A stretch of DNA of 64,000 nt, from the NCBI GenBank assembly GCA_902614905.1, contig CACMMN010000001.1, positions 96,827 to 160,826 of the forward strand, in the 5' to 3' direction. The DNA comes from an uncultured Pelagibacteraceae bacterium (lineage in GTDB: Bacteria; Pseudomonadota; Alphaproteobacteria; Pelagibacterales; Pelagibacteraceae). Made by a program: the position numbers and the translations under genes. Below, piece after piece: positions 1 to 64,000 of this stretch; the stretch's first letter is position 1; each line of letters opens with the position of its first letter. The notes under the pieces were generated by a model. It was not told the DNA's origin. It worked only from the letters and a program-made list of their open reading frames with translations, and did no database searches.

Positions 1-268
1 CTACCCCGTTTTTATATAAGATATCAAGCAAACCACCTTGACCATCTTCTAACACTTTTAAGTTATGTTTAACCTCGGTGATAGAACCACTTTCAATATT
101 AATTAATTTTAAATTACCAGATACTTCAGTTAAAAGTATTTCATTATTAGATACAAATGTAGATCCCCAAGGACTTCTAAAATCAGCAATCTTTTTAAAA
201 TTTAATTCTGCTGCCTCAGATGAAACTGAGAATAAAAATATAAAAAATATTATCCTTTTCCACGCCAT
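1..268 (-). CDS. PQQ-dependent sugar dehydrogenase-like (glucose/sorbosone dehydrogenase family), N-terminal part, truncated by window start
   Basis: Manual reverse-strand translation from ATG at 268: MAWKRIIFFIFLFSVSSEAAELNFKKIADFRSPWGSTFVSNNEILLTEVSGNLKLINIESG...GQGGLLDILYKNGV; signal peptide and family-like WG-x-x-F...LLTE...GQGGLLD pattern. Overlaps the end of the upstream permease gene by 19 nt. Confidence 0.65.
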   Translation of the reverse strand, partial: MAWKRIIFFIFLFSVSSEAAELNFKKIADFRSPWGSTFVSNNEILLTEVSGNLKLINIESGSITEVKHNLKVLEDGQGGLLDILYKNGV

Positions 269-2175
269 GGTATTGTTTTATCTATTATTTTTCTCAATGT
301 AACATCGAATAATAGTCCCAGCATACCCATAATAAATATGGTTATCCAAATAACTTCATATTGAAAATATTTTTTTGCAACGTTTTCTACAAATCCAATA
401 CCTGTAGTTCCCGCTAAGAACTCTGCTGCAACCAAGGTTCCCCAACACATTCCAACTGCAACCCTTATTCCTGTTAAAATTTCAGGTAAAGAATTTGGAA
501 ATATTACATATCTTAATATTTGTTTCTTTGATGCTCCAAGGGAGTGAGCAGCATGTATTTTTGATAATTGAGTACCAGATGCACCAGCTCTTGCAGAAAT
601 AATCATAATAGATAGCGAAACCATAAATAACAAAAATACTTTTCCAGTATTATCAATACCAAGAACTGAAATAATAAGTGGAGCCCAAGCTAAAGGTGGC
701 ACTGGTCTATAAAGCTCAATCAATGGATCAAAGAAACCTTTTGCAAATCTGTTTAATCCCATAAATAAACCTAAAGGAACACCAATTAAAATTCCAAAGA
801 CTAAACCTAAAAATACTCTTAAAAAAGAATCCCAGATATGTCCATAAGGCACTGGAATTTTGAATAATTTGAAATCACCTGTAACAACTTTTAAAACTTT
901 TCCCTTAAAGTTTTGTTTAACAACACCATCAGATGAATGAACTGGGTATTCTCCCGGTAAAATATCTGCAATCCAGTCAGGTAAAATAAATCCAACTATT
1001 TTACTAACATCCATCATATCAATCCAAAGTAATGGAATATTTTTGTAACCAACGCTTGGTTTTGACATTAAGATAAACTTATTTAACGTATCAGATGGTT
1101 TTGGTAACCATCTACCAGATCCTTGCTCAGAACAACTGGTTCCACTAGAAACAATTGTTCCAGCAGGGAATAAAAATATATCAACAAATCTTAAACCACC
1201 TTGTTCTGATTTTTGAAGATTATCAAACTCAACAATTGCATTTTGCATATCATTAAGGGCACTTGGAGGATAAATACTTGCAAACTCTATTCTTCTTGCG
1301 ATTTTAACAATATCTTTTGCATAGTTAGATGCTATTTCTTCTGCATCACTTAAATCTTTTCTGTATGCTTTTATATCTTCTTTAAGTTGTTTAATGGAGT
1401 TTTTAAACTGTGGATTATGATTTCTTAATTTAAAGAATTTATCATTAATGATTGTAAGCTCTTCTGCGGCCGCTTGGAATTTCAAACCTCTATCGGTTGC
1501 AGCAATTAAAGGAACTTCAATAGTATTTTCTATAGATCCAGTTCCCGCTTGCACCTTTATAATACCCCAATCACCTTGTTCAGAAACTGCAATTTGTCTT
1601 GCACTTTTTTCATCAGGTGTTTCAAATGGATAATCTTTCATTTTAAAGTTTGAACTTAAAAGCCTTAACTCATCAGTCATTTCTTTAATTTTTATCTTAG
1701 TATCCATCTCCATTAAATTTTCATTTGTAAGTAATGGAATTAACTGAGATGTTTTATTTACAAAACCAACTAATATAGTTTTTTGCTGTGAGTTTAATTG
1801 TTGTGAACCTTGTATTTCGTTACTTATTTTACTTAAATTTTTATTTTCAATTTTTATAATAGAGGTACTTTTGAATTCTCTTTCCTCAATTGGAAATTGA
1901 TATTTTAGCCCAAGTAAAGACTCATTAACTTTAGCAACCTGACATAATTCATTTGCAGATTTTGGGTAAAATCCTTTAGCGATATCCCATGAATAATAAA
2001 GCCAGATAAGTAATATTGCACTACTTCCAACAATTATCCAGTGAGTACCACCTTTAGCTCTTTCAGGATTACCAAAAACAGCATCTACTTTCTCTGTTTT
2101 AATTAATCTTCTTCCATAAAGAATACATCCAACAATGGATACAAGAATTAAAATAGTTATGGATTGGGTTAACAT
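250..2175 (-). CDS. tauC: Taurine/nitrate/sulfonate-type ABC transporter permease with long N-terminal extension
   Basis: C-terminal third is a canonical BPD permease (DSFLRVFLGLVFGILIGVPLGLFMG, EAA-like loop AAHSLGASKKQILRYVIFPNSLPEILTGIR); about 390 aa precede it; operon with tauB and tauA. Confidence 0.88.
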   Translation of the reverse strand: MLTQSITILILVSIVGCILYGRRLIKTEKVDAVFGNPERAKGGTHWIIVGSSAILLIWLYYSWDIAKGFYPKSANELCQVAKVNESLLGLKYQFPIEEREFKSTSIIKIENKNLSKISNEIQGSQQLNSQQKTILVGFVNKTSQLIPLLTNENLMEMDTKIKIKEMTDELRLLSSNFKMKDYPFETPDEKSARQIAVSEQGDWGIIKVQAGTGSIENTIEVPLIAATDRGLKFQAAAEELTIINDKFFKLRNHNPQFKNSIKQLKEDIKAYRKDLSDAEEIASNYAKDIVKIARRIEFASIYPPSALNDMQNAIVEFDNLQKSEQGGLRFVDIFLFPAGTIVSSGTSCSEQGSGRWLPKPSDTLNKFILMSKPSVGYKNIPLLWIDMMDVSKIVGFILPDWIADILPGEYPVHSSDGVVKQNFKGKVLKVVTGDFKLFKIPVPYGHIWDSFLRVFLGLVFGILIGVPLGLFMGLNRFAKGFFDPLIELYRPVPPLAWAPLIISVLGIDNTGKVFLLFMVSLSIMIISARAGASGTQLSKIHAAHSLGASKKQILRYVIFPNSLPEILTGIRVAVGMCWGTLVAAEFLAGTTGIGFVENVAKKYFQYEVIWITIFIMGMLGLLFDVTLRKIIDKTIPWRGKG

Positions 2176-2973
2176 TTAATTATCTTTCCCCATTATTTCT
2201 TCTTCCATATTCCAAATCATAGATAGAATTTCTTCTCTTTTAGATGAGAACTCTTTATTTTTTTTAATTTCTCTTAAATCATCTTTTAATCCCATTTCTG
2301 CAAATGGAAGTTTATACTCTTTATGTATTCGACCTGGCCTTGGTGCCATGACATATAATCTTTCACCAAGTAACAAAGCTTCTTCAACTGAGTGAGTAAT
2401 CAGTATGATTGTCTTTCCAGTTTCTTTCCAAATTTTTAAAACTAATGACTGCATTTTTTCTCTTGTTAATGCATCTAATGCACCCAAAGGTTCATCCATT
2501 AAAATTAAATCTGGATCATTAATTAAACATCTTGCAAGAGCAACCCTTTGCTGCATACCACCAGATAATTGATAAGTAGGTGTGTTGCCAAATCCTTTTA
2601 GACCAACTATTTCCAACCACTCATTAACTTTTTTTTGAGTTTCCTCTGGATCTTTCTTTTTCATTCTAAGACCAAAGTTTACATTTTCAGAAACTGTTAA
2701 CCATTCAAACAAAGCACCTTGTTGGAAAACCATTCCTCTATCAACTCCAGGTCCATTAATTTCATTATTACCTAAAGTAATTGTTCCAGATGTTGGTCTA
2801 ATAAAACCAGCTGCAATATTAAGTAGTGTTGTTTTTCCACAACCCGAAGGACCTAATACAGTTAAAAGCTCACCTTTTTTGATTGTAAAATTTAAATCTT
2901 TTAAAGCATGAACGGTCTCTCCCTTAGGAGATTTAAAAATCATGTTTAAATTTTGTGAAACTAAATCACTCAT
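2176..2973 (-). CDS. tauB: Taurine-type ABC transporter ATP-binding protein
   Basis: Walker A GPSGCGKTT, signature LSGGMQQR, Walker B LILMDEP, H-loop ITHSVEEA. Confidence 0.93.
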   Translation of the reverse strand: MSDLVSQNLNMIFKSPKGETVHALKDLNFTIKKGELLTVLGPSGCGKTTLLNIAAGFIRPTSGTITLGNNEINGPGVDRGMVFQQGALFEWLTVSENVNFGLRMKKKDPEETQKKVNEWLEIVGLKGFGNTPTYQLSGGMQQRVALARCLINDPDLILMDEPLGALDALTREKMQSLVLKIWKETGKTIILITHSVEEALLLGERLYVMAPRPGRIHKEYKLPFAEMGLKDDLREIKKNKEFSSKREEILSMIWNMEEEIMGKDN

Positions 2974-3000
2974 AAGATGACTTTATATTAAAATTCTCAT

Positions 3001-3038
3001 AAAAAAAATAGGCACCAATTAGAAAATTGGCGCCTATT
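3001..3038 (-). terminator. Intrinsic-terminator-like hairpin between tauA and tauB
   Basis: AATAGGC-a-CCAATT-agaa-AATTGG-c-GCCTATT inverted repeat (3007-3038), followed on the minus strand by an 8-T tract (3008-3001). Confidence 0.8.
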
Positions 3039-3059
3039 TAATTTTAATAAACCTTTAGA

Positions 3060-4001
3060 CTATAAAGGTAAGAAACTAGTGTCCACGTTTCCTCTTGGTG
3101 TTCCCATTCCTTTTAAGAATGCATCAAGATTTCCTTTTGTCATAGACTGTTTAGTCTCTTCAGGTGTTAAAAATTTGAAACCACTTAAAGTTTCTTTCAT
3201 ATCAGCAACTTTCATTTCTGAAGCTTTTGACATAGCGTTCATATCGCTTTTGCCATTTCTGTATCTTTCGTTTGCTTCGTGAGTTACTTCAATAAAAGTT
3301 CTTAGCATACCTGGGTTTTCCTTCATAAACTTTGTAGTTACTGAAGTAATATCTATTCCAAGAATACCAGCATCTCTTGCTTCTTGAACTGTAAGTAATC
3401 TAGTACCAACTGCAGTTGCAGCTTTAATTGAATTACCACCAAATAAACATGCCATTACAACATCACCGCTAACTAATGCAGCAGCTCCTTCTTCAGGATC
3501 CATTTGAATGATATCCATTTTTTTTCTGTCAGCTCCAACAACTTTCATACTTTCATCAAAAACGTATTCAGCCATAGTTCCTAGTGGTACAGCAACTTTT
3601 TTACCTTCAAGTTCTGTAGCATTAGCTTTTGTAATACCAGAAGCGTTTGAAGTTACGCAAGTTGTTCCGCCCATTCCATATTCCATAGCAATATCAACAA
3701 GCTTAATCGGCGCTTTTGATTTAACTGCGTTAATGAAAGGTACTAAACCTTGTGAATAAGAAATATCAATATCTCCAGCTAACATTGCATCAGTCATTGC
3801 TCCACCGTTTGTGAAGTTTGTCCACTTAACTGGTACACCTAATGCTTTTGCAAAGTTTTTTTTCATCATGTCCTCTAAATTCGGACTTGGCCATTCTAAG
3901 AAGTAAGCAACTCTAACTTCTTTTGCAGCTGAATTAGCAACTGAAATAGTAAGGTTAAGAGCTAAAATAGTTCCAAGAATAAAACTTAGTATTTTTTTCA
4001 T
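3060..4001 (-). CDS. tauA: Taurine ABC transporter periplasmic binding protein
   Basis: Signal peptide plus NMT1/TauA-like SBP sequence (VRVAYFLEWPSP...GDIDISYSQGLVPFINAV); operon with tauBC. Confidence 0.9.
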   Translation of the reverse strand: MKKILSFILGTILALNLTISVANSAAKEVRVAYFLEWPSPNLEDMMKKNFAKALGVPVKWTNFTNGGAMTDAMLAGDIDISYSQGLVPFINAVKSKAPIKLVDIAMEYGMGGTTCVTSNASGITKANATELEGKKVAVPLGTMAEYVFDESMKVVGADRKKMDIIQMDPEEGAAALVSGDVVMACLFGGNSIKAATAVGTRLLTVQEARDAGILGIDITSVTTKFMKENPGMLRTFIEVTHEANERYRNGKSDMNAMSKASEMKVADMKETLSGFKFLTPEETKQSMTKGNLDAFLKGMGTPRGNVDTSFLPL

Positions 4002-4182
4002 TTATTCCTCTCCTTATTTAAATTTATAAAGAGTATTAAAGTTGAAAAAGAGACCAAAGTAAACGATCTTATTGTATGGTTTGGGGCGACACAATTATCT
4101 ATTCAATTTTAAGTTGTATCAAACTATTATAATTTTATAGTTAAATTAAATGATTTAGTCTAAAGATTAGAAATATATAAAA

Positions 4183-5523
4183 ATGAGTCAAAAACCATCA
4201 ATACCAAATTCTTTAAATGAACATTGGATGCCATTTACATCCAATAAAGACTTTAAAGAAAGACCAAGATTAATTACTGAAGCAAAAGGTGTTTATTTAA
4301 AAAATCACGAGGGTAATACGCAAATTGATGCAAGCTCTGGTCTTTTTTGTAATCCATTAGGTCATGGCAGAATGGAAATTATTGATGCAATTACAAATCA
4401 ATTAAAAACTTTAGATTATGCTCAACCGTTCCAACAAGGTTTTGGTGGATCATTTGAGTTAGCAACAAGAATTTCAAAACACACACCAGGAAATTTAAAT
4501 AGAATTTTTTACACAATTTGCGGATCTACTGCTGTTGAAACAGCAATTAAAATTAGTATTGCTTATCATAAAGCAAGAGGAGAAGGACAAAGATTTAGAT
4601 TTGTTGGAAGAGAAAGAGCTTACCACGGTATGAATATTGGTGCTACCTCAGTGGGTGGAATGATTAATAACGTTAAAGCATACGCAAGTGTTTTAATGCC
4701 AGGAGTTGTTCACATGAGACATACTCATTTAGATGAACATAAATTTATATCTGGTCAACCAGAAACAGGTGCAGAAATTGCAAATGATTTAGAGAGAATA
4801 TGTACAAACTTTGGTGCTGAAAATATTGCAGCATGTATAGTAGAACCAATCGCAGGATCTACTGGAACATTAGTTCCACCAGTTGGATATCTACAAAGAC
4901 TTAGAGAGCTTTGTGACAAACATAATATACTTTTAATCTTTGACGAAGTTATTACAGGATGGGGTAGAACAGGTTCGACTTTTGGCGCTCAAGAGTTTGG
5001 TGTAACTCCTGATATAATGACAATGGCAAAAGCTACAACAAACGGAATTGTTCCATTTGGTGTTGTTGCATGTAAAGAAGAAATTTATGATGCGGTAATG
5101 GATAATTCACCAAAAGGAGTAATAGAACTCTTCCACGGTTATACTTATTCTGGAATTCCAATATCTGTTGCAGCAGCTTTAGCAGTTCAAGATATATTTG
5201 AAAAAGAAGATATTTTTAATAGAGCAAAAGAATTAGCTCCTTATTTCCAAGAAGGTTTATTCTCATTAAAAGATATTGATGTTGTTGAAAACATTAGAGG
5301 ATACGGAATGATGGGTGGTATTGATATTAAGATGGATACAAAACCAGGTAGAGCAGGACTTGCAACATTTAAACATTGTTATGATGCAGGAGTAAATTTC
5401 AAAGCTACTGGAGACTGTTTAATTATTGCACCAATGTTTATTTGCGAGAAAAAACATATTGATGAAATAATCGATAAGCTAAGAACAGGAATTACGAACT
5501 ATAGTAAAAGCAAGAAGAATTAA
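4183..5523 (+). CDS. tpa: Class III (PLP) aminotransferase, probable taurine:pyruvate aminotransferase
   Basis: Class III aminotransferase motifs (LLIFDEVITGWGRTGSTFGAQEFGVTPDIMTMAKATTNG); adjacent to tauABC and ald. Confidence 0.8.
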   Translation: MSQKPSIPNSLNEHWMPFTSNKDFKERPRLITEAKGVYLKNHEGNTQIDASSGLFCNPLGHGRMEIIDAITNQLKTLDYAQPFQQGFGGSFELATRISKHTPGNLNRIFYTICGSTAVETAIKISIAYHKARGEGQRFRFVGRERAYHGMNIGATSVGGMINNVKAYASVLMPGVVHMRHTHLDEHKFISGQPETGAEIANDLERICTNFGAENIAACIVEPIAGSTGTLVPPVGYLQRLRELCDKHNILLIFDEVITGWGRTGSTFGAQEFGVTPDIMTMAKATTNGIVPFGVVACKEEIYDAVMDNSPKGVIELFHGYTYSGIPISVAAALAVQDIFEKEDIFNRAKELAPYFQEGLFSLKDIDVVENIRGYGMMGGIDIKMDTKPGRAGLATFKHCYDAGVNFKATGDCLIIAPMFICEKKHIDEIIDKLRTGITNYSKSKKN

Positions 5524-5531
5524 TTTTCTTT

Positions 5532-6650
5532 ATGAAAATTGGCGTTCCAAAAGAGATAAAGCCTCAAGAAAACAGAATAGGATTAACACCAGAAAGTGTA
5601 AAAACTTTAGTTGGTGAAGGTCATGAAGTATTAGTTGAAAATAATGGTGGCTTTGAAGCTGGCTTTGATAATGATCAGTACACCAAAGCAGGTGCTAAAA
5701 TTGTAAAAACTGCAAGTGATATTTTTAATGATGCAGACATAATTGTAAAAGTAAAAGAGCCTCAAAAAGTTGAGGTGGATATGTTAAAGGAAAATCAAAT
5801 ACTTTATACTTATCTTCATTTAGCGGCTGCAAAAGAGCTTACTGAAGGATTGATTAAATCAAAAAGTGTTAACATCGCTTATGAAACTGTTACAGATGAT
5901 AATGGTAGACTTCCATTGCTTGCGCCTATGAGTGCAGTCGCTGGTCGTATGTCAGTTCAAGCTGGAGCACATTGTTTAGAAAAAAATCAAAAGGGTAGAG
6001 GTATTTTATTAGGTGGAGCACCTGGTGGTGAACCAGCAAATGTATTGATCTTAGGCGGTGGAGTAGTTGGAGAGAACGCTGCAATTATTGCAACAGGTAT
6101 GAGGGCTAAAGTTCATATAGTTGATAAGTCAGAAGAAAGATTAAAACAATTAGTTAAAATGTTTGGTGATAAAATAATTCCAGAGCAAAGTGATAAAGTT
6201 GATTTAAATAAGCTAGTTTCTGAGGCTGATTTATTAGTTGGTGGAGTTTTAATACCTGGGGCAGAAGCTCCAAAATTAGTTACCAAAGATATGTTAAAAC
6301 TAATGAAAAGAGGTTCTGTGATAGTCGATGTTGCAATCGACCAAGGTGGATGTGTTGAAACAAGTAAACCAACTACTCATGGTGACCCAACTTATATAGT
6401 TAATGATGTTGTTCACTATTGTGTTGCCAACATGCCAGGAGGAGTACCAAGAACTTCAACATTTGCATTAAATAAAGCAACTCTTCCTTATTTAGTAAAA
6501 TTAGCAAACAAAGGTTATCAAAAAGCTTTAGGCGAAGATAAGAATTTCTTAGCAGGACTTAATGTACACAAAGGGCATGTGACTTATAAAGCTGTTGCAG
6601 ATGTTTTTGGTCACGAATATGTTAGTGCAGGAGATGCAATCAAAGGTTAA
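5532..6650 (+). CDS. ald: Alanine dehydrogenase
   Basis: MKIGVPKEIKPQENRIGLTPESVKTLV...VLILGGGVVGENAA...VDVAIDQGGCVETSKPTTH; canonical Ald. Confidence 0.95.
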   Translation: MKIGVPKEIKPQENRIGLTPESVKTLVGEGHEVLVENNGGFEAGFDNDQYTKAGAKIVKTASDIFNDADIIVKVKEPQKVEVDMLKENQILYTYLHLAAAKELTEGLIKSKSVNIAYETVTDDNGRLPLLAPMSAVAGRMSVQAGAHCLEKNQKGRGILLGGAPGGEPANVLILGGGVVGENAAIIATGMRAKVHIVDKSEERLKQLVKMFGDKIIPEQSDKVDLNKLVSEADLLVGGVLIPGAEAPKLVTKDMLKLMKRGSVIVDVAIDQGGCVETSKPTTHGDPTYIVNDVVHYCVANMPGGVPRTSTFALNKATLPYLVKLANKGYQKALGEDKNFLAGLNVHKGHVTYKAVADVFGHEYVSAGDAIKG

Positions 6651-7703
6651 ATGCATTCTGCCAAAAATCATAACGAGAAACAACTGTCATTAATTGATGG
6701 CTCAAAATTCTCTTACACCAACAAAAAATACGATTTTGAAAATCGATTTAGTTTTATAGATTTATTTGCTGGTATTGGTGGTTTTAGATTGGGCTTGGAA
6801 GCATTAGATATAAATTGTCTTTTTTCATCTGAATGGGATTTAAATGCTAAAAAAACTTACCAAAAAAATTTTGGTGAATTGCCCCATGGAGATATAAACG
6901 ATGTGAAAATAGAAACAATTCCGAAATTTGATATTCTTACAGCTGGTTTTCCTTGTCAGCCTTTTTCTAAAATTGGAATGAGACAGGGTTTTAAACACAA
7001 AACTCAAGGTAATTTATTTTTTAATATTGCTGAAATATTAAGAAAAAAAAAACCTATATCTTTTATATTAGAAAATGTCAGCGGATTATTAACGCACAAA
7101 TCTAAAGACAAAAAAACGCTAGATATAATGTTTTCAGAGTTAGAGAAAATTGGCTATGAAATAAACTATAAACTTATAGACTCATCAAATTTTGGAGTGC
7201 CACAAGTTAGAAGAAGAATATTTATAGTTGGTTTTTTAAAAAAACACTTTCCAGAACAAACCAATTTTAACTTTCCCAAAGGTAATAAGACAAAAATCGG
7301 TATCGGAAAATTTGTTGAAAATCATAAAAATGGCTATTGCATTTCAAAGAAATTACAAAAAAATTATATTTATAAATCCAAGGATAATTTTCCAGAGGTG
7401 ATTAATAAAAGATCAAATACTCAAGTTAAAACATTAGTAAGCAGCTATCATAAAATTCAAAGAATTACTGGAACATTTGTTAAAGATGGAGAAACTGGAC
7501 TAAGACTTTTAAGTGAGAATGAATGCAAAGCTATAATGGGTTTTCCAAAAAAATTTATTTTTCCAGTTTCAAGAACACAAATGTATAGACAATTAGGAAA
7601 TGCAGTAGTTGTTCCTGTCGTTAAAGAAATAGCTAAAGAAGTAATTAAAGTTTTAGTAAAACTAAAAAAAAGTTATGGCAAACAACTCAAAAAGTCAGCT
7701 TGA
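6651..7703 (+). CDS. DNA (cytosine-5) methyltransferase
   Basis: m5C MTase motifs: I DLFAGIGGFRLGLE, IV GFPCQPFSKIG, VI ENVSGLL, VIII QVRRRIFIVGF, X RQLGNAVVVPV. ATG follows the ald stop codon directly. Confidence 0.95.
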   Translation: MHSAKNHNEKQLSLIDGSKFSYTNKKYDFENRFSFIDLFAGIGGFRLGLEALDINCLFSSEWDLNAKKTYQKNFGELPHGDINDVKIETIPKFDILTAGFPCQPFSKIGMRQGFKHKTQGNLFFNIAEILRKKKPISFILENVSGLLTHKSKDKKTLDIMFSELEKIGYEINYKLIDSSNFGVPQVRRRIFIVGFLKKHFPEQTNFNFPKGNKTKIGIGKFVENHKNGYCISKKLQKNYIYKSKDNFPEVINKRSNTQVKTLVSSYHKIQRITGTFVKDGETGLRLLSENECKAIMGFPKKFIFPVSRTQMYRQLGNAVVVPVVKEIAKEVIKVLVKLKKSYGKQLKKSA

Positions 7704-8244
7704 TTATATAAGAGACTATTTTAAAGCCAATTCGAATAAAAATTTAGAGACAACTAAAATAAAAGGTATTATTGAAAATCAGTATCTATCTGAGACAGGT
7801 AAAAGATTTGAAGATTGTGATAGAGGTATAAGAAGCCTTTATCAAAAAGGTTGGCTCATAAAAGTAAAAAAAGGATGTTATAAATATGATCCTAATTATA
7901 AATCAGAAGATAAAACCTCGCATGACTTTCCAGACAAAATAAAAAAACAAATTTTAAAACGAGATAAATACAAATGTGTTGTTTGTAAACTTGGAAAAAA
8001 AGAAGGTTTAGACTTACAAATTGATCATATTATACCAAGAGATAGAGGTGGAAAGTCTTCACTAGAAAATGGTCAAACTTTATGTTCAAGGTGTAATTTT
8101 TTAAAGAAAAATATGAGCATGAATTCTTTAGGAAAAAAGATTTTCCAAAATTTATTAAAACAATCTATTAAAACAAAAAATAGCGAAATGACCAAAATTG
8201 CTAAAGAGTTCCTTAAATTATTTAAAAAATATAATTTGAATTAA
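7675..8244 (+). CDS. HNH endonuclease, probable restriction partner of the upstream methyltransferase
   Basis: HNH core: RDKYKCVVCKLGKKEGLDLQIDHIIPRDRGGKSSLENGQTLCSRCNFLKK; preceded by a wHTH-like region; 29-nt overlap with the MTase gene. Confidence 0.88.
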   Translation: MANNSKSQLDYIRDYFKANSNKNLETTKIKGIIENQYLSETGKRFEDCDRGIRSLYQKGWLIKVKKGCYKYDPNYKSEDKTSHDFPDKIKKQILKRDKYKCVVCKLGKKEGLDLQIDHIIPRDRGGKSSLENGQTLCSRCNFLKKNMSMNSLGKKIFQNLLKQSIKTKNSEMTKIAKEFLKLFKKYNLN

Positions 8245-8247
8245 TTA

Positions 8248-9951
8248 CTAAAGTTTATCAACTACCTTAGATATATCTTTGCTATCTTTGTCCGCTTTTG
8301 CCCGATCTTCCTTACCACCACTATTCCATTCATCTAAATTATCTTGAATAAATCTTTCTGTTCCAAGTTCATCCCACTCTAATTTAGAGTGATATTTAAT
8401 TTTTACTTGAAGTGGAAATTTTACAGCATTACCACTAATATAACCTTGTCCTTTTCCAAATGCTTTAAGCCATTTAGCATCTTGCTCTGACATTTGTTCC
8501 ATTACACTTCTTACCCAATTTTGATCTTTTGGATTTACCAATTTTAAAACTAAAAAACTATTACATTGTGCTAAAGTAGTTTCGTCTAATCTTCCTGGTC
8601 TCTGAGAGATTAAAATTACACTGGTTCCAAACTTTCTTCCCTCAGTTAACAATCTTCTAATTGTTAAAAGCGATGGTGACTCATTTTTTTCTTCAGATTT
8701 TGAAGGTACAAAATTATGAGCTTCCTCAACTACTGCAGTAAAAGCTTGTATTCTTCCTTTTCTCATACTTGACCTATCTTCAAATAAATCTTCTAAGATT
8801 ATTGATACCATAGTGCTTGATACAACTCTTTCATACCCACCTAAATATAAAACTGTTATTTGATTCTGAGTTACGAATTTATGAGGTTCTAATTCAGAGT
8901 TAGACATATCTTCAAACTGTAAGCCTTTTTTTTGAAACATTCCTCTAAGTCTTGCATTAGTTTGTTCCATACCTCTAAGTTTTTTTATTATGATATCAAT
9001 TTTTCTTAAAATTGGATTTACTGATTTTTTAGATGTTGCATCAAATTTTTCTCTATTTCTATTTATATAATCTCTTAATCTTTCAAGATGCTTCAAAAGA
9101 TCTGTTTCTTCAGCGTGAAATATATCTTTATCTTTTACAAAATTTTCAAATACTCCAACTTGAGCCTCGGTCATTCCTAATCCTAATTTTCTTACAATTT
9201 CTGAAATAGCATCACCTACTTTTTCAGCACTAGCCAACAACTTGGGTGTCAATAATTTGACGGTTAAATCTTTATTTCCAGTTATTTCTTTTAATTTATC
9301 AATATATTTATAAAGACCTAGATAATCACCATGAGTATCGAAAATCATCAATGGATGGCCATATTTTGCTAGACCGGCTAAGATTGTTCTGCAAGCAACT
9401 GTTTTTCCTCCTCCAGTTTGAGCTAATACTGCCAAATGTCTAGAACATAATGCTTCACCTTTTAAATTTATTTTTACTTTTTCCCTATTTATGAGGTGAC
9501 CAATTTCTATAGGTTTATCTTCTTCTTTTTTTCCTGATAATAATTTATTAAGTACATCAGTATCGGGATATAAAACTTTATTGGCAGGCTTTACTGGATA
9601 GTTAAGTGGCATTAATTCTATGTTGTCGAGTGATGCATCCTTTTCTTTAGTACAACCCATAATTTGAACTTCTGACAATAAATATTCAGAATTATTGAAT
9701 CCAAGGGTTTCAAATTGTTGTAAATTTGCATCTGTTAGTGCTGATGCAAATTCATTTGGAAATGTGGGATTAGACCTTTCCATTGTAACAATTCTACCCC
9801 AGACATGTACTTTTCCTTCGGTTGGTGTATTAGATTCTGTGATAACAATATCTCCTACACTTGCTTCCATTTGGCCTAAAACAAAATTATATGTATCAGT
9901 TGAAGTGTTTCCAACCACAGTTCCTATACTTTTCCATTTGTCAGTTGTCAT
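8248..9951 (-). CDS. HerA-like FtsK/HerA-superfamily ATPase with N-terminal HAS-barrel
   Basis: HAS-barrel-like start (GTVVGNTSTDTYNFVLGQ...VGDIVITES), Walker A LAQTGGGKT, Walker B AVVEEAHNFVP, ILISQRPGRLDETTLAQCNSFLVLKL. Confidence 0.92.
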   Translation of the reverse strand: MTTDKWKSIGTVVGNTSTDTYNFVLGQMEASVGDIVITESNTPTEGKVHVWGRIVTMERSNPTFPNEFASALTDANLQQFETLGFNNSEYLLSEVQIMGCTKEKDASLDNIELMPLNYPVKPANKVLYPDTDVLNKLLSGKKEEDKPIEIGHLINREKVKINLKGEALCSRHLAVLAQTGGGKTVACRTILAGLAKYGHPLMIFDTHGDYLGLYKYIDKLKEITGNKDLTVKLLTPKLLASAEKVGDAISEIVRKLGLGMTEAQVGVFENFVKDKDIFHAEETDLLKHLERLRDYINRNREKFDATSKKSVNPILRKIDIIIKKLRGMEQTNARLRGMFQKKGLQFEDMSNSELEPHKFVTQNQITVLYLGGYERVVSSTMVSIILEDLFEDRSSMRKGRIQAFTAVVEEAHNFVPSKSEEKNESPSLLTIRRLLTEGRKFGTSVILISQRPGRLDETTLAQCNSFLVLKLVNPKDQNWVRSVMEQMSEQDAKWLKAFGKGQGYISGNAVKFPLQVKIKYHSKLEWDELGTERFIQDNLDEWNSGGKEDRAKADKDSKDISKVVDKL

Positions 9952-11369
9952 TTAGGTCTCACCCACCAATTTCTACCAGATACAAAACTTTTTAACATCA
10001 TATTTATTTGTTGTTTACTCGCATTAGACTCTAGAGTTTTTCTCAATAAATTGTTTATGTAATTACTTCTCATCGAATTTCTTAACCAAGATGGAACCTT
10101 AGATAGTTTATCAACTGTATCAAGACCTAAAGGGAAACAATACTGAGGAAGAAGTTTAGCCGAGTGGAATGTCAATTTCATGTCCTCATCGTAACTATCT
10201 AAAACGTTTAATGTTTCAATTCTAAAAGGTCTTTTGTCCTCTGAAACTTTTAAAAAAGTAGCAAATGGTTCAGCAAGATGACTATGCATTGAAACATAAG
10301 AATATTTGCCTCGAGGCCATTTGCCCTCAGGTTGCTTGATTATTTGAACAGGTGAAATGTATTCACCAGGATCTAATATTAAATCAAAAATAATGTCGTC
10401 CTTTACAGATCTTCTTTTAAACTTTTTTTCAATCTCATTTCCATCACTTGGGGTTCCAACGGGTTTTATGTCCCAAGTTCTTTCCAATTTTTTCAATTTT
10501 AATTCATATAATCTTCCATAAGATCTTTTAGTTTGATTATGAAAAAGTTCATCAATAACAGCGTTCATCACAGGGCCAGGACTTACTACTCCACCAATTC
10601 TCTCAACAACGCCATAAGTTGGGATTTTTGAAGCTTGGATTTGTTTTAAAATTTCAGAGTACAAAGGTAAAAAATACCTAAACTCAATATCAAGTTCTTT
10701 TTTTTTAAGATCTTTAAAAAATACATTATTTATGTCAGGAAACAATGTTTTGCAAAACTCTTTTTTAAAGGGTGGAATTGGATTTTCCTCATCAGTTGCT
10801 AGATGATACATGGTTGACTCATATGCTATAGGACCATGTAAATAAATTATGTCATTTGTTGATGGTTTATCCCATTTTCCTTTTCCAAGCTGTTGTTTAA
10901 CAACTTCAGATGCTTCCATAATCATTCTTGATCCAGTCAACATTTTATCATACTTCATAACGAATTCTTCTTCTTGTTGTTCGTAATGACTATTATCCCT
11001 ATCAACTAAATTAGAAGTTAATGTTTGACTTTCACTAAAATCACACCAATTATCAGATTGGTCACCAGGTCTATTTCTTAAAACCCCAACTCTAATCCCA
11101 AAAGATGCTGAACCCGGAATTGATAATGATAGTTGTCCCCCATCAATGTTGTAAATTGACTTTTTATTCGCAATTGATTTCCAATATTTATTTGGTTCAA
11201 ACTCTATTTTTTTTATTAAATCTCTATCTTTTAAATATTTTTTAAGCAATCTAGCTAATTCTATAATATTTTTTATATACTCTTTTTGATCAACACCTGT
11301 TGTATTTGCAAGAAACATCATTTCTGTAAAAAAGTTTTTTTTTGTTCTTGCTTCAATTAAATCAGTCAT
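9948..11369 (-). CDS. NurA-like nuclease (HerA partner)
   Basis: NurA-like acidic motif (IYNIDGGQLSLSIPGSASFGIRVGVLR), C-terminal YVSMHSHLAEPFATFLKVSEDKRPFRIETL...CFPLGLDTVDKLSKVPSW; 4-nt overlap with the downstream herA-like gene. Confidence 0.75.
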   Translation of the reverse strand: MTDLIEARTKKNFFTEMMFLANTTGVDQKEYIKNIIELARLLKKYLKDRDLIKKIEFEPNKYWKSIANKKSIYNIDGGQLSLSIPGSASFGIRVGVLRNRPGDQSDNWCDFSESQTLTSNLVDRDNSHYEQQEEEFVMKYDKMLTGSRMIMEASEVVKQQLGKGKWDKPSTNDIIYLHGPIAYESTMYHLATDEENPIPPFKKEFCKTLFPDINNVFFKDLKKKELDIEFRYFLPLYSEILKQIQASKIPTYGVVERIGGVVSPGPVMNAVIDELFHNQTKRSYGRLYELKLKKLERTWDIKPVGTPSDGNEIEKKFKRRSVKDDIIFDLILDPGEYISPVQIIKQPEGKWPRGKYSYVSMHSHLAEPFATFLKVSEDKRPFRIETLNVLDSYDEDMKLTFHSAKLLPQYCFPLGLDTVDKLSKVPSWLRNSMRSNYINNLLRKTLESNASKQQINMMLKSFVSGRNWWVRPK

Positions 11370-12186
11370 TTAATTTTTTCTCCAAATCTATAACAGCAGT
11401 CAAATATCTATTAAGAAGATTGTTTTCAGGCTTACCTTTTTCTTTTCTGCTTTTTTTTCTATCATCCATTTCAATTCTTATTTCTTTAAGAGTACTTTTG
11501 TCTTTTACTTTAAAAGCGACTTTGGCTGCTTGAAGGAGTTCATCAGATGAGCCCTTGATACTGAATGAATGGTTAGCATCAACTATATGTCTTGCGCTAG
11601 TCATAGGTTCAAATAAACCATTTCCTAGGTATTTTGGCAATTTATTTTTCCACCAACATTGAGGGAAAGTAGAACATCCAATAAACCATTGTTGATTTAT
11701 TAGTGAATATCGAGTGGTTGCATCAGATCCACACTTCATGCATGTTTTTAAATGGTCTGGTATTGGTGGAGATTTTGGAATTGCTTGATCATTATGATCT
11801 TTAATTTTTTGTATTTTACTCTTCTCTTCACCTCTTGCACAAGGAGTACATAGTTTTGTTCCTTTTTTAACCTTAAGTCTTGTTAGAAGAATTGGTTTTT
11901 CACATTGTTCACAGGGAATTATTTTTTCAGGATTAAGAATATATTCATGATTGTTATTAATTATAAATAATGGTGATGTATCACATCTTTCACATATTAT
12001 TTCATCATATAGATCAGAAAAAATATTTATATCGTACTCTTTGTTAGTTTCGTATATTTGCCTATTAAATCTACTATCAAAAAAATTTTTTAAATCTTTT
12101 AATTTTAATTCATTGCTATAATTGCATCTTTTATTTCCACAATATATCCTCCAGTCCCAATCATTATTTGAAACTATATTTGCCAT
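11362..12186 (-). CDS. Multi-zinc-finger protein: DksA/TraR-type C4 finger plus topoisomerase-type C4 zinc ribbon
   Basis: CEQCEKPILLTRLKVKKGTKLCTPCARGEE (DksA/TraR-like) and CMKCGSDATTRYSLINQQWFIGCSTFPQCWW (topoisomerase Zn-ribbon-like); further Cys pairs at the N-terminus (CGNKRC, CERC). Overlaps both neighbours. Confidence 0.7.
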   Translation of the reverse strand: MANIVSNNDWDWRIYCGNKRCNYSNELKLKDLKNFFDSRFNRQIYETNKEYDINIFSDLYDEIICERCDTSPLFIINNNHEYILNPEKIIPCEQCEKPILLTRLKVKKGTKLCTPCARGEEKSKIQKIKDHNDQAIPKSPPIPDHLKTCMKCGSDATTRYSLINQQWFIGCSTFPQCWWKNKLPKYLGNGLFEPMTSARHIVDANHSFSIKGSSDELLQAAKVAFKVKDKSTLKEIRIEMDDRKKSRKEKGKPENNLLNRYLTAVIDLEKKLND

Positions 12187-12500
12187 TCCTTTTTAACTAA
12201 CTCTAAAAATTTAATTTCTCTATCTCTAACTATCAAATCTGCAGCAGCTAATCTTTTAGTTAATGTCATGACTTCATTTCGTAAAATTTTATCTTCAACT
12301 GAATTTATGTAAAATAAACATGATGTGTCAAAGTCATCTCTAAATTTATCTTTCATTTCATCTAAAATGATATCAATATCTAAATCAAAATTTTTTTCTT
12401 TGATGTAATCCTGAATAAACTCTCTTTCTTTTTGATGTAATTCATCATCAGAAATAGATAATAGGATTAGAATGTTAATAATATTTTTTTCTTCGTTCAT
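12174..12500 (-). CDS. TerB-like small helical protein
   Basis: TerB-like pattern: LILLSISDDELHQKEREFIQDYIKE...ADLIVRDREIKFLELVKKEW; first gene of the four-gene minus-strand operon. Confidence 0.6.
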   Translation of the reverse strand: MNEEKNIINILILLSISDDELHQKEREFIQDYIKEKNFDLDIDIILDEMKDKFRDDFDTSCLFYINSVEDKILRNEVMTLTKRLAAADLIVRDREIKFLELVKKEWQI

Positions 12501-12570
12501 TTATTTAAAATTAAATTATCAGTTTAATTGTTATTTAACAAATTGACAATAACTGTACCTTCTGTGAAGC

Positions 12571-12599
12571 TTGATATTTGCTTGGAAATTCTTTATTAT
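12571..12599 (+). promoter_or_regulatory. Predicted sigma70 promoter for the riboswitch/55-aa ORF transcript
   Basis: TTGATA (12571-12576), 17-nt spacer, TATTAT (12594-12599); predicted +1 near 12606, the first base of the riboswitch P1. Confidence 0.7.
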
Positions 12600-12605
12600 T
12601 ATGAT

Positions 12606-12663
12606 GTCTCGATTTAGAAAATAACTCTACTTGCTGGGACTTTAAATACAACGCTAAAGGAGG
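12606..12663 (+). promoter_or_regulatory. SAM-II/SAM-V-type S-adenosylmethionine riboswitch (translational, SD sequestering)
   Basis: P1 GUCUC(12606-12610)/GGGAC(12636-12640); L1 begins GAUUUA and ends CUUGCU; 3' UUUAAAUACAACGCUAAAGGAGG. Pseudoknot UUGC(631-634)/GC(U)AA(653-657) plus CUCU(625-628)/GGAG(659-662), covering the Shine-Dalgarno. Matches the recalled SAM-II core (GAUUUA...UUGC...AUAAAU...GCUAAA). Confidence 0.8.
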
Positions 12664-12666
12664 CAA

Positions 12667-12834
12667 ATGAAAATAATAATACAATCAATCAAAAACTATT
12701 TTAAATCAAAAAAGGATAAGGGTTTGGAACCAGTATTCTTTGAGAAAATAGGCGACCAAAAAACATCTAGAGACGAGATGCGTGATAATTTAATAAAAGC
12801 TTTGAAAAAGAATGGCTGGACTATAAAAAAATAA
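12667..12834 (+). CDS. 55-aa small protein under the SAM riboswitch (not in the supplied ORF track)
   Basis: Manual translation: MKIIIQSIKNYFKSKKDKGLEPVFFEKIGDQKTSRDEMRDNLIKALKKNGWTIKK*; strong SD AAAGGAGG just upstream of the ATG. Confidence 0.75.
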   Translation: MKIIIQSIKNYFKSKKDKGLEPVFFEKIGDQKTSRDEMRDNLIKALKKNGWTIKK

Positions 12835-12837
12835 ATA

Positions 12838-12866
12838 TTGGTACAAAAATTGTCCGCTGTTATGAT
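12838..12866 (+). promoter_or_regulatory. Predicted second promoter, placing the TSS at the start codon of the dimethylglycine dehydrogenase gene
   Basis: TTGGTA (12838-12843), 17-nt spacer, TATGAT (12861-12866), ATG at 12872. Confidence 0.5.
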
Positions 12867-12871
12867 GAGTT

Positions 12872-15313
12872 ATGAAAAAGATTCCTAGTTCAACTAAAGT
12901 TGTTGTTATTGGTGGAGGGGTAGTCGGATGCTCTTGTGCTTATCATTTAGCTAAATTTGGTTGGAAAGATGTTATTCTTTTAGAAAGAGATAAACTTACA
13001 TCGGGAACTACTTGGCATGCCGCTGGATTAGTTAGCCAGTTAGGCCCATCTGCAACAATTACAAAAATTAGAAAATATTCTTTAGATCTTTATAAAGAGC
13101 TTGAAAAAAAAGTAGATCACTCAGCAGGACTTAGATTAAACGGCGCAATGTCAATTGCTCAAGAAGAGGGGAGATGGCAAGAATTAAAAAGACAAGCAAC
13201 TACCGCTCAACTTTATAATGTTAATGTTCAAATTTTAAATAAAGATGAAATCAAAGACAAAGTTCCCTTAATTAAAAATGACGATTTGTTGGGTGGAATT
13301 CTTATGCCAGGAGATGGTTCAGGTGATCCATCGGGGATTACTCAATTACTAGCAAAAGCTGCAAGAGCAGAAGGTGCTAAAATTTTTGAAGATTCTCCTG
13401 TTGAAAACATACTAGTTAAAAATAAAAGAATAGAAGGTGTTGTCGTTAATGGTCAAAAAATAGAATGTGAATACATTGTTTTAGCAACCGGTATGTGGTC
13501 AAGACAAATTGGTGAAAAATTAGGTGTGAGTATTCCATTATATCCAGCTGAACACTTTTATGTAATAACTGAACCAATAAAAGAAGTTCCAAAAGATTTA
13601 CCAGTTATAAGAGATTTTGATAGTAGAACTTACATTAAAGAAGATGCAGGTAAATTATTATTGGGAATATTTGAGGGAAAATCCATTCCTGCATTTGATA
13701 AAACTAATAAAGTTCCTGAAGATTTTTCTTTTGGAGAATTTCCAGAAAATTTTGAACATTTTGAGCCTTATTTAACAGCATGTATGAAAAGATTTCCAAT
13801 ATTAGAGAAGGTTGGAATTAGAAAATTTTTTGCAGGTCCAGAATCTTTTACACCAGACACTAATACATTACTTGGTGAAGTTCCTGAGGTTAAAAACTTT
13901 TTTGTTTGTTGTGGATTAAACAGTATTGGAATAGCAAGCGCAGGTGGAGTTGGTAAAGTTACAGCTGAATGGTTAATGAATGGACATATCAATGAAGATA
14001 TATTTAGTTATGATATTAAAAGATTTCAAAAATTTCATTCAGAAATAAATTTTATTAAAGAAAGAGTTACAGAGACGCTTGGAGACTTATATGGAATGCA
14101 TTGGCCGTACAAACAACACAAAACTTCAAGGAATGTTATAACTCTTCCTTATCATGATGATTTAAAAAAACATGGCGCATGTTTTGGTGTGTCCGGTGGT
14201 TATGAAAGACCAATGTGGTTTTCAAAAGATGAAAAGAATAAAGATTATAAATATAGTTACAACTTTCAAAATTGGTATCCAAGTGCAGAATTTGAAACAA
14301 AAAATGCAAGGACTAATGTTGGATTATTTGAACTCTCACCTTTTTCAAAATTTGATCTAAAAGGAGAAAAAGTTCATCAAGAATTACAAATGTTATGCAC
14401 TGCTAATATAAAAGATATACCAGGTTCTATTAAATATACACAAATGCTTAACAAAGATGGAGGAATTGAAGCTGATTTAACTGTTATTTGTATTGATAAA
14501 AATTATTTTAGAGTAGTAAGCTCCGCAGTTAATCGTGAAAGAGATAAATTTCATATTTTAAAACATATCTCAAATGAAATAGATTTTAGGGATGTAACAG
14601 AAGATTATTGCTGCTTAGGTTTATTCGGTCCTAAAAGTAGAGAAATGATATCTTCAATTAGCAATAGTGATTTTTCAAAAGAAAATTTTAAATTTGCGAC
14701 TGCAAAAGAAGTTGAAATATCAGATATAAAAGTATGGGCTCAAAGAATATCTTATGTTGGAGAGCTGGGTTATGAATTATATGTCAAAAAAGAAAATGCA
14801 AAAAAACTTTTTGAAATTTTAGTATCTGAGGGCAAAAAATTTAATTTATCTTTATGTGGCATGCACGCAATGGATATTATGAGAATGGAATCTGGCTATG
14901 TTCATTGGGGTCATGATATATCGCCTGAAGAAAACCAATTTGAGGCCGGACTTAACTTTGCAATTAGCTTTAAAAAAAATACTAATTTTATAGGTAGAGA
15001 AGTTTTAGAGAAAATCAAAGACAAAAACACTGACAAAAAACTTAAAATGATCATTTTAGAAAATTCTAAACCTGGAGAACCACTTCTGCTACATGACGAA
15101 CCTATATTTTTTAAAAATAAGATTGTTGGCAGAACCACATCAGGCAATTTTTCATTTAATTTTAATAAAAACCTAGCTTTTGGTTATATTAACTCCGGGA
15201 TGAGCCATCAGGAGATTGAAAATTCAGAATTTGAGATTGAGGTTGAGAAGAAAAAATTTAAGGCTTCAATTTTAAAAAGACCTTTAAATTCAAAAAAAAT
15301 TTCTGAGATCTAG
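12872..15313 (+). CDS. Dimethylglycine/sarcosine dehydrogenase-like FAD oxidoreductase with C-terminal GcvT-type domain
   Basis: VVVIGGGVVGCSCAYHLAKFGWKDVILLERDKLTSGTTWHAAGLV; C-terminal aminomethyltransferase-like half (GELGYELYVKKENAKKLFEIL...GMHAMDIMRMESGYVHWGHDISPEENQFEAGL). Confidence 0.9.
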   Translation: MKKIPSSTKVVVIGGGVVGCSCAYHLAKFGWKDVILLERDKLTSGTTWHAAGLVSQLGPSATITKIRKYSLDLYKELEKKVDHSAGLRLNGAMSIAQEEGRWQELKRQATTAQLYNVNVQILNKDEIKDKVPLIKNDDLLGGILMPGDGSGDPSGITQLLAKAARAEGAKIFEDSPVENILVKNKRIEGVVVNGQKIECEYIVLATGMWSRQIGEKLGVSIPLYPAEHFYVITEPIKEVPKDLPVIRDFDSRTYIKEDAGKLLLGIFEGKSIPAFDKTNKVPEDFSFGEFPENFEHFEPYLTACMKRFPILEKVGIRKFFAGPESFTPDTNTLLGEVPEVKNFFVCCGLNSIGIASAGGVGKVTAEWLMNGHINEDIFSYDIKRFQKFHSEINFIKERVTETLGDLYGMHWPYKQHKTSRNVITLPYHDDLKKHGACFGVSGGYERPMWFSKDEKNKDYKYSYNFQNWYPSAEFETKNARTNVGLFELSPFSKFDLKGEKVHQELQMLCTANIKDIPGSIKYTQMLNKDGGIEADLTVICIDKNYFRVVSSAVNRERDKFHILKHISNEIDFRDVTEDYCCLGLFGPKSREMISSISNSDFSKENFKFATAKEVEISDIKVWAQRISYVGELGYELYVKKENAKKLFEILVSEGKKFNLSLCGMHAMDIMRMESGYVHWGHDISPEENQFEAGLNFAISFKKNTNFIGREVLEKIKDKNTDKKLKMIILENSKPGEPLLLHDEPIFFKNKIVGRTTSGNFSFNFNKNLAFGYINSGMSHQEIENSEFEIEVEKKKFKASILKRPLNSKKISEI

Positions 15314-15398
15314 GACATATTGACTCCTATAGAGACCACAACCCATTTTGAACTTAAAATAATTTGATAATGTGCTGAGCTTAGTGTTTAATAGGGTT

Positions 15399-15590
15399 AT
15401 GAGCACTGAAGTAAATAGCCTAGAGAACCAATCTGAACCTAGTAAAGTTAGTCATCAACAAAAAGTAGATATAAATATTCTTTTAAACAGAGTAAGACAC
15501 GAAAAAAAAAGAGAGAGAAAAGAAAATCTTTTATTTTTAGGCCTTATTGGCTCAGTAATAGTAGTAACTGGAATTATAGCTTCCTTATAA
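15399..15590 (+). CDS. Small single-pass membrane protein of unknown function
   Basis: Second in-frame Met: MSTEVNSLENQSEPSKVSHQQKVDINILLNRVRHEKKRERKENLLFLGLIGSVIVVTGIIASL; C-terminal TM helix, basic juxtamembrane stretch. Confidence 0.6.
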   Translation: MSTEVNSLENQSEPSKVSHQQKVDINILLNRVRHEKKRERKENLLFLGLIGSVIVVTGIIASL

Positions 15591-16643
15591 AACTACAATA
15601 TTCAATATTTTCGTTATTAAATCTGCAAACTCTTTACCATTTATTTTTCTAACTTCATCAACATCACTCATTATTTTTAAAATATCTTTCGGATAGTTTG
15701 AAGTTCCTGGTCCACCAAAAATTAAATAGTGATTATTTTTATCTTTAGTTAATAATTTTTTTTTTAGTAAATTTTTCAATTTTCTTAATACAGTTGGCCT
15801 TGGAATACTAGTTAACTCTGAGATTGTCATTGCATTGAGCCCTTGATTTCCATAATCATTAAGTCTTTTAATAAAAGCATCATTATTTTTTGCAAGACTT
15901 TGATTGTCTTTAAGATTTTTTGACATAACTAAATTTTGGTTATAGACACAATTTCCCCATATAGTCCAAGTTTCTACATCTCCAAATATTACTTTCCACC
16001 TGGTAATCAATGGAATTTGATAATCAAAGAAATATTGCCAACATCTAGTAAAGTTTTTTTTTATTTTTTCTTCAATCACATTATTAGGTATTTTACCTTT
16101 AAGTATATTTTCTCTTGTTAAATAATCAGTAAAATGAGATATCACTCTTGATAAATTTCGAATCGAGTCAGTAGGTTTTTGTATTTCTTGACCTCTTCTT
16201 TCTAACATTACTTGTTTTTTATTTTTTTTAATTGCACCATCTTTTTCTAATTCCATCATTTTTCTTCTTGTGGTTTCTTTAGAAATATTAAGTTCTCTAG
16301 ATAAATCAATTATATTAATTTTTGGAATTTCAAATTTATCTTTTGAGTAAAATTCATCAAACGAATTAACAACGAAATGGTCGTTGTAACCTTTAAATGC
16401 TTTATTAATTAAATATATTAAAATTATATATTTATCGAAATCTTTAAATCTTGTAAATGCTGCTGTAAGCCACTGTTGTTGAAAAAAATAAATTTCTGTG
16501 ATCAAGAGATCATGATATTTCTTAAATACATTAAAACTATCGTCTGTTTGTATTTTTGATGAAAATTTTATTTCTTTATTTACAACCGACATTGGTTGTA
16601 AATAATATGAAAAAAAGTGATAATTCAAGAATAAATCGATCAA
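15585..16643 (-). CDS. Putative DNA-binding regulator with two winged-helix-like HTH segments
   Basis: HTH-like ELNISKETTRRKMMELEKDGAIKKNKK and ELTSIPRPTVLRKLKNLLKKKLLTKDKNNHY. Confidence 0.65.
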   Translation of the reverse strand: MIDLFLNYHFFSYYLQPMSVVNKEIKFSSKIQTDDSFNVFKKYHDLLITEIYFFQQQWLTAAFTRFKDFDKYIILIYLINKAFKGYNDHFVVNSFDEFYSKDKFEIPKINIIDLSRELNISKETTRRKMMELEKDGAIKKNKKQVMLERRGQEIQKPTDSIRNLSRVISHFTDYLTRENILKGKIPNNVIEEKIKKNFTRCWQYFFDYQIPLITRWKVIFGDVETWTIWGNCVYNQNLVMSKNLKDNQSLAKNNDAFIKRLNDYGNQGLNAMTISELTSIPRPTVLRKLKNLLKKKLLTKDKNNHYLIFGGPGTSNYPKDILKIMSDVDEVRKINGKEFADLITKILNIVVL

Positions 16644-16693
16644 ATATTTGTTGAAATTTATTTTAATTACTTCATAAACCTCTTGAGGGAATA

Positions 16694-17548
16694 GTGGAAT
16701 TTGTAAAAAACGTTGGACCCATTGGCATGATATTCATCATGTTTTCACTTGGTTTAAATTTAACAGCTAAAGATTTTTTAGAAGTTGTTGAAAAACCTAA
16801 AAACTTAATAATTGCCCTAATTTGTCAGATGTTAATTCTTCCAGTAATTGGAATTATTATTATTTCCTTTTTCCCAATGCAGGCTGAATTTCAATTAGGT
16901 GTATTTTTATTATTAATATTGCCTTCTGCTGTAATGTCTAATTATGCAACAAAATTAGTTAAAGGTAATGTTGCTTTGTCTATAACCATAACCTCTTTTT
17001 GTGCTCTGGTATCTTTTATATCTATTCCTATATTTTTAAAAATTTACTCATCATTTTTTAAAGATGTTGAATTTGATTTAAATTTATTAAAGTTTTCAGT
17101 TAGAATGTTTCTTTTTATAGCCTTGCCTACATTTGTAGGAATTTTGGTAAGAGGAAATTTTAAAAAATTTTCAGAGCAGAATAACTTAAGATTTGATAGG
17201 TCCGCTTTTTTCTTATTTATTTTGATAGTTATTATTGCAATATTTACAGAGAGAAATAATCTTGGAGGATACTTTGCAGATGTTGGTGCGATATCGTTTG
17301 TTGTAATTGTATCTATTTTAACATCTGTTTACTTAGTCACAAGATTTACTTTAAAGGAAGTCAGAATTCAAAGAACAATTATGATCGAAGCTATGCTACA
17401 AAATGGTGCTATGGGATTAATCGTGGGAGCTCAATTATTTCATGAACTTGAGTATATGACACCAATTGCTGTTTATGCTCTAATTCAATATGTGGCATTG
17501 ATGTTTTACATAGGTAATATAAACATAAATAGGTTATCTAAAGCCTAG
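16694..17548 (+). CDS. Bile acid:sodium symporter (BASS) family transporter
   Basis: MIFIMFSLGLNLTAKDFLEVVEKPKNLIIALICQMLILPVIG; multiple TM helices. Confidence 0.85.
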   Translation: MEFVKNVGPIGMIFIMFSLGLNLTAKDFLEVVEKPKNLIIALICQMLILPVIGIIIISFFPMQAEFQLGVFLLLILPSAVMSNYATKLVKGNVALSITITSFCALVSFISIPIFLKIYSSFFKDVEFDLNLLKFSVRMFLFIALPTFVGILVRGNFKKFSEQNNLRFDRSAFFLFILIVIIAIFTERNNLGGYFADVGAISFVVIVSILTSVYLVTRFTLKEVRIQRTIMIEAMLQNGAMGLIVGAQLFHELEYMTPIAVYALIQYVALMFYIGNININRLSKA

Positions 17549-17967
17549 TGAAAAAATTATTTTTTATTTTATCAATATTCATAACTATTAATCATAATAA
17601 TGCTTATGCGAATCTGGACTCTTTTACCTGTGAAAATCTTTTAACAAAAAATAAGGCATTCATCGTTTATGGAAAAAATTTTGCGAAAGAAGAGATGTCA
17701 CCAAATATTTGGCTTTTTTTTCAAAAAATTAAATTAGATAAAAATAATTTAAACATAATAAGTGTTGATGATGAGAAAAGTATAAGAGAGTGGCAAATAG
17801 ACTTAGTCTCTGGAAAAGCTACATTAACACCAATGTTTGATCCTTCTTCTAATTGGTTATGCCTTGATACAGAAAAACAATTAGCGGCACTAAATGATTT
17901 GTATAAAAGTGGAGCTTTAAGTGGATACGAGTTTGAAAAAGCAAAAAAAAAATTGTTAAACAATTAA
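17548..17967 (+). CDS. Secreted protein with C-terminal SHOCT-like motif
   Basis: Signal peptide; C-terminus LAALNDLYKSGALSGYEFEKAKKKLLNN. Confidence 0.6.
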   Translation: MKKLFFILSIFITINHNNAYANLDSFTCENLLTKNKAFIVYGKNFAKEEMSPNIWLFFQKIKLDKNNLNIISVDDEKSIREWQIDLVSGKATLTPMFDPSSNWLCLDTEKQLAALNDLYKSGALSGYEFEKAKKKLLNN

Positions 17968-18001
17968 TCGTTCAACTATAATACTACTCTTAAAATTATT
18001 T

Positions 18002-18988
18002 ATGAAAATTTTACTTATACATTCAGAGGGTAATCAGACACATATAAATGATTTTATGAGTGATCTTTTGCTACATGGCTTAAGACAACTTTATGGGTCT
18101 GAAGTAATAGACTACCCGGGTTGTTGGTACATGTACTCTGACGAAATTACGAATAGAAAATACGATATAAATAAAATATGGGGCAAAGGCTTTACAATCA
18201 ATAGAACATTAAAAAATTACAATTCAATCGATAGGACTGATATACAAAAAAAAATACAAGAAAAATATTTTGATCTTATTATATATGGTTCTATAAGAAG
18301 ATCAGATCAGTTTGTTGATGATGTTATCAAATATAACAACAAAGTTATTTTTATAGACGGAGAGGATGATAACATTATTGATGAAAGATACACTAAATCA
18401 GGTCTATATTTTAAGAGAGAATTATTAGAAGATAGAAATAATGTAATACCTATAAGTTTTGCAATACCAAAAGAAAAAATATTAAAAAATATTAGTGAAA
18501 AACCAACTAATTTACTAGCACCATTAATTCCTGGTCGTCTCAGCACTTATATATATGACGATGAAAAAACATATTATAATATGTATTCAAACAGTATTTT
18601 TGCAATTACAAACAAAAAATTAGGCTGGGATTGTTTGAGGCATTACGAAATTTTGATGAATGGCTGTATTCCTTTATTTTTTAATATAAAAGATTGCCCC
18701 AAATTAATACTTAAAACATTACCTAAGGAAAGACTATCAGAAATATATTCCAATTTTCATAACGTTTTGTCACTTTATTCTCCCTTTAAAATTTATAAGA
18801 AAAAATTTTTATCTTTTAAAAAAATATTCTCTTATATTCCAAATATGCTTAAAGATAAGAATGCTAACTCATTTATGAAAACAAACTCCAATGTATTAGA
18901 AATTAAAAATGAATTATTAAATTTTACTAAACAAAATCTTACAACAGAAATCCTAGCAAAATATGTGCTAAGTAAAAAAAAATTGTAA
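18002..18988 (+). CDS. Putative glycosyltransferase-like protein
   Basis: MKILLIHSEGNQTHINDFMSDLLLHGLRQLYG; C-terminal KLGWDCLRHYEILMNGCIPLFFNIKDCP resembles GT/exostosin-like nucleotide-sugar binding region. Confidence 0.5.
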   Translation: MKILLIHSEGNQTHINDFMSDLLLHGLRQLYGSEVIDYPGCWYMYSDEITNRKYDINKIWGKGFTINRTLKNYNSIDRTDIQKKIQEKYFDLIIYGSIRRSDQFVDDVIKYNNKVIFIDGEDDNIIDERYTKSGLYFKRELLEDRNNVIPISFAIPKEKILKNISEKPTNLLAPLIPGRLSTYIYDDEKTYYNMYSNSIFAITNKKLGWDCLRHYEILMNGCIPLFFNIKDCPKLILKTLPKERLSEIYSNFHNVLSLYSPFKIYKKKFLSFKKIFSYIPNMLKDKNANSFMKTNSNVLEIKNELLNFTKQNLTTEILAKYVLSKKKL

Positions 18989-19040
18989 TTTCTTATTTGA
19001 AACAAAAAATAAAAGTAGTATAAATCAGTGTGAATTTAAT

Positions 19041-19117
19041 GGCGGGGTAGCTCAGTTGGTTAGAGCGCGGGACTCATAAGCCCGAGGTCAGTGGTTCGAT
19101 CCCACTTCCCGCTACCA
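19041..19117 (+). tRNA. tRNA-Met (CAU anticodon), CCA encoded
   Basis: GGCGGGGTAGCTCAGTTGGTTAGAGCGCGGGACTCATAAGCCCGAGGTCAGTGGTTCGATCCCACTTCCCGCTACCA; anticodon loop CTCATAA, T-loop GGTTCGATCC; resembles elongator tRNA-Met. Confidence 0.95.
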
Positions 19118-19119
19118 AA

Positions 19120-19566
19120 TTAGTGACAAGCTATATTATATTTTTTTAATCTCCAATAATTGTATGGCCAAGGTGTTAAAAAACCAACGATCAACATTAT
19201 TGGTATTACCCACCAAGTTAGTATTGCTCCACCAGTAAGTAGATAATCAGTTAAATTCATTGTAACTTCCATACTAATCATAGAAATAAAGCTCATCCCC
19301 AACGCTGTCTTTAAAGCATTAGAAAATTTAAAATTTTGTCTTAATAAAATTATAGTTTCTAAAATAATACTTGTTATTAAACCATTTATGATTGCAAGTG
19401 TCATAATGCCTAGGACAGGGAATGGTATTTTTGTAATTTGAAAAAATAATATTGTTCCAAAGTCACCAATTGCACAACCAAGTAAACACCATGCAGTGTT
19501 CTTTGCGCTTCTATTCCAAGTGTGCTTGCATGCCCAATGGAAACTCGATACTGATGTTTTTTGCAT
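19120..19566 (-). CDS. DUF4396-like integral membrane protein
   Basis: SSFHWACKHTWNRSAKNTAWCLLGCAIGDFGTI...MLIVGFLTPWPYNYWRLKKY; adjacent to a cupredoxin gene. Confidence 0.65.
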   Translation of the reverse strand: MQKTSVSSFHWACKHTWNRSAKNTAWCLLGCAIGDFGTILFFQITKIPFPVLGIMTLAIINGLITSIILETIILLRQNFKFSNALKTALGMSFISMISMEVTMNLTDYLLTGGAILTWWVIPIMLIVGFLTPWPYNYWRLKKYNIACH

Positions 19567-19569
19567 TAA

Positions 19570-20073
19570 TTATTTTATATCAACTTTGGCAATCATACCA
19601 ACTTGATAGTGTCCAGGAACATTACACGCAATCTCAATATTCATTGCATTTTCAAATTTCCAAACAATGTCACCTTTTTCTTTAGGTTCAAGTAAAACAC
19701 TATTACTATGAGAATGACCCATTGACTTATCCATTTTAGCCATTTTTTTCATTTTATCTTTATCAATTGAGTCTGCTAATAAAATTTCGTTTTCAACCAT
19801 TTTTTCCATCTCTGGCTGATGTTTTTTGTGCATCATTGCATTAGCTATATTAAATTCATGAACTAATTCTCCCGCATTGACAACTTCAAATTTAATCGTT
19901 TCACCGGATTTTATGTTAAAGTTATTAGGTTCATAATAATTATCATACATTATAACTTTAATGGTACGATTAACCTCTTCGGACTTACCCAAGGTACCAA
20001 TCATCATATTTTTGTCAGCATACGATTTATAAGAAAATATTATAAACACTAATGTTAAAAATATCTTAAACAT
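19570..20073 (-). CDS. Secreted cupredoxin-family copper protein
   Basis: Signal peptide; ELVHEFNIANAMMHKKHQPEM...IEIACNVPGHYQVGMIAKVDI (type 1 copper-site-like His...Cys...His...Met). Confidence 0.8.
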   Translation of the reverse strand: MFKIFLTLVFIIFSYKSYADKNMMIGTLGKSEEVNRTIKVIMYDNYYEPNNFNIKSGETIKFEVVNAGELVHEFNIANAMMHKKHQPEMEKMVENEILLADSIDKDKMKKMAKMDKSMGHSHSNSVLLEPKEKGDIVWKFENAMNIEIACNVPGHYQVGMIAKVDIK

Positions 20074-20159
20074 ATAACCTACTGTAATTCAAAAATAATG
20101 ATTTAAAAGCAGTTTTTTTGACACATTGCAATTTTCCAAATTTTGGGAAAGTATATAAA

Positions 20160-20558
20160 ATGTTTAAAAAATACTTATATTTATTTATTATCCAACTTTT
20201 TATTATTAATCCATCAATTTCTATGGAAAAAGAAACTACTTTCGATAAAAAGTTGTTTGATAAAGCACAATCTGAAGGAAAAATTGTTATAATAAGTTCT
20301 TGGATTGAATATTGTTCTTCATGCGCTAGTCAAATGAGAGTTTTGAATCAAGCTAAAAATGAGGGAAAATTATTAGATGTTAATTTTCAGAATATTGAAT
20401 ATTTTTCTTTTGATGTGACAAACAAAGAAATTGCTGAATTATTTAATGTCAAATTTCAGACTACATTATTAATTTTTAAAGATAATAAAGAAGTTTATAG
20501 GAGTTTAGGTGAGACAACAGAAGATTTGATTTACCAAGCTTTAAAAAAAACAATCTAA
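20160..20558 (+). CDS. Secreted thioredoxin-like protein
   Basis: Start at MFKKYLYLFIIQLF (signal peptide); IISSWIEYCSSCASQMRVLNQ thioredoxin-like CxxC. Confidence 0.7.
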   Translation: MFKKYLYLFIIQLFIINPSISMEKETTFDKKLFDKAQSEGKIVIISSWIEYCSSCASQMRVLNQAKNEGKLLDVNFQNIEYFSFDVTNKEIAELFNVKFQTTLLIFKDNKEVYRSLGETTEDLIYQALKKTI

Positions 20559-20560
20559 AA

Positions 20561-21265
20561 CTATATCAATTTTCTAAATTTACTAACATTCATTTTAGAA
20601 TTAAGTGGTAATGAATTTGTAATTAATTTATCTTTTTTAATATTTTTATTATATTTCTTAGCAAACTTATAAACACTTTGAGACTTTCCACCTATATTAA
20701 TGATGCCCTTTTTATTAATAAGTTTGAAAAAAACTTTGGCTAAATCTTCATGAAACATAAAGTTTGTTTCTAAGTTTGTAAAAGCTTTTTTGTATAAGAA
20801 GGGTTTTTCAGTCATACATATTCTTAATATCAAAGAATTTTTATACATTTGTACTGCTGCTTCTCCCCCAAGCTTTGACCATGCATAGTTATTAAATGGT
20901 AGCACTGCACTCTTCTCATTATAATAACCTTTTTCGGCTGGATAAACGTAATTAGATGAAAAATAAATCAACTTAATATTTTTTTCACTACATGCTTTAA
21001 CGACATTACAGGTTCCAATTATATTAGTTTCTATACTATTTATAATATTTCTATCATGAATATTCATAGGCCTTGATAAAGCAGCAGTATGAACAAAATA
21101 TTTTGGGTTAAGTTTTGATATGTATTTTTTAATACTTTTATAATTTTTTATATCTAGTTGATTTGATGTTGGATATAAAATTTCCTTATTTTGATGTATT
21201 CTTCTGAAAACCTTACCAAATTTACCTGAGCCACCTGTAAAAATTATTTTATCTTTTTTTTTCAT
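20561..21265 (-). CDS. Short NAD(P)-dependent sugar epimerase/reductase, RmlD-like
   Basis: TGGSGKFGKVF nucleotide-binding loop, YAWSKLGGE YxxxK; in a cluster with rfbC/A/B. Confidence 0.75.
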   Translation of the reverse strand: MKKKDKIIFTGGSGKFGKVFRRIHQNKEILYPTSNQLDIKNYKSIKKYISKLNPKYFVHTAALSRPMNIHDRNIINSIETNIIGTCNVVKACSEKNIKLIYFSSNYVYPAEKGYYNEKSAVLPFNNYAWSKLGGEAAVQMYKNSLILRICMTEKPFLYKKAFTNLETNFMFHEDLAKVFFKLINKKGIINIGGKSQSVYKFAKKYNKNIKKDKLITNSLPLNSKMNVSKFRKLI

Positions 21266-21788
21266 TAAAATTTTTAATAAATTGAGTAATCTTTTGTGCT
21301 TTTCTATCTTTTGCTGATAATATTGGTTTTTTTATTCCCCATTTAATATTTAAATCTTTATCATTCCATATTATTGATACTTCATTTGCTTTATCTCTAT
21401 AATTTGTACAAGTGTACAAAATTATATTTTCTTTATCTAATCCGAGAAGCCCATGAGCAAAACCCTTTGGTACAAAAAAAGATTTGCAGTTTGTATCACT
21501 TAAAATTATTTTATGATACTTACCAAATGTTTTAGAATTTGTTCTTAAATCGACAGCTACATCTAAAATTTTTCCTTTTAGAACTGTAATTAATTTGTCT
21601 TGGGAATTTTTTTTTTGCAAATGTAATCCACGTAGAACATTTTTTTTTGATTTTGAAACTATAGTAAATATATTATTTTTATTAAAATAGTTTCGTTTAA
21701 ATACTTCTCTCAACCAACCTCTGGTGTCACTAAATTTTTTTCCTTTTAAAATATAAAGATCTTTAATATGAGTTCTAATTTTTCTCAT
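21249..21788 (-). CDS. rfbC: dTDP-4-dehydrorhamnose 3,5-epimerase
   Basis: DTRGWLREVFKRN...LRGLHLQKKNSQDKLITVLKGKILDVAVDLR...FFVPKGFAHGLLGL. Confidence 0.9.
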   Translation of the reverse strand: MRKIRTHIKDLYILKGKKFSDTRGWLREVFKRNYFNKNNIFTIVSKSKKNVLRGLHLQKKNSQDKLITVLKGKILDVAVDLRTNSKTFGKYHKIILSDTNCKSFFVPKGFAHGLLGLDKENIILYTCTNYRDKANEVSIIWNDKDLNIKWGIKKPILSAKDRKAQKITQFIKNFNEKKR

Positions 21789-21793
21789 AAAAA

Positions 21794-22660
21794 CTAAATA
21801 AATTTTCTTAGATAATTTGAGTATTCACACTTTCCATAAAATTCAATTGATTTTAAAATTTGCTTTTTTGTGATCCATCTATTGTTTAATGCTATCTCCT
21901 CTAGACAAGCAATTTTAAATCCCTGTCTATTTTCAATTGCTGACACAAATGCACTTGTTTTATAAAAATCTTCTATTGATCCTGTATCTAACCAAGCACC
22001 CCCACGACCCAGAATATCTGATTTAAGTTGTTTTTTTTTACAATATATATTTAATAAATCTGTTATTTCTAACTCCTTCCTTTTTGAAGGCTTAAGTTTT
22101 TTCGCGTATTCAACAACCTTTTTATCAAAAAAATACAATCCAGTGATCGCAAGGTCTGAAATAAATTTTTTTGGTTTTTCTTTTAGTAATTTGATAGCTC
22201 CATTTTTGTTAACTTTTGCAACACCATATAATTCTGGTTTAATTACCTTGTGAAGAATAACTTTTGCACCTTTATTTAATTTTGTACAATTTAAAAGTTT
22301 AGATGATAAATTTTGCCCATAAAAAAAATTGTCACCAAGTATTAAAGCAACATTTTGATTATTTATAAATTTTTCTCCTATCAAAAAAGCATCGGGTAAT
22401 CCCCTTGGATAATTTTGTTCTTTATAAGTAATTTTAATTCCTAAATTGTCACCATTAGGTAATATTTTTTTGTATTGATTTAACTGGCCCTTGTTGACTA
22501 TTATTAGTATATCTTTGATTTTAGATAACATTAAAATAGATAATGGATAAAAAATCAAAGGTTTATCATAGATAGGTAATAATTGTTTATTTACTGCTTT
22601 AGTTAATGGGCTCATTCTAGTTCCCTTACCACCTGCGAGAATTATTGCTTTTTTAATCAT
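21794..22660 (-). CDS. rfbA: Glucose-1-phosphate thymidylyltransferase
   Basis: AIILAGGKGTRMSPLTKAVNKQLLPIYDKPLIFYPLS; GLYFFD; GGAWLDTGSIEDFY. Confidence 0.95.
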   Translation of the reverse strand: MIKKAIILAGGKGTRMSPLTKAVNKQLLPIYDKPLIFYPLSILMLSKIKDILIIVNKGQLNQYKKILPNGDNLGIKITYKEQNYPRGLPDAFLIGEKFINNQNVALILGDNFFYGQNLSSKLLNCTKLNKGAKVILHKVIKPELYGVAKVNKNGAIKLLKEKPKKFISDLAITGLYFFDKKVVEYAKKLKPSKRKELEITDLLNIYCKKKQLKSDILGRGGAWLDTGSIEDFYKTSAFVSAIENRQGFKIACLEEIALNNRWITKKQILKSIEFYGKCEYSNYLRKFI

Positions 22661-23682
22661 CTAATTGAGCCTAATCTTTTTCTGATATCTCTTTTTTTTA
22701 ATGAAGTATAGTAATTCTTATTATTTAAATACCAATCGAAAGTATTTTTAAGACCATTTTTAAGACTTGTTTTCGACCTCCACTTTAATTTTTTATATAT
22801 CTTGTTACTGTTTAACGCGTATCTGAAATCATGGCCTGGTCTGTCTTTTACAAAAATAATTTTAACTTTATTTCCTAATTTAATTTGTTTTTTAGCTATA
22901 TTTAATAATTGCTTCGCAATATCAATATTTCTAAAGTTTAAATTCGAACCTATATTATAAAATTCGCCAACCTTTCCGTTCTTATATACTTTAAACAAAG
23001 CCTCACAATGGTCTTTCACAAATATCCATTCTCTAGAATTTTTCCCTCTTGCGTACAAAGGTAACGGAAGGTTATGAATTATATTATAAATTAATTTAGG
23101 AATTAATTTTTCTGGATGTTGATTTGGACCATAATTATTAGAACAATTTGTTACTATACCATTTAATTTATATGTTCTTATATATGAATATACTAAGTGA
23201 TCTGAAGATGCTTTTGATGCTGCATATGGTGAACTAGGTTTGTATGCGTCTGTTTCTTTACTCCTACCACTCAATACATCACCAAAAACTTCATCCGTTG
23301 AAATGTGAATAAACTTAGATTTTTTATTTTTTTTTTGAAATTCTCTAAAAATTTCTAAAAGATTATAAACACCAAAAATATTACTTTTAATAAATTGATC
23401 TGGGTTATCAATTGATCTATCAACGTGTGTTTCAGCAGCTAAATTAAATATGGCAGATGGTTTATATTTATCAAAAATAGTTTTTATTTTTTTTTTATTA
23501 CTAATGTCTAATTTATAAAATTTATAATTTGGTAAATTGCGAAACCTTTTTGTGTTATAGAAATTTGAAGCGTAATTTGCCTTATCAACATTTACTACAA
23601 AGTATTTTTTTTTAATTAATGTTTCAATAAGATTGCTACCAATAAAGCCAAGTCCACCAGTTATAATAATATTTTTGTTCAT
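22657..23682 (-). CDS. rfbB: dTDP-glucose 4,6-dehydratase
   Basis: IITGGLGFIGSNLIE...FNLAAETHVDRSIDNPDQFIKSN...STDEVFGDV...SSPYAASKASSDHLV. Confidence 0.96.
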   Translation of the reverse strand: MNKNIIITGGLGFIGSNLIETLIKKKYFVVNVDKANYASNFYNTKRFRNLPNYKFYKLDISNKKKIKTIFDKYKPSAIFNLAAETHVDRSIDNPDQFIKSNIFGVYNLLEIFREFQKKNKKSKFIHISTDEVFGDVLSGRSKETDAYKPSSPYAASKASSDHLVYSYIRTYKLNGIVTNCSNNYGPNQHPEKLIPKLIYNIIHNLPLPLYARGKNSREWIFVKDHCEALFKVYKNGKVGEFYNIGSNLNFRNIDIAKQLLNIAKKQIKLGNKVKIIFVKDRPGHDFRYALNSNKIYKKLKWRSKTSLKNGLKNTFDWYLNNKNYYTSLKKRDIRKRLGSIR

Positions 23683-23759
23683 TAAAAATTTATGTATAAT
23701 GAGTTATATTTAATATATTAAATTAATATTTATATAAATTTAATTTTAATGGCAAAAAT

Positions 23760-24659
23760 ATGGTTCTAATTAATGATTTGACAGTCGTTATTGTTACTTA
23801 CAAGACTAATGACCAAATTTTAGATGAATGTATTCAATCTATATTAGGAAAAGCAAAAATATTAGTTATAGAAAATTCTGACAATAAAGATTTTAAGTTT
23901 AAATATGAAAAAAAATATCCAAATTTAGAAGTTATTTTGTCCGGTTCAAATCTTGGGTATGGAGCTGGTAATAACAAAGGAATAAACTTAGCAAAAACAA
24001 GATATGTTTTAATTTCAAATCCAGATGTAATTTACGAAAATAATTTCTTTAGCAATCTAAAAACTTACATAGAGAGAAATACGGATTTTAGTATAATTGG
24101 TCCAATGTATAGATCAGAGGATTACGCTAGCCATGGTTTTTTTGAGGATTTAAAAAAAGAAAATTCCAATAATGATACTGCTGTAAATCAAAATTTAATA
24201 AAAACCCATTGGATTGTCGGATGTACAATGTTTATAGATTTAAATAAATTTGATAATAAAAATTTATTTGATGAAAATTTTTTTTTATTTTTTGAGGAAT
24301 TTGATTTGTGCAGACGTGTTTTAAACAACGGTGGTAAAATATTCGTAAGTAAAAATTTATATGTTAAACATTTAGGTCATAAAGGATCTGTTGCAGTTGA
24401 CCCAAAATATGAGAAAGAATCTGTATTTCTTAGGAGTTGGCATTGGATGTGGTCATCTTTTTATTATTATGAGAAAAATTTTAGCTATTTTTATGCTTTA
24501 AAATGTATGTACGGAAAATTTTTTAGATCAATAATTAAAATGATTTTTTATAGAGTGTTTTATAATAGTATAAAGTTTAAGATGTATCATGGAAGAGTAA
24601 GTGGTATTTGGAATAGGCTTATTGGTAAAAAATCTTGGTACAGATTAAAAATTTATTAG
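23760..24659 (+). CDS. Glycosyltransferase family 2, rhamnosyltransferase-like
   Basis: LTVVIVTYKTNDQILDECIQSIL...SNLGYGAGNNKGINLAKTRYVLISNPDV...FLFFEEFDLCRRV. Confidence 0.88.
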   Translation: MVLINDLTVVIVTYKTNDQILDECIQSILGKAKILVIENSDNKDFKFKYEKKYPNLEVILSGSNLGYGAGNNKGINLAKTRYVLISNPDVIYENNFFSNLKTYIERNTDFSIIGPMYRSEDYASHGFFEDLKKENSNNDTAVNQNLIKTHWIVGCTMFIDLNKFDNKNLFDENFFLFFEEFDLCRRVLNNGGKIFVSKNLYVKHLGHKGSVAVDPKYEKESVFLRSWHWMWSSFYYYEKNFSYFYALKCMYGKFFRSIIKMIFYRVFYNSIKFKMYHGRVSGIWNRLIGKKSWYRLKIY

Positions 24660-25183
24660 TGCCCTGGAAATTCGATTAAATTTTCAACTTTGTAACCTTT
24701 TTCAATTAAACTTTTACAACCGCCTAAATCAAAAAGATTAATTACAAATACAAATGCTGCAACATTACCATCAGATATTTTTACCAATTTTGCTGCTGCT
24801 TCTGCAGTTCCACCAGTAGCAATCAAATCATCAATAATAAGAACTTTATCGTTTTTGTTAATAGAATCCTTATGTACTTCAATAGTTGCAGTACCATATT
24901 CCAATTCAAAATCTACTGAATGAGTATCTGAAGGTAATTTATTTTTTTTTCTAAGCATAATGAATGGCTTTTTCAAAATATATGAAACCGCCGAGGCAAA
25001 AACAAAACCTCTAGACTCAATAGCTGCAATCTTGTTGAAATCAAATTTTTTTGATCTTTCCACAATTTGGTTAATGGTTTCCTCAAATGCTTTTTCATCT
25101 TTAATTAAAGTTGTGATGTCTCTAAATAAAATACCTTTTTTAGGATAGTCAGGTATAGATCTTATAAATTTTTTTAAATCCAT
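24656..25183 (-). CDS. apt: Adenine phosphoribosyltransferase
   Basis: MDLKKFIRSIPDYPKKGILFRDITTLIKD; VLIIDDLIATGGTAEAAAKL PRPP motif. ORF track extends to 25231, but the second Met fits the family. Confidence 0.94.
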   Translation of the reverse strand: MDLKKFIRSIPDYPKKGILFRDITTLIKDEKAFEETINQIVERSKKFDFNKIAAIESRGFVFASAVSYILKKPFIMLRKKNKLPSDTHSVDFELEYGTATIEVHKDSINKNDKVLIIDDLIATGGTAEAAAKLVKISDGNVAAFVFVINLFDLGGCKSLIEKGYKVENLIEFPGH

Positions 25184-25224
25184 AAAAATTTGTGTTATTA
25201 CATTAAATAAACTATCTTTTTTAT

Positions 25225-26097
25225 ATGGCAAACAATATATTAGCGATTATCGGTGGCAGTGGTTTATACGATGTAGAAGAATTCAAAAATAGAGAATTAT
25301 TAGAACTCAAAACCCCTTGGGGAAATCCTTCAGATCAAATTTTAAAAACTGAATTTAAAGGAAAAAAAATTTATTTTTTACCAAGACATGGAAAGGGACA
25401 CTTCATTAATCCATCTAATATTAATTTTAGAGCTAATATAGATGCTCTTAAACAACTAGGAGTAACTGATATAGTTTCTGTTTCAGCAGTTGGATCATTA
25501 AAAGATGAATTAACTCCAGGGAAATTTGTAATTGTTGATCAATTCATAGATCGAACTTTTGCAAGAAATAAAACATTTTTTGATGACGAAATAGTAGCTC
25601 ATGTATCTATGGCTCATCCAACCTCTAGTGGACTTATGAATGCATGTGAAGAAGCCATTAAAAAAGAAAAAATTGATTATCAAAGAGGTGGAACTTATGT
25701 GGTTATGGAGGGACCTCAATTTTCAACGTTAGCAGAGTCAAATTTGTACAGATCTTGGAATGCAGATGTAATTGGTATGACTAATATGCCTGAAGCAAAG
25801 TTAGCGAGAGAGGCAGAAATAAGATACGCTTCGGTTTCAATGGTAACTGACTATGATTGTTGGCATCCAGATCATGATAATGTTGATGTTCAACAAGTAA
25901 TAAAAGTTCTTTTAGGCAATGCTGCTAAAGCAAAAAATATGATTAAGAATATCATCGATACTTTTGAAAGTCATATTGACCCTAAAGATCCTACAAATAA
26001 TTGCTTAGATGTAGCTATCATTACTGCACCTGAAAAAAGAACGCAAAAAACAAAAGATAAACTTAAAACAGTTGCAGGTAGAGTTTTAAATAAATGA
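25225..26097 (+). CDS. mtnP: S-methyl-5'-thioadenosine phosphorylase
   Basis: LAIIGGSGLYDVEEFKNRELLELKTPWGNPSD...FLPRHGKGHFINPSNINFRANI...GMTNMPEAKLAREAEI. Confidence 0.95.
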   Translation: MANNILAIIGGSGLYDVEEFKNRELLELKTPWGNPSDQILKTEFKGKKIYFLPRHGKGHFINPSNINFRANIDALKQLGVTDIVSVSAVGSLKDELTPGKFVIVDQFIDRTFARNKTFFDDEIVAHVSMAHPTSSGLMNACEEAIKKEKIDYQRGGTYVVMEGPQFSTLAESNLYRSWNADVIGMTNMPEAKLAREAEIRYASVSMVTDYDCWHPDHDNVDVQQVIKVLLGNAAKAKNMIKNIIDTFESHIDPKDPTNNCLDVAIITAPEKRTQKTKDKLKTVAGRVLNK

Positions 26098-27164
26098 AAA
26101 TTGACGGAAAAGAATACCAAACAATATGGTTTGAAAATAATATTGTTAAGATAATTGATCAAACAAAACTTCCACATCAATTTATTATTAAAGATCTTAA
26201 AACAGTTAAAGATGCAATAAATGCAATTAAAATAATGGAAGTAAGAGGTGCTCCTTTAATAGGAGCTACCGCAGCATATGGATTAGTTTTAGCTATTCTA
26301 GAAAATAATGATCAATCTTTTTTGAAAAAATCAGCTGAGGATTTGGTAAAAACAAGACCAACTGCAATTAATTTAAAATGGGCAGTCGATAGAATGATGA
26401 ATAAACTTTCAGGTGTTAATAGTGAAAAAATTTTAGATATTGCATTAAATGAAGCAAAAGAAATTTGTGAAGAAGATATTAAATTTTGTGAAAATATCGG
26501 ATTGAATGGTCTAAAAATAATTGAGGAAATTTATAATAAAAAAAAAGATACAGTGAATATTTTAACTCACTGCAATGCAGGATGGCTTGCAACAATTAAT
26601 TGGGGAACAGCAACATCACCAATTTATCATGCGCATAAAAAAGGTATCCCAGTTCATGTTTGGGCAGATGAAACTAGACCTAGAAATCAAGGAGCAAACC
26701 TCACTTCATATGAGTTAAACGAGGAAGGAATTAAAAATACAATAATTGCAGATAACACTGGTGGTATTTTAATGCAAAAAGGTGAAGTAGATATGTGTAT
26801 TGTTGGAACAGATAGAACTTTAGCAAATGGTGATGTTTGCAATAAAGTTGGGACTTATCTTAAAGCATTAGCCGCCCATGATAATAAAATTCCTTTTTAT
26901 GTAGCTCTTCCAAGTTCGACAATTGATTGGAATATAAAAGATCACAAAGAAATTCCTATCGAGGAGAGAAATTCTGAGGAACTATCACATATTGAAGGTC
27001 TTGATAGTGAAGGAAAATTAAAAAAGATACAAATATATCCCAAAAAAAGTAAATCACTGAATTTAGCTTTTGATGTAACTCCAGCAAAATACGTCACTGG
27101 ATTAATTACTGAAAAAGGTATTTGTGAAGCATCTACAGAGGGATTAAAAAAACTATTCAAATGA
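26094..27164 (+). CDS. mtnA: S-methyl-5-thioribose-1-phosphate isomerase
   Basis: EVRGAPLIGATAAYGL...THCNAGWLATINWGTATSPIY...ADETRPRNQGANLTSYEL...GTDRTLANGDVCNKVGTY. Confidence 0.95.
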   Translation: MKIDGKEYQTIWFENNIVKIIDQTKLPHQFIIKDLKTVKDAINAIKIMEVRGAPLIGATAAYGLVLAILENNDQSFLKKSAEDLVKTRPTAINLKWAVDRMMNKLSGVNSEKILDIALNEAKEICEEDIKFCENIGLNGLKIIEEIYNKKKDTVNILTHCNAGWLATINWGTATSPIYHAHKKGIPVHVWADETRPRNQGANLTSYELNEEGIKNTIIADNTGGILMQKGEVDMCIVGTDRTLANGDVCNKVGTYLKALAAHDNKIPFYVALPSSTIDWNIKDHKEIPIEERNSEELSHIEGLDSEGKLKKIQIYPKKSKSLNLAFDVTPAKYVTGLITEKGICEASTEGLKKLFK

Positions 27165-27808
27165 AAAATTTAGAAAAAAGAAAAGAAGTAATTAAATATT
27201 CAATTAAACTTAATACTACTAAATTATCTCCTTTAAGATCTGGAAATATTTCAGTAAGAAGTGAGAAAGATGGTATTCAAGGTTTTCTAATTACACCCTC
27301 AGGAAAAAAGTACGACTCACTCAAAGAGGATGATATAGTTTTTGTATCTAATGATGGAAATCATGACACAAACTTAAAACCATCATCTGAGTGGAGATTT
27401 CATAAAGATATATATTTGAAAAAACCTGATGCAAAAGCAATAGTTCACGCTCATTCTCCACACGCAGCAGCTGTATCAGCTCATGGTAAGGACATCCCTG
27501 CTTTTCATTATATGATAGCTTTAGCAGGTGGCGACAGTATTAAATGTGCTAAGTACGCAACTTTTGGTACACAAGAACTGTCTGACAATATTATTAATGC
27601 ATTAGAAAATAGAAAAGCTTGCCTCATGTCAAATCATGGACAAGTTGCATTTGGAGAAAATTTAGAAAGTGCTTTTGAGTTAGCTGAGGAATTAGAAAAT
27701 ATTTGCCATCAATACATAAATACAATAAGGTTAGGAGAACCTAAGATACTTTCATCAAGTGAGATGGATGTAATATTAGAAAAAGTTAAAAATTATAAAA
27801 AAGGATAA
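27161..27808 (+). CDS. Class II aldolase/adducin family protein (Ald2 or MtnB-like)
   Basis: LSPLRSGNISVRSE...FLITPSGKKYDSLKEDDIV...SSEWRFHKDIYLKKPDAKAIVHAHSPHAAAVSA...LMSNHGQVAFG. Confidence 0.85.
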   Translation: MKNLEKRKEVIKYSIKLNTTKLSPLRSGNISVRSEKDGIQGFLITPSGKKYDSLKEDDIVFVSNDGNHDTNLKPSSEWRFHKDIYLKKPDAKAIVHAHSPHAAAVSAHGKDIPAFHYMIALAGGDSIKCAKYATFGTQELSDNIINALENRKACLMSNHGQVAFGENLESAFELAEELENICHQYINTIRLGEPKILSSSEMDVILEKVKNYKKG

Positions 27809-27813
27809 TTTTT

Positions 27814-28854
27814 ATGACGAAAGTAGGGGAGCACGTCACTTTTGACATTGTTGGAACTCAAAAAGAGTACGATCCAAAATTTTATGAAAAATTAGTATAT
27901 AAAATTGCAAAGAAAGCAAAAGTAGTTGTTCTGGAGATTTCAAAATATAAATTTGAACCTCAAGGCTTTACCTTGGTTGCACTTCTAGCTGAATCTCATA
28001 TTAGTTTTCATACATTTCCTGAAAAAGGAATTGTAAGTTTTGATTTTTTTACTTGTGGCAAGATATCCCCATCAGTTGCATTAGAGGTATTAAAAAAAGA
28101 GATTAAACATACAAGGATTGTAAAGAAAGAGTTTAATAGAGATACAGTCGATTATTATGATGATATTTATAGTTCACCAGGCCTTAAGAAATATTATATG
28201 GTTAAAAATATTCTTGAGGATTTTACATCAAAAGTAGGACAACACATTCAAATTTTAGATCTAGAGCAATTTGGTAAAGCTTTGTTTATAGATAATGAAT
28301 TACAAGTAGCAGAGAAAGATGAACACCTTTATAGCTCTACTTTTGTAAATTCTGGATTGAAATTAAATCCGGAAAAAAATAATTCAGCTATAATTGGAGG
28401 CGGGGATGGAGGAGTAGCGAGAGAATGTATTAATCAAGGTTTCAATTATATAGATTGGTATGAGCTTGATCCTCAAGTTGTTGATGTATGTGAAAAACAT
28501 TTAAGTAAAGTTGGACAAAAAGCTACAAAAAAGAATTCTGTTAAGTGTGTATGGGGTGATGCCTTTGAAAGTATAAAAAAAGTTGAAGATAATAAATATG
28601 ATAAAATTTTTGTAGATTTAAATGATGATCAATATTGTATAGATTTAGCTGCTAAAAACATTAAGTCTTTAAAAAGAATTCTAAAACCAAATGGCACTAT
28701 TACTGCCCAAGTTGGTAGCCAAGACAAAAAACCAAAACAAGTTGAAAAATGGTTAAATTTATTTAGAAAAAGTTTTGGTAATTCTTCTCTAGATAGAATT
28801 TACATACCAAGTTTCGATTGTTCTTGGAATTTTGCATCGTCATTAAATAAATAA
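27814..28854 (+). CDS. Fused S-adenosylmethionine decarboxylase (SpeD-type) and spermidine synthase (SpeE-type)
   Basis: N-terminus has the AdoMetDC processing region AESHISFHTFPEKGIVSFDFFTCG; C-terminus has spermidine synthase motifs ALFIDNELQVAEKDEHLYSS, AIIGGGDGGVARE, FVDLNDDQY. Confidence 0.92.
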   Translation: MTKVGEHVTFDIVGTQKEYDPKFYEKLVYKIAKKAKVVVLEISKYKFEPQGFTLVALLAESHISFHTFPEKGIVSFDFFTCGKISPSVALEVLKKEIKHTRIVKKEFNRDTVDYYDDIYSSPGLKKYYMVKNILEDFTSKVGQHIQILDLEQFGKALFIDNELQVAEKDEHLYSSTFVNSGLKLNPEKNNSAIIGGGDGGVARECINQGFNYIDWYELDPQVVDVCEKHLSKVGQKATKKNSVKCVWGDAFESIKKVEDNKYDKIFVDLNDDQYCIDLAAKNIKSLKRILKPNGTITAQVGSQDKKPKQVEKWLNLFRKSFGNSSLDRIYIPSFDCSWNFASSLNK

Positions 28855-28911
28855 TCTCTTTTTTAATCAAAAAATTTATGAAATAATTAAAATTATATAT
28901 TTGGAGGAAAT

Positions 28912-29739
28912 ATGAATGTAATAAAAAAATTCAGCTTAAGTATATTGATAACTTTATTTTTATCAGTATCCGCTAATGCTGATAAAATAAGAATTGGTAC
29001 TGAGGGTGCTTATCCACCATGGAATTCTAAAGATGCTTCAGGTAAATTAATTGGATTTGAAGTTGAGTTAGCATGGACACTTTGTAGATACATTGGACAA
29101 CAGTGTGAAATTGTTGAGCAAGATTGGGACGGCATGATACCTGCATTAATAATGAGAAAATTTGATGCAATAATGGCTGGAATGTCTATTACCGATGAAA
29201 GAAAAAAAGCTATAAATTTTTCACAAGGTTACGCAGATGAAGTAGCTTCATTAGCAGTAATGAAAGGTTCAAATCTTGAAGGTATGCAAACGTCTGAAGG
29301 AATTAACCTTACTAAAAAGTCCGGTGCTGTTAAAAAAGATTTAAAAACTATAACAGAAGCTTTGGCTGGTAAAACTGTGTGTGTACAAACAGCTACTATT
29401 CACCAAAACTTTTTAGAGTCTGGTGATGTTGGTAAAGTAAATGTCAGAACTTACAAAACTCAAGATGAAGTAAATTTAGACTTAGCATCAGGAAGATGTG
29501 ATGTAGCTCTTGCTGCTGCTGTGGCCTTCACTGATTACGCAGAGAAATCAAAAAAACCATTAGTACTCGTTGGACCTACATTTTCAGGAGGTGCTTTTGG
29601 TAATGGTGTTGGTGTTGGTATAAGAAAAGATGACGCTGAATTATTAAAAGCTTTTAATAGTGCAATTAATAAAGCTAGAAAAAACGGAGACATAAGCCGA
29701 ATTGCAACTAAATGGTTTGGCTTCGACGCTTCAATGTAA
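28912..29739 (+). CDS. Polar amino-acid ABC transporter substrate-binding protein
   Basis: Signal peptide; IRIGTEGAYPPWNSKDASGKLIGFEVELAWTLCRYIGQQCEIVEQDWDGMIPALIMRKFDAIMAGMSIT. Confidence 0.93.
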   Translation: MNVIKKFSLSILITLFLSVSANADKIRIGTEGAYPPWNSKDASGKLIGFEVELAWTLCRYIGQQCEIVEQDWDGMIPALIMRKFDAIMAGMSITDERKKAINFSQGYADEVASLAVMKGSNLEGMQTSEGINLTKKSGAVKKDLKTITEALAGKTVCVQTATIHQNFLESGDVGKVNVRTYKTQDEVNLDLASGRCDVALAAAVAFTDYAEKSKKPLVLVGPTFSGGAFGNGVGVGIRKDDAELLKAFNSAINKARKNGDISRIATKWFGFDASM

Positions 29740-29752
29740 ATATTTAATGATT

Positions 29753-29778
29753 GGCGACTATATAATATAGTCGCCTTT
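29753..29778 (+). terminator. Intercistronic hairpin between binding-protein and permease genes
   Basis: GGCGACTAT-ataat-ATAGTCGCC-TTT (stem 29753-29775), short T tract; next ATG at 29783. Confidence 0.6.
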
Positions 29779-29782
29779 CAAT

Positions 29783-30475
29783 ATGGATCTTTTAGCATTT
29801 GGAAATACTGGTTGGGGAGATGAGCTTTTCTTCGCAACATTAATGACAATTGCTGTTTCAATAACAGCTATGATCATAGGCTTTTGTTTTGCTCTAATTT
29901 TTACTCCACTTAAATTATCCAAAAATAAATTATTAAATTTTATTGGAAATTCTTACACAACAATAATTAGAGGTGTGCCAGAATTATTAGTCATTTATTT
30001 ATTATTCTTTGGAGGTAGTGGTGCAGTTATGTACGTTGCTTCAATTTTTGGATATAACAAATATATTGAGATAAATGCATTTATAACAGGTTCGTTTGCA
30101 ATTGGTATTATTTCAGGAGCATACTCTACAGAGGTTTTTAGAGGCGCTATCCAATCAATTGACAAAGGTCAATTCGAAGCTTCAAAAGTTTTAGGTTTAA
30201 AAAAACCTGTGCATTTTTTTAAAGTGATAATGCCTCAAATGTTAAGACTTGCTGTTCCTAATTTAAGTAATGTTTGGCAAATTACTTTAAAGGATACTTC
30301 ATTAATATCAGTTACAGGTTTGGTTGAAATTATGAGACAATCTTATATTGCAGCTGGATCCACAAGAGATCCATTATTCTTTTACTCTTTTGCAGCGGTT
30401 TTATATTTACTATTAACTTTTCTAAGTATGAAATTGATAAATAAATTAGAAATTAAATACAGGAGAGGCTACTAA
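29783..30475 (+). CDS. Polar amino-acid ABC transporter permease (HisQ-like)
   Basis: TIIRGVPELLVIYLLFFGG...AFITGSFAIGIISGAYSTEVFRGAIQSIDKGQFEASKVLGL. Confidence 0.92.
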   Translation: MDLLAFGNTGWGDELFFATLMTIAVSITAMIIGFCFALIFTPLKLSKNKLLNFIGNSYTTIIRGVPELLVIYLLFFGGSGAVMYVASIFGYNKYIEINAFITGSFAIGIISGAYSTEVFRGAIQSIDKGQFEASKVLGLKKPVHFFKVIMPQMLRLAVPNLSNVWQITLKDTSLISVTGLVEIMRQSYIAAGSTRDPLFFYSFAAVLYLLLTFLSMKLINKLEIKYRRGY

Positions 30476-31146
30476 TGGATTTAGAATTAATGGCAAGTAG
30501 TTTCCCAAAGCTTTTAAATGCAACTTTAGTAACTTTAAAATTATTATCTTTATCACTTATATTTGGACTTATATTTGGACTTTTTTTTGCAATCCTAAGA
30601 TTAAATAAAAATATATTTTTAAATAGATTTTCTTATTTTTATTCATACATATTTAGAGGCACCCCTCTATTAGTTCAAATATTTATTATATACTTTGGAT
30701 TAGGACAGATAGAATTTTTAAGATCTTCTTTTTTATGGATTATTTTAAAAGAACCTTATTGGTGTGCGATTATTGCTTTTTCTCTTAATACAGGTGCTTA
30801 TACTTCCGAAATTTTAAGGTCAGCATTTGAAACAATAAATAAAGGTTTCATAGAAGCTGGTGACAGTCTTGGTATTTCTAAAAAAATTATATTTTATAAA
30901 ATTCAAATACCTATTGCCATAAGGCAATCATTACCTGCTTATGGAAACGAGATAATATTAATGCTTAAAGGAACATCATTAGCTAGCACGGTTACACTAA
31001 TGGATTTGACTGGAGTAGCAAAATATATAATTTCTACAACTTTTAAGCCAATAGAAGTTTTTATAGTGGCTGGTGGAATTTATTTATTTATGACCTTTAT
31101 TATACATAATTTTATTAGATATCTTGAGAAGAAGTATAGTTATTAA
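30475..31146 (+). CDS. Polar amino-acid ABC transporter permease (HisM-like)
   Basis: YIFRGTPLLVQIFIIYFGLGQ...LNTGAYTSEILRSAFETINKGFIEAGDSLGIS. Confidence 0.92.
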   Translation: MDLELMASSFPKLLNATLVTLKLLSLSLIFGLIFGLFFAILRLNKNIFLNRFSYFYSYIFRGTPLLVQIFIIYFGLGQIEFLRSSFLWIILKEPYWCAIIAFSLNTGAYTSEILRSAFETINKGFIEAGDSLGISKKIIFYKIQIPIAIRQSLPAYGNEIILMLKGTSLASTVTLMDLTGVAKYIISTTFKPIEVFIVAGGIYLFMTFIIHNFIRYLEKKYSY

Positions 31147-31532
31147 TAACTAGTGTACTCCTTAATTTCTTTAATCTTAGAACCAGTTTGATTGTTTATT
31201 TCAAGTTTTATTGAAGCTCTTTTGTCGTTTAAAAAGTGAATATCCCTAGACAATTTTATAAATTTTTCACCAAAATCAGAATTCTTTTCACATAATCTCT
31301 TATCATCTTCAATTACCCATAGTTTAGAATTTATATTTTTCAAAGTTTCAAATAAACCACTCAACTTTTCATTAAGTTTTACTTTATCTACCATTTGTTC
31401 TTTTAATAAATTATGCTCATCTATTATATATTTAAGTTTTTCTTCATCTTTAATTTTATCTTTTTTTATTTCTAAAATAGAAATTTTATCAAAAAGCTCA
31501 CCAACAGAAACTTCAACTAGAATTTTATTCAT
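31143..31532 (-). CDS. DUF6165-like small protein
   Basis: ILVEVSVGELFDKISILEIKKDKIKDEEKLKYI; located beside glycosyltransferase genes. Confidence 0.55.
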   Translation of the reverse strand: MNKILVEVSVGELFDKISILEIKKDKIKDEEKLKYIIDEHNLLKEQMVDKVKLNEKLSGLFETLKNINSKLWVIEDDKRLCEKNSDFGEKFIKLSRDIHFLNDKRASIKLEINNQTGSKIKEIKEYTSY

Positions 31533-31564
31533 AAAATTTTTTAATATGATAACTTGTTGAAAAT

Positions 31565-32497
31565 ATGTCTAATATATTAATCATAAAACATGGATCTTTA
31601 GGAGATATAGCCCAAGCTAGCGGTGCAATTCAAGATATTTGTGATCACCATTCAACTGATGATATTTTTCTTTTAACCACTAGTCTCTACATAGATCTAT
31701 TTGGGAAAAACAGCTCTTTAAAAGAAATTATTTTAGATAAAAGACTTTCAAGATTTAATTTAATTTATCTTTACAATTTAATGAAAAAGATAAAGAAAAA
31801 TAAATTTACTAAAGTTTATGACTTGCAAAATTCGTCAAGAACCTCTTTTTATAAAAAAATTTTATTTCCTAATGCAAATTTAAATATTTGGTGTTCCTCA
31901 GAGACAACTTTACCAAATGACAAAACCAAGGAGGAATTTGATAAAAACCCTGTTCTTGAAAGGTTTAATCATCAGCTAAAATCATCTGGGATAGAAACAA
32001 AACATACAATGTCTCCTGATTTCTCATGGAGTTGTGTAGATATTGAGAAAATTATGAATGAATACAAATTATCCAATTATATATTATTATTTCCATTTTG
32101 TTCACCTCATCTAACATTAAAGAAGTGGCCATACTTTAATAATTTAATAAATTTGATTAAAGCAAAATATAAAGATCAATTTAAAATTATTACTGCCCCT
32201 GGTCCTAACGAGATTAATGAAGCAGATCAATATGATGCAATTAAAATTTTAAACAATGGTAAAGCAGTGAATATTTCTCAGTTATCTTCATTAATTAAAA
32301 AAAGCAGCTTTGTTATTGCAAATGATACTGGCCCAGCACATATGGCAGCTCATCTCAATGTAAAAGGTTTAACATTGTTTGGATCACATACAACTGCAAA
32401 AAAAGTAAGTATAGAAAGAGATAATTTTAAAGCAATTCAGGTAAGTGACTTAAATAAATTAAGTGCTGAAAAAGTTTTTGAAAAAATAACCTTATAA
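31565..32497 (+). CDS. Glycosyltransferase family 9 (heptosyltransferase-like)
   Basis: ILIIKHGSLGDIAQASGAIQDI...FVIANDTGPAHMAAHLNVKGLTLFGSHT. Confidence 0.88.
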   Translation: MSNILIIKHGSLGDIAQASGAIQDICDHHSTDDIFLLTTSLYIDLFGKNSSLKEIILDKRLSRFNLIYLYNLMKKIKKNKFTKVYDLQNSSRTSFYKKILFPNANLNIWCSSETTLPNDKTKEEFDKNPVLERFNHQLKSSGIETKHTMSPDFSWSCVDIEKIMNEYKLSNYILLFPFCSPHLTLKKWPYFNNLINLIKAKYKDQFKIITAPGPNEINEADQYDAIKILNNGKAVNISQLSSLIKKSSFVIANDTGPAHMAAHLNVKGLTLFGSHTTAKKVSIERDNFKAIQVSDLNKLSAEKVFEKITL

Positions 32498-33574
32498 TAT
32501 TTCTAAATAATTTTTTATAATTTCTGACCAGTAAAATTTTTTTGATATTTCTTCTGCTTTTTTCCCAAAAACTTTATATTTATTGTTTTCCAAAATATTA
32601 GAAATTGATTGGTAAACATCATCTAAACTATTACCATCACAAATATACCCTGTCTGGTCGTGATATATTGCATCTGCAGCTCCACCATCTTTTCCACCTA
32701 TTGATGGAACCCCAAATTGTGCTGCCTCTACGTAAACTATTCCAAACCCTTCAACAGACTTTTTATAAGTTATAGAAGGCATAACAAACACATCGGAGCA
32801 TTTTAGATAAGAATTTTTTTCATCTTTAGTTAAATTTTTTGGAAATATAACCTGATCTTGTAATTTAAGTTCTGTGATTAATTTTTTAAGATTATCAATA
32901 TTTTCTCCTTGTCCGATACAAATATAAATAATGTTTGGATAAATTTCTTTTAAATTTCTAAGGGCCATAATAATTTTTTCATGGTTTTTTCTCTTATCAA
33001 ATCTAGCAACTGTAATTAATTTTGGAGTTCTTCCCTCTAATTTCTTTTTTATATTTTTGTAAATTTTGTCATCTATTTTATCTATCGGGAAAACACCTGG
33101 GTTGATTACTTTAATTTTATTTTCGTCAACGCCAACACTTATAGCAAGATTTTTAGTAAAATTAGAATTTGCAACTACCGTATGACAATTATTTAAAATT
33201 TTAATTAACCTTTTATTAATAAAAGAATTTTTTTTATGATTTATTTCTTTAGAGTGAATTAAGCAAATTTTTTTAACTTCAGTGTTTATATTTTCAAGGC
33301 TTTTCCAATGATCTGAAATTATAGCTTTAACTTTTTTATTATTCTCTAAATATGTATTTACTAAATTAGCTTTTCTGTATTTTTTGAATATTTTTGGTCC
33401 ACTTATCCTTTCAATTGAAAACGATAATTCCTTATCAAAATTATCTTGATTTGGATATTGATCAGCAAAAACTTTAATCATTACATTTTCGGATAATGAT
33501 TTAGCTAAACCATACATTAGATTTTGCATGCCACCTACTTCTGGAGGAAAAGTTCTAGTAACAATTAAATGCAT
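32492..33574 (-). CDS. Glycosyltransferase family 4-like
   Basis: LIVTRTFPPEVGGMQNLMYGLAKSL...LITVARFDKRKNHEKII...VFVMPSITYKKSVEGFGIVYVEAAQFGVPSIGG. Confidence 0.92.
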   Translation of the reverse strand: MHLIVTRTFPPEVGGMQNLMYGLAKSLSENVMIKVFADQYPNQDNFDKELSFSIERISGPKIFKKYRKANLVNTYLENNKKVKAIISDHWKSLENINTEVKKICLIHSKEINHKKNSFINKRLIKILNNCHTVVANSNFTKNLAISVGVDENKIKVINPGVFPIDKIDDKIYKNIKKKLEGRTPKLITVARFDKRKNHEKIIMALRNLKEIYPNIIYICIGQGENIDNLKKLITELKLQDQVIFPKNLTKDEKNSYLKCSDVFVMPSITYKKSVEGFGIVYVEAAQFGVPSIGGKDGGAADAIYHDQTGYICDGNSLDDVYQSISNILENNKYKVFGKKAEEISKKFYWSEIIKNYLEIL

Positions 33575-34131
33575 TATTTTTTAAACCATTTTATACTGCA
33601 GCCAAGGCTTGGCTTTTGTATATCTGGCCCCTTTTGTGTTTCAGATATTAGTTTCATGGCTTCGAATAATTCACTTGTTCCGTTTCTGATAGGTTTTAAA
33701 TCCCTAAGTTCTCTTATTCTTCCTCGATAATTAAGTTTAAGATCTTTATTGTATCCAAAAAAATCTGGAGTACATACAGCATCGTATTTTTTTGCTATTT
33801 CCTGCGTTTCATCAATTAAGTAAGGAAAACTAAATTTGTGTTTTGCAGAAAATTTAATCATATTTTCATAGGAATCATCTGGATAATTAATTGTATCATT
33901 TGACATGATTGCTGCTGAATTTATGCCTAAGTCTTTAAGTTTTTCACAATCTTCAACTAAGTCTTTTATAATTGCTTTTACATATGGACAATGGTTGCAA
34001 ATAAACATTATCAGTGTTCCATTTTCACCCTTGATATCATTAAGTGATAAGACAGTGTTTTCAACAGATTTTAATTTGAAATCAATTGCATGAAGATTAA
34101 AATCACATATTGGAGTTTTTGTTAATGCCAT
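33574..34131 (-). CDS. Thioredoxin-fold redoxin/peroxiredoxin-like protein
   Basis: LIMFICNHCPYVKAIIKDLVEDCEKL...DAVCTPDFFGYNKDLKLNYRGRI. Confidence 0.82.
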   Translation of the reverse strand: MALTKTPICDFNLHAIDFKLKSVENTVLSLNDIKGENGTLIMFICNHCPYVKAIIKDLVEDCEKLKDLGINSAAIMSNDTINYPDDSYENMIKFSAKHKFSFPYLIDETQEIAKKYDAVCTPDFFGYNKDLKLNYRGRIRELRDLKPIRNGTSELFEAMKLISETQKGPDIQKPSLGCSIKWFKK

Positions 34132-34151
34132 GTTAAAATAATTTATAAATT

Positions 34152-34664
34152 ATGTTTTACGATTTAAAAGATAAAAAACCAAAAAACTCTGGCGAAAATT
34201 GGGTAGCACCTAACGCAGTGATCATTGGTGATGTAACTTTAGAAAAAAATTCTAGTATTTGGTTTAATGCTACTTTAAGGGGAGACATAGAAAATATTCA
34301 TATTGGAGAAGGTTCTAATGTTCAAGATGGATGTGTTTTACACACTGATCCAGGATGTCCTTTAAAAGTTGGAAAAAATGTAACCATTGGACATTTAGTG
34401 ATGCTTCATGGATGCACAATAGGGGACAATAGTTTAATTGGAATAGGTGCAGTCATCCTTAACAAAGTAAAGATAGGAAAAAATTGTATTATTGGTGCAA
34501 AAGCTTTAATAACAGAAAACAAAGTAATACCAGATAATTCATTAGTAATAGGATCGCCAGGAAAAGTAATCAGAGAGGTTACAGACGAAGAAAAAAAAGC
34601 TGTTGATGAAAATACTAAACACTACCAGTATAATTGGAAGAGATATTCACAATCTATATTTTAG
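34152..34664 (+). CDS. Gamma-class carbonic anhydrase family protein
   Basis: NSSIWFNATLRGDIENIHIGEGSNVQDGCVLHTD...GHLVMLHGCTIGDNSLIGIGAVILN hexapeptide repeats. Confidence 0.9.
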   Translation: MFYDLKDKKPKNSGENWVAPNAVIIGDVTLEKNSSIWFNATLRGDIENIHIGEGSNVQDGCVLHTDPGCPLKVGKNVTIGHLVMLHGCTIGDNSLIGIGAVILNKVKIGKNCIIGAKALITENKVIPDNSLVIGSPGKVIREVTDEEKKAVDENTKHYQYNWKRYSQSIF

Positions 34665-34667
34665 ATA

Positions 34668-35108
34668 ATGCCAACTTATACAGTAACTACATCAAATGTT
34701 AATCTTAACTCTAAAAAACAAAAAGAACTAGCTAAAGGAATTACTAAAGTTCATAATGTTGTAACTGGTGCAAATACTTATTTTGCTCAAGTCATATTTA
34801 ATAACACAAAGAAAAAAAATCATTTTATGGGAGGTAAAATAGTAAAAGAACCCTCTATTTTTTTACTCGGTCAAATTAGAGCTGGACGTCCAAAGAAAAC
34901 AAAAGACAGATTAATTTCTGATTTAAAAAATATTATTGTTAAAACATCAAAATTAGATGAAACACAAGTATGGGTTTATATAATAGACTTACCACCTTCA
35001 CAAATGATTGAATATGGAGCTGTATTACCAGAATCTGGAAGAGAAAAACAATGGTTTATGGGTTTATCAAATAAACTAAAAAAAAAATTATCTGCTTTAG
35101 AAAAATAA
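34668..35108 (+). CDS. Tautomerase-superfamily protein (cis-CaaD-like)
   Basis: MPTYTVTTSNVNLNSKKQKELAKGITKVHNVVTGANTYFAQVIF with Pro immediately after Met. Confidence 0.7.
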   Translation: MPTYTVTTSNVNLNSKKQKELAKGITKVHNVVTGANTYFAQVIFNNTKKKNHFMGGKIVKEPSIFLLGQIRAGRPKKTKDRLISDLKNIIVKTSKLDETQVWVYIIDLPPSQMIEYGAVLPESGREKQWFMGLSNKLKKKLSALEK

Positions 35109-35110
35109 TA

Positions 35111-35710
35111 TTAAGGAACAAGCCAACTATTTTTGCTTTTTTCTAAATCAAACCTGGCTCTTCGATGACCTTTGGCAGCCAGATAAAGCCACTCAATAGA
35201 TTTAATTTTACACTGAATAACAGTAAAATTTTTATAACCCTCTTCACTTTGCTCTTTTGTATAATCAAAATTATCTAATTCTGGTTTTAATCCTGATGTT
35301 GGAACATCAGATACAGTTCCTGGACCTTTGTCTACTAAATAACATTTTCTACTTATATGTTGAGTTTTATCCCACGAGGTTTTTGTAATTTCATTTTTAT
35401 GATTTATTACACAATTCACTTTTAATCTTACTTGGATTTTTTCATTTTTATCGTAAAATAACATTGAAGCATTTGGATTTTTTTTTAGAATTTCTATTTT
35501 ATCTGATCTAATATCGCTATGGAATTGAACTAAATTATTTGATTGATCCGATTTTCTTAAAACCACAATTCTTCCGTCGATATTATTATCATTACCGCAA
35601 ATAAAAGTTGGAATTCTAAATTGAGAAGCTCTATTTTTTACAGCATCATCAAGCATGAGCCATATTTTTTTTTTAATTTCAATAAAATCTTCATAGTATG
35701 CTGGTTGCAT
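35111..35710 (-). CDS. Pyridoxamine 5'-phosphate oxidase family protein
   Basis: RIPTFICGNDNNIDGRIVVLRKSDQSNNLVQFHSDIRSDKIEILKKNPNASMLFYD...IEWLYLAAKGHRRARFD. Confidence 0.82.
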   Translation of the reverse strand: MQPAYYEDFIEIKKKIWLMLDDAVKNRASQFRIPTFICGNDNNIDGRIVVLRKSDQSNNLVQFHSDIRSDKIEILKKNPNASMLFYDKNEKIQVRLKVNCVINHKNEITKTSWDKTQHISRKCYLVDKGPGTVSDVPTSGLKPELDNFDYTKEQSEEGYKNFTVIQCKIKSIEWLYLAAKGHRRARFDLEKSKNSWLVP

Positions 35711-35716
35711 ATACTA

Positions 35717-36586
35717 CTACTTTCTAAATCTTTTGATTAAACTTGATGTATCCCAACGATTTCCTCCCATGCCTTGGACTTCACCATAAAATTTATCAAC
35801 TAATTCAGTTATAGGTAACAAGGATCCATTATTTTTTGCTTCATCCATTGCGATTTTTAAGTCTTTCCTCATCCAATCAACAGCAAAACCAAAGTCAAAT
35901 TTATCATCAATCATTGTTTTGTATCTATTTTCCATTTGCCAAGATTGAGCAGCCCCTTTAGAAATAACTTCAATTACGTCCTCCATTTTCAATCCTGCTT
36001 TAATCCCAAAATTAATTCCCTCTGACAAACCTTGAACTAAACCTGCTATACAAATTTGATTAACCATTTTAGCTAATTGACCACATCCTGCTTTACCAAG
36101 TAATTTCATTTTTTTGCTATAACAATCTATTTTATCTTTAGCTTTATCAAAGTCAGCTTGATCTCCACCGACCATAACTGTAAGAGCTCCATTTTCTGCT
36201 CCAGCTTGACCACCAGATACTGGAGCATCTAAAGATCCAAATCCATTTTTTTTTGCATAATCATAAATTTCTCGCGCAATTGTTGCCGACGCTGTGGTGT
36301 TATCAATATAAACGGCATCTTTTTTAATTGTTTTAAAAATTCCTTTTTCACCAAATGTAACTTCTCTTAGGTCATTGTCGTTTCCAACGCATGTAAAAAC
36401 ATAATCAGCATCTTTTGCTGCTTCGGCAGGTGTTTCTGCCATTTTTCCTTTATGTTCAGTTATCCATTTCTCTGCTTTGGTTTTTGTTCGATTAAAAACA
36501 GTTACATTATGACCACCTTTTGATATATATCCTGCCATCGGATATCCCATGACACCAAGACCTATAAAAGCTACATTACAACTCAT
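35717..36586 (-). CDS. 3-hydroxyisobutyrate dehydrogenase / tartronate semialdehyde reductase family
   Basis: VAFIGLGVMGYPMAGYISKGGHNVTVFNRT...DAPVSGGQAGAENGALTVMVGGD...KMVNQICIAG. Confidence 0.92.
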   Translation of the reverse strand: MSCNVAFIGLGVMGYPMAGYISKGGHNVTVFNRTKTKAEKWITEHKGKMAETPAEAAKDADYVFTCVGNDNDLREVTFGEKGIFKTIKKDAVYIDNTTASATIAREIYDYAKKNGFGSLDAPVSGGQAGAENGALTVMVGGDQADFDKAKDKIDCYSKKMKLLGKAGCGQLAKMVNQICIAGLVQGLSEGINFGIKAGLKMEDVIEVISKGAAQSWQMENRYKTMIDDKFDFGFAVDWMRKDLKIAMDEAKNNGSLLPITELVDKFYGEVQGMGGNRWDTSSLIKRFRK

Positions 36587-36594
36587 AATTTTTT

Positions 36595-37800
36595 ATGTTT
36601 AATAGTTTAAGTTTAAAAGTAATTCTATTTGGATTCATATTTACATTTTTTTCTAGCTTTGGACAGAGTTTTTTTTTAGGTCTTTTCAATTCTAGTATTC
36701 GTGATGCATTATCAATTACTCACGGACAATTTGGCACAATCTATGCATCAGCAACATTACTAAGCAGTCTAGTTATTATTTGGGTAGGAAAAAAAATTGA
36801 TGATATTGATGTCTTTAAATTTGGAACATTTGTAACTTTGCTTTTATCTTTTTCATGTTATTTTTTTTCTAAGGTCTCATCGGCAACCTTTTTATTTATC
36901 GCTATTTTTTTAATGAGATTTTCAGGTCAAGGATTAATGTCTCACACTGCTACTACAACGATTTCAAGATACTTTACCAAATCAAGAGGAAAAGCTTTAA
37001 GCACAGGTTGGTTTGGATTATCTACAGCTGAGTTTATATTACCTGTATTTATCATTTATCTATTAACTTTTATAGAATGGAGAAGTATATGGATTAATAT
37101 TTCTTTTGTAATTTTACTTTTGCCAATAATTTCATATTTGCTTATTAAAAAGATCAAACTTTACTCAAGAGAAATTGATAACAATAAAAATAAAAGAAAT
37201 ATAAAGATTAAAAATTGGAAAAGAATTGAAGTTATAAAGGATTATAGATTTTATATAGTTTGCGCAAATATGCTTGCAATGCCATGGATCGCGACTGGAA
37301 TATTTGTTTACCAGTCATTTATTCTTTCATCAAAAAATTGGGGTCCTTATGTTATTGCACAATCCTTTATGGCTTATTCTGTTTTATCAGTAATTACATT
37401 ATTTATTGCAGGATTTTTAATTGATAAGTTTTCGAGCAGAAAGCTTTTAATTTATATGAATTTACCTTTTTTACTCTCTCTGTTTTTAATTATTGTTTTT
37501 GACAACCCTATAGTTTCTTTTTTATTTCTAGGATTAATAGGAATTTCAAATGGTTTAGCAAACGTGCTTGGTTCTTCAACTTGGGCGGAAGTTTATGGAG
37601 TAAAACATATTGGTTCAATTAAAGCTTTAACAACAGCACTTATGGTATTTTCAACTGCCTTTGGGACAGCAGTATTTGGTTTATTAATAGATAAAGGATT
37701 TTCAATAGAGCAGATTTCTATGATTTCAGGAACCTATATTTTTCTAGCTCTAATCGCTCTTTTTTTTGTCAGAAATAAACTTAATCCAATTAAAATTTAA
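36595..37800 (+). CDS. Major facilitator superfamily transporter
   Basis: About 12 TM segments; MRFSGQGLMSHTATTTISRYFTKSRGKALSTGWFG. Confidence 0.88.
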   Translation: MFNSLSLKVILFGFIFTFFSSFGQSFFLGLFNSSIRDALSITHGQFGTIYASATLLSSLVIIWVGKKIDDIDVFKFGTFVTLLLSFSCYFFSKVSSATFLFIAIFLMRFSGQGLMSHTATTTISRYFTKSRGKALSTGWFGLSTAEFILPVFIIYLLTFIEWRSIWINISFVILLLPIISYLLIKKIKLYSREIDNNKNKRNIKIKNWKRIEVIKDYRFYIVCANMLAMPWIATGIFVYQSFILSSKNWGPYVIAQSFMAYSVLSVITLFIAGFLIDKFSSRKLLIYMNLPFLLSLFLIIVFDNPIVSFLFLGLIGISNGLANVLGSSTWAEVYGVKHIGSIKALTTALMVFSTAFGTAVFGLLIDKGFSIEQISMISGTYIFLALIALFFVRNKLNPIKI

Positions 37801-37842
37801 AAAAAACTTGATTTTTTAAAGTTGCATGTATAAACAATCCGC

Positions 37843-38370
37843 ATGGCAAGAGTAACCGTAGAAGATTGTATAGATAAAGTAGATAGCCCTTATGAGCTTG
37901 TTTTAGTTGCAAAAGAAAGAGCTACTCAGCTAAATTCAGGAATTGAACCATCGGTTGACAGAGATAATGATAAAAACACAGTTATAGCTTTAAGAGAAAT
38001 TGCTGTTGAGAACGTCAAAGTAAATGAATTAACAGATAGTGCTGTTTACAAATTAAGAAAACATATTGAACAAGTTGATGATTTAAGTGAAGATGATGAA
38101 GATATTGGAGATGACTTTGAAAGCTTATACAAAGGTGAGATTTCTAAAAGTGGTGCACCAATTTTACCATCAAAAAGAGCAAGAAAAGTTCCTGAAAAAA
38201 TTCAGGTTTCAAAAGAAGATTTAGCTGAATTACAAAATTCTGACGCACCTGCACAATCTGAAAATGTTTCATCAGAGCCTCAAGAAAATGAGACCGGTGA
38301 AGTATCATTAGATGAAATTGTTGAAAATGACAGCCAGACAGAGGAAAATTCTGAGACTTCAGAACAATAA
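37843..38370 (+). CDS. rpoZ: RNA polymerase omega subunit with long acidic C-terminal extension
   Basis: [33 protein letters not shown]...[14 protein letters not shown]; followed by an acidic Glu/Asp-rich tail. Confidence 0.93.
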
Positions 38371-38409
38371 TATTTAATTAATTTTTAAAATAAGATATCC
38401 ATTAACTTA

Positions 38410-39039
38410 ATGAGCAAATCTCTTATAGTTGCATGTGATGGAGAAGCTGCTAGTGGAAAAAGCACTGGTGCGAAATTATTATCAAAAAAGTATAAACTAT
38501 TGTTATTAAACTCAGGTCTTTTATATCGATATGCAAGCAAATTATTAATAACAAAAAAACCAAAAAAACCAATTCCTTATCTAAAAAAAATATTTAAAAG
38601 AATTTCTTATAATTTAATAAAAAAACAATCACTTCATTCACAAGAAATAAGTAATCACGTAGGTTATTTAGCTAAAGATAAAGCTGTTCGAGATATAATG
38701 AGAATTTACCAAAAAAAAATAATAAAAAAAAATAAAAGAATTTGTGTTGAGGGAAGAGATATTGCCACAAAAATTCTAAATAAAAACCCAAGATATGATT
38801 TAGCATTTTATTTTACTTGTAAAATAAGTATTGCAGCTAAAAGAAGATGGAAAGAATTAAAAAAGAAAGTAACCTTAAAAGAGGTCCAGAAAAGTTTAGC
38901 AAAAAGAACAAAAATGGATAAAAAAAGAAAACATTCACCATTAAAAAAAGTAAATGATGCTATTCTTATTCGGACAGATAGATTAAGTAAAAAAGAAGTT
39001 TTAAGAAGAATGTCAAACGAAGTTGATAAAATTACTTAA
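38410..39039 (+). CDS. cmk: (d)CMP kinase
   Basis: SLIVACDGEAASGKSTGAKLLSKKY...NSGLLYRYASKLL...RICVEGRDIATKIL. Confidence 0.9.
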   Translation: MSKSLIVACDGEAASGKSTGAKLLSKKYKLLLLNSGLLYRYASKLLITKKPKKPIPYLKKIFKRISYNLIKKQSLHSQEISNHVGYLAKDKAVRDIMRIYQKKIIKKNKRICVEGRDIATKILNKNPRYDLAFYFTCKISIAAKRRWKELKKKVTLKEVQKSLAKRTKMDKKRKHSPLKKVNDAILIRTDRLSKKEVLRRMSNEVDKIT

Positions 39040-40181
39040 TTACAAAATTCTTCAATAATTTTTTTTCTATGTTCGTCTAAATCAGGTATATCACCTCTAG
39101 TTTTACTATCCTTATAGTTTGACATTTTAATAGGGTTGCCTGCTGTTTTGAACTCACCTATCTTTTTGTGAAAAGAATTAACAATCATATTTCTAGATTC
39201 TATTTGTGGATTTTCTACTGCTTGCTTTATATTAAATATTGGTCCGCAAGGTATTTTATCTTTCTCCATAAGACTTATCCATTCCGAGGTTGACTTTGAT
39301 GAAAGTTTTTTCTCAAGAATAATTTTTAACTCGTCCATATTCTTGCTTCTTACAGAATTTGTATTAAATTTTTCATCTTTTGAAATTTCAGAAATATTTA
39401 GTAATACACAAAGTTTTTCGAATAATTTATCATTACCTGCTGCAATAATAATATAACTATCCTTAGTTTTAAATGCCTCGAAGGGTGCAATTGATGGATG
39501 TCTAGATCCCATCGGTTTAGGTATTTCTTTTTTTGATAGGTATCTTGCAATTGCATTTTCTAAAATTGCAATTTGACAATCAAGCATAGAAACATCAATA
39601 TAAGTTCCTTTTCCTGTTTTTTGTCTATCATATAAAGCAGCATTAACTCCAATAGCCGTAAACAAACCTGCAGTAATATCACCAATTGATGTACCAACTC
39701 TTGTTGGCTCAGAGTTTGGTTGTCCTGTTACACTCATCAATCCCCCCATACCTTGAACAACCATGTCGTAAGCTGGTAACTCTCTTAATGGACCTGTTTG
39801 CCCAAAACCAGAAGCGGATGCATATATTAGTTTTGGATATTTTTTACAAACATTTTTCCAACCGTAACCCCATTTTTCTAAAGTACCTGGCTTAAAATTC
39901 TCAACAAGTACATCTGCTTTTTCTAAAATTTTATCAAAGATTTTTTTATCCTCTTTATATTTTAAATTTAGAGCAATACTTTCTTTACCTCTATTTAAAG
40001 ACATAAAATATGCAGAGTACTCCTCTATGAAAGGACCAAACTTTCTAGAGTCATCTCCAACACCAGGTGCCTCAACTTTGATAACTCTTGCTCCTAGATC
40101 TGATAAAACCATTGTACAATAAGGTCCGACAAGAACTCTTGTTAAATCAAGAACTAGTATGTTTTTTAAAGGTCCATCCAT
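39036..40181 (-). CDS. Family III CoA-transferase (CaiB/Frc-like)
   Basis: ILVLDLTRVLVGPYCTMVLSDLGARVIKVEAPGVGDDSRKFGPF...SLNRGKESIALNLK...YASASGFGQTGP. Confidence 0.94.
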   Translation of the reverse strand: MDGPLKNILVLDLTRVLVGPYCTMVLSDLGARVIKVEAPGVGDDSRKFGPFIEEYSAYFMSLNRGKESIALNLKYKEDKKIFDKILEKADVLVENFKPGTLEKWGYGWKNVCKKYPKLIYASASGFGQTGPLRELPAYDMVVQGMGGLMSVTGQPNSEPTRVGTSIGDITAGLFTAIGVNAALYDRQKTGKGTYIDVSMLDCQIAILENAIARYLSKKEIPKPMGSRHPSIAPFEAFKTKDSYIIIAAGNDKLFEKLCVLLNISEISKDEKFNTNSVRSKNMDELKIILEKKLSSKSTSEWISLMEKDKIPCGPIFNIKQAVENPQIESRNMIVNSFHKKIGEFKTAGNPIKMSNYKDSKTRGDIPDLDEHRKKIIEEFCN

Positions 40182-40273
40182 AAAATAATCTTATTCAGTA
40201 CTTTAATACATATTGACTCTTATTAATAAGTTACATTTAATATACCATTAAATAATTAAAGAGAGGGATAAAT

Positions 40274-41284
40274 ATGTTTAAAAAAATATCTTTATATTTT
40301 ATTTCATTAATCTTTGTATCAACAACTATTGGATCAGCTTTTGCAGTAACTTTAAAAGCTAGTCACCAGTGGCCTGGTACACCAAGAGCTGATGGATCAT
40401 ACGATGTTAGACACGAAATGGTTCAAATTATTGCTGATGAAATGAAAAAAGCAAATGTAGGAGTTGATATCAGAATCTATCCTGCAAAATCATTATATAA
40501 ACCAAAAGAACAATGGAAGCCGATGACTACAGGTCAATTGGATATTTCAGCATTTCCTTTAGCTTATGCTGCTAAGTTCCATCCTGAGTTTGATATCACC
40601 CTAATGCCTGGAATGGTTAAAAACCATAAGCATGCATTAAGAGTAAATGCATCTCCAATGATGAAAGAAATTAAAAAAATCATTAACGATGCAGGTGTTG
40701 TAGTATTGTCTGATGCTTGGTTAGCTGGTGGGTTTGTTTCAAAGAAAAATTGTATTTCGAATCCAGCTTCTGTAAAAGGTCAAACTTTTAGAGCAGCAGG
40801 TAAAGCTTTTAACCAAATGTTAGAGGCAGCAGGAGCAGGTATACAATCTATGCCATCTTCTGAAATCTACAATGGTTTACAGACTGGAGTACTTGATGGA
40901 GCAAACACAAGTTCAGGAAGTTTTGTATCATACAGAATTTATGAACAAGTTAAGTGCGCTACACCTCCAGGAGACTACGGTTTATGGTTTATGTATGAAC
41001 CAATTTTAATGTCAAAAAAATCATTTGATGCATTAGATAGCAAACAACAAAAAGCGTTAATGAAAGCTGGTAAAGTCGCGGAAAAATATATGACTAAAGA
41101 AGCTGCTGGTTTAGACACGACAATGGAAAAAGCTTACAAAGAAGCTGGAGTTGAGTTGTCTTATATGAAAAAATCAGACTTTGATGCTTGGTTAGCTATT
41201 GCAAAGCAGTCTTCATACAAAAATTTTGCAGAAAAAGTGCCAAACGGTCAAAAATTGATCGACATGGCTTTAGCTGTAAAATAA
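40274..41284 (+). CDS. TRAP transporter substrate-binding protein (DctP family)
   Basis: Signal peptide; LKASHQWPGTPRADGS...IYPAKSLYKPKEQWKPMTTGQLDI...VKGQTFRAAGKAFNQMLEAAGAGIQSMPSSEIYNGLQTGVLDG. Confidence 0.92.
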   Translation: MFKKISLYFISLIFVSTTIGSAFAVTLKASHQWPGTPRADGSYDVRHEMVQIIADEMKKANVGVDIRIYPAKSLYKPKEQWKPMTTGQLDISAFPLAYAAKFHPEFDITLMPGMVKNHKHALRVNASPMMKEIKKIINDAGVVVLSDAWLAGGFVSKKNCISNPASVKGQTFRAAGKAFNQMLEAAGAGIQSMPSSEIYNGLQTGVLDGANTSSGSFVSYRIYEQVKCATPPGDYGLWFMYEPILMSKKSFDALDSKQQKALMKAGKVAEKYMTKEAAGLDTTMEKAYKEAGVELSYMKKSDFDAWLAIAKQSSYKNFAEKVPNGQKLIDMALAVK

Positions 41285-41297
41285 TTTAAATAAAATT

Positions 41298-41329
41298 ATA
41301 CCCCTGCGAATATAAGCAGGGGTATTTTT
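41298..41329 (+). terminator. Intrinsic-terminator-like hairpin between TRAP dctP and dctQ
   Basis: ATACCCCTGC-gaatataa-GCAGGGGTAT-TTTT; next ATG at 41331. Confidence 0.85.
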
Positions 41330-41330
41330 C

Positions 41331-41828
41331 ATGACCGATAAATTTATTAAATTAACCAATTGGTTAGCAAAAGCTTGCGGAATATTTGCTGCAGGTTGTC
41401 TCTTTTTATCTATTGTTATTATTACTGAATTAGTATTTGAAAGATATTTATTTAAAAATGCTATTACATGGCAGACAGAGCTAGTTACAATGTTACTTGT
41501 TGCATCAACATTTATTGGTAGCGCATATGTTTTAAGTGAAAAAGGTCATGTAAATATGGAATATCTTTATACATTTTTAAGTGAAAAAAATGTTACAAAA
41601 TTAAAAATTTTTACAGACAGTCTTTGTTTAATTTTCTTCTTGATATTGTTTTATGTGAGTTACGAAATAACTTATGAGGCTTTTATAAAGAATTATAATA
41701 CAGGCACTGTTTGGGGCCCTCCATTGTGGATACCTTATTCTTCCATGCTTATAGGTGCCACTCTTATGACTATGTCGTACATTTCTGAATTAATTTTACA
41801 TGTAAGAAAACTTAAGGAGTTTAAATAA
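41331..41828 (+). CDS. TRAP transporter small permease (DctQ)
   Basis: Four TM helices; AITWQTELVTMLLVASTFIGSAYVLSEKGHVNMEYLY; between dctP and dctM. Confidence 0.9.
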   Translation: MTDKFIKLTNWLAKACGIFAAGCLFLSIVIITELVFERYLFKNAITWQTELVTMLLVASTFIGSAYVLSEKGHVNMEYLYTFLSEKNVTKLKIFTDSLCLIFFLILFYVSYEITYEAFIKNYNTGTVWGPPLWIPYSSMLIGATLMTMSYISELILHVRKLKEFK

Positions 41829-43159
41829 TGGATCCATTATTATTAGGACTTGTTGTTGGAGTTTCAACTGTTGTAATGCTATTTTCAGGTATACCGATTG
41901 CATTTGGATTATGTTTCATCTCAGTCGTGTTTTTAGTGATTGCAGAAGGTTTTTCAATTTTAAATGTTTTTGCAGAAACATTTTATGCAGGTTTAAATTC
42001 ATTTGTTTTGTTATCTATTCCAATGTTTATCTTAATGGGAATGGCTGTTGCAAATTCTCCAGCCGGTAAGGATTTATATACAGGTTTAGATAGATGGCTT
42101 TGGAGATTACCTGGTGGACTTGTTGTATCTAACATCGGAGCTTGTTCTATATTTGCAGCTTTGAGCGGATCAAGTCCAGCAACTTGTGCTGCTATTGGCA
42201 CAATGGGAATTCCTGAAATGAGAAAAAGAGGTTATTCGGCTAGATTAGCCACAGGATGTATTGCTGCAGGCGGAACTCTTGGAGTATTAATTCCACCAAG
42301 CATAGTTTTAATAGTTTATGGTTTAGCTACAGGAACGTCTATTGGTAGATTGTTTTTATGTGGTGTTATACCTGGACTACTTCTTGCAGGATTATTTATG
42401 TTATGGGCTTATATATATTCATATTTTATTGATAAAAAGTCTGCAGAAATTCTTAGAAATAGAAAACCTCCAACCTTAAGAGAAAAGTTAGAAGTGATTC
42501 CTAGGGTGCTTCCTTTCTTATTAATTGTAGTTGGAGTTTTATATGTTTTATATGGAGGTGTTGCTACACCATCTGAAGCATCAGGAGTAGGTGCTTTTCT
42601 TGTGTTTGTTATGATCGCTGTTGTTTATAAAATTTATCAACCAAAAAAAATATGGGATATTGTTAAAGTATCCATGAAAGAGAGCGTAATGATAATGTTT
42701 ATTATTGCGGGCTCATATATATTTGCTTTTAGTCTATCTACTCTCTATGTAACCCAGTCAATCGCCCAAACTATTGTAGAAATGGGTTTAAATAAATGGG
42801 TTTTATTTTTTTATATTAATATTTTTCTTTTAATAGCTGGTTTCTTTTTACCACCAGTGGCAGTAATTGTTATGACTTCAGCAATTCTGCTTCCAATAAT
42901 TACTCAATTTGGTTTTGATCCATATTGGTTTGCGATTGTCTTTACAATAAATATGGAGATAGGTTTAATTACTCCGCCCGTTGGTTTAAATTTATATATT
43001 ATAAAAGGGATTACTCCTGATGTTAGTCTTTCTGAAATATTAAAAGGCTCAATTCCTTTTATGATAATGATGGTTATCTGTATAATAATATTGTGTATTT
43101 TCCCAGAAATAGTAACTTGGTTACCTGACAAATTAATGGGAAAAGCTCTTGCATACTAA
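41828..43159 (+). CDS. TRAP transporter large permease (DctM)
   Basis: LSIPMFILMGMAVANSPAGKDLYTGLDRWLWRLPGGLVVSNIGACSIFAALSGSSPATCAAIG...TPPVGLNLYIIKGI. Confidence 0.95.
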   Translation: MDPLLLGLVVGVSTVVMLFSGIPIAFGLCFISVVFLVIAEGFSILNVFAETFYAGLNSFVLLSIPMFILMGMAVANSPAGKDLYTGLDRWLWRLPGGLVVSNIGACSIFAALSGSSPATCAAIGTMGIPEMRKRGYSARLATGCIAAGGTLGVLIPPSIVLIVYGLATGTSIGRLFLCGVIPGLLLAGLFMLWAYIYSYFIDKKSAEILRNRKPPTLREKLEVIPRVLPFLLIVVGVLYVLYGGVATPSEASGVGAFLVFVMIAVVYKIYQPKKIWDIVKVSMKESVMIMFIIAGSYIFAFSLSTLYVTQSIAQTIVEMGLNKWVLFFYINIFLLIAGFFLPPVAVIVMTSAILLPIITQFGFDPYWFAIVFTINMEIGLITPPVGLNLYIIKGITPDVSLSEILKGSIPFMIMMVICIIILCIFPEIVTWLPDKLMGKALAY

Positions 43160-44153
43160 TAAAAAAATTAATAGAAAAATATCAGTTGCACCCATGATGG
43201 ATTGTACAGATCGTCATGATAGGTTTTTTTTAAGGCTAATCAGCAAAAACGTTATGCTTTATTCAGAAATGGTTGCAACAAAGTCAGCGATACATGGTGA
43301 TAGAGAAAAAATTTTAGGATTTAGAAACGAAGAACAGCCTGTTGCACTTCAAGTGGGTGGTTCAGATAAAAAAGAGCTTGCACAAGTTGCTAAATTGGCT
43401 GAGGAATATAGTTATAAAGAAATTAACTTAAATCTTGGATGCCCTAGTAAAAAAGTTCAAAAAAACTCTTTTGGAGCCTGTTTAATGAAAGAGCCTGATC
43501 TCGTAGCAGATTGTTTAAATGAAATGGTGAATGCTTGCAATATTCCCGTAACAGCCAAAACTAGAATTGGTGTTGATCATATTGAAGATTTTGATTATCT
43601 AAATAAATTTGTAAATAAAATCAAAGATGCAGGTTGCAAAACAATTATATTGCATGCAAGAAAAGCAATTTTAAAAGGTCTTACACCAAAGCAAAACCTT
43701 TCAATACCAAAATTAAATTATGAGAGAGTTTATGAAATTAAAAAAGAAAATCCTGATTTAGAGGTTATCATCAACGGTGGGATTACAAATACTGAAGATA
43801 TAAAAAAACATTTAGAAATATGTGATGGCGTTATGATAGGTAGAGCAATTTATCAAAATCCATACTTTTTATCAGAAATAGAAAAAGAAATATTTAATAC
43901 TAATAAAATTCCTTCAAGAGAGGATATAGCTAAAGAAATTTTAAAATATTTAGAAGAGGAAGTAAAAGTAGGAACAAAAGTAAATCATGTTATGAGACAT
44001 ACAGTTGGATTATATCATGGGCAACCAGGTTCTAAAGACTGGAAAAGATATTTAAGCGATAATATGATGGCAAGAGACTCTGACTTTCAAAAAGCCAAAC
44101 ATATTATGACCATTGTTCAGAATAATGAAAAGGCAAATCAAATTAACACTTAA
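43149..44153 (+). CDS. dusA: tRNA-dihydrouridine synthase A
   Basis: KISVAPMMDCTDRHDRFFLRLISKNVMLYSEMVATKSAIHGDRE...EINLNLGCPSKKVQKNSFGACLMKEPDLVADC; TTG start overlapping dctM. Confidence 0.93.
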   Translation: MHTNKKINRKISVAPMMDCTDRHDRFFLRLISKNVMLYSEMVATKSAIHGDREKILGFRNEEQPVALQVGGSDKKELAQVAKLAEEYSYKEINLNLGCPSKKVQKNSFGACLMKEPDLVADCLNEMVNACNIPVTAKTRIGVDHIEDFDYLNKFVNKIKDAGCKTIILHARKAILKGLTPKQNLSIPKLNYERVYEIKKENPDLEVIINGGITNTEDIKKHLEICDGVMIGRAIYQNPYFLSEIEKEIFNTNKIPSREDIAKEILKYLEEEVKVGTKVNHVMRHTVGLYHGQPGSKDWKRYLSDNMMARDSDFQKAKHIMTIVQNNEKANQINT

Positions 44154-44989
44154 TGGAAAATTTAAATTTAAGTGAAATAATAAATTTATTATCCGTTCTT
44201 GGTATTGCAGCAGCTGTAGCAGGTTTCATGGCTGGTTTATTAGGAGTAGGCGGTGGAATCATAATGGTACCAGCTTTGTATTATGCTTTTACCATTTTAG
44301 ATTTTGATTTGGTGACAAGAATGCATTTATCAGTTGGAACATCTCTTGCAATAATTATACCTACTTCAATTATTTCTACAAAAACACATATGGAGCATGA
44401 TGCGGTTGATTTTAATATGGTAAAGTCTTTTGGAATTTTTATAGTTTTAGGTGTTCTTTGTGGAACTTTCTTGGCAGTAAGTTTAAAAACACCTGCATTA
44501 GTTTTATTTTTTGCAATATTTTCACTTTGCGTTGGTTTATTTTTTATTTTTTTAAGGGAACAATTAATGGATAAACCAAAAAAAATCTCAGAATTAATAA
44601 AAAAAATTTCAGGGATATTGATAGGATTTATTTCAGTCCCCTTAGGAATTGGTGGAGGCTCTTTAATGGTACCATTTATGCGAACCTTTGGACATGATAT
44701 TAGAAAGTCTATTGGGACAGCTGCAGCAGTTGGTTTTTTAATAGCTTTGACTGGTTCGATCACAATGATAACAGGTGGAGAAATAATTGATAATGTAAAA
44801 TCACCATTTAGTTTTGGTTACATTAATTTATTAGGTTTTCTTGTATTTGTACCAGTAACAATGGTAATGGCCCGAATAGGAGCCAAAGTTGTTTACAAAA
44901 TTAATAAAAAGTTATTAAGCAAAATATTTGGCTGTTTTTTGTTGTTAGTTTCTGCTAGGTCCTTCGTTGAATATTTTAATATAAATTAA
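44153..44989 (+). CDS. TauE/SafE family anion exporter
   Basis: AGFMAGLLGVGGGIIMVPALYY...SVPLGIGGGSLMVPFMR. Confidence 0.88.
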   Translation: MENLNLSEIINLLSVLGIAAAVAGFMAGLLGVGGGIIMVPALYYAFTILDFDLVTRMHLSVGTSLAIIIPTSIISTKTHMEHDAVDFNMVKSFGIFIVLGVLCGTFLAVSLKTPALVLFFAIFSLCVGLFFIFLREQLMDKPKKISELIKKISGILIGFISVPLGIGGGSLMVPFMRTFGHDIRKSIGTAAAVGFLIALTGSITMITGGEIIDNVKSPFSFGYINLLGFLVFVPVTMVMARIGAKVVYKINKKLLSKIFGCFLLLVSARSFVEYFNIN

Positions 44990-45003
44990 CTAACAAGGTT
45001 CCA

Positions 45004-45837
45004 TTGTCCTTATCAATTTTAATAAACGAATACTGGTATTTTATTTTACTTATAGTTTTTGCAGCTGCTGCTGTTGGTTTCTTTGCTGGATTATTTGGAA
45101 TAGGTGGTGGATTGATTTCTGTTCCATGTCTTTTTTTTATATTTGAAACATTAAATATTGAAAAAGATTTTTTAATGCATTTAACAGTTGGTACAGCCTT
45201 TACGATAACAATATTTACATCTTCAGCTTCTGTCATTACCCATTATAAAAATAAATTGGTTGATATAAATGTGGTAAAAATCTTCGGGTTATTTGTTGTT
45301 TTAGGTGTTCTAATGGGAACAGTTTTCGCCGCATATATGAGCACAAAAAGTCTTGTTCTTTTTTTTTCAGTAGTTGTCTATGTTTTTGGAGCATACTTAA
45401 TGCTTGCGAAGGAACAAGTTAAGAGAGTTAATGTAAAAAGAGCATTTTATCCCAAGGCTATCTTTGGTTTAATGTCAGGATTTATATCTGCACCCATGGG
45501 TATTACTGGCGCAATGATGAATGTTCCTTTACTTCGATACTTAGGTTATCCAATAAGTAAATGCATAGGGAGTGCCGCAACTATAGGATTATTTATATCT
45601 ATAACTGGTTCAATTGGTTTTTTAATTTCAGGTTTTTACTTTAATGCAAATTTACCTTTTAGTATTGGATTTGTTAATATCCCAGCTTTTTTATTATTTG
45701 TTCCAATTACAACTTTTATGGCAAGATTTGGTGCAAACACAGTTTACAAAATGAACAAAATTAAAGCTCAAAGACTTTTTGGAGTTTTTCTTTATGCTGT
45801 AGGAACAATTTTTATATACAGGTATTTTAATATTTAA
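45004..45837 (+). CDS. TauE/SafE family anion exporter (tandem paralogue)
   Basis: VGFFAGLFGIGGGLISVPCLFFIFE...SAPMGITGAMMNVPLLRYLGYPISKCIGSAATIGLFIS. Confidence 0.87.
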   Translation: MSLSILINEYWYFILLIVFAAAAVGFFAGLFGIGGGLISVPCLFFIFETLNIEKDFLMHLTVGTAFTITIFTSSASVITHYKNKLVDINVVKIFGLFVVLGVLMGTVFAAYMSTKSLVLFFSVVVYVFGAYLMLAKEQVKRVNVKRAFYPKAIFGLMSGFISAPMGITGAMMNVPLLRYLGYPISKCIGSAATIGLFISITGSIGFLISGFYFNANLPFSIGFVNIPAFLLFVPITTFMARFGANTVYKMNKIKAQRLFGVFLYAVGTIFIYRYFNI

Positions 45838-47282
45838 TTAATTTTTTGATCGTATTCGCCAATTTTCCCTGTTTCTTGTAATAACTTATCAATAAAATAA
45901 AAAATCTCTTTTTTTAATTCATCAGATGTCGGGCTTTCAGTAACTACGACTAAAGAGGGCTTATTTGAAGAAGCTCTTATCAATCCCCAAGATCCATCTT
46001 CTAATGAGAATCTAATTCCATTGACTGTAAGTATGTTATTAATTTTCAGTCCTTTAATTTTAAATTCATTATCTTTTAGTTTATTAATTTTATCAATCAT
46101 CTCGTCAATGACTCCATATTTTTCTTCATCTTTACAAAAAGGACCCATTGTTGGACTTTGAAAGGTTTTAGGTAAACTTTTTATTAAAACATCTAACTTT
46201 TCATTTTGATTATCCAAAAGGTTACAAACTTGAATTGCTGAATTAATACCATCATCAAAACCATAACCAAGTGGTTGATTAAAAAAGAAATGTCCGCTCT
46301 TTTCAAATCCAGCAATCGCTTTATCTTCATTTACTTTCCTCTTAATATATGAATGACCAGTTTTCCAATATATTGTCTCACAATTATTTTTATTTAAAAT
46401 CTCATCATTCATGAACAAACCAGTTGATTTTACATCAACTACAAATTTCGAGTTTTTATGTTGATTTGAAATATTTCTTGCAATTAATAGTCCAATTTTG
46501 TCTGCGAAAATTTCGTTACCGTTATTATCTATAACACCAACTCTGTCTCCATCACCGTCAAAACCGAAACCCACATCTGCATTATTTTGTTTTACACATT
46601 TTGCAATTTCATGAAGCATTTCCATATCCTCAGGATTCGGGTTGTATCTTGGAAAAGTGTAATCTAAATTACAGTCTAATTCTATCACCTCACATCCAAC
46701 ACCTCTTAAAATTTCAGGAGCAAATATGCCAGCTGTTCCATTACCGCAAGCCGCAACAACTTTTAACTTTTTTTTTAATTTTGTTTTAGAAAGTTCTTTA
46801 ATATACACTTTATTAAATTCTTTAACTTCTTCAAACTTTCCCTCTCCTTTTTTAAACTTCTTATTTAATACTATATCTTTGAGTTCAGACATTTCATCTT
46901 TGCAGTGAGTAAGACCCTTTTCAATTCCCATCTTGATACCTGTCCAACCATTTTCATTATGACTAGCAGTTATCATAGCAACTGCATCAGAATTTAGTTT
47001 GAACTGAGATAAATAAACTGTAGGAGATAAACACAGACCAATATCCTTAACGTTGCATCCTGTAGACAATAATCCCTTTACAAAATTTTTTTTAACATTT
47101 TCACTATAAGACCTATAATCATGACCAACTATTACAGTTGGATTTTTCACTATATTAATTACTTGAGTTCCAAAACCTTTACCAACAGATTCAATTCCAA
47201 GCTCATTTATACTATCTGGGAACAACCACCTTGCATCGTATTCACGAAAACCAAATTCATCTATTAAAATCTTGTCAGACAT
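45834..47282 (-). CDS. Phosphomannomutase/phosphoglucomutase
   Basis: FGFREYDARWLFPDSINELG...VAMITASHNENGWTGIKMG...GFGFDGDGDRVGVIDNNG. Confidence 0.93.
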   Translation of the reverse strand: MSDKILIDEFGFREYDARWLFPDSINELGIESVGKGFGTQVINIVKNPTVIVGHDYRSYSENVKKNFVKGLLSTGCNVKDIGLCLSPTVYLSQFKLNSDAVAMITASHNENGWTGIKMGIEKGLTHCKDEMSELKDIVLNKKFKKGEGKFEEVKEFNKVYIKELSKTKLKKKLKVVAACGNGTAGIFAPEILRGVGCEVIELDCNLDYTFPRYNPNPEDMEMLHEIAKCVKQNNADVGFGFDGDGDRVGVIDNNGNEIFADKIGLLIARNISNQHKNSKFVVDVKSTGLFMNDEILNKNNCETIYWKTGHSYIKRKVNEDKAIAGFEKSGHFFFNQPLGYGFDDGINSAIQVCNLLDNQNEKLDVLIKSLPKTFQSPTMGPFCKDEEKYGVIDEMIDKINKLKDNEFKIKGLKINNILTVNGIRFSLEDGSWGLIRASSNKPSLVVVTESPTSDELKKEIFYFIDKLLQETGKIGEYDQKIN

Positions 47283-47285
47283 AGT

Positions 47286-48269
47286 TTATTTTCTTATTAA
47301 TTTTGACCAAATTGACATGTTTTTCATTATGGACAAAGAGTCTTCGATATTTACTAAAAATTTATCACTTTTTTTATTTTTTTCAAAATTATTAGAGACT
47401 TTTTCAATCTGGTTTGCATACAAAGATAGATCTGACTTAACTAGCTTTTTATAATACGACTCTCCTTGTGATATTTCTAAGGAAGTTTGTTTTTCAGGTA
47501 ACCACGGGCTATTTATAATTAATTTACCTTTTTCCCCTTCGAGAATGGTATTATTTTTTAAATTTTCTTTAAAACTTACTTTAATTTTACATTTAATTTT
47601 ATTGTTAATCTCAACCTCTGCCTCTGCATAGTCATCAACATCAGTTTGAGTGAAGTTGCCATCGGCCATTAAAAATTTATAATTATCGATGTCTTTGTAA
47701 AAAAAATTTAGAATACTTAACGGATAACAACCAACATCTAATATTGCGCCTCCGCCTAATTTTTTATTAAAAAGTCTAGAACCTGGTTTTATTTTATTGA
47801 CTTTAAAACCAAAGCTGGATTGAATATTTGTTATTTCTCCTAATTCCTTTTTTTCAACTATTTCCCTAATTATTTTTGTTTGTGGATGAGACCTGTATGC
47901 AAAACCCTCGTAAAAAATTACATTATTTTTTAATATATAATCATAAACTTCTCTTCCTTGATCATAATTTAGCGTAAATGGTTTTTCACATAAAATATTT
48001 TTATTATTTTCTGAACACCTTTTTATCAAATCAAAATGAGTATTGTTAAGGGTGGCTATATAAATAGCATTGACATTTTTGTCTTTTATAATTTCGTTAT
48101 AATCATTATAGACAACTAAATCTTTAAAACTAAAATTATTTTTAAATATTTTAATTTTATTTATGTCTTTACTTGCAACACTAACTATTTTTGAATTACT
48201 AGTTTCTTTAATCGCGCTAGCAAATTTTTGACCCATGTTTCCAAGACCAATTATTCCCCACCTAATCAT
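47286..48269 (-). CDS. Gfo/Idh/MocA family oxidoreductase
   Basis: RWGIIGLGNMGQKFASAI...AIYIATLNNTHFDLIKRCSENNKNILCEKPFTLNYDQGREV...GGGAILDVGCYPLSIL. Confidence 0.93.
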   Translation of the reverse strand: MIRWGIIGLGNMGQKFASAIKETSNSKIVSVASKDINKIKIFKNNFSFKDLVVYNDYNEIIKDKNVNAIYIATLNNTHFDLIKRCSENNKNILCEKPFTLNYDQGREVYDYILKNNVIFYEGFAYRSHPQTKIIREIVEKKELGEITNIQSSFGFKVNKIKPGSRLFNKKLGGGAILDVGCYPLSILNFFYKDIDNYKFLMADGNFTQTDVDDYAEAEVEINNKIKCKIKVSFKENLKNNTILEGEKGKLIINSPWLPEKQTSLEISQGESYYKKLVKSDLSLYANQIEKVSNNFEKNKKSDKFLVNIEDSLSIMKNMSIWSKLIRK

Positions 48270-48273
48270 TTAA

Positions 48274-49167
48274 TTAATCAAACCATTGTTTAAGTTTTGA
48301 GCGAATTTCATTAGATTGTAAATATTTGGGTAATTTTTCATCGCTTATTCTTTTTAATTTATAATCAAAATTCCATCTTTCCTTATACTTTTCTTTATCA
48401 ACAAAGTGATTAAAAAACATTTCTTTGTTGTCGATCTTTTTCTGCAAGTCCTCGACTGTCAAACCACTTAATTTAAATTCATCGTGATGACCAAAATTAG
48501 AATATTTTTCATACATTTTCTCAGCTGTCATAAGATTTGTGAAATGCCAACCACCATCATTTATAATCTCGAGATTTATATATTTATTGTTAGAAAAAAA
48601 TGTATCTAACCTCCAAAAAGGATATTGTTTATTTTTTAAATTCCTAAGCCATGACATTGAAACAAGTTTTTTTTTCTTAGCTGCTTTTGATCCAAACCAT
48701 GGAATCAAGTCATATTGAAGATTAAATTTATAATAAAAAAACAATTGTTTGAAAATTAATATATCTCTTTTTGAATTTTTAAACTGTTTTGAATTTAAAT
48801 TAGGTATTTCATCATTGTCACTTAATATAATTAGATCATTTTCATCAACATCTGATAAAGCTTTAATCATGTAATTATAGGATAGTTCTATTCTTTTTAA
48901 ACTATCACTTCTTTTCTCAAATGGTTCTGCTAAACCATTTTTGTCACCAATAATATTTGGTGGCTCTTCATCAATTACAATATATGTAATTTTATCTTTA
49001 AATTTTTGATAATTGTTAATATTGAAATTTAATTTTTTCTTTTTTCCACTATGTGAATAGGTTGATTCGCAAACAATAAATTTTTCTACAAAATCATTCA
49101 AAATATGGAAACGAATATCCATCATTAAATGCTCTGAATAGAAGGTGGTGCAGTCAAAGATTCTCAT
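48274..49167 (-). CDS. Glycosyltransferase family 17-like (beta-1,4-GlcNAc transferase-like)
   Basis: MRIFDCTTFYSEHLMMDIRFHILNDFVEKFIVCESTYSHSGKKKKLNF...LIILSDNDEIPN...GGWHFTNLMTAEKMYEKYSNFGH. Confidence 0.8.
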   Translation of the reverse strand: MRIFDCTTFYSEHLMMDIRFHILNDFVEKFIVCESTYSHSGKKKKLNFNINNYQKFKDKITYIVIDEEPPNIIGDKNGLAEPFEKRSDSLKRIELSYNYMIKALSDVDENDLIILSDNDEIPNLNSKQFKNSKRDILIFKQLFFYYKFNLQYDLIPWFGSKAAKKKKLVSMSWLRNLKNKQYPFWRLDTFFSNNKYINLEIINDGGWHFTNLMTAEKMYEKYSNFGHHDEFKLSGLTVEDLQKKIDNKEMFFNHFVDKEKYKERWNFDYKLKRISDEKLPKYLQSNEIRSKLKQWFD

Positions 49168-49290
49168 TAATTAATTTAAATTCTAGGTAAATTGCCTCAA
49201 TATTATGGTAAGGCTTACTTTAAATTGTTAACAATTGTAATTTATTAGTTGAATTTTTTTTTGTTTGTTCTATAAATGTTCTGTTGATTT

Positions 49291-49337
49291 TTAATTTATA
49301 TAGTGTATTTAAAGATCTTACACACAACATATAGTTG
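49291..49337 (+). promoter_or_regulatory. Tandem NrdR-box-like sites upstream of nrdA
   Basis: Box 2 ACACAACATATAGTTG (49322-49337) matches 13/16 of ACACWATATATWGTGT; box 1 (49291-49306) TTAATTTATATAGTGT has a perfect 3' half; start-to-start spacing 31 bp. Confidence 0.6.
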
Positions 49338-49372
49338 TTTTTACTAAAAAGTACTATAAATAAGGGAGTTAA

Positions 49373-51313
49373 ATGAACAAAGTTTTGTCTCAGGCTATCA
49401 AGAAAGCTGTCTCTGATTTTAAACCGAGGATTGAAATAAAGGATAAAAACAAAGGTCCAGACCTTTTCTCCTTGAATGATAGCACAGAGCTATTTCAAAA
49501 TTCAAAAGGTATCACAATAAAAATAGACAGAACTAGAGATGATAATTTAACCGACTTTGGTAAAGCAACATTAAATGATAGATATTTAGGAGAAAACGAG
49601 TCTTTTCAAGATTTATTCGCTAGAGTTGCTAGTCACTATGCAGACGACAACTTGCATGCACAAAGATTATATAATTATATTAGTAATCTTTGGTTCATGC
49701 CTGCAACACCTGTTTTGTCAAATGGTGGCACTACAAGAGGTTTGCCAATCTCATGTTTTCTAAATGAAGCAAATGATAGTTTACAAGGCATCCTAGGACT
49801 TTGGAGTGAAAACGTTTGGTTAGCAGCAAGAGGCGGTGGAATTGGAAGTTATTGGGGCAACTTAAGATCAATAGGTGAAAAAATTGGTAGAGTAGGCAAA
49901 ACATCAGGAATTATTCCTTTCATAAAAGTTATGGACTCTCTTACAATGGCTATCAGCCAAGGCTCGTTAAGAAGAGGCTCAGCTGCATGTTATTTACCAA
50001 TCGATCACCCTGAGATCGAAGAATTTATTGAGATGAGAAGACCAACTGGAGGTGACCCAAACAGGAAGTCACTTAACTTGCATCATGGTGTATTAGTATC
50101 AGATGCATTTATGAGAGCAGTAGAACTTGATGAAAAGTGGGCACTAAAAAGTCCAAAAGACGGAGCAGTTCAGCAAACTGTATCGGCAAGAAATTTATGG
50201 ATAAGATTACTTACAGCAAGAATTGAAACAGGAGAACCTTATATAATTTATATTGATACTGTTAATAGACAAATACCACAACATCACAAATTAGCAGGAT
50301 TAACAGTTAAGACTTCAAATCTTTGTAGTGAGATAACTTTGCCAACAGGTATTGATAAAGAAGGAAGAGATAGAACAGCTGTTTGTTGTTTATCTTCTTT
50401 AAATGTAGAAAAGTATGATGAGTGGAAAGATGATGAAAAATTTGTAGATGATGTGATGAGATTTTTAGATAATGTTCTTAGTGATTTTATAAAGAATGCT
50501 CCTAAAGAGTTCAGTGATGCTGTATATTCTGCAACCAAGGAAAGAAGTGTTGGCCTTGGTGTCATGGGTCTTCACTCGTATTTTCAAAAAAAAATGATAC
50601 CTCTAGAGTCTGTAATGAGTAAAGTTTGGAACAAGAAAATATTTGAAAACATTCAAAATAAGGTAGACAAATCTTCAAAGGATTTAGCTGAAGAGAGAGG
50701 TTCTTGCCCTGATGCAGAAGAATATGGTTTTAAAGAAAGATTCTCAAATAAAACAGCAATAGCTCCAACCGCATCTATATCCATTATATGTGGCGGCACT
50801 TCTCCAGGTGTTGAGCCAATAGCTGCGAATAGTTATACACATAAAACACTTTCAGGATCTTTTAATGTTAGAAACAAATATTTAAAAAAATTGTTAGATA
50901 AACATGGCAAAGATAATGATGAAATTTGGTCAAGTATTACAACAAATCAAGGTTCAGTTTCTCATTTAGATTTTTTAACGAAAGAAGAGAAAGATGTATT
51001 TAAAACAGCTTTTGAGCTTGACCAAAGATGGCTTGTAGACTTAAGCGCTGATAGAACACCGCACATATCACAAGCTCAATCGATTAATTTATTTTTACCT
51101 GCTGATGTTCATAAGAAAGATTTACATCAAATTCATTTCCAAGCTTGGAAAAAAGGTTTAAAAAGCCTTTATTACTGTAGGTCAAAATCAATACAAAGAG
51201 CTGAAAATGTTAACGATGCAAATTCAACAGACATTACAGCTAATGTTTATAAATCAAAAAACCAACAACAACCAGAAGAAAACAAATATGAGGAGTGTTT
51301 ATCATGTCAGTAG
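49373..51313 (+). CDS. nrdA: Ribonucleoside-diphosphate reductase alpha subunit, without an evident N-terminal ATP-cone
   Basis: PATPVLSNGGT...SNLCSEITLPTG...CCLSSLN...PTASISIICGGTSPGVEP; C-terminal CLSCQ redox motif. Confidence 0.94.
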   Translation: MNKVLSQAIKKAVSDFKPRIEIKDKNKGPDLFSLNDSTELFQNSKGITIKIDRTRDDNLTDFGKATLNDRYLGENESFQDLFARVASHYADDNLHAQRLYNYISNLWFMPATPVLSNGGTTRGLPISCFLNEANDSLQGILGLWSENVWLAARGGGIGSYWGNLRSIGEKIGRVGKTSGIIPFIKVMDSLTMAISQGSLRRGSAACYLPIDHPEIEEFIEMRRPTGGDPNRKSLNLHHGVLVSDAFMRAVELDEKWALKSPKDGAVQQTVSARNLWIRLLTARIETGEPYIIYIDTVNRQIPQHHKLAGLTVKTSNLCSEITLPTGIDKEGRDRTAVCCLSSLNVEKYDEWKDDEKFVDDVMRFLDNVLSDFIKNAPKEFSDAVYSATKERSVGLGVMGLHSYFQKKMIPLESVMSKVWNKKIFENIQNKVDKSSKDLAEERGSCPDAEEYGFKERFSNKTAIAPTASISIICGGTSPGVEPIAANSYTHKTLSGSFNVRNKYLKKLLDKHGKDNDEIWSSITTNQGSVSHLDFLTKEEKDVFKTAFELDQRWLVDLSADRTPHISQAQSINLFLPADVHKKDLHQIHFQAWKKGLKSLYYCRSKSIQRAENVNDANSTDITANVYKSKNQQQPEENKYEECLSCQ

Positions 51314-52314
51314 TTAAAAAAGAGGAAAGCGCAAAAATTATTCAACCAAAAAAAATGGGATTATTAGTTGAAAATCCAGTCTATAAGCCATTTAGATATC
51401 CATGGTGTTATGATGCATGGCTTACACAACAAAGAATCCATTGGTTACCTGAAGAAGTACCACTCGGTGATGATGTTAGAGACTGGCAAAAAAATTTATC
51501 ACAACCCGAGAAAAACTTAGTTACGCAGATTTTTAGATTTTTTACGCAAGCAGACGTCGAGGTTAACAACTGTTATCTTAGACATTACACTACGGTTTTT
51601 AAACCAACAGAAGTTTTAATGATGATGACTGCGTTCGCTTCTATGGAAACAGTTCATGTCGCAGCGTATTCTCATTTGTTAGATACAATCGGCATGCCAG
51701 AGTCTGAATATTCGGCTTTTATGAAATATAAAGAAATGAAAGACAAGTATGATTATATGCAAGGCTTTAATGTTAATTCTAAAGAGGACATTGCAAAGAC
51801 AGTAGCAGTTTTCAGTGCTTTTACAGAGGGTCTACAACTATTTGCAAGTTTTGCAATTTTATTAAACTTTCCAAGACATAATAAACTTAAAGGTATGGGT
51901 CAGATTGTAACTTGGTCAGTTAGAGATGAAACTCTTCATTGTAATTCAATGATAAGAATATTTAAAGAGTTCATTAAAGAAAACCCAGAAATTTGGACAC
52001 CAAAACTTAAGAAAGAAATTTATGATGCATGCAGAACAATAGTTGAGCACGAGGATGCATTTATTGATTTAGCTTTTGAAATGGGTCCAATGGAAGGATT
52101 AACTGCTCAAGAGGTTAAGGATTACATCAGATTCATTGGAAATAGAAGGTTGGTTCAATTAGGTTTAGAACCAATTTATGATGTGGAAAAAAACCCGTTA
52201 ACATGGTTAGACACTATGCTAAATGCAGTTGAACATATGAACTTCTTTGAAGGAAGAGCTACAGAGTATTCAAAAGCCTCGACCCAAGGAAGTTGGGTAG
52301 AAGCTTTTTCTTAA
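51304..52314 (+). CDS. nrdB: Ribonucleoside-diphosphate reductase beta subunit
   Basis: ASMETVHVAAYSHLLDTIG (ExxH and Tyr), FTEGLQLFASFA, WSVRDETLHCNS (DExxH); radical-site Tyr and ligands retained. Confidence 0.95.
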   Translation: MSVVKKEESAKIIQPKKMGLLVENPVYKPFRYPWCYDAWLTQQRIHWLPEEVPLGDDVRDWQKNLSQPEKNLVTQIFRFFTQADVEVNNCYLRHYTTVFKPTEVLMMMTAFASMETVHVAAYSHLLDTIGMPESEYSAFMKYKEMKDKYDYMQGFNVNSKEDIAKTVAVFSAFTEGLQLFASFAILLNFPRHNKLKGMGQIVTWSVRDETLHCNSMIRIFKEFIKENPEIWTPKLKKEIYDACRTIVEHEDAFIDLAFEMGPMEGLTAQEVKDYIRFIGNRRLVQLGLEPIYDVEKNPLTWLDTMLNAVEHMNFFEGRATEYSKASTQGSWVEAFS

Positions 52315-52315
52315 T

Positions 52316-52942
52316 TTGAAATATAAAAAATATTTTAGAAAAACCAGCTTAAAACAAAAAAATATTGGGGATCTTTTTTTGGATATTATCCAGAAAAAGA
52401 ACCCTAGAACTTTCCTTGAGATAGGAATATTTCACGGCGTGACAGCAAGGAATGTATGCGAATTAATGTTTAAAAACCATGGAGAAAATTTTAATTATAT
52501 AGGTATAGATATTTTTGATGATAGTAATGCTTATGATAAAGAAGTAGTGCCTTCAAAAACTTTTAATAATCCATTTAAAACCTTTTATTTCAGATATATA
52601 AAAAAACAAAATCCGTATAGTTTGATTGCTGTCGAAGATCTTTTGTCAAAGTTTAAAAAAAATATAAAAATTATCCAGGGAGATACTAATCAAATATTAC
52701 AAGAGGCTAGTCTAAAAAATATAGACTTTATTTTTATTGATGGTGGCCATGATTACAAAACAGTAAAAAATGATTTAGAGCAAAGCTTTAAAATAATTAA
52801 TAAAAATGGAACTATTTTATGTGATGATTGGAATTTGAGCCAAGCTTTGGGCGTGAGGGAAGCAATAAAAGATTTTTCAAAAGAAAAAAATATTAATTTT
52901 GAAATTGTGCACGAGAGATTTGCTCAATTTAATTTACAATAA
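52316..52942 (+). CDS. Class I SAM-dependent methyltransferase (Methyltransf_24-like)
   Basis: FLEIGIFHGVTARNVCEL...YIGIDIFDD...IDFIFIDGGHDYKTVKNDLEQSFKIINKNGTILCDDW; TTG start immediately after nrdB. Confidence 0.8.
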   Translation: MKYKKYFRKTSLKQKNIGDLFLDIIQKKNPRTFLEIGIFHGVTARNVCELMFKNHGENFNYIGIDIFDDSNAYDKEVVPSKTFNNPFKTFYFRYIKKQNPYSLIAVEDLLSKFKKNIKIIQGDTNQILQEASLKNIDFIFIDGGHDYKTVKNDLEQSFKIINKNGTILCDDWNLSQALGVREAIKDFSKEKNINFEIVHERFAQFNLQ

Positions 52943-54067
52943 TTATCTTTGGTTTAACGGTACAACTTTACGATAGGAACTACCTTTATAGCTTGCAAGT
53001 GGTCTTATTAACTTGTTCGCAGCATGTTGTTCAAGAATATGCGCTGACCATCCTGTAATTCTAGATATGACAAAGATAGGTGTGAAAAAGTCTGTATCGA
53101 AGCCCATTAAATGATAAGTAGGTCCTGTAGGGTAGTCTACATTTGGATATATGTTTTTTCTATCAATCATAACTTTTTCTACAATGTCATATATTTTTTC
53201 AAATTTTTTGTCTTTTTTAACTTTTGCAACTTTAGCAAAATACTCCCTCATCGTAGGCACTCTGGAGTCTCCACTCTTATAAACTCTATGACCAAAACCC
53301 ATTACAACGGCTTTTTTGTCCAAAGCATTATTGATCCATTTAAGTGCATTTTCTGGTTTTTTAATTTTATTCATCATATGCATAACTTCTTCATTTGCAC
53401 CTCCATGTAATGGCCCCTTTAAACTAGCTATAGCACCAGTAATTGCACCATGTATATCTGATAAACTACTTGTGATAGTTCTAGCTGTAAAAGTTGACAC
53501 GTTAAAACTATGCTCAGCATATAAAATTAAAGACACGTCAAACGCTTTTACTATTTCTTTGTTTGGAACTTCTCCAAAACACATGTAAAAGAAATTTTCT
53601 GAAAATGATAGATTGCTTTTAGGGCTTATTATTTTTTTACCTTTTCTAAGTCTATAAAATGCTGCTAAAGCAGTTGGAGTCTTCGCAAAAATTCTCATGA
53701 CTTTCCTCATATTGGCTTTAGGTGAATTATCTTTAGTTTCTTTATCCTCAAGACCCATAATACTTACTGCTGTTCTTGCCACATCCATTGGATGAGATTT
53801 TTTTGGAAAATTTTTAATACTATCTAGAAGTGATTTTGATAATTTTCTTTCCTTTCTTTCGATTTTTTCAAAGCTTTTTAGCTGTTTATTATCTGGTAGT
53901 TCACCATTTAGAATTAAATATGCGACTTCCTCAAATTTACATTTTGCACATAAATCTTGTGCAGCATAACCTCGGTAAGTAAGAGAGTTAATTTCTGGCA
54001 TTACTTTAGAAACTTCTGTTTCATCAACAACAATTCCTAATAAACCTTTTTTAATATCTTCTGTCAT
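52943..54067 (-). CDS. prpC: 2-methylcitrate synthase / citrate synthase family
   Basis: GLLGIVVDETEVSKVMPEINSLTYRGYAAQDL...LKGPLHGGANEEVMHMM...VMGFGHRVYKSGDSRVPTMREY; next to prpB and prpD. Confidence 0.93.
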   Translation of the reverse strand: MTEDIKKGLLGIVVDETEVSKVMPEINSLTYRGYAAQDLCAKCKFEEVAYLILNGELPDNKQLKSFEKIERKERKLSKSLLDSIKNFPKKSHPMDVARTAVSIMGLEDKETKDNSPKANMRKVMRIFAKTPTALAAFYRLRKGKKIISPKSNLSFSENFFYMCFGEVPNKEIVKAFDVSLILYAEHSFNVSTFTARTITSSLSDIHGAITGAIASLKGPLHGGANEEVMHMMNKIKKPENALKWINNALDKKAVVMGFGHRVYKSGDSRVPTMREYFAKVAKVKKDKKFEKIYDIVEKVMIDRKNIYPNVDYPTGPTYHLMGFDTDFFTPIFVISRITGWSAHILEQHAANKLIRPLASYKGSSYRKVVPLNQR

Positions 54068-54963
54068 TATTTATGTCCATCTGTATTAAAATTATAAATT
54101 TTTTTATCTAGTGAATTATATTTTTTATAATCGACTAAATCGTACAATCTACTTCTAGTTTGCATTTTATCAATAACGTTTTTTTGATGTCCATCCTTAA
54201 AAATGACCTTTAGACCTTCTTCGACACTTTTCATGGCTAGTCTTTGTGTGGTAACTGGATAAATCACGATATTATAGCCTAAATTTTCTAATTCTTTATA
54301 GTTTAATAGGTCTGATTTTCCAAACTCAGTCATATTGGCAAGCAGATATGAATTAAGACTTTTTCTAACTTTTTCAAATTCCTTTTTATCTTTTAATGCC
54401 TCAGGAAATATTATTTCTGCTCCAGCATCAATATAAGCTTTACATCTTTCAATCATTTTATCGATACCTTCAACACCTTTTGCATCTGATCTTGCAATAA
54501 TTTTAAAATTCTTGTCCTTTTTTGTCTTAACGCATTCTTTAATTTTATTTACCATTTTCTTTGTAGAAATAAGTTCTTTATTATCAAGATGACCACATCT
54601 TTTTCTTTCTACCTGATCTTCAATATGTACAGCAGCCACCCCAAATTTTTCAAAAGTATTTATAGTTTTTTTACACGATTTAAAACCCGTGTCGATGTCA
54701 ACAATTGTAGGTAGGTTTGTAACTCTTGCAATTTGTTTTGACCTATTGCTAACATCCTCTAATGTAGTTAATCCAATATCTGGATACCCAAGATCGTTAG
54801 ACATCACTCCACCGGATACATAAACAGCATCATAACCTATTTCCTCAATTACTTTAGCTGTCAAAGGATTGTACGCTCCTGGAACTCTTAATATTTTTCC
54901 ACTTTTCAATTTTTTAACAAAATCTTTTCTTTTTTCTTTAATTTTTTTTTTTACAAAGTGCAT
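54067..54963 (-). CDS. prpB: Methylisocitrate lyase
   Basis: VPGAYNPLTAKVIEEIGYDAVYVSGGVMSNDLGYPDIGLTTLEDVSNRSKQIARVTNLPTIVDIDTGF...VHIEDQVERKRCGHLDNKELIS. Confidence 0.94.
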   Translation of the reverse strand: MHFVKKKIKEKRKDFVKKLKSGKILRVPGAYNPLTAKVIEEIGYDAVYVSGGVMSNDLGYPDIGLTTLEDVSNRSKQIARVTNLPTIVDIDTGFKSCKKTINTFEKFGVAAVHIEDQVERKRCGHLDNKELISTKKMVNKIKECVKTKKDKNFKIIARSDAKGVEGIDKMIERCKAYIDAGAEIIFPEALKDKKEFEKVRKSLNSYLLANMTEFGKSDLLNYKELENLGYNIVIYPVTTQRLAMKSVEEGLKVIFKDGHQKNVIDKMQTRSRLYDLVDYKKYNSLDKKIYNFNTDGHK

Positions 54964-56465
54964 TAAAAAATTCCAATTTTTTTATTTTTTTTAATATTTT
55001 TTTTATTAATTACAATGTTTAATTTGTTTAATTGATTAGATCTTAATTTTTTTAAATTTTGAACATCTTTTAAAAATCTATCAGATTCTTTTTTAGTAAT
55101 TACTCCTTTGGTTAAAGTTAGGAATTTATTAATATAGTTTGGTCTTTTAAAAGGTCTAGATCCGTAAGGGTGAGCATCAGCTACACCTTGCTCCTCTATA
55201 ATTTTTTTATTATTTTTTAACGTAACAATAACTTTCGCACCGAATGCCTTATTTTTTGGGTTAGGATCATGGTATCGTCTAGTCCATTTCTTATCCTCAT
55301 GAGTTCTTATAGATCTCCATATTTTTAGAGTACTTTTTCTTCTAGCTCGTGCTTTACTGTAAGATTTTACATGATGCCAATTGGCATCCTCTAAGGCGAC
55401 AGCAAAAATATACATTATAGAATGATCCAAGGTTTCTCTGCTTGCATTTGGATCCATCTTTTGAGGATCATTAGCTCCAGTTCCTATAACATTATGAGTA
55501 TGATGACTTGTGTGTATATCTATTTTTTTAATATCATTAAGATTTTTAATTCTTCGGTTTAGTTTTTTTGCAAGATCTATCAATGCCTGTGCCTGATATT
55601 CTGCAGAATATTCTTTAGTGTAAGTTTCTAAAATTGCTTTCTTTTCCTCATTTTTTTTTGGTAAAGGAATTTTATACAAAGCTTTTTTTCCATCTAAAAT
55701 TCTTGCAACAACACTATCTTCACCTTCATATATTGGACTTGGAGCTCCTTCTCCTCTCATGGCTCTATCTACTGCCTCTATACCAAGTTTACCTGCATGT
55801 GCAGGTGCGAAAGCTTTCCAACTTGATATTTCACCTTTTCTAGATTGTCTAGTTGATATAGTTGTATGCAATGCCTGTTGTATTGCCTGGTAAATAGTTT
55901 CTGTTTTTAAACCAAGCATAGTACCTAGACCAGCCGCAACACTTGGACCTAAATGAGCAATATGATCTACTTTATGCTTATGCAAACATATACCTTTAAC
56001 AAGATTAACTTGCACTTCATAAGCTGTAATAATACCTTTTATCAAATTTAAACCAGAAATTTTCTTTTGTTGTGCAACTGCGATCAAGGCAGGTATATTA
56101 TCACCTGGGTGACTATAATCTGCAGCTAGAAAAGTATCATGAAAATCTAATTCTCTCACAGCAGTACCATTTGACCATGCTGCCCATTCACAATCAAATT
56201 TTTGATTAGAATTTATTCCGAATATAGTAGCACCATTTTTTCTAGAATGTTTCATAGCCATTTCCCTAGATGAAATAACTGCTTTTCTATTTATTGATGC
56301 AATAGCTACCGATGCATTATCGATAATTCTATTAATTACCATTTCTACAGATTTATTATTTAATTTCGCACTATCGCTAGCTAACTCAGCTAATTTCCAC
56401 GCTAATTGTTTTTTTTTAGGGAGTTTAACTTTAGATGGATAAACTTTTAACTTATGTATTATCAT
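54963..56465 (-). CDS. prpD: 2-methylcitrate dehydratase (MmgE/PrpD)
   Basis: [36 protein letters not shown]...[20 protein letters not shown]...[27 protein letters not shown]. Confidence 0.94.
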
Positions 56466-57147
56466 TTAAGTAATTCGAAACAATTTTTTCAATACCAACA
56501 AAATCTCTAATTAAGTGTTTATGAGGTATTTGATTTATATTTTTATCAGTGTAGCCATCTTCGACCAAAATAAAAGGAATATCAGCAGAGCTTGCAGCCA
56601 TACTATCAACTTCACTATCTCCAATCATTAATGATTTTTTTATATTTCCTTGCAATATATCAATTATATTTGTTATGTGCCTTGGATCTGGCTTACAATA
56701 ATCAAAAGTATTACTTCCTGCAACATAGTCAAAATAATCGTAAACATTAATTTTTTTTAAAAGATCTATAGCCAGATGTTCTTGTTTATTTGTGCAAACA
56801 GCTAATGAAATATTATTTTTTTTACTCCATTTTAAAAAATCCAAAACACCATTTAACAGTTTGCTTTCAACCACTATATTTTTTCCATAATAATCTATAA
56901 ACTCTTTAACCATCTCATCCTTAATTTTTTGATCAGTTATTTTGCTAAATTCCTTTTTAGCACTTCCCCAAATAGATCTTCCAATAAGCACACCAGCACC
57001 TTTGCCGACTAAATTTCTAATCTCTTCAGTAGTCTTAGATTCATATCCAAACTTTTTCATTACGTGGTTATGTGCCATCATCAGGTCTGGAGCTGTATCA
57101 ACTAAAGTGCCATCTAAATCTAACAAAACTGTATAATTTTGACTCAT
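56452..57147 (-). CDS. gph: Phosphoglycolate phosphatase-like HAD hydrolase
   Basis: [28 protein letters not shown]...CTNKQEHLA...KPDPRHI...[12 protein letters not shown]. Confidence 0.9.
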
Positions 57148-57216
57148 TCTAAAAGTATTATTAAGAAATAATTTGTGAATTAATTAAGATAGATACTCAA
57201 CTATAAGAAAAAATCA

Positions 57217-57825
57217 ATGAAACAAATAGATTTACAAAAAAAAATTAGAAATAAATTTATTAAACAGGGTGTTAAAATGATAGACCCAAATACAGTTTAT
57301 TTTTCTAAAGATACTAAAATTGGAAAAAATGTAACTATTGATCCTTTCGTTGTAATTGGATCAAAAGTAAAAATCAAAGATAACGCAAAAATTTTATCTT
57401 TTTCTCATATTGAAGGCGTTGTAATTAATGAAAATGTATCTGTTGGTCCATTTTGTAGGTTGAGACCAGGAACCATTTTAGAAAAGAATTCAAAAATAGG
57501 AAATTTTGTAGAAATTAAAAAAAGTAAAGTTAAGAAAAATTCAAAAGTTAGTCATTTAAGTTATATTGGAGATACAATCATTGGCACATCTGCAAATATT
57601 GGAGCTGGAACAATTACGTGTAATTACGATGGAGTTAAAAAAAGCAAAACTGTAATCGGTGATAATTCTTTTGTTGGTTCAAATTCATCTCTAGTTGCAC
57701 CAGTTAAAATTGGACGAAATTCTACAATTGGCGCAGGATCTGTAATTACTCAAAATGTTAAAGATGGAAATTTGTCTTTAACTAGATCAGCTCAATTACA
57801 ATCTAAGTATAAAAGAAAGAAATAA
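57217..57825 (+). CDS. Stand-alone GlmU C-terminal-type left-handed beta-helix acyltransferase
   Basis: [102 protein letters not shown]; no N-terminal uridyltransferase domain; followed by glmS. Confidence 0.88.
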
Positions 57826-57828
57826 ATA

Positions 57829-59649
57829 ATGTGCGGAATTATAGGAATTAATAGCAATAAAGAAGTCACATCAACAATTTTAAACTCACTTAGAAAATTA
57901 GAGTATAGAGGATATGACTCAGCTGGTATTGCAACATTAAATAGCGGATATATTCAAGAAGTTAAGTGTGAGGGCAGAGTAGACAATCTCGAAAAAAATA
58001 TTATTAAAAATAAATTACTTGGAAATGTAGGCATTGGTCATGTTAGATGGGCTACTCATGGTATTCCTAGCACTTTAAATGCTCATCCTCACTCATCAGA
58101 CAATGTTTCAGTGGTTCATAATGGCATTATAGAAAACTCAACTTTATTAAAAAAATTTTTAGTTAAAAAGGGACATAGATTTAAATCTCAAACAGATACA
58201 GAGGTGATTGTTCATTTAATTACAGAATATTTAAAAAAAAATAATTTAATAGACACATTAACAAAAGTATTAAAAAAACTTCATGGTAGTTTTGCGTTAG
58301 GAATAATTTTTAAAGACGAACCAGACTTAATTGTTGGTGCAAGAAGAGGCTCACCATTAGCAGTTGGCTATGGTCCAGGTGAAAATTACCTAGGCTCAGA
58401 TTCTTATGCATTAAAATCTATGACTAATAAAATAACTTACTTAGATGATGGTGAATTTTGTATAATAAAAAAAACAGAAGTAAGTTTTTTTAATGAACAA
58501 GGAAAAAAAATAAATAAAAAGATACTTTCGTTAACAACTGATGAACAAAATTATGATAAAGGTGATTACAAACACTTTATGGCTAAAGAAATTGACGAAC
58601 AACCACTAACAATAAAAAATTGCATAAATGAATATATTGATAAAAAAAATAATGAAATAAGTATATTTAATTTTCCTTGGAAAATAAAAGATATATCATC
58701 AATTACATTAGTGGGTTGCGGGACTGCTTATCATTCTTGCTTGATTGCAAAATATTGGTTTGAACAACTTACATCTTTTGATGTTCATATAGATATTGCG
58801 TCAGAATTTCGTTACAGAAAAAATAGATTTAAAAAAGATAACTTATATATTTTTGTTTCTCAATCTGGAGAAACAGCTGATACTTATGCGGCTTTAGATT
58901 TATGCAATAAAAACAATATGAAAACATGTTCTGTTGTAAATGTAGTGGAAAGCTCAATTGCAAGAGACTCAAAATTTGTTTTACCGATACATTGTGGTCC
59001 AGAAATTGGTGTTGCCTCAACGAAAGCTTTTTTAGGACAAATGTTAGTACTTTATTTATTATGTCTTAAAATGGGTAAACTTAATGATGATATTAAGAAA
59101 AAAGATTACATTTCCAAAATCAAATGCTTATTAAATTTATCAAAAAATATAGAACTTTCTCTAAAATCTGAAAATGATATTCAAACCATATCTAATAGTT
59201 TTACAAATATAAAAGGTTCTATGTTTTTAGGCAGAGGTTACTCATATCCAATTGCGCTCGAAGGTGCACTTAAATTGAAAGAATTGTCTTATATTCATGC
59301 AGAAGGTTATCCAGCTGGTGAAATGAAACATGGTCCTTTGGCATTAATTGAAGATGGTATGCCAGTTGTAGTTATTGCTCCAAGAGATGATTACTACAAA
59401 AAAACAATGTCCAATATGCAAGAAGTTATAGCAAGAGGCGCTAAAGTTTTATTAATAACAAACAAAAGCACTGACGAGATATTCTCAGAAAATATTTGGC
59501 AAAAAATTGAGGTTGAGAATACAGACGATGATCTGTTGCCTTTTTTAATAACAATTCCACTTCAAAAATTAGCTTACTATACTGCTTTAAAAAAAGGTTA
59601 TGATATTGATAAACCTAGAAACCTAGCAAAATCAGTAACCGTAGAGTAA
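57829..59649 (+). CDS. glmS: Glutamine-fructose-6-phosphate aminotransferase
   Basis: MCGIIGINSNKEVTSTILNSLRKLEYRGYDSAGIA...VRWATHGIPS...AEGYPAGEMKHGPLALIEDGMP...RNLAKSVTVE. Confidence 0.97.
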   Translation: MCGIIGINSNKEVTSTILNSLRKLEYRGYDSAGIATLNSGYIQEVKCEGRVDNLEKNIIKNKLLGNVGIGHVRWATHGIPSTLNAHPHSSDNVSVVHNGIIENSTLLKKFLVKKGHRFKSQTDTEVIVHLITEYLKKNNLIDTLTKVLKKLHGSFALGIIFKDEPDLIVGARRGSPLAVGYGPGENYLGSDSYALKSMTNKITYLDDGEFCIIKKTEVSFFNEQGKKINKKILSLTTDEQNYDKGDYKHFMAKEIDEQPLTIKNCINEYIDKKNNEISIFNFPWKIKDISSITLVGCGTAYHSCLIAKYWFEQLTSFDVHIDIASEFRYRKNRFKKDNLYIFVSQSGETADTYAALDLCNKNNMKTCSVVNVVESSIARDSKFVLPIHCGPEIGVASTKAFLGQMLVLYLLCLKMGKLNDDIKKKDYISKIKCLLNLSKNIELSLKSENDIQTISNSFTNIKGSMFLGRGYSYPIALEGALKLKELSYIHAEGYPAGEMKHGPLALIEDGMPVVVIAPRDDYYKKTMSNMQEVIARGAKVLLITNKSTDEIFSENIWQKIEVENTDDDLLPFLITIPLQKLAYYTALKKGYDIDKPRNLAKSVTVE

Positions 59650-59714
59650 TTTTTTTTATATTTACTATTCTAATTTGACATAATTTGGATATATATTCAT
59701 CTTAAGGTTGAAAT

Positions 59715-61094
59715 ATGAAAAATTGGAAAGTTAATTCTTGGAGAAAATATCCAGTTAAGCACATTCCATCTTATGATGATGAGAAAGAACTTAACATGGT
59801 GTTGAATAAATTAAAGTCATCACCGCCATTAGTTTTTGCTGGAGAGACCAGACATCTAAAAGATCAACTTGCTGAAGTTGTAGATGGTAAGGCATTTTTA
59901 CTTCAAGGAGGAGACTGTGCAGAAAGTTTTGCAGAATTTCATCCTGACAATATAAGAGATACTTTTAAAGTTATTTTGCAAATGTCACTTGTTTTAACAT
60001 ATTCAGCATCTTTGCCAGTTGTTAAGCTTGGTAGAATTGCAGGCCAATTCTCTAAACCAAGAAGTGCACCAACTGAAAAACAAGGTGGAAAAGAATTACC
60101 TAGCTATTTAGGAGACAATATAAATTCAATTGAATTTAATGAGAAGGCTAGAAGACCAGATCCAAAGAGATTGTTCAGAGCTTATTCACAATCCGCAGCG
60201 ACATTAAATTTATTGAGAGCTTTTTCGCACGGAGGTTTTGCAGATTTAAAAAAAGTACACTTATGGAATTTAGGTTATATTAAAAATAGTCCTCAAGTTA
60301 AAAAATTTAAAGAATTAGAAGACAAAATTGCTGATGCACTTGGATTTATGGCTGCTTGTGGAATAACACCAGAATTTAATAGAAGACTATACACAGTTAA
60401 TTTTTGGACTTCACATGAAGCTCTTCACTTACCTTATGAAGAAAGTATGACAAGAACGGACTCTACAACAGGTGAATATCATAATACCTCAGCTCACTTT
60501 GTTTGGATTGGAGATAGAACTAGACAATTAGATGGTGGCCATGTTGAATTCTGCAGAGGAATTGAAAATCCAATTGGAATTAAATGTGGACCAACTTCAA
60601 AAGCAGATGAAATTGCAAAAATTTGTGAAGCTATTAATCCTAAAAATGAAAAAGGTAAAATTACTTTAATATCAAGATATGGTCATGATAAAGTTGAAAA
60701 GTTTTTACCAAAACTTATCAGAGGAATTAAAAAAGAGGGATTAAATGTTGTTTGGTCATGTGATCCAATGCATGGAAATACTTTAGTCTCAACGACAGGT
60801 TTTAAAACAAGACCATTTAATAATGTTGTTAAAGAGGTAAAAAATGTTTTTGAAGTTCATCAAAGTGAAGGATCTTATGCTGGTGGACTACATATAGAAA
60901 TGACTGGTCAAAATGTGACAGAATGTACCGGTGGTGCTAAAAATATATCTGATCAAGATTTATCAAGCAGATATCATACTCATTGTGACCCAAGATTAAA
61001 TGCAGACCAAGCTTTGGAATTAGCTTTTTTAATTTCTGATGAGATTAAAAAGAATTCCAATTATGCAAGAAATGCAATTAAAGCGGCATCTTAG
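59715..61094 (+). CDS. Class II 3-deoxy-7-phosphoheptulonate (DAHP) synthase
   Basis: LLQGGDCAESFAEFHPDNIRDTFKVILQMSLVLTYSASLPVVKLGRIAGQFSKPRSAPTE...WSCDPMHGNTL...TECTGGA. Confidence 0.96.
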   Translation: MKNWKVNSWRKYPVKHIPSYDDEKELNMVLNKLKSSPPLVFAGETRHLKDQLAEVVDGKAFLLQGGDCAESFAEFHPDNIRDTFKVILQMSLVLTYSASLPVVKLGRIAGQFSKPRSAPTEKQGGKELPSYLGDNINSIEFNEKARRPDPKRLFRAYSQSAATLNLLRAFSHGGFADLKKVHLWNLGYIKNSPQVKKFKELEDKIADALGFMAACGITPEFNRRLYTVNFWTSHEALHLPYEESMTRTDSTTGEYHNTSAHFVWIGDRTRQLDGGHVEFCRGIENPIGIKCGPTSKADEIAKICEAINPKNEKGKITLISRYGHDKVEKFLPKLIRGIKKEGLNVVWSCDPMHGNTLVSTTGFKTRPFNNVVKEVKNVFEVHQSEGSYAGGLHIEMTGQNVTECTGGAKNISDQDLSSRYHTHCDPRLNADQALELAFLISDEIKKNSNYARNAIKAAS

Positions 61095-61131
61095 TCATTT
61101 AAAAATTTAATTTTTACACTATATTTGAATC

Positions 61132-61869
61132 ATGGACGCATCTAAAAAAGCTATTTTTATTAAAGATTGGATATTAAATTACGTAAATTCAATGCCAAAA
61201 AAGGCTGAGTCATTGGTAATTGGTATTTCTGGAGGTATAGATTCATCTGTCTCAAGCACGTTAAGTGCAATGACAGGGTTAAAAACAATAGTTTTATCTA
61301 TGCCAATAAAGCAAAAAGATACTCAACATGATTTAAGTTTAAGACATCAAGAATGGTTAAAAAAAAATTTCAAAAATGTTCAGGGTCACACTTTAGAGTT
61401 AGATAGTTTGTTTAAAACTTTTGAAAATACTTTAGGTAAATTTGATAGTATGCATGGAATGGCTAATTCTCGAGCTAGATTAAGAATGACGACACTCTAT
61501 CAAGTTGCTGCCGCAAATAATGGAATAGTTGTTGGAACAGGAAACAAAGTTGAGGATTTTGGTGTAGGTTTTTATACTAAGTATGGTGATGGTGGTGTTG
61601 ATATTTCTCCAATAGCTGACTGCAATAAGACAGAAGTTTGGGAACTTGGAAGAGAACTGAAAATTCTTGACGATATAATTAATGCTGCACCAACTGATGG
61701 ATTATGGGATGATGGTAGAACAGATGAGGGTCAACTTGGGTTATCTTATAAAGAGATAGAGGAGGCCATGGTCAACGAAAATTCAAAAAATAGAGATAAA
61801 TACATTCAAATAAGAAAAACAAATTTGCATAAAATGGAGCCAATTCCAGTATGCAAAATTCCTAATTAA
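61132..61869 (+). CDS. nadE: NH3-dependent NAD+ synthetase
   Basis: VIGISGGIDSSVSSTLSAM...NSRARLRMTTLYQVAAANNGIVVGTGNKVEDFGVGFYTKYGDGGVDISPIADCNKTEV; no glutaminase domain. Confidence 0.93.
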   Translation: MDASKKAIFIKDWILNYVNSMPKKAESLVIGISGGIDSSVSSTLSAMTGLKTIVLSMPIKQKDTQHDLSLRHQEWLKKNFKNVQGHTLELDSLFKTFENTLGKFDSMHGMANSRARLRMTTLYQVAAANNGIVVGTGNKVEDFGVGFYTKYGDGGVDISPIADCNKTEVWELGRELKILDDIINAAPTDGLWDDGRTDEGQLGLSYKEIEEAMVNENSKNRDKYIQIRKTNLHKMEPIPVCKIPN

Positions 61870-61914
61870 TCAATTAGATTCACAAATCTAAATTAAAAGT
61901 ATATTCCTTATACA

Positions 61915-63276
61915 ATGAACAAAGATATATATTTAAGCAACACACTTGCTGGAAAAAAAGAAATATTTAAACCAATTAATGAGAAAAAAATTGGAATGTA
62001 TGTATGTGGACCAACTGTATATGATGATCCACACATTGGAAACGCAAGACCGCTAGTAATTTTTGATATCTTGTTTAAAGTTTTAAAATGTAAGTATGGC
62101 AAATCATCAGTTACTTACGTAAGAAATATTACAGATATCGATGATAAAATTATAGAAAGTTCAAAACAAAAAAAAATATCAATAAATAAACTTTCTGAAA
62201 ACATTACTAAAAGTTTTAATAAGGATTGTGAATATCTTAAATGTGAAAAACCCTCTTTTGAGCCGAAGGCAACTGAAAATATTTCATTAATGATTGATAT
62301 GATAAATATTCTTTTAAAAAAAGGAAATGCATATGAAAATAATTCTAATGTTTATTTTGATGTTTCGACATTTAAGGATTACGGTAAATTATCAAATAAA
62401 AATATTGATGAGTTATTAGCGGGTGCCAGAGTTGAAGTTTCTAAAAATAAAAAAAAACCAGAGGATTTTGTTTTATGGAAGCCATCTAATGATGATGAAC
62501 CAGGTTGGGATTCTCCTTGGGGAAGAGGGAGACCTGGCTGGCACTTAGAGTGTTCGGCAATGTCAAAAAAATTTTTAGGTGATACTTTTGACATACATGG
62601 CGGTGGAAGAGATTTAATTTTTCCCCACCATGAAAATGAAATTGCTCAATCAAGGTGTGCTAACGGAAATAAATCATTTTCAAATTACTGGTTACACAAT
62701 GGCTTCATTACAATTTCAAATGAAAAAATGGCAAAATCGCAAGGTAACGTTTTTAAAATAAAAGACTTTCACTCTAAATATAATGGACAAGTTTTAAGGT
62801 TAGCTTTGATTACAACTCATTACAAACAATCACTAGATTGGAGTGATGATTTACTTTCACAATCTCAAAAAATTTTAGATAAGTGGTACGAGTGTTATAA
62901 AGCACCAAAAGGAAAAGTATTAATAGATGAAAAAGACTTAAGTCCTCTATACGATGATTTAAATACACCTGGATACATAAGCAATATTCACAAACTTTAT
63001 GATAAGGCATCAAAAGGCTCTGACAAAGATAAAGAAATATTTACAACAGCCTGCAATTTTATAGGTCTTCTTATTGAGCCTAAGTCAAAGTGGCTTGAGT
63101 TTAAAAAAAGTAATTTAAATATTTCAGAAAAAGAAATTTTACAAAAAATTGAAGAAAGGAATGTAGCAAGAGATAATAAAAATTACGAATTAGCTGATAA
63201 AATAAGAAATGAACTTTTAGACAAAGGTGTTTTAATTGAAGATAAAGATGATAAAACAACTTGGAAATTAAGATGA
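61915..63276 (+). CDS. cysS: Cysteinyl-tRNA synthetase
   Basis: MYVCGPTVYDDPHIGNARPLVIFDIL...WHLECSAMSKKFLGDTFDIHGGGRDLIFPHHENEIAQS...EKMAKSQGN. Confidence 0.97.
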   Translation: MNKDIYLSNTLAGKKEIFKPINEKKIGMYVCGPTVYDDPHIGNARPLVIFDILFKVLKCKYGKSSVTYVRNITDIDDKIIESSKQKKISINKLSENITKSFNKDCEYLKCEKPSFEPKATENISLMIDMINILLKKGNAYENNSNVYFDVSTFKDYGKLSNKNIDELLAGARVEVSKNKKKPEDFVLWKPSNDDEPGWDSPWGRGRPGWHLECSAMSKKFLGDTFDIHGGGRDLIFPHHENEIAQSRCANGNKSFSNYWLHNGFITISNEKMAKSQGNVFKIKDFHSKYNGQVLRLALITTHYKQSLDWSDDLLSQSQKILDKWYECYKAPKGKVLIDEKDLSPLYDDLNTPGYISNIHKLYDKASKGSDKDKEIFTTACNFIGLLIEPKSKWLEFKKSNLNISEKEILQKIEERNVARDNKNYELADKIRNELLDKGVLIEDKDDKTTWKLR

Positions 63277-64000
63277 GTAAAGAAAGACTTTATATATTTG
63301 ATACGACATTAAGAGATGGTGCTCAAACTCAAGGCGTCCATTTTTCTATTGATGAGAAAACAAAAATAGCTCATGCATTAGATAATTTAGGCGTTGATTA
63401 TATTGAGGGTGGCTGGCCAGGTGCTAATCCATCTGATACTGAATTTTTCCAAAAAGGTTTAAATCTTAAAAATTCTACTTTCACAGCATTTGGAATGACC
63501 AAGAAAGCAGGTAGGAGCGCTGAAAATGATCCTGGATTGTCTGCAATACTTAATTCAAATACAAATGCAGTCTGTGTAGTAGGAAAGTCATGGGACTTCC
63601 ATGTTGATGTGGCATTAGGAATTTCAAACGAAGAAAACTTAGAAAACATAAAAGAAACTACAAAACATTTTGTTAAAAGTAATAAAGAGTTTATGTTTGA
63701 TGCTGAACATTTTTTTGATGGTTATAAAACTAATCCAAAGTATGCATTAGCATGTGTTAAAGCTGCTTATGACAATGGAGCTAAATGGATTGTGCTTTGT
63801 GACACAAATGGAGGAACACTTCCTCATGAGGTAACTAAAATAGTCAAAGAAGTATCAGAACATATACCTGGCGAAAACTTAGGAATACACGCGCATAATG
63901 ATACGGGTAATGCAGTAGCAAATTCAATTGCAGCTGTATTATCTGGAGCAAGACAAATTCAAGGAACAATAAATGGTTTAGGTGAAAGATGTGGTAACGC
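63273..64000 (+). CDS. cimA: Citramalate synthase (CimA/LeuA family), 3' truncated by window end
   Basis: Manual translation from ATGA overlap with cysS: MSKERLYIFDTTLRDGAQTQGVHFSIDEKTKIAHALDNLGVDYIEGGWPGANPSDTEFF...LCDTNGGTLPHEVTKIV...IHAHNDTGNAVANS. Confidence 0.9.
   Translation, partial: MSKERLYIFDTTLRDGAQTQGVHFSIDEKTKIAHALDNLGVDYIEGGWPGANPSDTEFFQKGLNLKNSTFTAFGMTKKAGRSAENDPGLSAILNSNTNAVCVVGKSWDFHVDVALGISNEENLENIKETTKHFVKSNKEFMFDAEHFFDGYKTNPKYALACVKAAYDNGAKWIVLCDTNGGTLPHEVTKIVKEVSEHIPGENLGIHAHNDTGNAVANSIAAVLSGARQIQGTINGLGERCGN

What the first reader, a model, noticed from the sequence alone, without database searches (positions are those of the whole stretch)
8248..12500. Four-gene TerB-like / multi-zinc-finger / NurA-like / HerA-like operon: candidate undescribed defence or DNA-processing system
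Seen: four minus-strand ORFs overlap in series by 13, 8 and 4 nt, implying co-transcription and translational coupling. The products are a TerB-like helical protein, a protein joining a DksA/TraR-type C4 finger to a topoisomerase-type zinc ribbon, a NurA-like nuclease and a HerA-type ATPase with HAS-barrel and Walker motifs. Established: HerA-NurA is an end-resection motor/nuclease in archaea and some bacteria; HerA-type ATPases paired with nuclease or SIR2 partners are known antiphage modules; TerB domains occur in ter-type stress systems. Inference: the TerB and zinc-finger genes are additional sensing/recruitment subunits, and the whole may be a phage-defence or DNA-end-processing machine. 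I do not know of this exact four-gene architecture being described.
Basis: partly seen in the sequence, partly recalled or inferred. Interest (0 to 1): 0.85.

Follow-up and report, generated by a model that had tools for sequence, protein, structure and literature searches.

The report
Mobile NurA–HerA restriction-linked defence island
A marine SAR11 bacterium carries a recently acquired 6-kb gene island that pairs a DNA-marking and DNA-cutting enzyme with a DNA-pumping, DNA-shredding machine (HerA–NurA); it looks like an antiviral system that destroys unmarked foreign DNA, and a similar partnership recurs in unrelated bacteria.

Summary
The four overlapping minus-strand genes are real. NurA (9948-11369) and HerA (8248-9951) are confirmed by homologues, fold and motifs. 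All six island genes tested are under purifying selection. The zinc-finger gene has three C4 sites; the TerB assignment stays unproven. The whole island, 6651 to about 12863, is horizontally gained: 14 of 29 sampled relatives have the flanking genes ald and DMGDH directly adjacent, and none of the 29 carries island genes there. A sister genome's operon starts with a Cas4-like PD-(D/E)XK nuclease; the window keeps only its decayed 3' end. NurA–HerA is patchy (10 of 297 Pelagibacterales). TerB and zinc-finger genes are not conserved partners. In four unrelated lineages NurA–HerA again lies beside a C5 methyltransferase, plus Vsr and/or AIPR. Best reading: a new variant of restriction–modification in which HerA–NurA degrades DNA cut or left unmarked by the C5/HNH pair, with zinc-finger and TerB-like proteins as accessories. 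Against obligate coupling: eight other SAR11 NurA–HerA loci have no adjacent methyltransferase. No experiment shows function.

The parts
6651..7703 (+). C5-cytosine DNA methyltransferase (350 aa); starts directly after the ald stop codon; left end of the island
   Evidence: Pfam DNA_methylase E 9.9e-95; the only C5 methyltransferase found in this genome assembly
7675..8244 (+). HNH endonuclease (189 aa, HNH domain in the C-terminal half), overlapping the methyltransferase by 29 nt; probable restriction enzyme
   Evidence: Pfam HNH E 6.3e-12; PADLOC REase_II 5.5e-12; full-length homologue near another SAR11 C5 methyltransferase (L113)
8248..9951 (-). herA: HerA-type DNA translocase ATPase (567 aa)
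   Evidence: DUF87 E 6.7e-21; PADLOC HerA 3.5e-52; PDB HerA 9x1l E 6.4e-33; motifs
9948..11369 (-). nurA: NurA-family nuclease (473 aa); invariant D76, E152, H178, D420
   Evidence: alignments A1, A5, A6; AF2 model matches NurA structures; homologues hit Pfam NurA
11362..12186 (-). zinc-finger protein with three putative C4 sites (DksA/TraR-type finger plus topoisomerase-type ribbon, 274 aa); proposed DNA-binding/loading accessory
   Evidence: Pfam; cysteine positions; C-terminal similarity to the tail of an about 860-aa SAR11 protein, probably TopA
12174..12500 (-). small all-helical protein with weak TerB similarity (108 aa); proposed regulatory accessory
   Evidence: Pfam TerB E 0.0073, below cut-off; helical AF2 model pLDDT 88
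12501..12630 (-). decayed 3' end of a Cas4-like PD-(D/E)XK nuclease gene that is intact in the sister genome (L031:7954-8757)
   Evidence: nucleotide alignment upstream of the terB-like gene; blastn homology to 12573; Pfam PDDEXK_1 3.1e-7 and PADLOC Cas4 4.2e-8 in the sister
6651..12863 (.). whole inserted island between ald (5532-6650) and DMGDH (12872-15313)
   Evidence: empty sites L063, L065-L068, L072-L075 and others

Best explanation
A horizontally acquired defence island made of two convergent operons. Operon 1 is a C5-cytosine methyltransferase plus HNH nuclease: the methyltransferase marks host sites and the HNH enzyme cuts unmarked DNA. Operon 2 is a HerA-NurA translocase-nuclease: HerA should pump DNA from an end into the NurA dimer, which destroys both strands, so that a single restriction event becomes complete destruction of an invading genome; either marked host DNA is not cut, or the mark blocks HerA-NurA. 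The zinc-finger protein probably helps loading on DNA ends or single-stranded DNA, and the small helical (TerB-like) protein probably regulates; in a sister genome a Cas4-like nuclease is a fifth subunit. Shown here: gene content, families, NurA fold, mobility, purifying selection, recurrent C5-methyltransferase adjacency. Inferred: that the two operons act together, the order of steps and the roles of the accessory proteins.
For: Island gained at a site that is empty in many relatives and patchy (10 of 297 Pelagibacterales). The C5 methyltransferase and HNH genes end 3 nt from herA, and this is the assembly's only C5 methyltransferase. Independent NurA-HerA loci again have a C5 methyltransferase: L061 methyltransferase-NurA-HerA-Vsr in one operon; L052 NurA-HerA-AIPR-methyltransferase; L060 methyltransferase 139 bp from HerA, plus AIPR; L051 methyltransferase, AspBHI-like enzyme, Vsr, NurA-HerA, AIPR. 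G888 has 3 and G668 4 C5 methyltransferases in 4.6 Mb, one of them beside NurA-HerA in each. A related HNH and C5 methyltransferase in another SAR11 genome flank a helicase-type motor (L113). All genes under purifying selection. Archaeal HerA-NurA degrades both strands of dsDNA in an ATP-dependent way, and its authors suggest an antiviral role (PMC12977600).
Against: Eight other SAR11 NurA-HerA loci have no C5 methyltransferase nearby, and seven of those genomes show none anywhere in the assembly. C5 methyltransferases occur over cut-off in 28 of 126 SAR11 genomes, far more often than NurA-HerA. The window methyltransferase is only 28% identical to that of L051, so the pairing arose separately or partners were exchanged. 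Defence islands cluster unrelated systems, which weakens adjacency as evidence. No experiment.
Confidence: 0.52

Rival explanations
1. Two independent systems side by side: an ordinary Type II C5/HNH restriction-modification pair, and a stand-alone NurA-HerA antiphage nuclease (with zinc-finger, TerB-like and formerly Cas4-like subunits) that senses DNA ends or phage replication structures without any methyl mark. Co-residence only reflects a defence hotspot.
For: Eight SAR11 NurA-HerA loci without a C5 methyltransferase; related methyltransferase plus HNH without NurA-HerA in L113; different synonymous divergence of the modules (methyltransferase/HNH dS 0.17-0.19, zf/terB 0.12-0.18, herA/nurA 0.38-0.53).
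Against: C5-methyltransferase adjacency in four further lineages, two of them within tightly packed operons.
Confidence: 0.3
2. A DNA-transfer (donation) module of a mobile element, as in Thermus ICETh1, where a Type IIG restriction enzyme, NurA, the HerA-like TdtA and an N4/N6 methylase form one operon needed for transjugation.
For: Same combination of restriction enzyme, methylase, NurA and HerA in ICETh1 (PMC5365140); the island is mobile.
Against: No integrase, relaxase or conjugation gene among the window island genes; no Type IIG enzyme like Tth111II.
Confidence: 0.07
3. A housekeeping or stress DNA-end-resection machine for recombination repair, as proposed for archaeal and Deinococcus HerA-NurA.
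For: NurA and HerA family membership.
Against: No relative found in 287 of 297 Pelagibacterales and absent at this site from sampled relatives; adjoining restriction-modification pair.
Confidence: 0.08

Closest known systems
HerA-NurA of archaea and Deinococcus (end-resection / dsDNA-degrading complex)
   Same: Same two families, nurA directly beside herA, NurA fold, Walker motifs, Asp in the DG motif (D76).
   Different: Patchy and mobile here; next to a C5 restriction-modification pair; invariant LHGP (H178) and VDK (D420) residues in this subfamily; extra zinc-finger and helical proteins.
TdpAB (phosphorothioate-sensing HerA-like/NurA-like antiphage pair)
   Same: HerA-like motor with NurA-fold nuclease; the TdpAB structure chain 8wfd_G matches the window NurA model (Z 11.0).
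   Different: No phosphorothioation genes in the island; modification here would be 5-methylcytosine; TdpA is only a weak sequence match to the window HerA (E 2.3e-4).
ICETh1 tdtA operon of Thermus (Type IIG enzyme, NurA, HerA-like TdtA, N4/N6 methylase)
   Same: NurA and HerA with restriction and methylation genes on a mobile element (PMC5365140).
   Different: Demonstrated role there is DNA donation; different methylase chemistry and nuclease; carries an integrase.
MORC/paraMORC and CglI-type C5 restriction-modification operons (C5 methylase, Vsr, AIPR, SFII helicase, nuclease)
   Same: C5 methylase, Vsr, AIPR and HNH partners as in L051, L052, L060, L061 and the window (PMC2292703).
   Different: Motor and nuclease are HerA-NurA instead of an SFII helicase plus nuclease; HerA and NurA are not mentioned in that paper.
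Sir2-HerA and HerA-DUF4297 antiphage systems
   Same: HerA motor coupled to an effector; HerA matched in PDB and PADLOC.
   Different: Effector is NurA, not Sir2 or DUF4297.

Membership tests
HerA translocase | HerA central ATPase domain with Walker A/B | tested here: met
   DUF87 6.7e-21; motifs at 180 and 407
HerA translocase | N-terminal HAS-barrel | tested here: inconclusive
   Pfam HAS-barrel 15 bits, cut-off 25.2; homologue L060 20.4 bits
NurA nuclease | NurA RNase H-like fold | tested here: met
   Top 8 Foldseek hits are NurA; Z 12.6 to 2ygk; the model is of modest confidence (pLDDT 59)
NurA nuclease | Asp in the DG motif (catalytic in characterised NurA) | tested here: met
   D76-G77-G78 invariant in all rows
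NurA nuclease | Remaining metal-site residues of canonical NurA | tested here: inconclusive
   E152 is invariant, but the subfamily has invariant H178 and D420; their correspondence to canonical residues rests on memory, no residue-level structural alignment was available
HerA-NurA module | nurA adjacent to herA in one operon | tested here: met
   4-nt overlap; adjacency kept in all other loci, with one intervening ORF in L026
Type II restriction-modification | DNA methyltransferase plus linked endonuclease | tested here: met
   C5 methyltransferase and HNH, overlapping
Type II restriction-modification | Methylation and cleavage at the same site | not testable with these tools
   no biochemical data
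   Full-length zinc-finger homologue only in G000 and G128 of 297; other NurA-HerA loci have other partners
TerB (PF05099) | Match above the family cut-off or TerB fold | tested here: inconclusive
   17 vs 24.4 bits; no significant PDB match of the model
TdpAB / Dnd phosphorothioate systems | Linked phosphorothioation genes | tested here: not met
   None among the six island proteins; genes elsewhere in the genome were not searched
DISARM | DrmA, DrmB, DrmC beside the methyltransferase | tested here: not met
   None among the six island proteins
MORC/CglI-type C5 restriction-modification | SFII helicase or MORC/paraMORC ATPase in the operon | tested here: not met
   Window motor is HerA; a helicase version occurs in L113

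The most novel reading that the evidence does not exclude
HerA-NurA is the ATP-dependent restriction arm of an undescribed class of C5-methylation-gated restriction-modification systems (minimal form: methyltransferase-NurA-HerA-Vsr as in L061), in which the 5-methylcytosine mark itself stops or excludes the HerA motor, as a phosphorothioate mark is thought to do for TdpAB; the SAR11 island is a marine variant with extra DNA-binding, regulatory and Cas4-like subunits.
Probability: 0.28. Interest if true: 0.82.

Novelty: new variant of a known kind. Interest (0 to 1): 0.58.

Why it matters
Whether HerA–NurA is a repair or an antiviral machine is openly disputed (PMC12977600). Bacterial HerA–NurA loci that sit in operons with C5 methyltransferases, Vsr and AIPR give a direct, testable link to restriction–modification, and show defence cargo in SAR11, a lineage known for very streamlined genomes.

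Tried and rejected
TerB by structure: no usable match. Conservation of the TerB and zinc-finger genes with NurA–HerA in other SAR11 loci: forced alignments show unrelated proteins. NurA in plasmids and phages by tblastn: none. NurA by sequence against PDB: no match or only spurious ones. An intact fifth gene in the window: rejected, only a decayed 3' end remains. Presence/absence association of C5 methyltransferase with NurA–HerA within SAR11: not supported. Residue-level mapping of NurA catalytic residues onto solved NurA: not obtained.
Full report
OBSERVATION. The four minus-strand ORFs exist at the stated coordinates with overlaps of 4, 8 and 13 nt. Against the sister genome (L031, the same locus as L022, AG-916-O13) dN/dS is 0.04 (herA), 0.14 (nurA), 0.15 (zinc finger), 0.06 (terB-like), 0.09 (methyltransferase) and 0.12 (HNH), so all are selected genes.

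IDENTITIES. HerA is secure: DUF87 E 6.7e-21, PADLOC HerA 3.5e-52, PDB HerA E 6.4e-33, Walker A, Walker B and SQRP motifs. The NurA protein has no direct Pfam match, but its homologues do (L051 41.2 bits; L060 25.4 bits; L023 19.6 bits, just under the cut-off of 21). Its AF2 model, of modest confidence (pLDDT 59), retrieves eight NurA chains first, with Z 12.6 to 2ygk, 11.0 to the TdpAB chain 8wfd_G and 9.9 to Deinococcus NurA. D76, E152, H178 and D420 are invariant in this subfamily. From memory, canonical NurA has Asp where H178 lies and His where D420 lies; this exchange was not tested. The zinc-finger protein has twelve cysteines that could form three C4 sites; its C-terminal half resembles the zinc-ribbon tail of an about 860-aa SAR11 protein, by size and ribbon probably TopA. 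The TerB claim is not established, although TerB domains do occur in the antiphage systems Shango and Bunzi (PMC10952713).

On the plus strand a C5-cytosine methyltransferase (6651-7703) and an HNH nuclease (7675-8244) overlap by 29 nt and end 3 nt from the end of herA. This is the only C5 methyltransferase found in the genome assembly (the assembly is about 82% complete).

MOBILITY. In 14 of 29 sampled relatives ald is followed directly by the DMGDH gene, and none of the 29 has island genes there. In L063 the gap is about 5 nt. The window insert is therefore 6651 to about 12863. The sister has about 12 kb at the same site, and L064 has about 0.5 kb of other DNA. Synonymous divergence is 0.6-1.1 in flanking genes but 0.12-0.19 in methyltransferase, HNH, zinc-finger and terB-like genes, and 0.38-0.53 in herA and nurA, which suggests recent exchange by recombination.

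A FIFTH GENE. In the sister a 267-aa PD-(D/E)XK, Cas4-like nuclease lies 10 nt upstream of the terB-like gene. In the window a homologous but decayed 3' end remains. The four-gene operon is a shortened form.

DISTRIBUTION. NurA relatives occur in 10 of 297 Pelagibacterales, in no class member but the own genome in a sample of 289, in two further genomes of a phylum-wide sample of 398, and in no further member of the class of G888. Full-length zinc-finger homologues occur only in G000 and G128. Eight SAR11 loci (L023-L030) carry NurA–HerA with other partners; most have an OLD/AAA_15 ATPase, and one carries a sigma-70 region 2-like protein (L028).

RECURRENT PARTNERS OUTSIDE SAR11. The HerA profile search of viral contigs found L051 and L052, and the NurA profile search found L060 and L061. 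All four have NurA–HerA near a C5 methyltransferase: L061 methyltransferase–NurA–HerA–Vsr; L052 NurA–HerA–AIPR–methyltransferase; L060 methyltransferase 139 bp from HerA with AIPR beyond NurA; L051 methyltransferase, AspBHI-like methyl-directed enzyme, Vsr, NurA–HerA, AIPR. G888 and G668 hold 3 and 4 C5 methyltransferases in 4.6 Mb; by simple uniform placement (my arithmetic) adjacency within about 5 kb has a probability of about 1% in each, and about 1% in the window genome. Defence-island clustering makes this an overstatement of the surprise.

COUNTER-EVIDENCE. Within SAR11 the association does not hold by presence and absence: 28 of 126 genomes have a C5 methyltransferase above the cut-off, and of the eight other NurA–HerA genomes only one does, on another contig. 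In L113 relatives of the window's methyltransferase and HNH flank a helicase-type protein and no NurA–HerA. The latter also fits a C5/HNH core that works with interchangeable ATP-driven motors.

MECHANISM. Established: T. kodakarensis HerA–NurA cleaves both strands of dsDNA, needs HerA ATPase for dsDNA, loses activity with NurA D49A, and its authors suggest antiviral defence (PMC12977600). Inferred: restriction by the HNH enzyme, or absence of the mark, gives HerA–NurA access; the motor then destroys the molecule. The zinc-finger protein may load the complex on ends or single-stranded DNA, and the helical protein may regulate it. TdpAB is the closest precedent for a modification-gated HerA/NurA pair (my knowledge of TdpAB; only its structures were seen here).

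KNOWN OR NEW. ICETh1 of Thermus joins restriction enzyme, NurA, HerA-like TdtA and a methylase, and is needed for DNA donation (PMC5365140). MORC/paraMORC operons join C5 methylases, Vsr, AIPR and helicases, without HerA or NurA (PMC2292703). HerA/FtsK capture systems are described without NurA (PMC10853773, PMC12839542). I found no paper in the held library that describes C5 methyltransferase–NurA–HerA systems; subscription papers and preprints were not searched. Verdict: a new variant of a known kind, with moderate to good interest.

Noticed in passing
L023-L030 (SAR11), e.g. L023:4090-12588: A second SAR11 NurA-HerA locus type, near RmuC and exonuclease genes: most copies have an OLD/AAA_15 ATPase, an HTH or sigma-like protein and a conserved small basic cysteine-containing protein (about 110 aa), with no C5 methyltransferase. 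It looks like a separate candidate defence system.
   Followed up: partly
window 9948-11369, residues H178 and D420: Invariant His in LHGP and Asp in VDK; from memory these look like an exchange of canonical NurA Asp and His positions. Not tested structurally.
   Followed up: partly
window 12501-12630: Decayed 3' end of a Cas4-like PD-(D/E)XK nuclease gene that is intact in L031:7954-8757.
   Followed up: yes
L113:3527-9039: Another SAR11 island with C5 methyltransferase, helicase-type protein and a full-length relative of the window HNH; the adjacent 322-aa ORF at 3527-4495 looks like a tyrosine recombinase but was not confirmed.
   Followed up: partly
window 12667-12834 (+): Small 55-codon ORF in the gap between the terB-like gene and DMGDH, preceded by a GGAGG-like site.
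   Followed up: no
L031:2741-7718: Further cargo in the sister island: PrsW-like protease, Sel1 repeats, DUF805 protein and a phage CII-like regulator.
   Followed up: no
L060:13917-15623: A protein joining a methyltransferase domain to an HNH_4 domain beside AIPR, C5 methyltransferase and NurA-HerA.
   Followed up: no
window 9948-11369 versus L031: nurA is more diverged than its operon neighbours (87% protein identity against 97% for herA and the zinc-finger gene), with local minima near residues 280-400.
   Followed up: partly

Follow-up and report, generated by a model that had tools for sequence, protein, structure and literature searches.

A SAM-II-type riboswitch variant predicted to control tiny genes in Pelagibacteraceae

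Which gene is controlled by the RNA that lies upstream of a dimethylglycine-dehydrogenase-like gene in a Pelagibacteraceae genome, and which metabolite would it sense? In a 64,000-nucleotide stretch of contig CACMMN010000001.1 (hereafter the window), an earlier note had described a SAM-II/SAM-V riboswitch that begins at the predicted +1 of its own promoter. The observation holds: positions 12606-12662 form a conserved pseudoknot RNA, and a promoter lies just ahead of it (Table 1). Direct reading of the sequence gave the −35 box TTGATA (12571-12576), a gap of 17 nt, and the −10 box TATTAT (12594-12599). P1 (GUCUC/GGGAC) was found as described, and so was the pseudoknot, in which UUGC pairs with GC(U)AA and CUCU with GGAG, burying the Shine-Dalgarno sequence. 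This GGAG (12659-12662) is part of AAAGGAGG, and the outer pseudoknot helix takes in all of it. The core GATTTA..TTGC..GCTAAA occurs only once in the window. In 300 simulated windows matched in dinucleotide statistics, the core appeared 0.12 times per window and never with a 5-bp P1. The ordinary nested fold of the leader was not significant (z −0.9), as would be expected of a pseudoknot, for which single-strand folding is uninformative.

Table 1. Features of the element and its surroundings in the window
Feature	Position	Strand	Remark
C5-cytosine DNA methyltransferase	6651-7703	+	Defence-type island upstream of the switch
HNH restriction-like nuclease	7675-8244	+	Overlaps the methyltransferase
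HerA-like ATPase operon (HerA 8248-9951, 473 aa, 274 aa, 108 aa)	8248-12500	-	Divergent from the cassette
Sigma-70 type promoter, TTGATA-17-TATTAT	12571-12599	+	Position relative to the aptamer kept in roughly half of the 113 upstream regions
P1 5' strand, GUCUC	12606-12610	+	Transcription predicted to start at P1 or beside it
GAUUUA, third strand/ligand-pocket strand of the SAM-II core	12611-12616	+	Same in SAM-II aptamers
CUCU, anti-Shine-Dalgarno in loop L1 (P2a 5' strand)	12625-12628	+	Partner is GGAG 12659-12662
UUGC, pseudoknot P2 5' strand	12631-12634	+	Partner is GC(U)AA 12653-12657
P1 3' strand, GGGAC	12636-12640	+	Covaries with 12606-12610
UAAA of L3	12643-12646	+	Spacing to GCUAA shared with most of the SAM-II aptamers compared
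GCUAAAGGAG: P2 3' strand, bulged U, Shine-Dalgarno GGAG in P2a	12653-12662	+	Direct reading and alignment A1
55-aa ORF (family A), regulated gene	12667-12834	+	ATG 4 nt after GGAG; no confident database match
Dimethylglycine/sarcosine-dehydrogenase-like gene (DAO + GCV_T)	12872-15313	+	Not the conserved target

How widely is this RNA conserved? By DNA search, 21 clear homologues came up in 197 genomes of the family. A covariance model built from this element alone and containing no SAM-II sequence (R1) recovered 51 strong copies from 397 Pelagibacteraceae genomes, among which the element is sporadic (47 carriers, of which 4 have two copies). Scanning 85,462 genome species with a sequence pattern yielded at least 119 stretches, and among the matches listed, 80 of 80 came from Pelagibacteraceae. 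In an alignment of 36 distinct copies (A1), P1 covariation was 0.210 versus 0.082 for shuffled data; none of 500 shuffles was as high, and sliding the P1 partners abolished the signal. Both sides had changed in four of the six P1 pairs (AU/GC, GC/UA, UA/CG, and CG/GC/UA). In P2 and P2a, 100% of the cells in A1 pair with hardly any variation. Because these pairs are nearly invariant, P2 and P2a are without covariation support and are supported instead by constancy and geometry, a constancy that comes partly from the search pattern, as most copies were gathered by patterns or searches favouring P2/P2a bases. Those bases were no requirement for the 21 copies from the DNA search or for the model search, and two copies carry pairing-preserving C-to-U changes in P2a (the CUUU variants pair as U-G). 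GAUUUA is invariant in A1, again partly by search design, and nearly all copies have C instead of A before UUGC. A few copies have a degenerate look. In the second copy of genome G338 (L268; G338:C1:178988-179045), UUGC has become UCGU and GCUAAAGGAG has become UCUAAAAGAG; this aptamer is probably a naturally broken or altered one, ahead of an intact-looking ORF of family A (described below).

The best −10 box was located at −17/−18 from GATTTA in 62 of 113 upstream regions, and the −35 box at −40/−41 in 42 of them. On the basis of these recurring positions, the predicted +1 falls at P1 or no more than one or two bases from it, which bears out the start site proposed in the earlier note. No terminator was found in the leader, and control is therefore most likely translational.

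To which riboswitch class does the element belong? At gathering thresholds, no Rfam family matches it. The best sub-threshold match is RF00521 (SAM_alpha), at 19.6 bits, where the gathering score is 36; several relatives of the element reach 21.6 to 30.1 bits. The bona fide metX SAM-II of the same genome is likewise under 36 (29.6 bits), and no SAM-II match in 99 Pelagibacteraceae genomes attained that score. The metX, bhmT, and metF SAM-IIs are plainly present in these genomes despite their sub-gathering scores; throughout the sampled Pelagibacteraceae, SAM-II switches escape the threshold that Rfam sets for SAM-II. In the 397 genomes, model R1 scored the 51 copies at 60.9 to 88 bits, followed by a gap and then by matches of 36 bits or less. 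The weak matches that we inspected (27.7 to 35.6 bits) include the SAM-IIs ahead of bhmT, metF, and metX in Pelagibacteraceae and those of metY and metZ in other Alphaproteobacteria, with gene names assigned from the protein sequences by eye; of the weak matches, at least two (L275 and L259) look false. The search with RF00521 and RF01826 that had been suggested for this locus thus gave no match at gathering score, and the SAM-II claim, which nearly fails on Rfam, is rescued because the element-only model recovers SAM-II switches reciprocally.

The core bases GAUUUA, UUGC, UAAA, and GCUAAA are present in the element at SAM-II spacing and, as is characteristic of SAM-II, a covarying P1 stem encloses L1. 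The SAM-V model (RF01826) gave no match at the element site (E ≤ 10) and none at this element in 99 genomes, 56 of which carry SAM-V elsewhere. We rejected a SAM-V identity on this missing covariance match, the absence of a P3 hairpin, and the presence of UUGC, not UUGUGC. The model for SAM-II long loops (RF01726) matched neither the element (E ≤ 10 in the region) nor its relatives (E ≤ 1). Judged by its sequence, the element is a SAM-II-type aptamer and not a SAM-V; of the SAM-II/SAM-V pocket proposed earlier, the SAM-II part stands. We class the element as a SAM-II variant and not as a member of RF00521, because its score is below the 36-bit gathering cut-off.

Variant riboswitches sometimes change their ligand. 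Could the SAM-II-like fold at this locus respond to SAH, another adenosyl compound, or a different metabolite? Such a change would fit with the longer L1 (14 nt versus 6 to 11 nt in SAM-II), with the C that replaces A before UUGC, and with regulated genes unlike any SAM-II target. However, the pocket bases of SAM-II structures (GAUUUA, UUGC, the bulged U, and AAA) are all kept in the element, and CUUGC is found in metY and metZ SAM-IIs too; we regard a changed ligand as quite unlikely. One potential explanation for the invariant loop bases, and for a sporadic cassette near tRNA and defence genes, is that the RNA is a conserved leader, carried by a mobile small-gene cassette, that binds protein or RNA but no metabolite and resembles SAM-II by convergence. 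The SAM-II spacing, together with SAM-II switches being the next-best matches of a model made from the element only, makes this explanation highly improbable.

We then asked about the regulated gene. The earlier note had assigned the riboswitch to C1 catabolism, in which case the dimethylglycine-dehydrogenase-like gene at 12872 would be the target of a SAM riboswitch and the small ORF merely a leader peptide. In the window and two relatives this gene does lie on the same strand, 37 nt on, but a 55-aa ORF (12667-12834) sits between it and the switch, and these three are the only loci of 103 in which the dehydrogenase-like gene comes next. In 41 of the 103 loci the ORF that follows lies on the opposite strand, and a same-strand ORF of at least 90 aa is found within 60 nt in only 11. 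In addition, a promoter-like site (12838-12866) lies between the small ORF and the dehydrogenase-like gene, and the small ORF has a dN/dS of ∼0.1 and travels with the element. A dehydrogenase target is therefore very unlikely. From these three counts, we conclude that the regulated product is a small protein and that the assignment to C1 catabolism falls.

The start codon behind the switch is ATG in all 124 distinct places, with a GGAG-ATG spacer of 3 to 5 nt in 121 of them and of 2 to 6 nt in almost all. The ORFs are tiny and belong to several families, the great majority to family A (FFEKIGD..TSRDE..NLIKALKKNGW) and the rest to B (MYE.I..GGP.GP.SQ), C (KPLSKNDPIF), D, E (110 aa), and further ones. 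Some loci hold strings of overlapping ORFs (for example, C-A-B or D-B-B) or C-A fusions; at L042, L109, L173, L165, and L143, two to three tiny ORFs of different families overlap by up to ∼60 nt. The median dN/dS, computed for family A, was 0.09 to 0.14, which indicates purifying selection. In 197 genomes, 17 of 18 family-A and 4 of 4 family-B protein matches were located behind the element, the lone exception (G091) being a weak family-A match inside a frame with a stop. The small proteins had no confident match in Pfam, NCBIfam, or PHROGs, and the 55-aa ORF scored over no cut-off. Sub-cutoff matches, among them NCBIfam "plasminogen-binding receptor Lp30" (20.3 of 450 bits) and Pfam MupG_N with the 78-aa C-A fusion as well as a DUF4177/NDK-like hint in family D, were treated as chance or unproven. 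AlphaFold models were two-helix (pLDDT 90 for family A and 72 for family B), and the family A model had no significant structural neighbour. Family A, whose tiny proteins have apparently not been described before, lies behind the switch in many ocean SAR11 bacteria.

What surrounds these cassettes? The neighbour genes of the element fall into 91 similarity groups. A tRNA or tmRNA, mostly tRNA-Met or tmRNA, lies within 0.5 kb in 21 of 119 loci versus 2% of random positions, and the tiny-gene cassettes are apparently mobile. In the window, a tRNA-Met (CAT) is located 6.4 kb downstream (19041-19114); other copies of the cassette are directly beside tRNA-Met or tmRNA. We rejected a phage origin, as there was no match in IMG/VR with two strict patterns (which divergent copies could escape) and none in GenBank phages, and also an integrase-borne element, an integrase homologue being present in just 1 of 119 loci. 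Among 121 genus genomes, 26 carry the element, 28 a C5 methyltransferase, and 17 both (odds ratio 14.4, P = 1.1e-7, kinship ignored). In 10 of the 17 double carriers the two lie within ∼10 kb on one contig, the closest pair being divergent at ∼0.1 kb (G748). Of 119 element loci, 23 contain a C5 methyltransferase, versus 0 of 20 windows of a small control. Because SAM is the cofactor of methyltransferases, the link between cassette and methyltransferase is suggestive, no more. The nearest neighbours are mostly ordinary metabolic genes, the exceptions being C5 methyltransferases and a small number of other defence genes; a general defence-island reading was rejected on this ground and kept as a lead. 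In the window itself, 6651-12500 is a defence-type island whose HerA-like operon includes a TerB-like small protein (TerB by eye), and an ORF at 15588-16643 has two winged-helix domains with weak CARF/CasR-like matches.

Speculatively, the switch may serve a mobile small-protein cassette, linked to DNA methylation systems, as its SAM alarm, a reading that we hold to be rather doubtful. When SAM is low, through starvation or a phage that destroys SAM, the cassette would make its small proteins, which could shield the cell from its own restriction enzyme while the methyltransferase lacks its cofactor or, alternatively, act as a defence response. If true, this would place a metabolite riboswitch in restriction-modification or anti-phage biology, not in methionine metabolism.

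How would the switch work? We consider it probable that a SAM-II-type riboswitch variant forms the full 5' leader of a tiny gene and acts as a SAM-responsive translational OFF switch. With transcription starting at or next to P1, the aptamer would be the entire leader. Plentiful SAM would bind the GAUUUA/UUGC/GCUAAA pocket and stabilise the pseudoknot/triplex and P2a; with CUCU paired to GGAG, the Shine-Dalgarno sequence would be hidden and ribosomes could not start. Falling SAM would open P2a, and the 55-aa protein would be made. A translational OFF switch, with low SAM turning the small proteins on, is most likely, given this anatomy and the precedent of SAM-V, a known OFF switch with its Shine-Dalgarno sequence in P2a (PMC6061858). 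What we observe is a conserved element with a covarying P1, the core geometry, the position of the promoter, and an ATG 2 to 6 nt after GGAG; SAM as the ligand, the OFF direction, and low SAM as the physiological signal are what we infer. Against the SAM-II reading stand the Rfam matches, all of them sub-gathering, the near-invariance of P2 and P2a, the few degenerate-looking copies, and the fact that no methionine or sulfur gene lies downstream of the element. SAM riboswitches are known as regulators of methionine and sulfur metabolism; in a highly abundant bacterial group, a SAM-II variant is predicted to govern instead scattered tiny-gene cassettes, which occur together with enzymes that mark DNA by means of SAM. 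The small-protein families gain a testable expression condition, low SAM.

How does the element compare with known systems? In SAR11, PMC2704228, PMC5069961, and PMC11508383 place SAM-II and SAM-V at bhmT, metX, metY, and mmuM, and PMC6429828 reports riboswitch candidates in strain HIMB5. The portions of the published SAR11 riboswitch literature covered, main texts mostly outside subscription journals, describe neither the element nor its small proteins, and an earlier description may exist. Like the element, the ordL 5' UTR of "Ca. Pelagibacter ubique" is a proposed SAR11 riboswitch and lies ahead of an oxidoreductase, with ordL responding to sulfur limitation (PMC5069961). It differs in that the HTCC1062-like genome G026 (identified by SAM-V coordinates) has only a SAM-II-level R1 match, a comparison made at the level of scores. 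SAM-II long loops (RF01726), described from Bacteroidetes and marine samples (PMC2864571), share a SAM-II core, altered loops, and a marine setting. SAM-V (RF01826) resembles the element in occurring in SAR11 and in its translational OFF control with the Shine-Dalgarno sequence in P2a (predicted in the element), but it has a P3 hairpin between P1 and P2 and a UUGUGC/GCAC P2, both of which the element is without (SAM-V loci; PMC6061858). Side by side with six SAM-II aptamers, the element has a UUGC-GCUAA spacing of 18 nt versus 18 to 19 nt and, as in most of them, 6 nt from UAAA to GC. This UAAA of L3 corresponds to the A-minor strand of SAM-II/SAM-V structures. The element also shares with SAM-II (RF00521) a P1 of 5 to 6 bp, GAUUUA, UUGC/GC(U)AA, UAAA, and the lack of P3. 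It differs from SAM-II in an L1 that is longer because it carries CUCU, which pairs with the complete Shine-Dalgarno sequence, in its predicted translational control, and in the tiny ORFs downstream.
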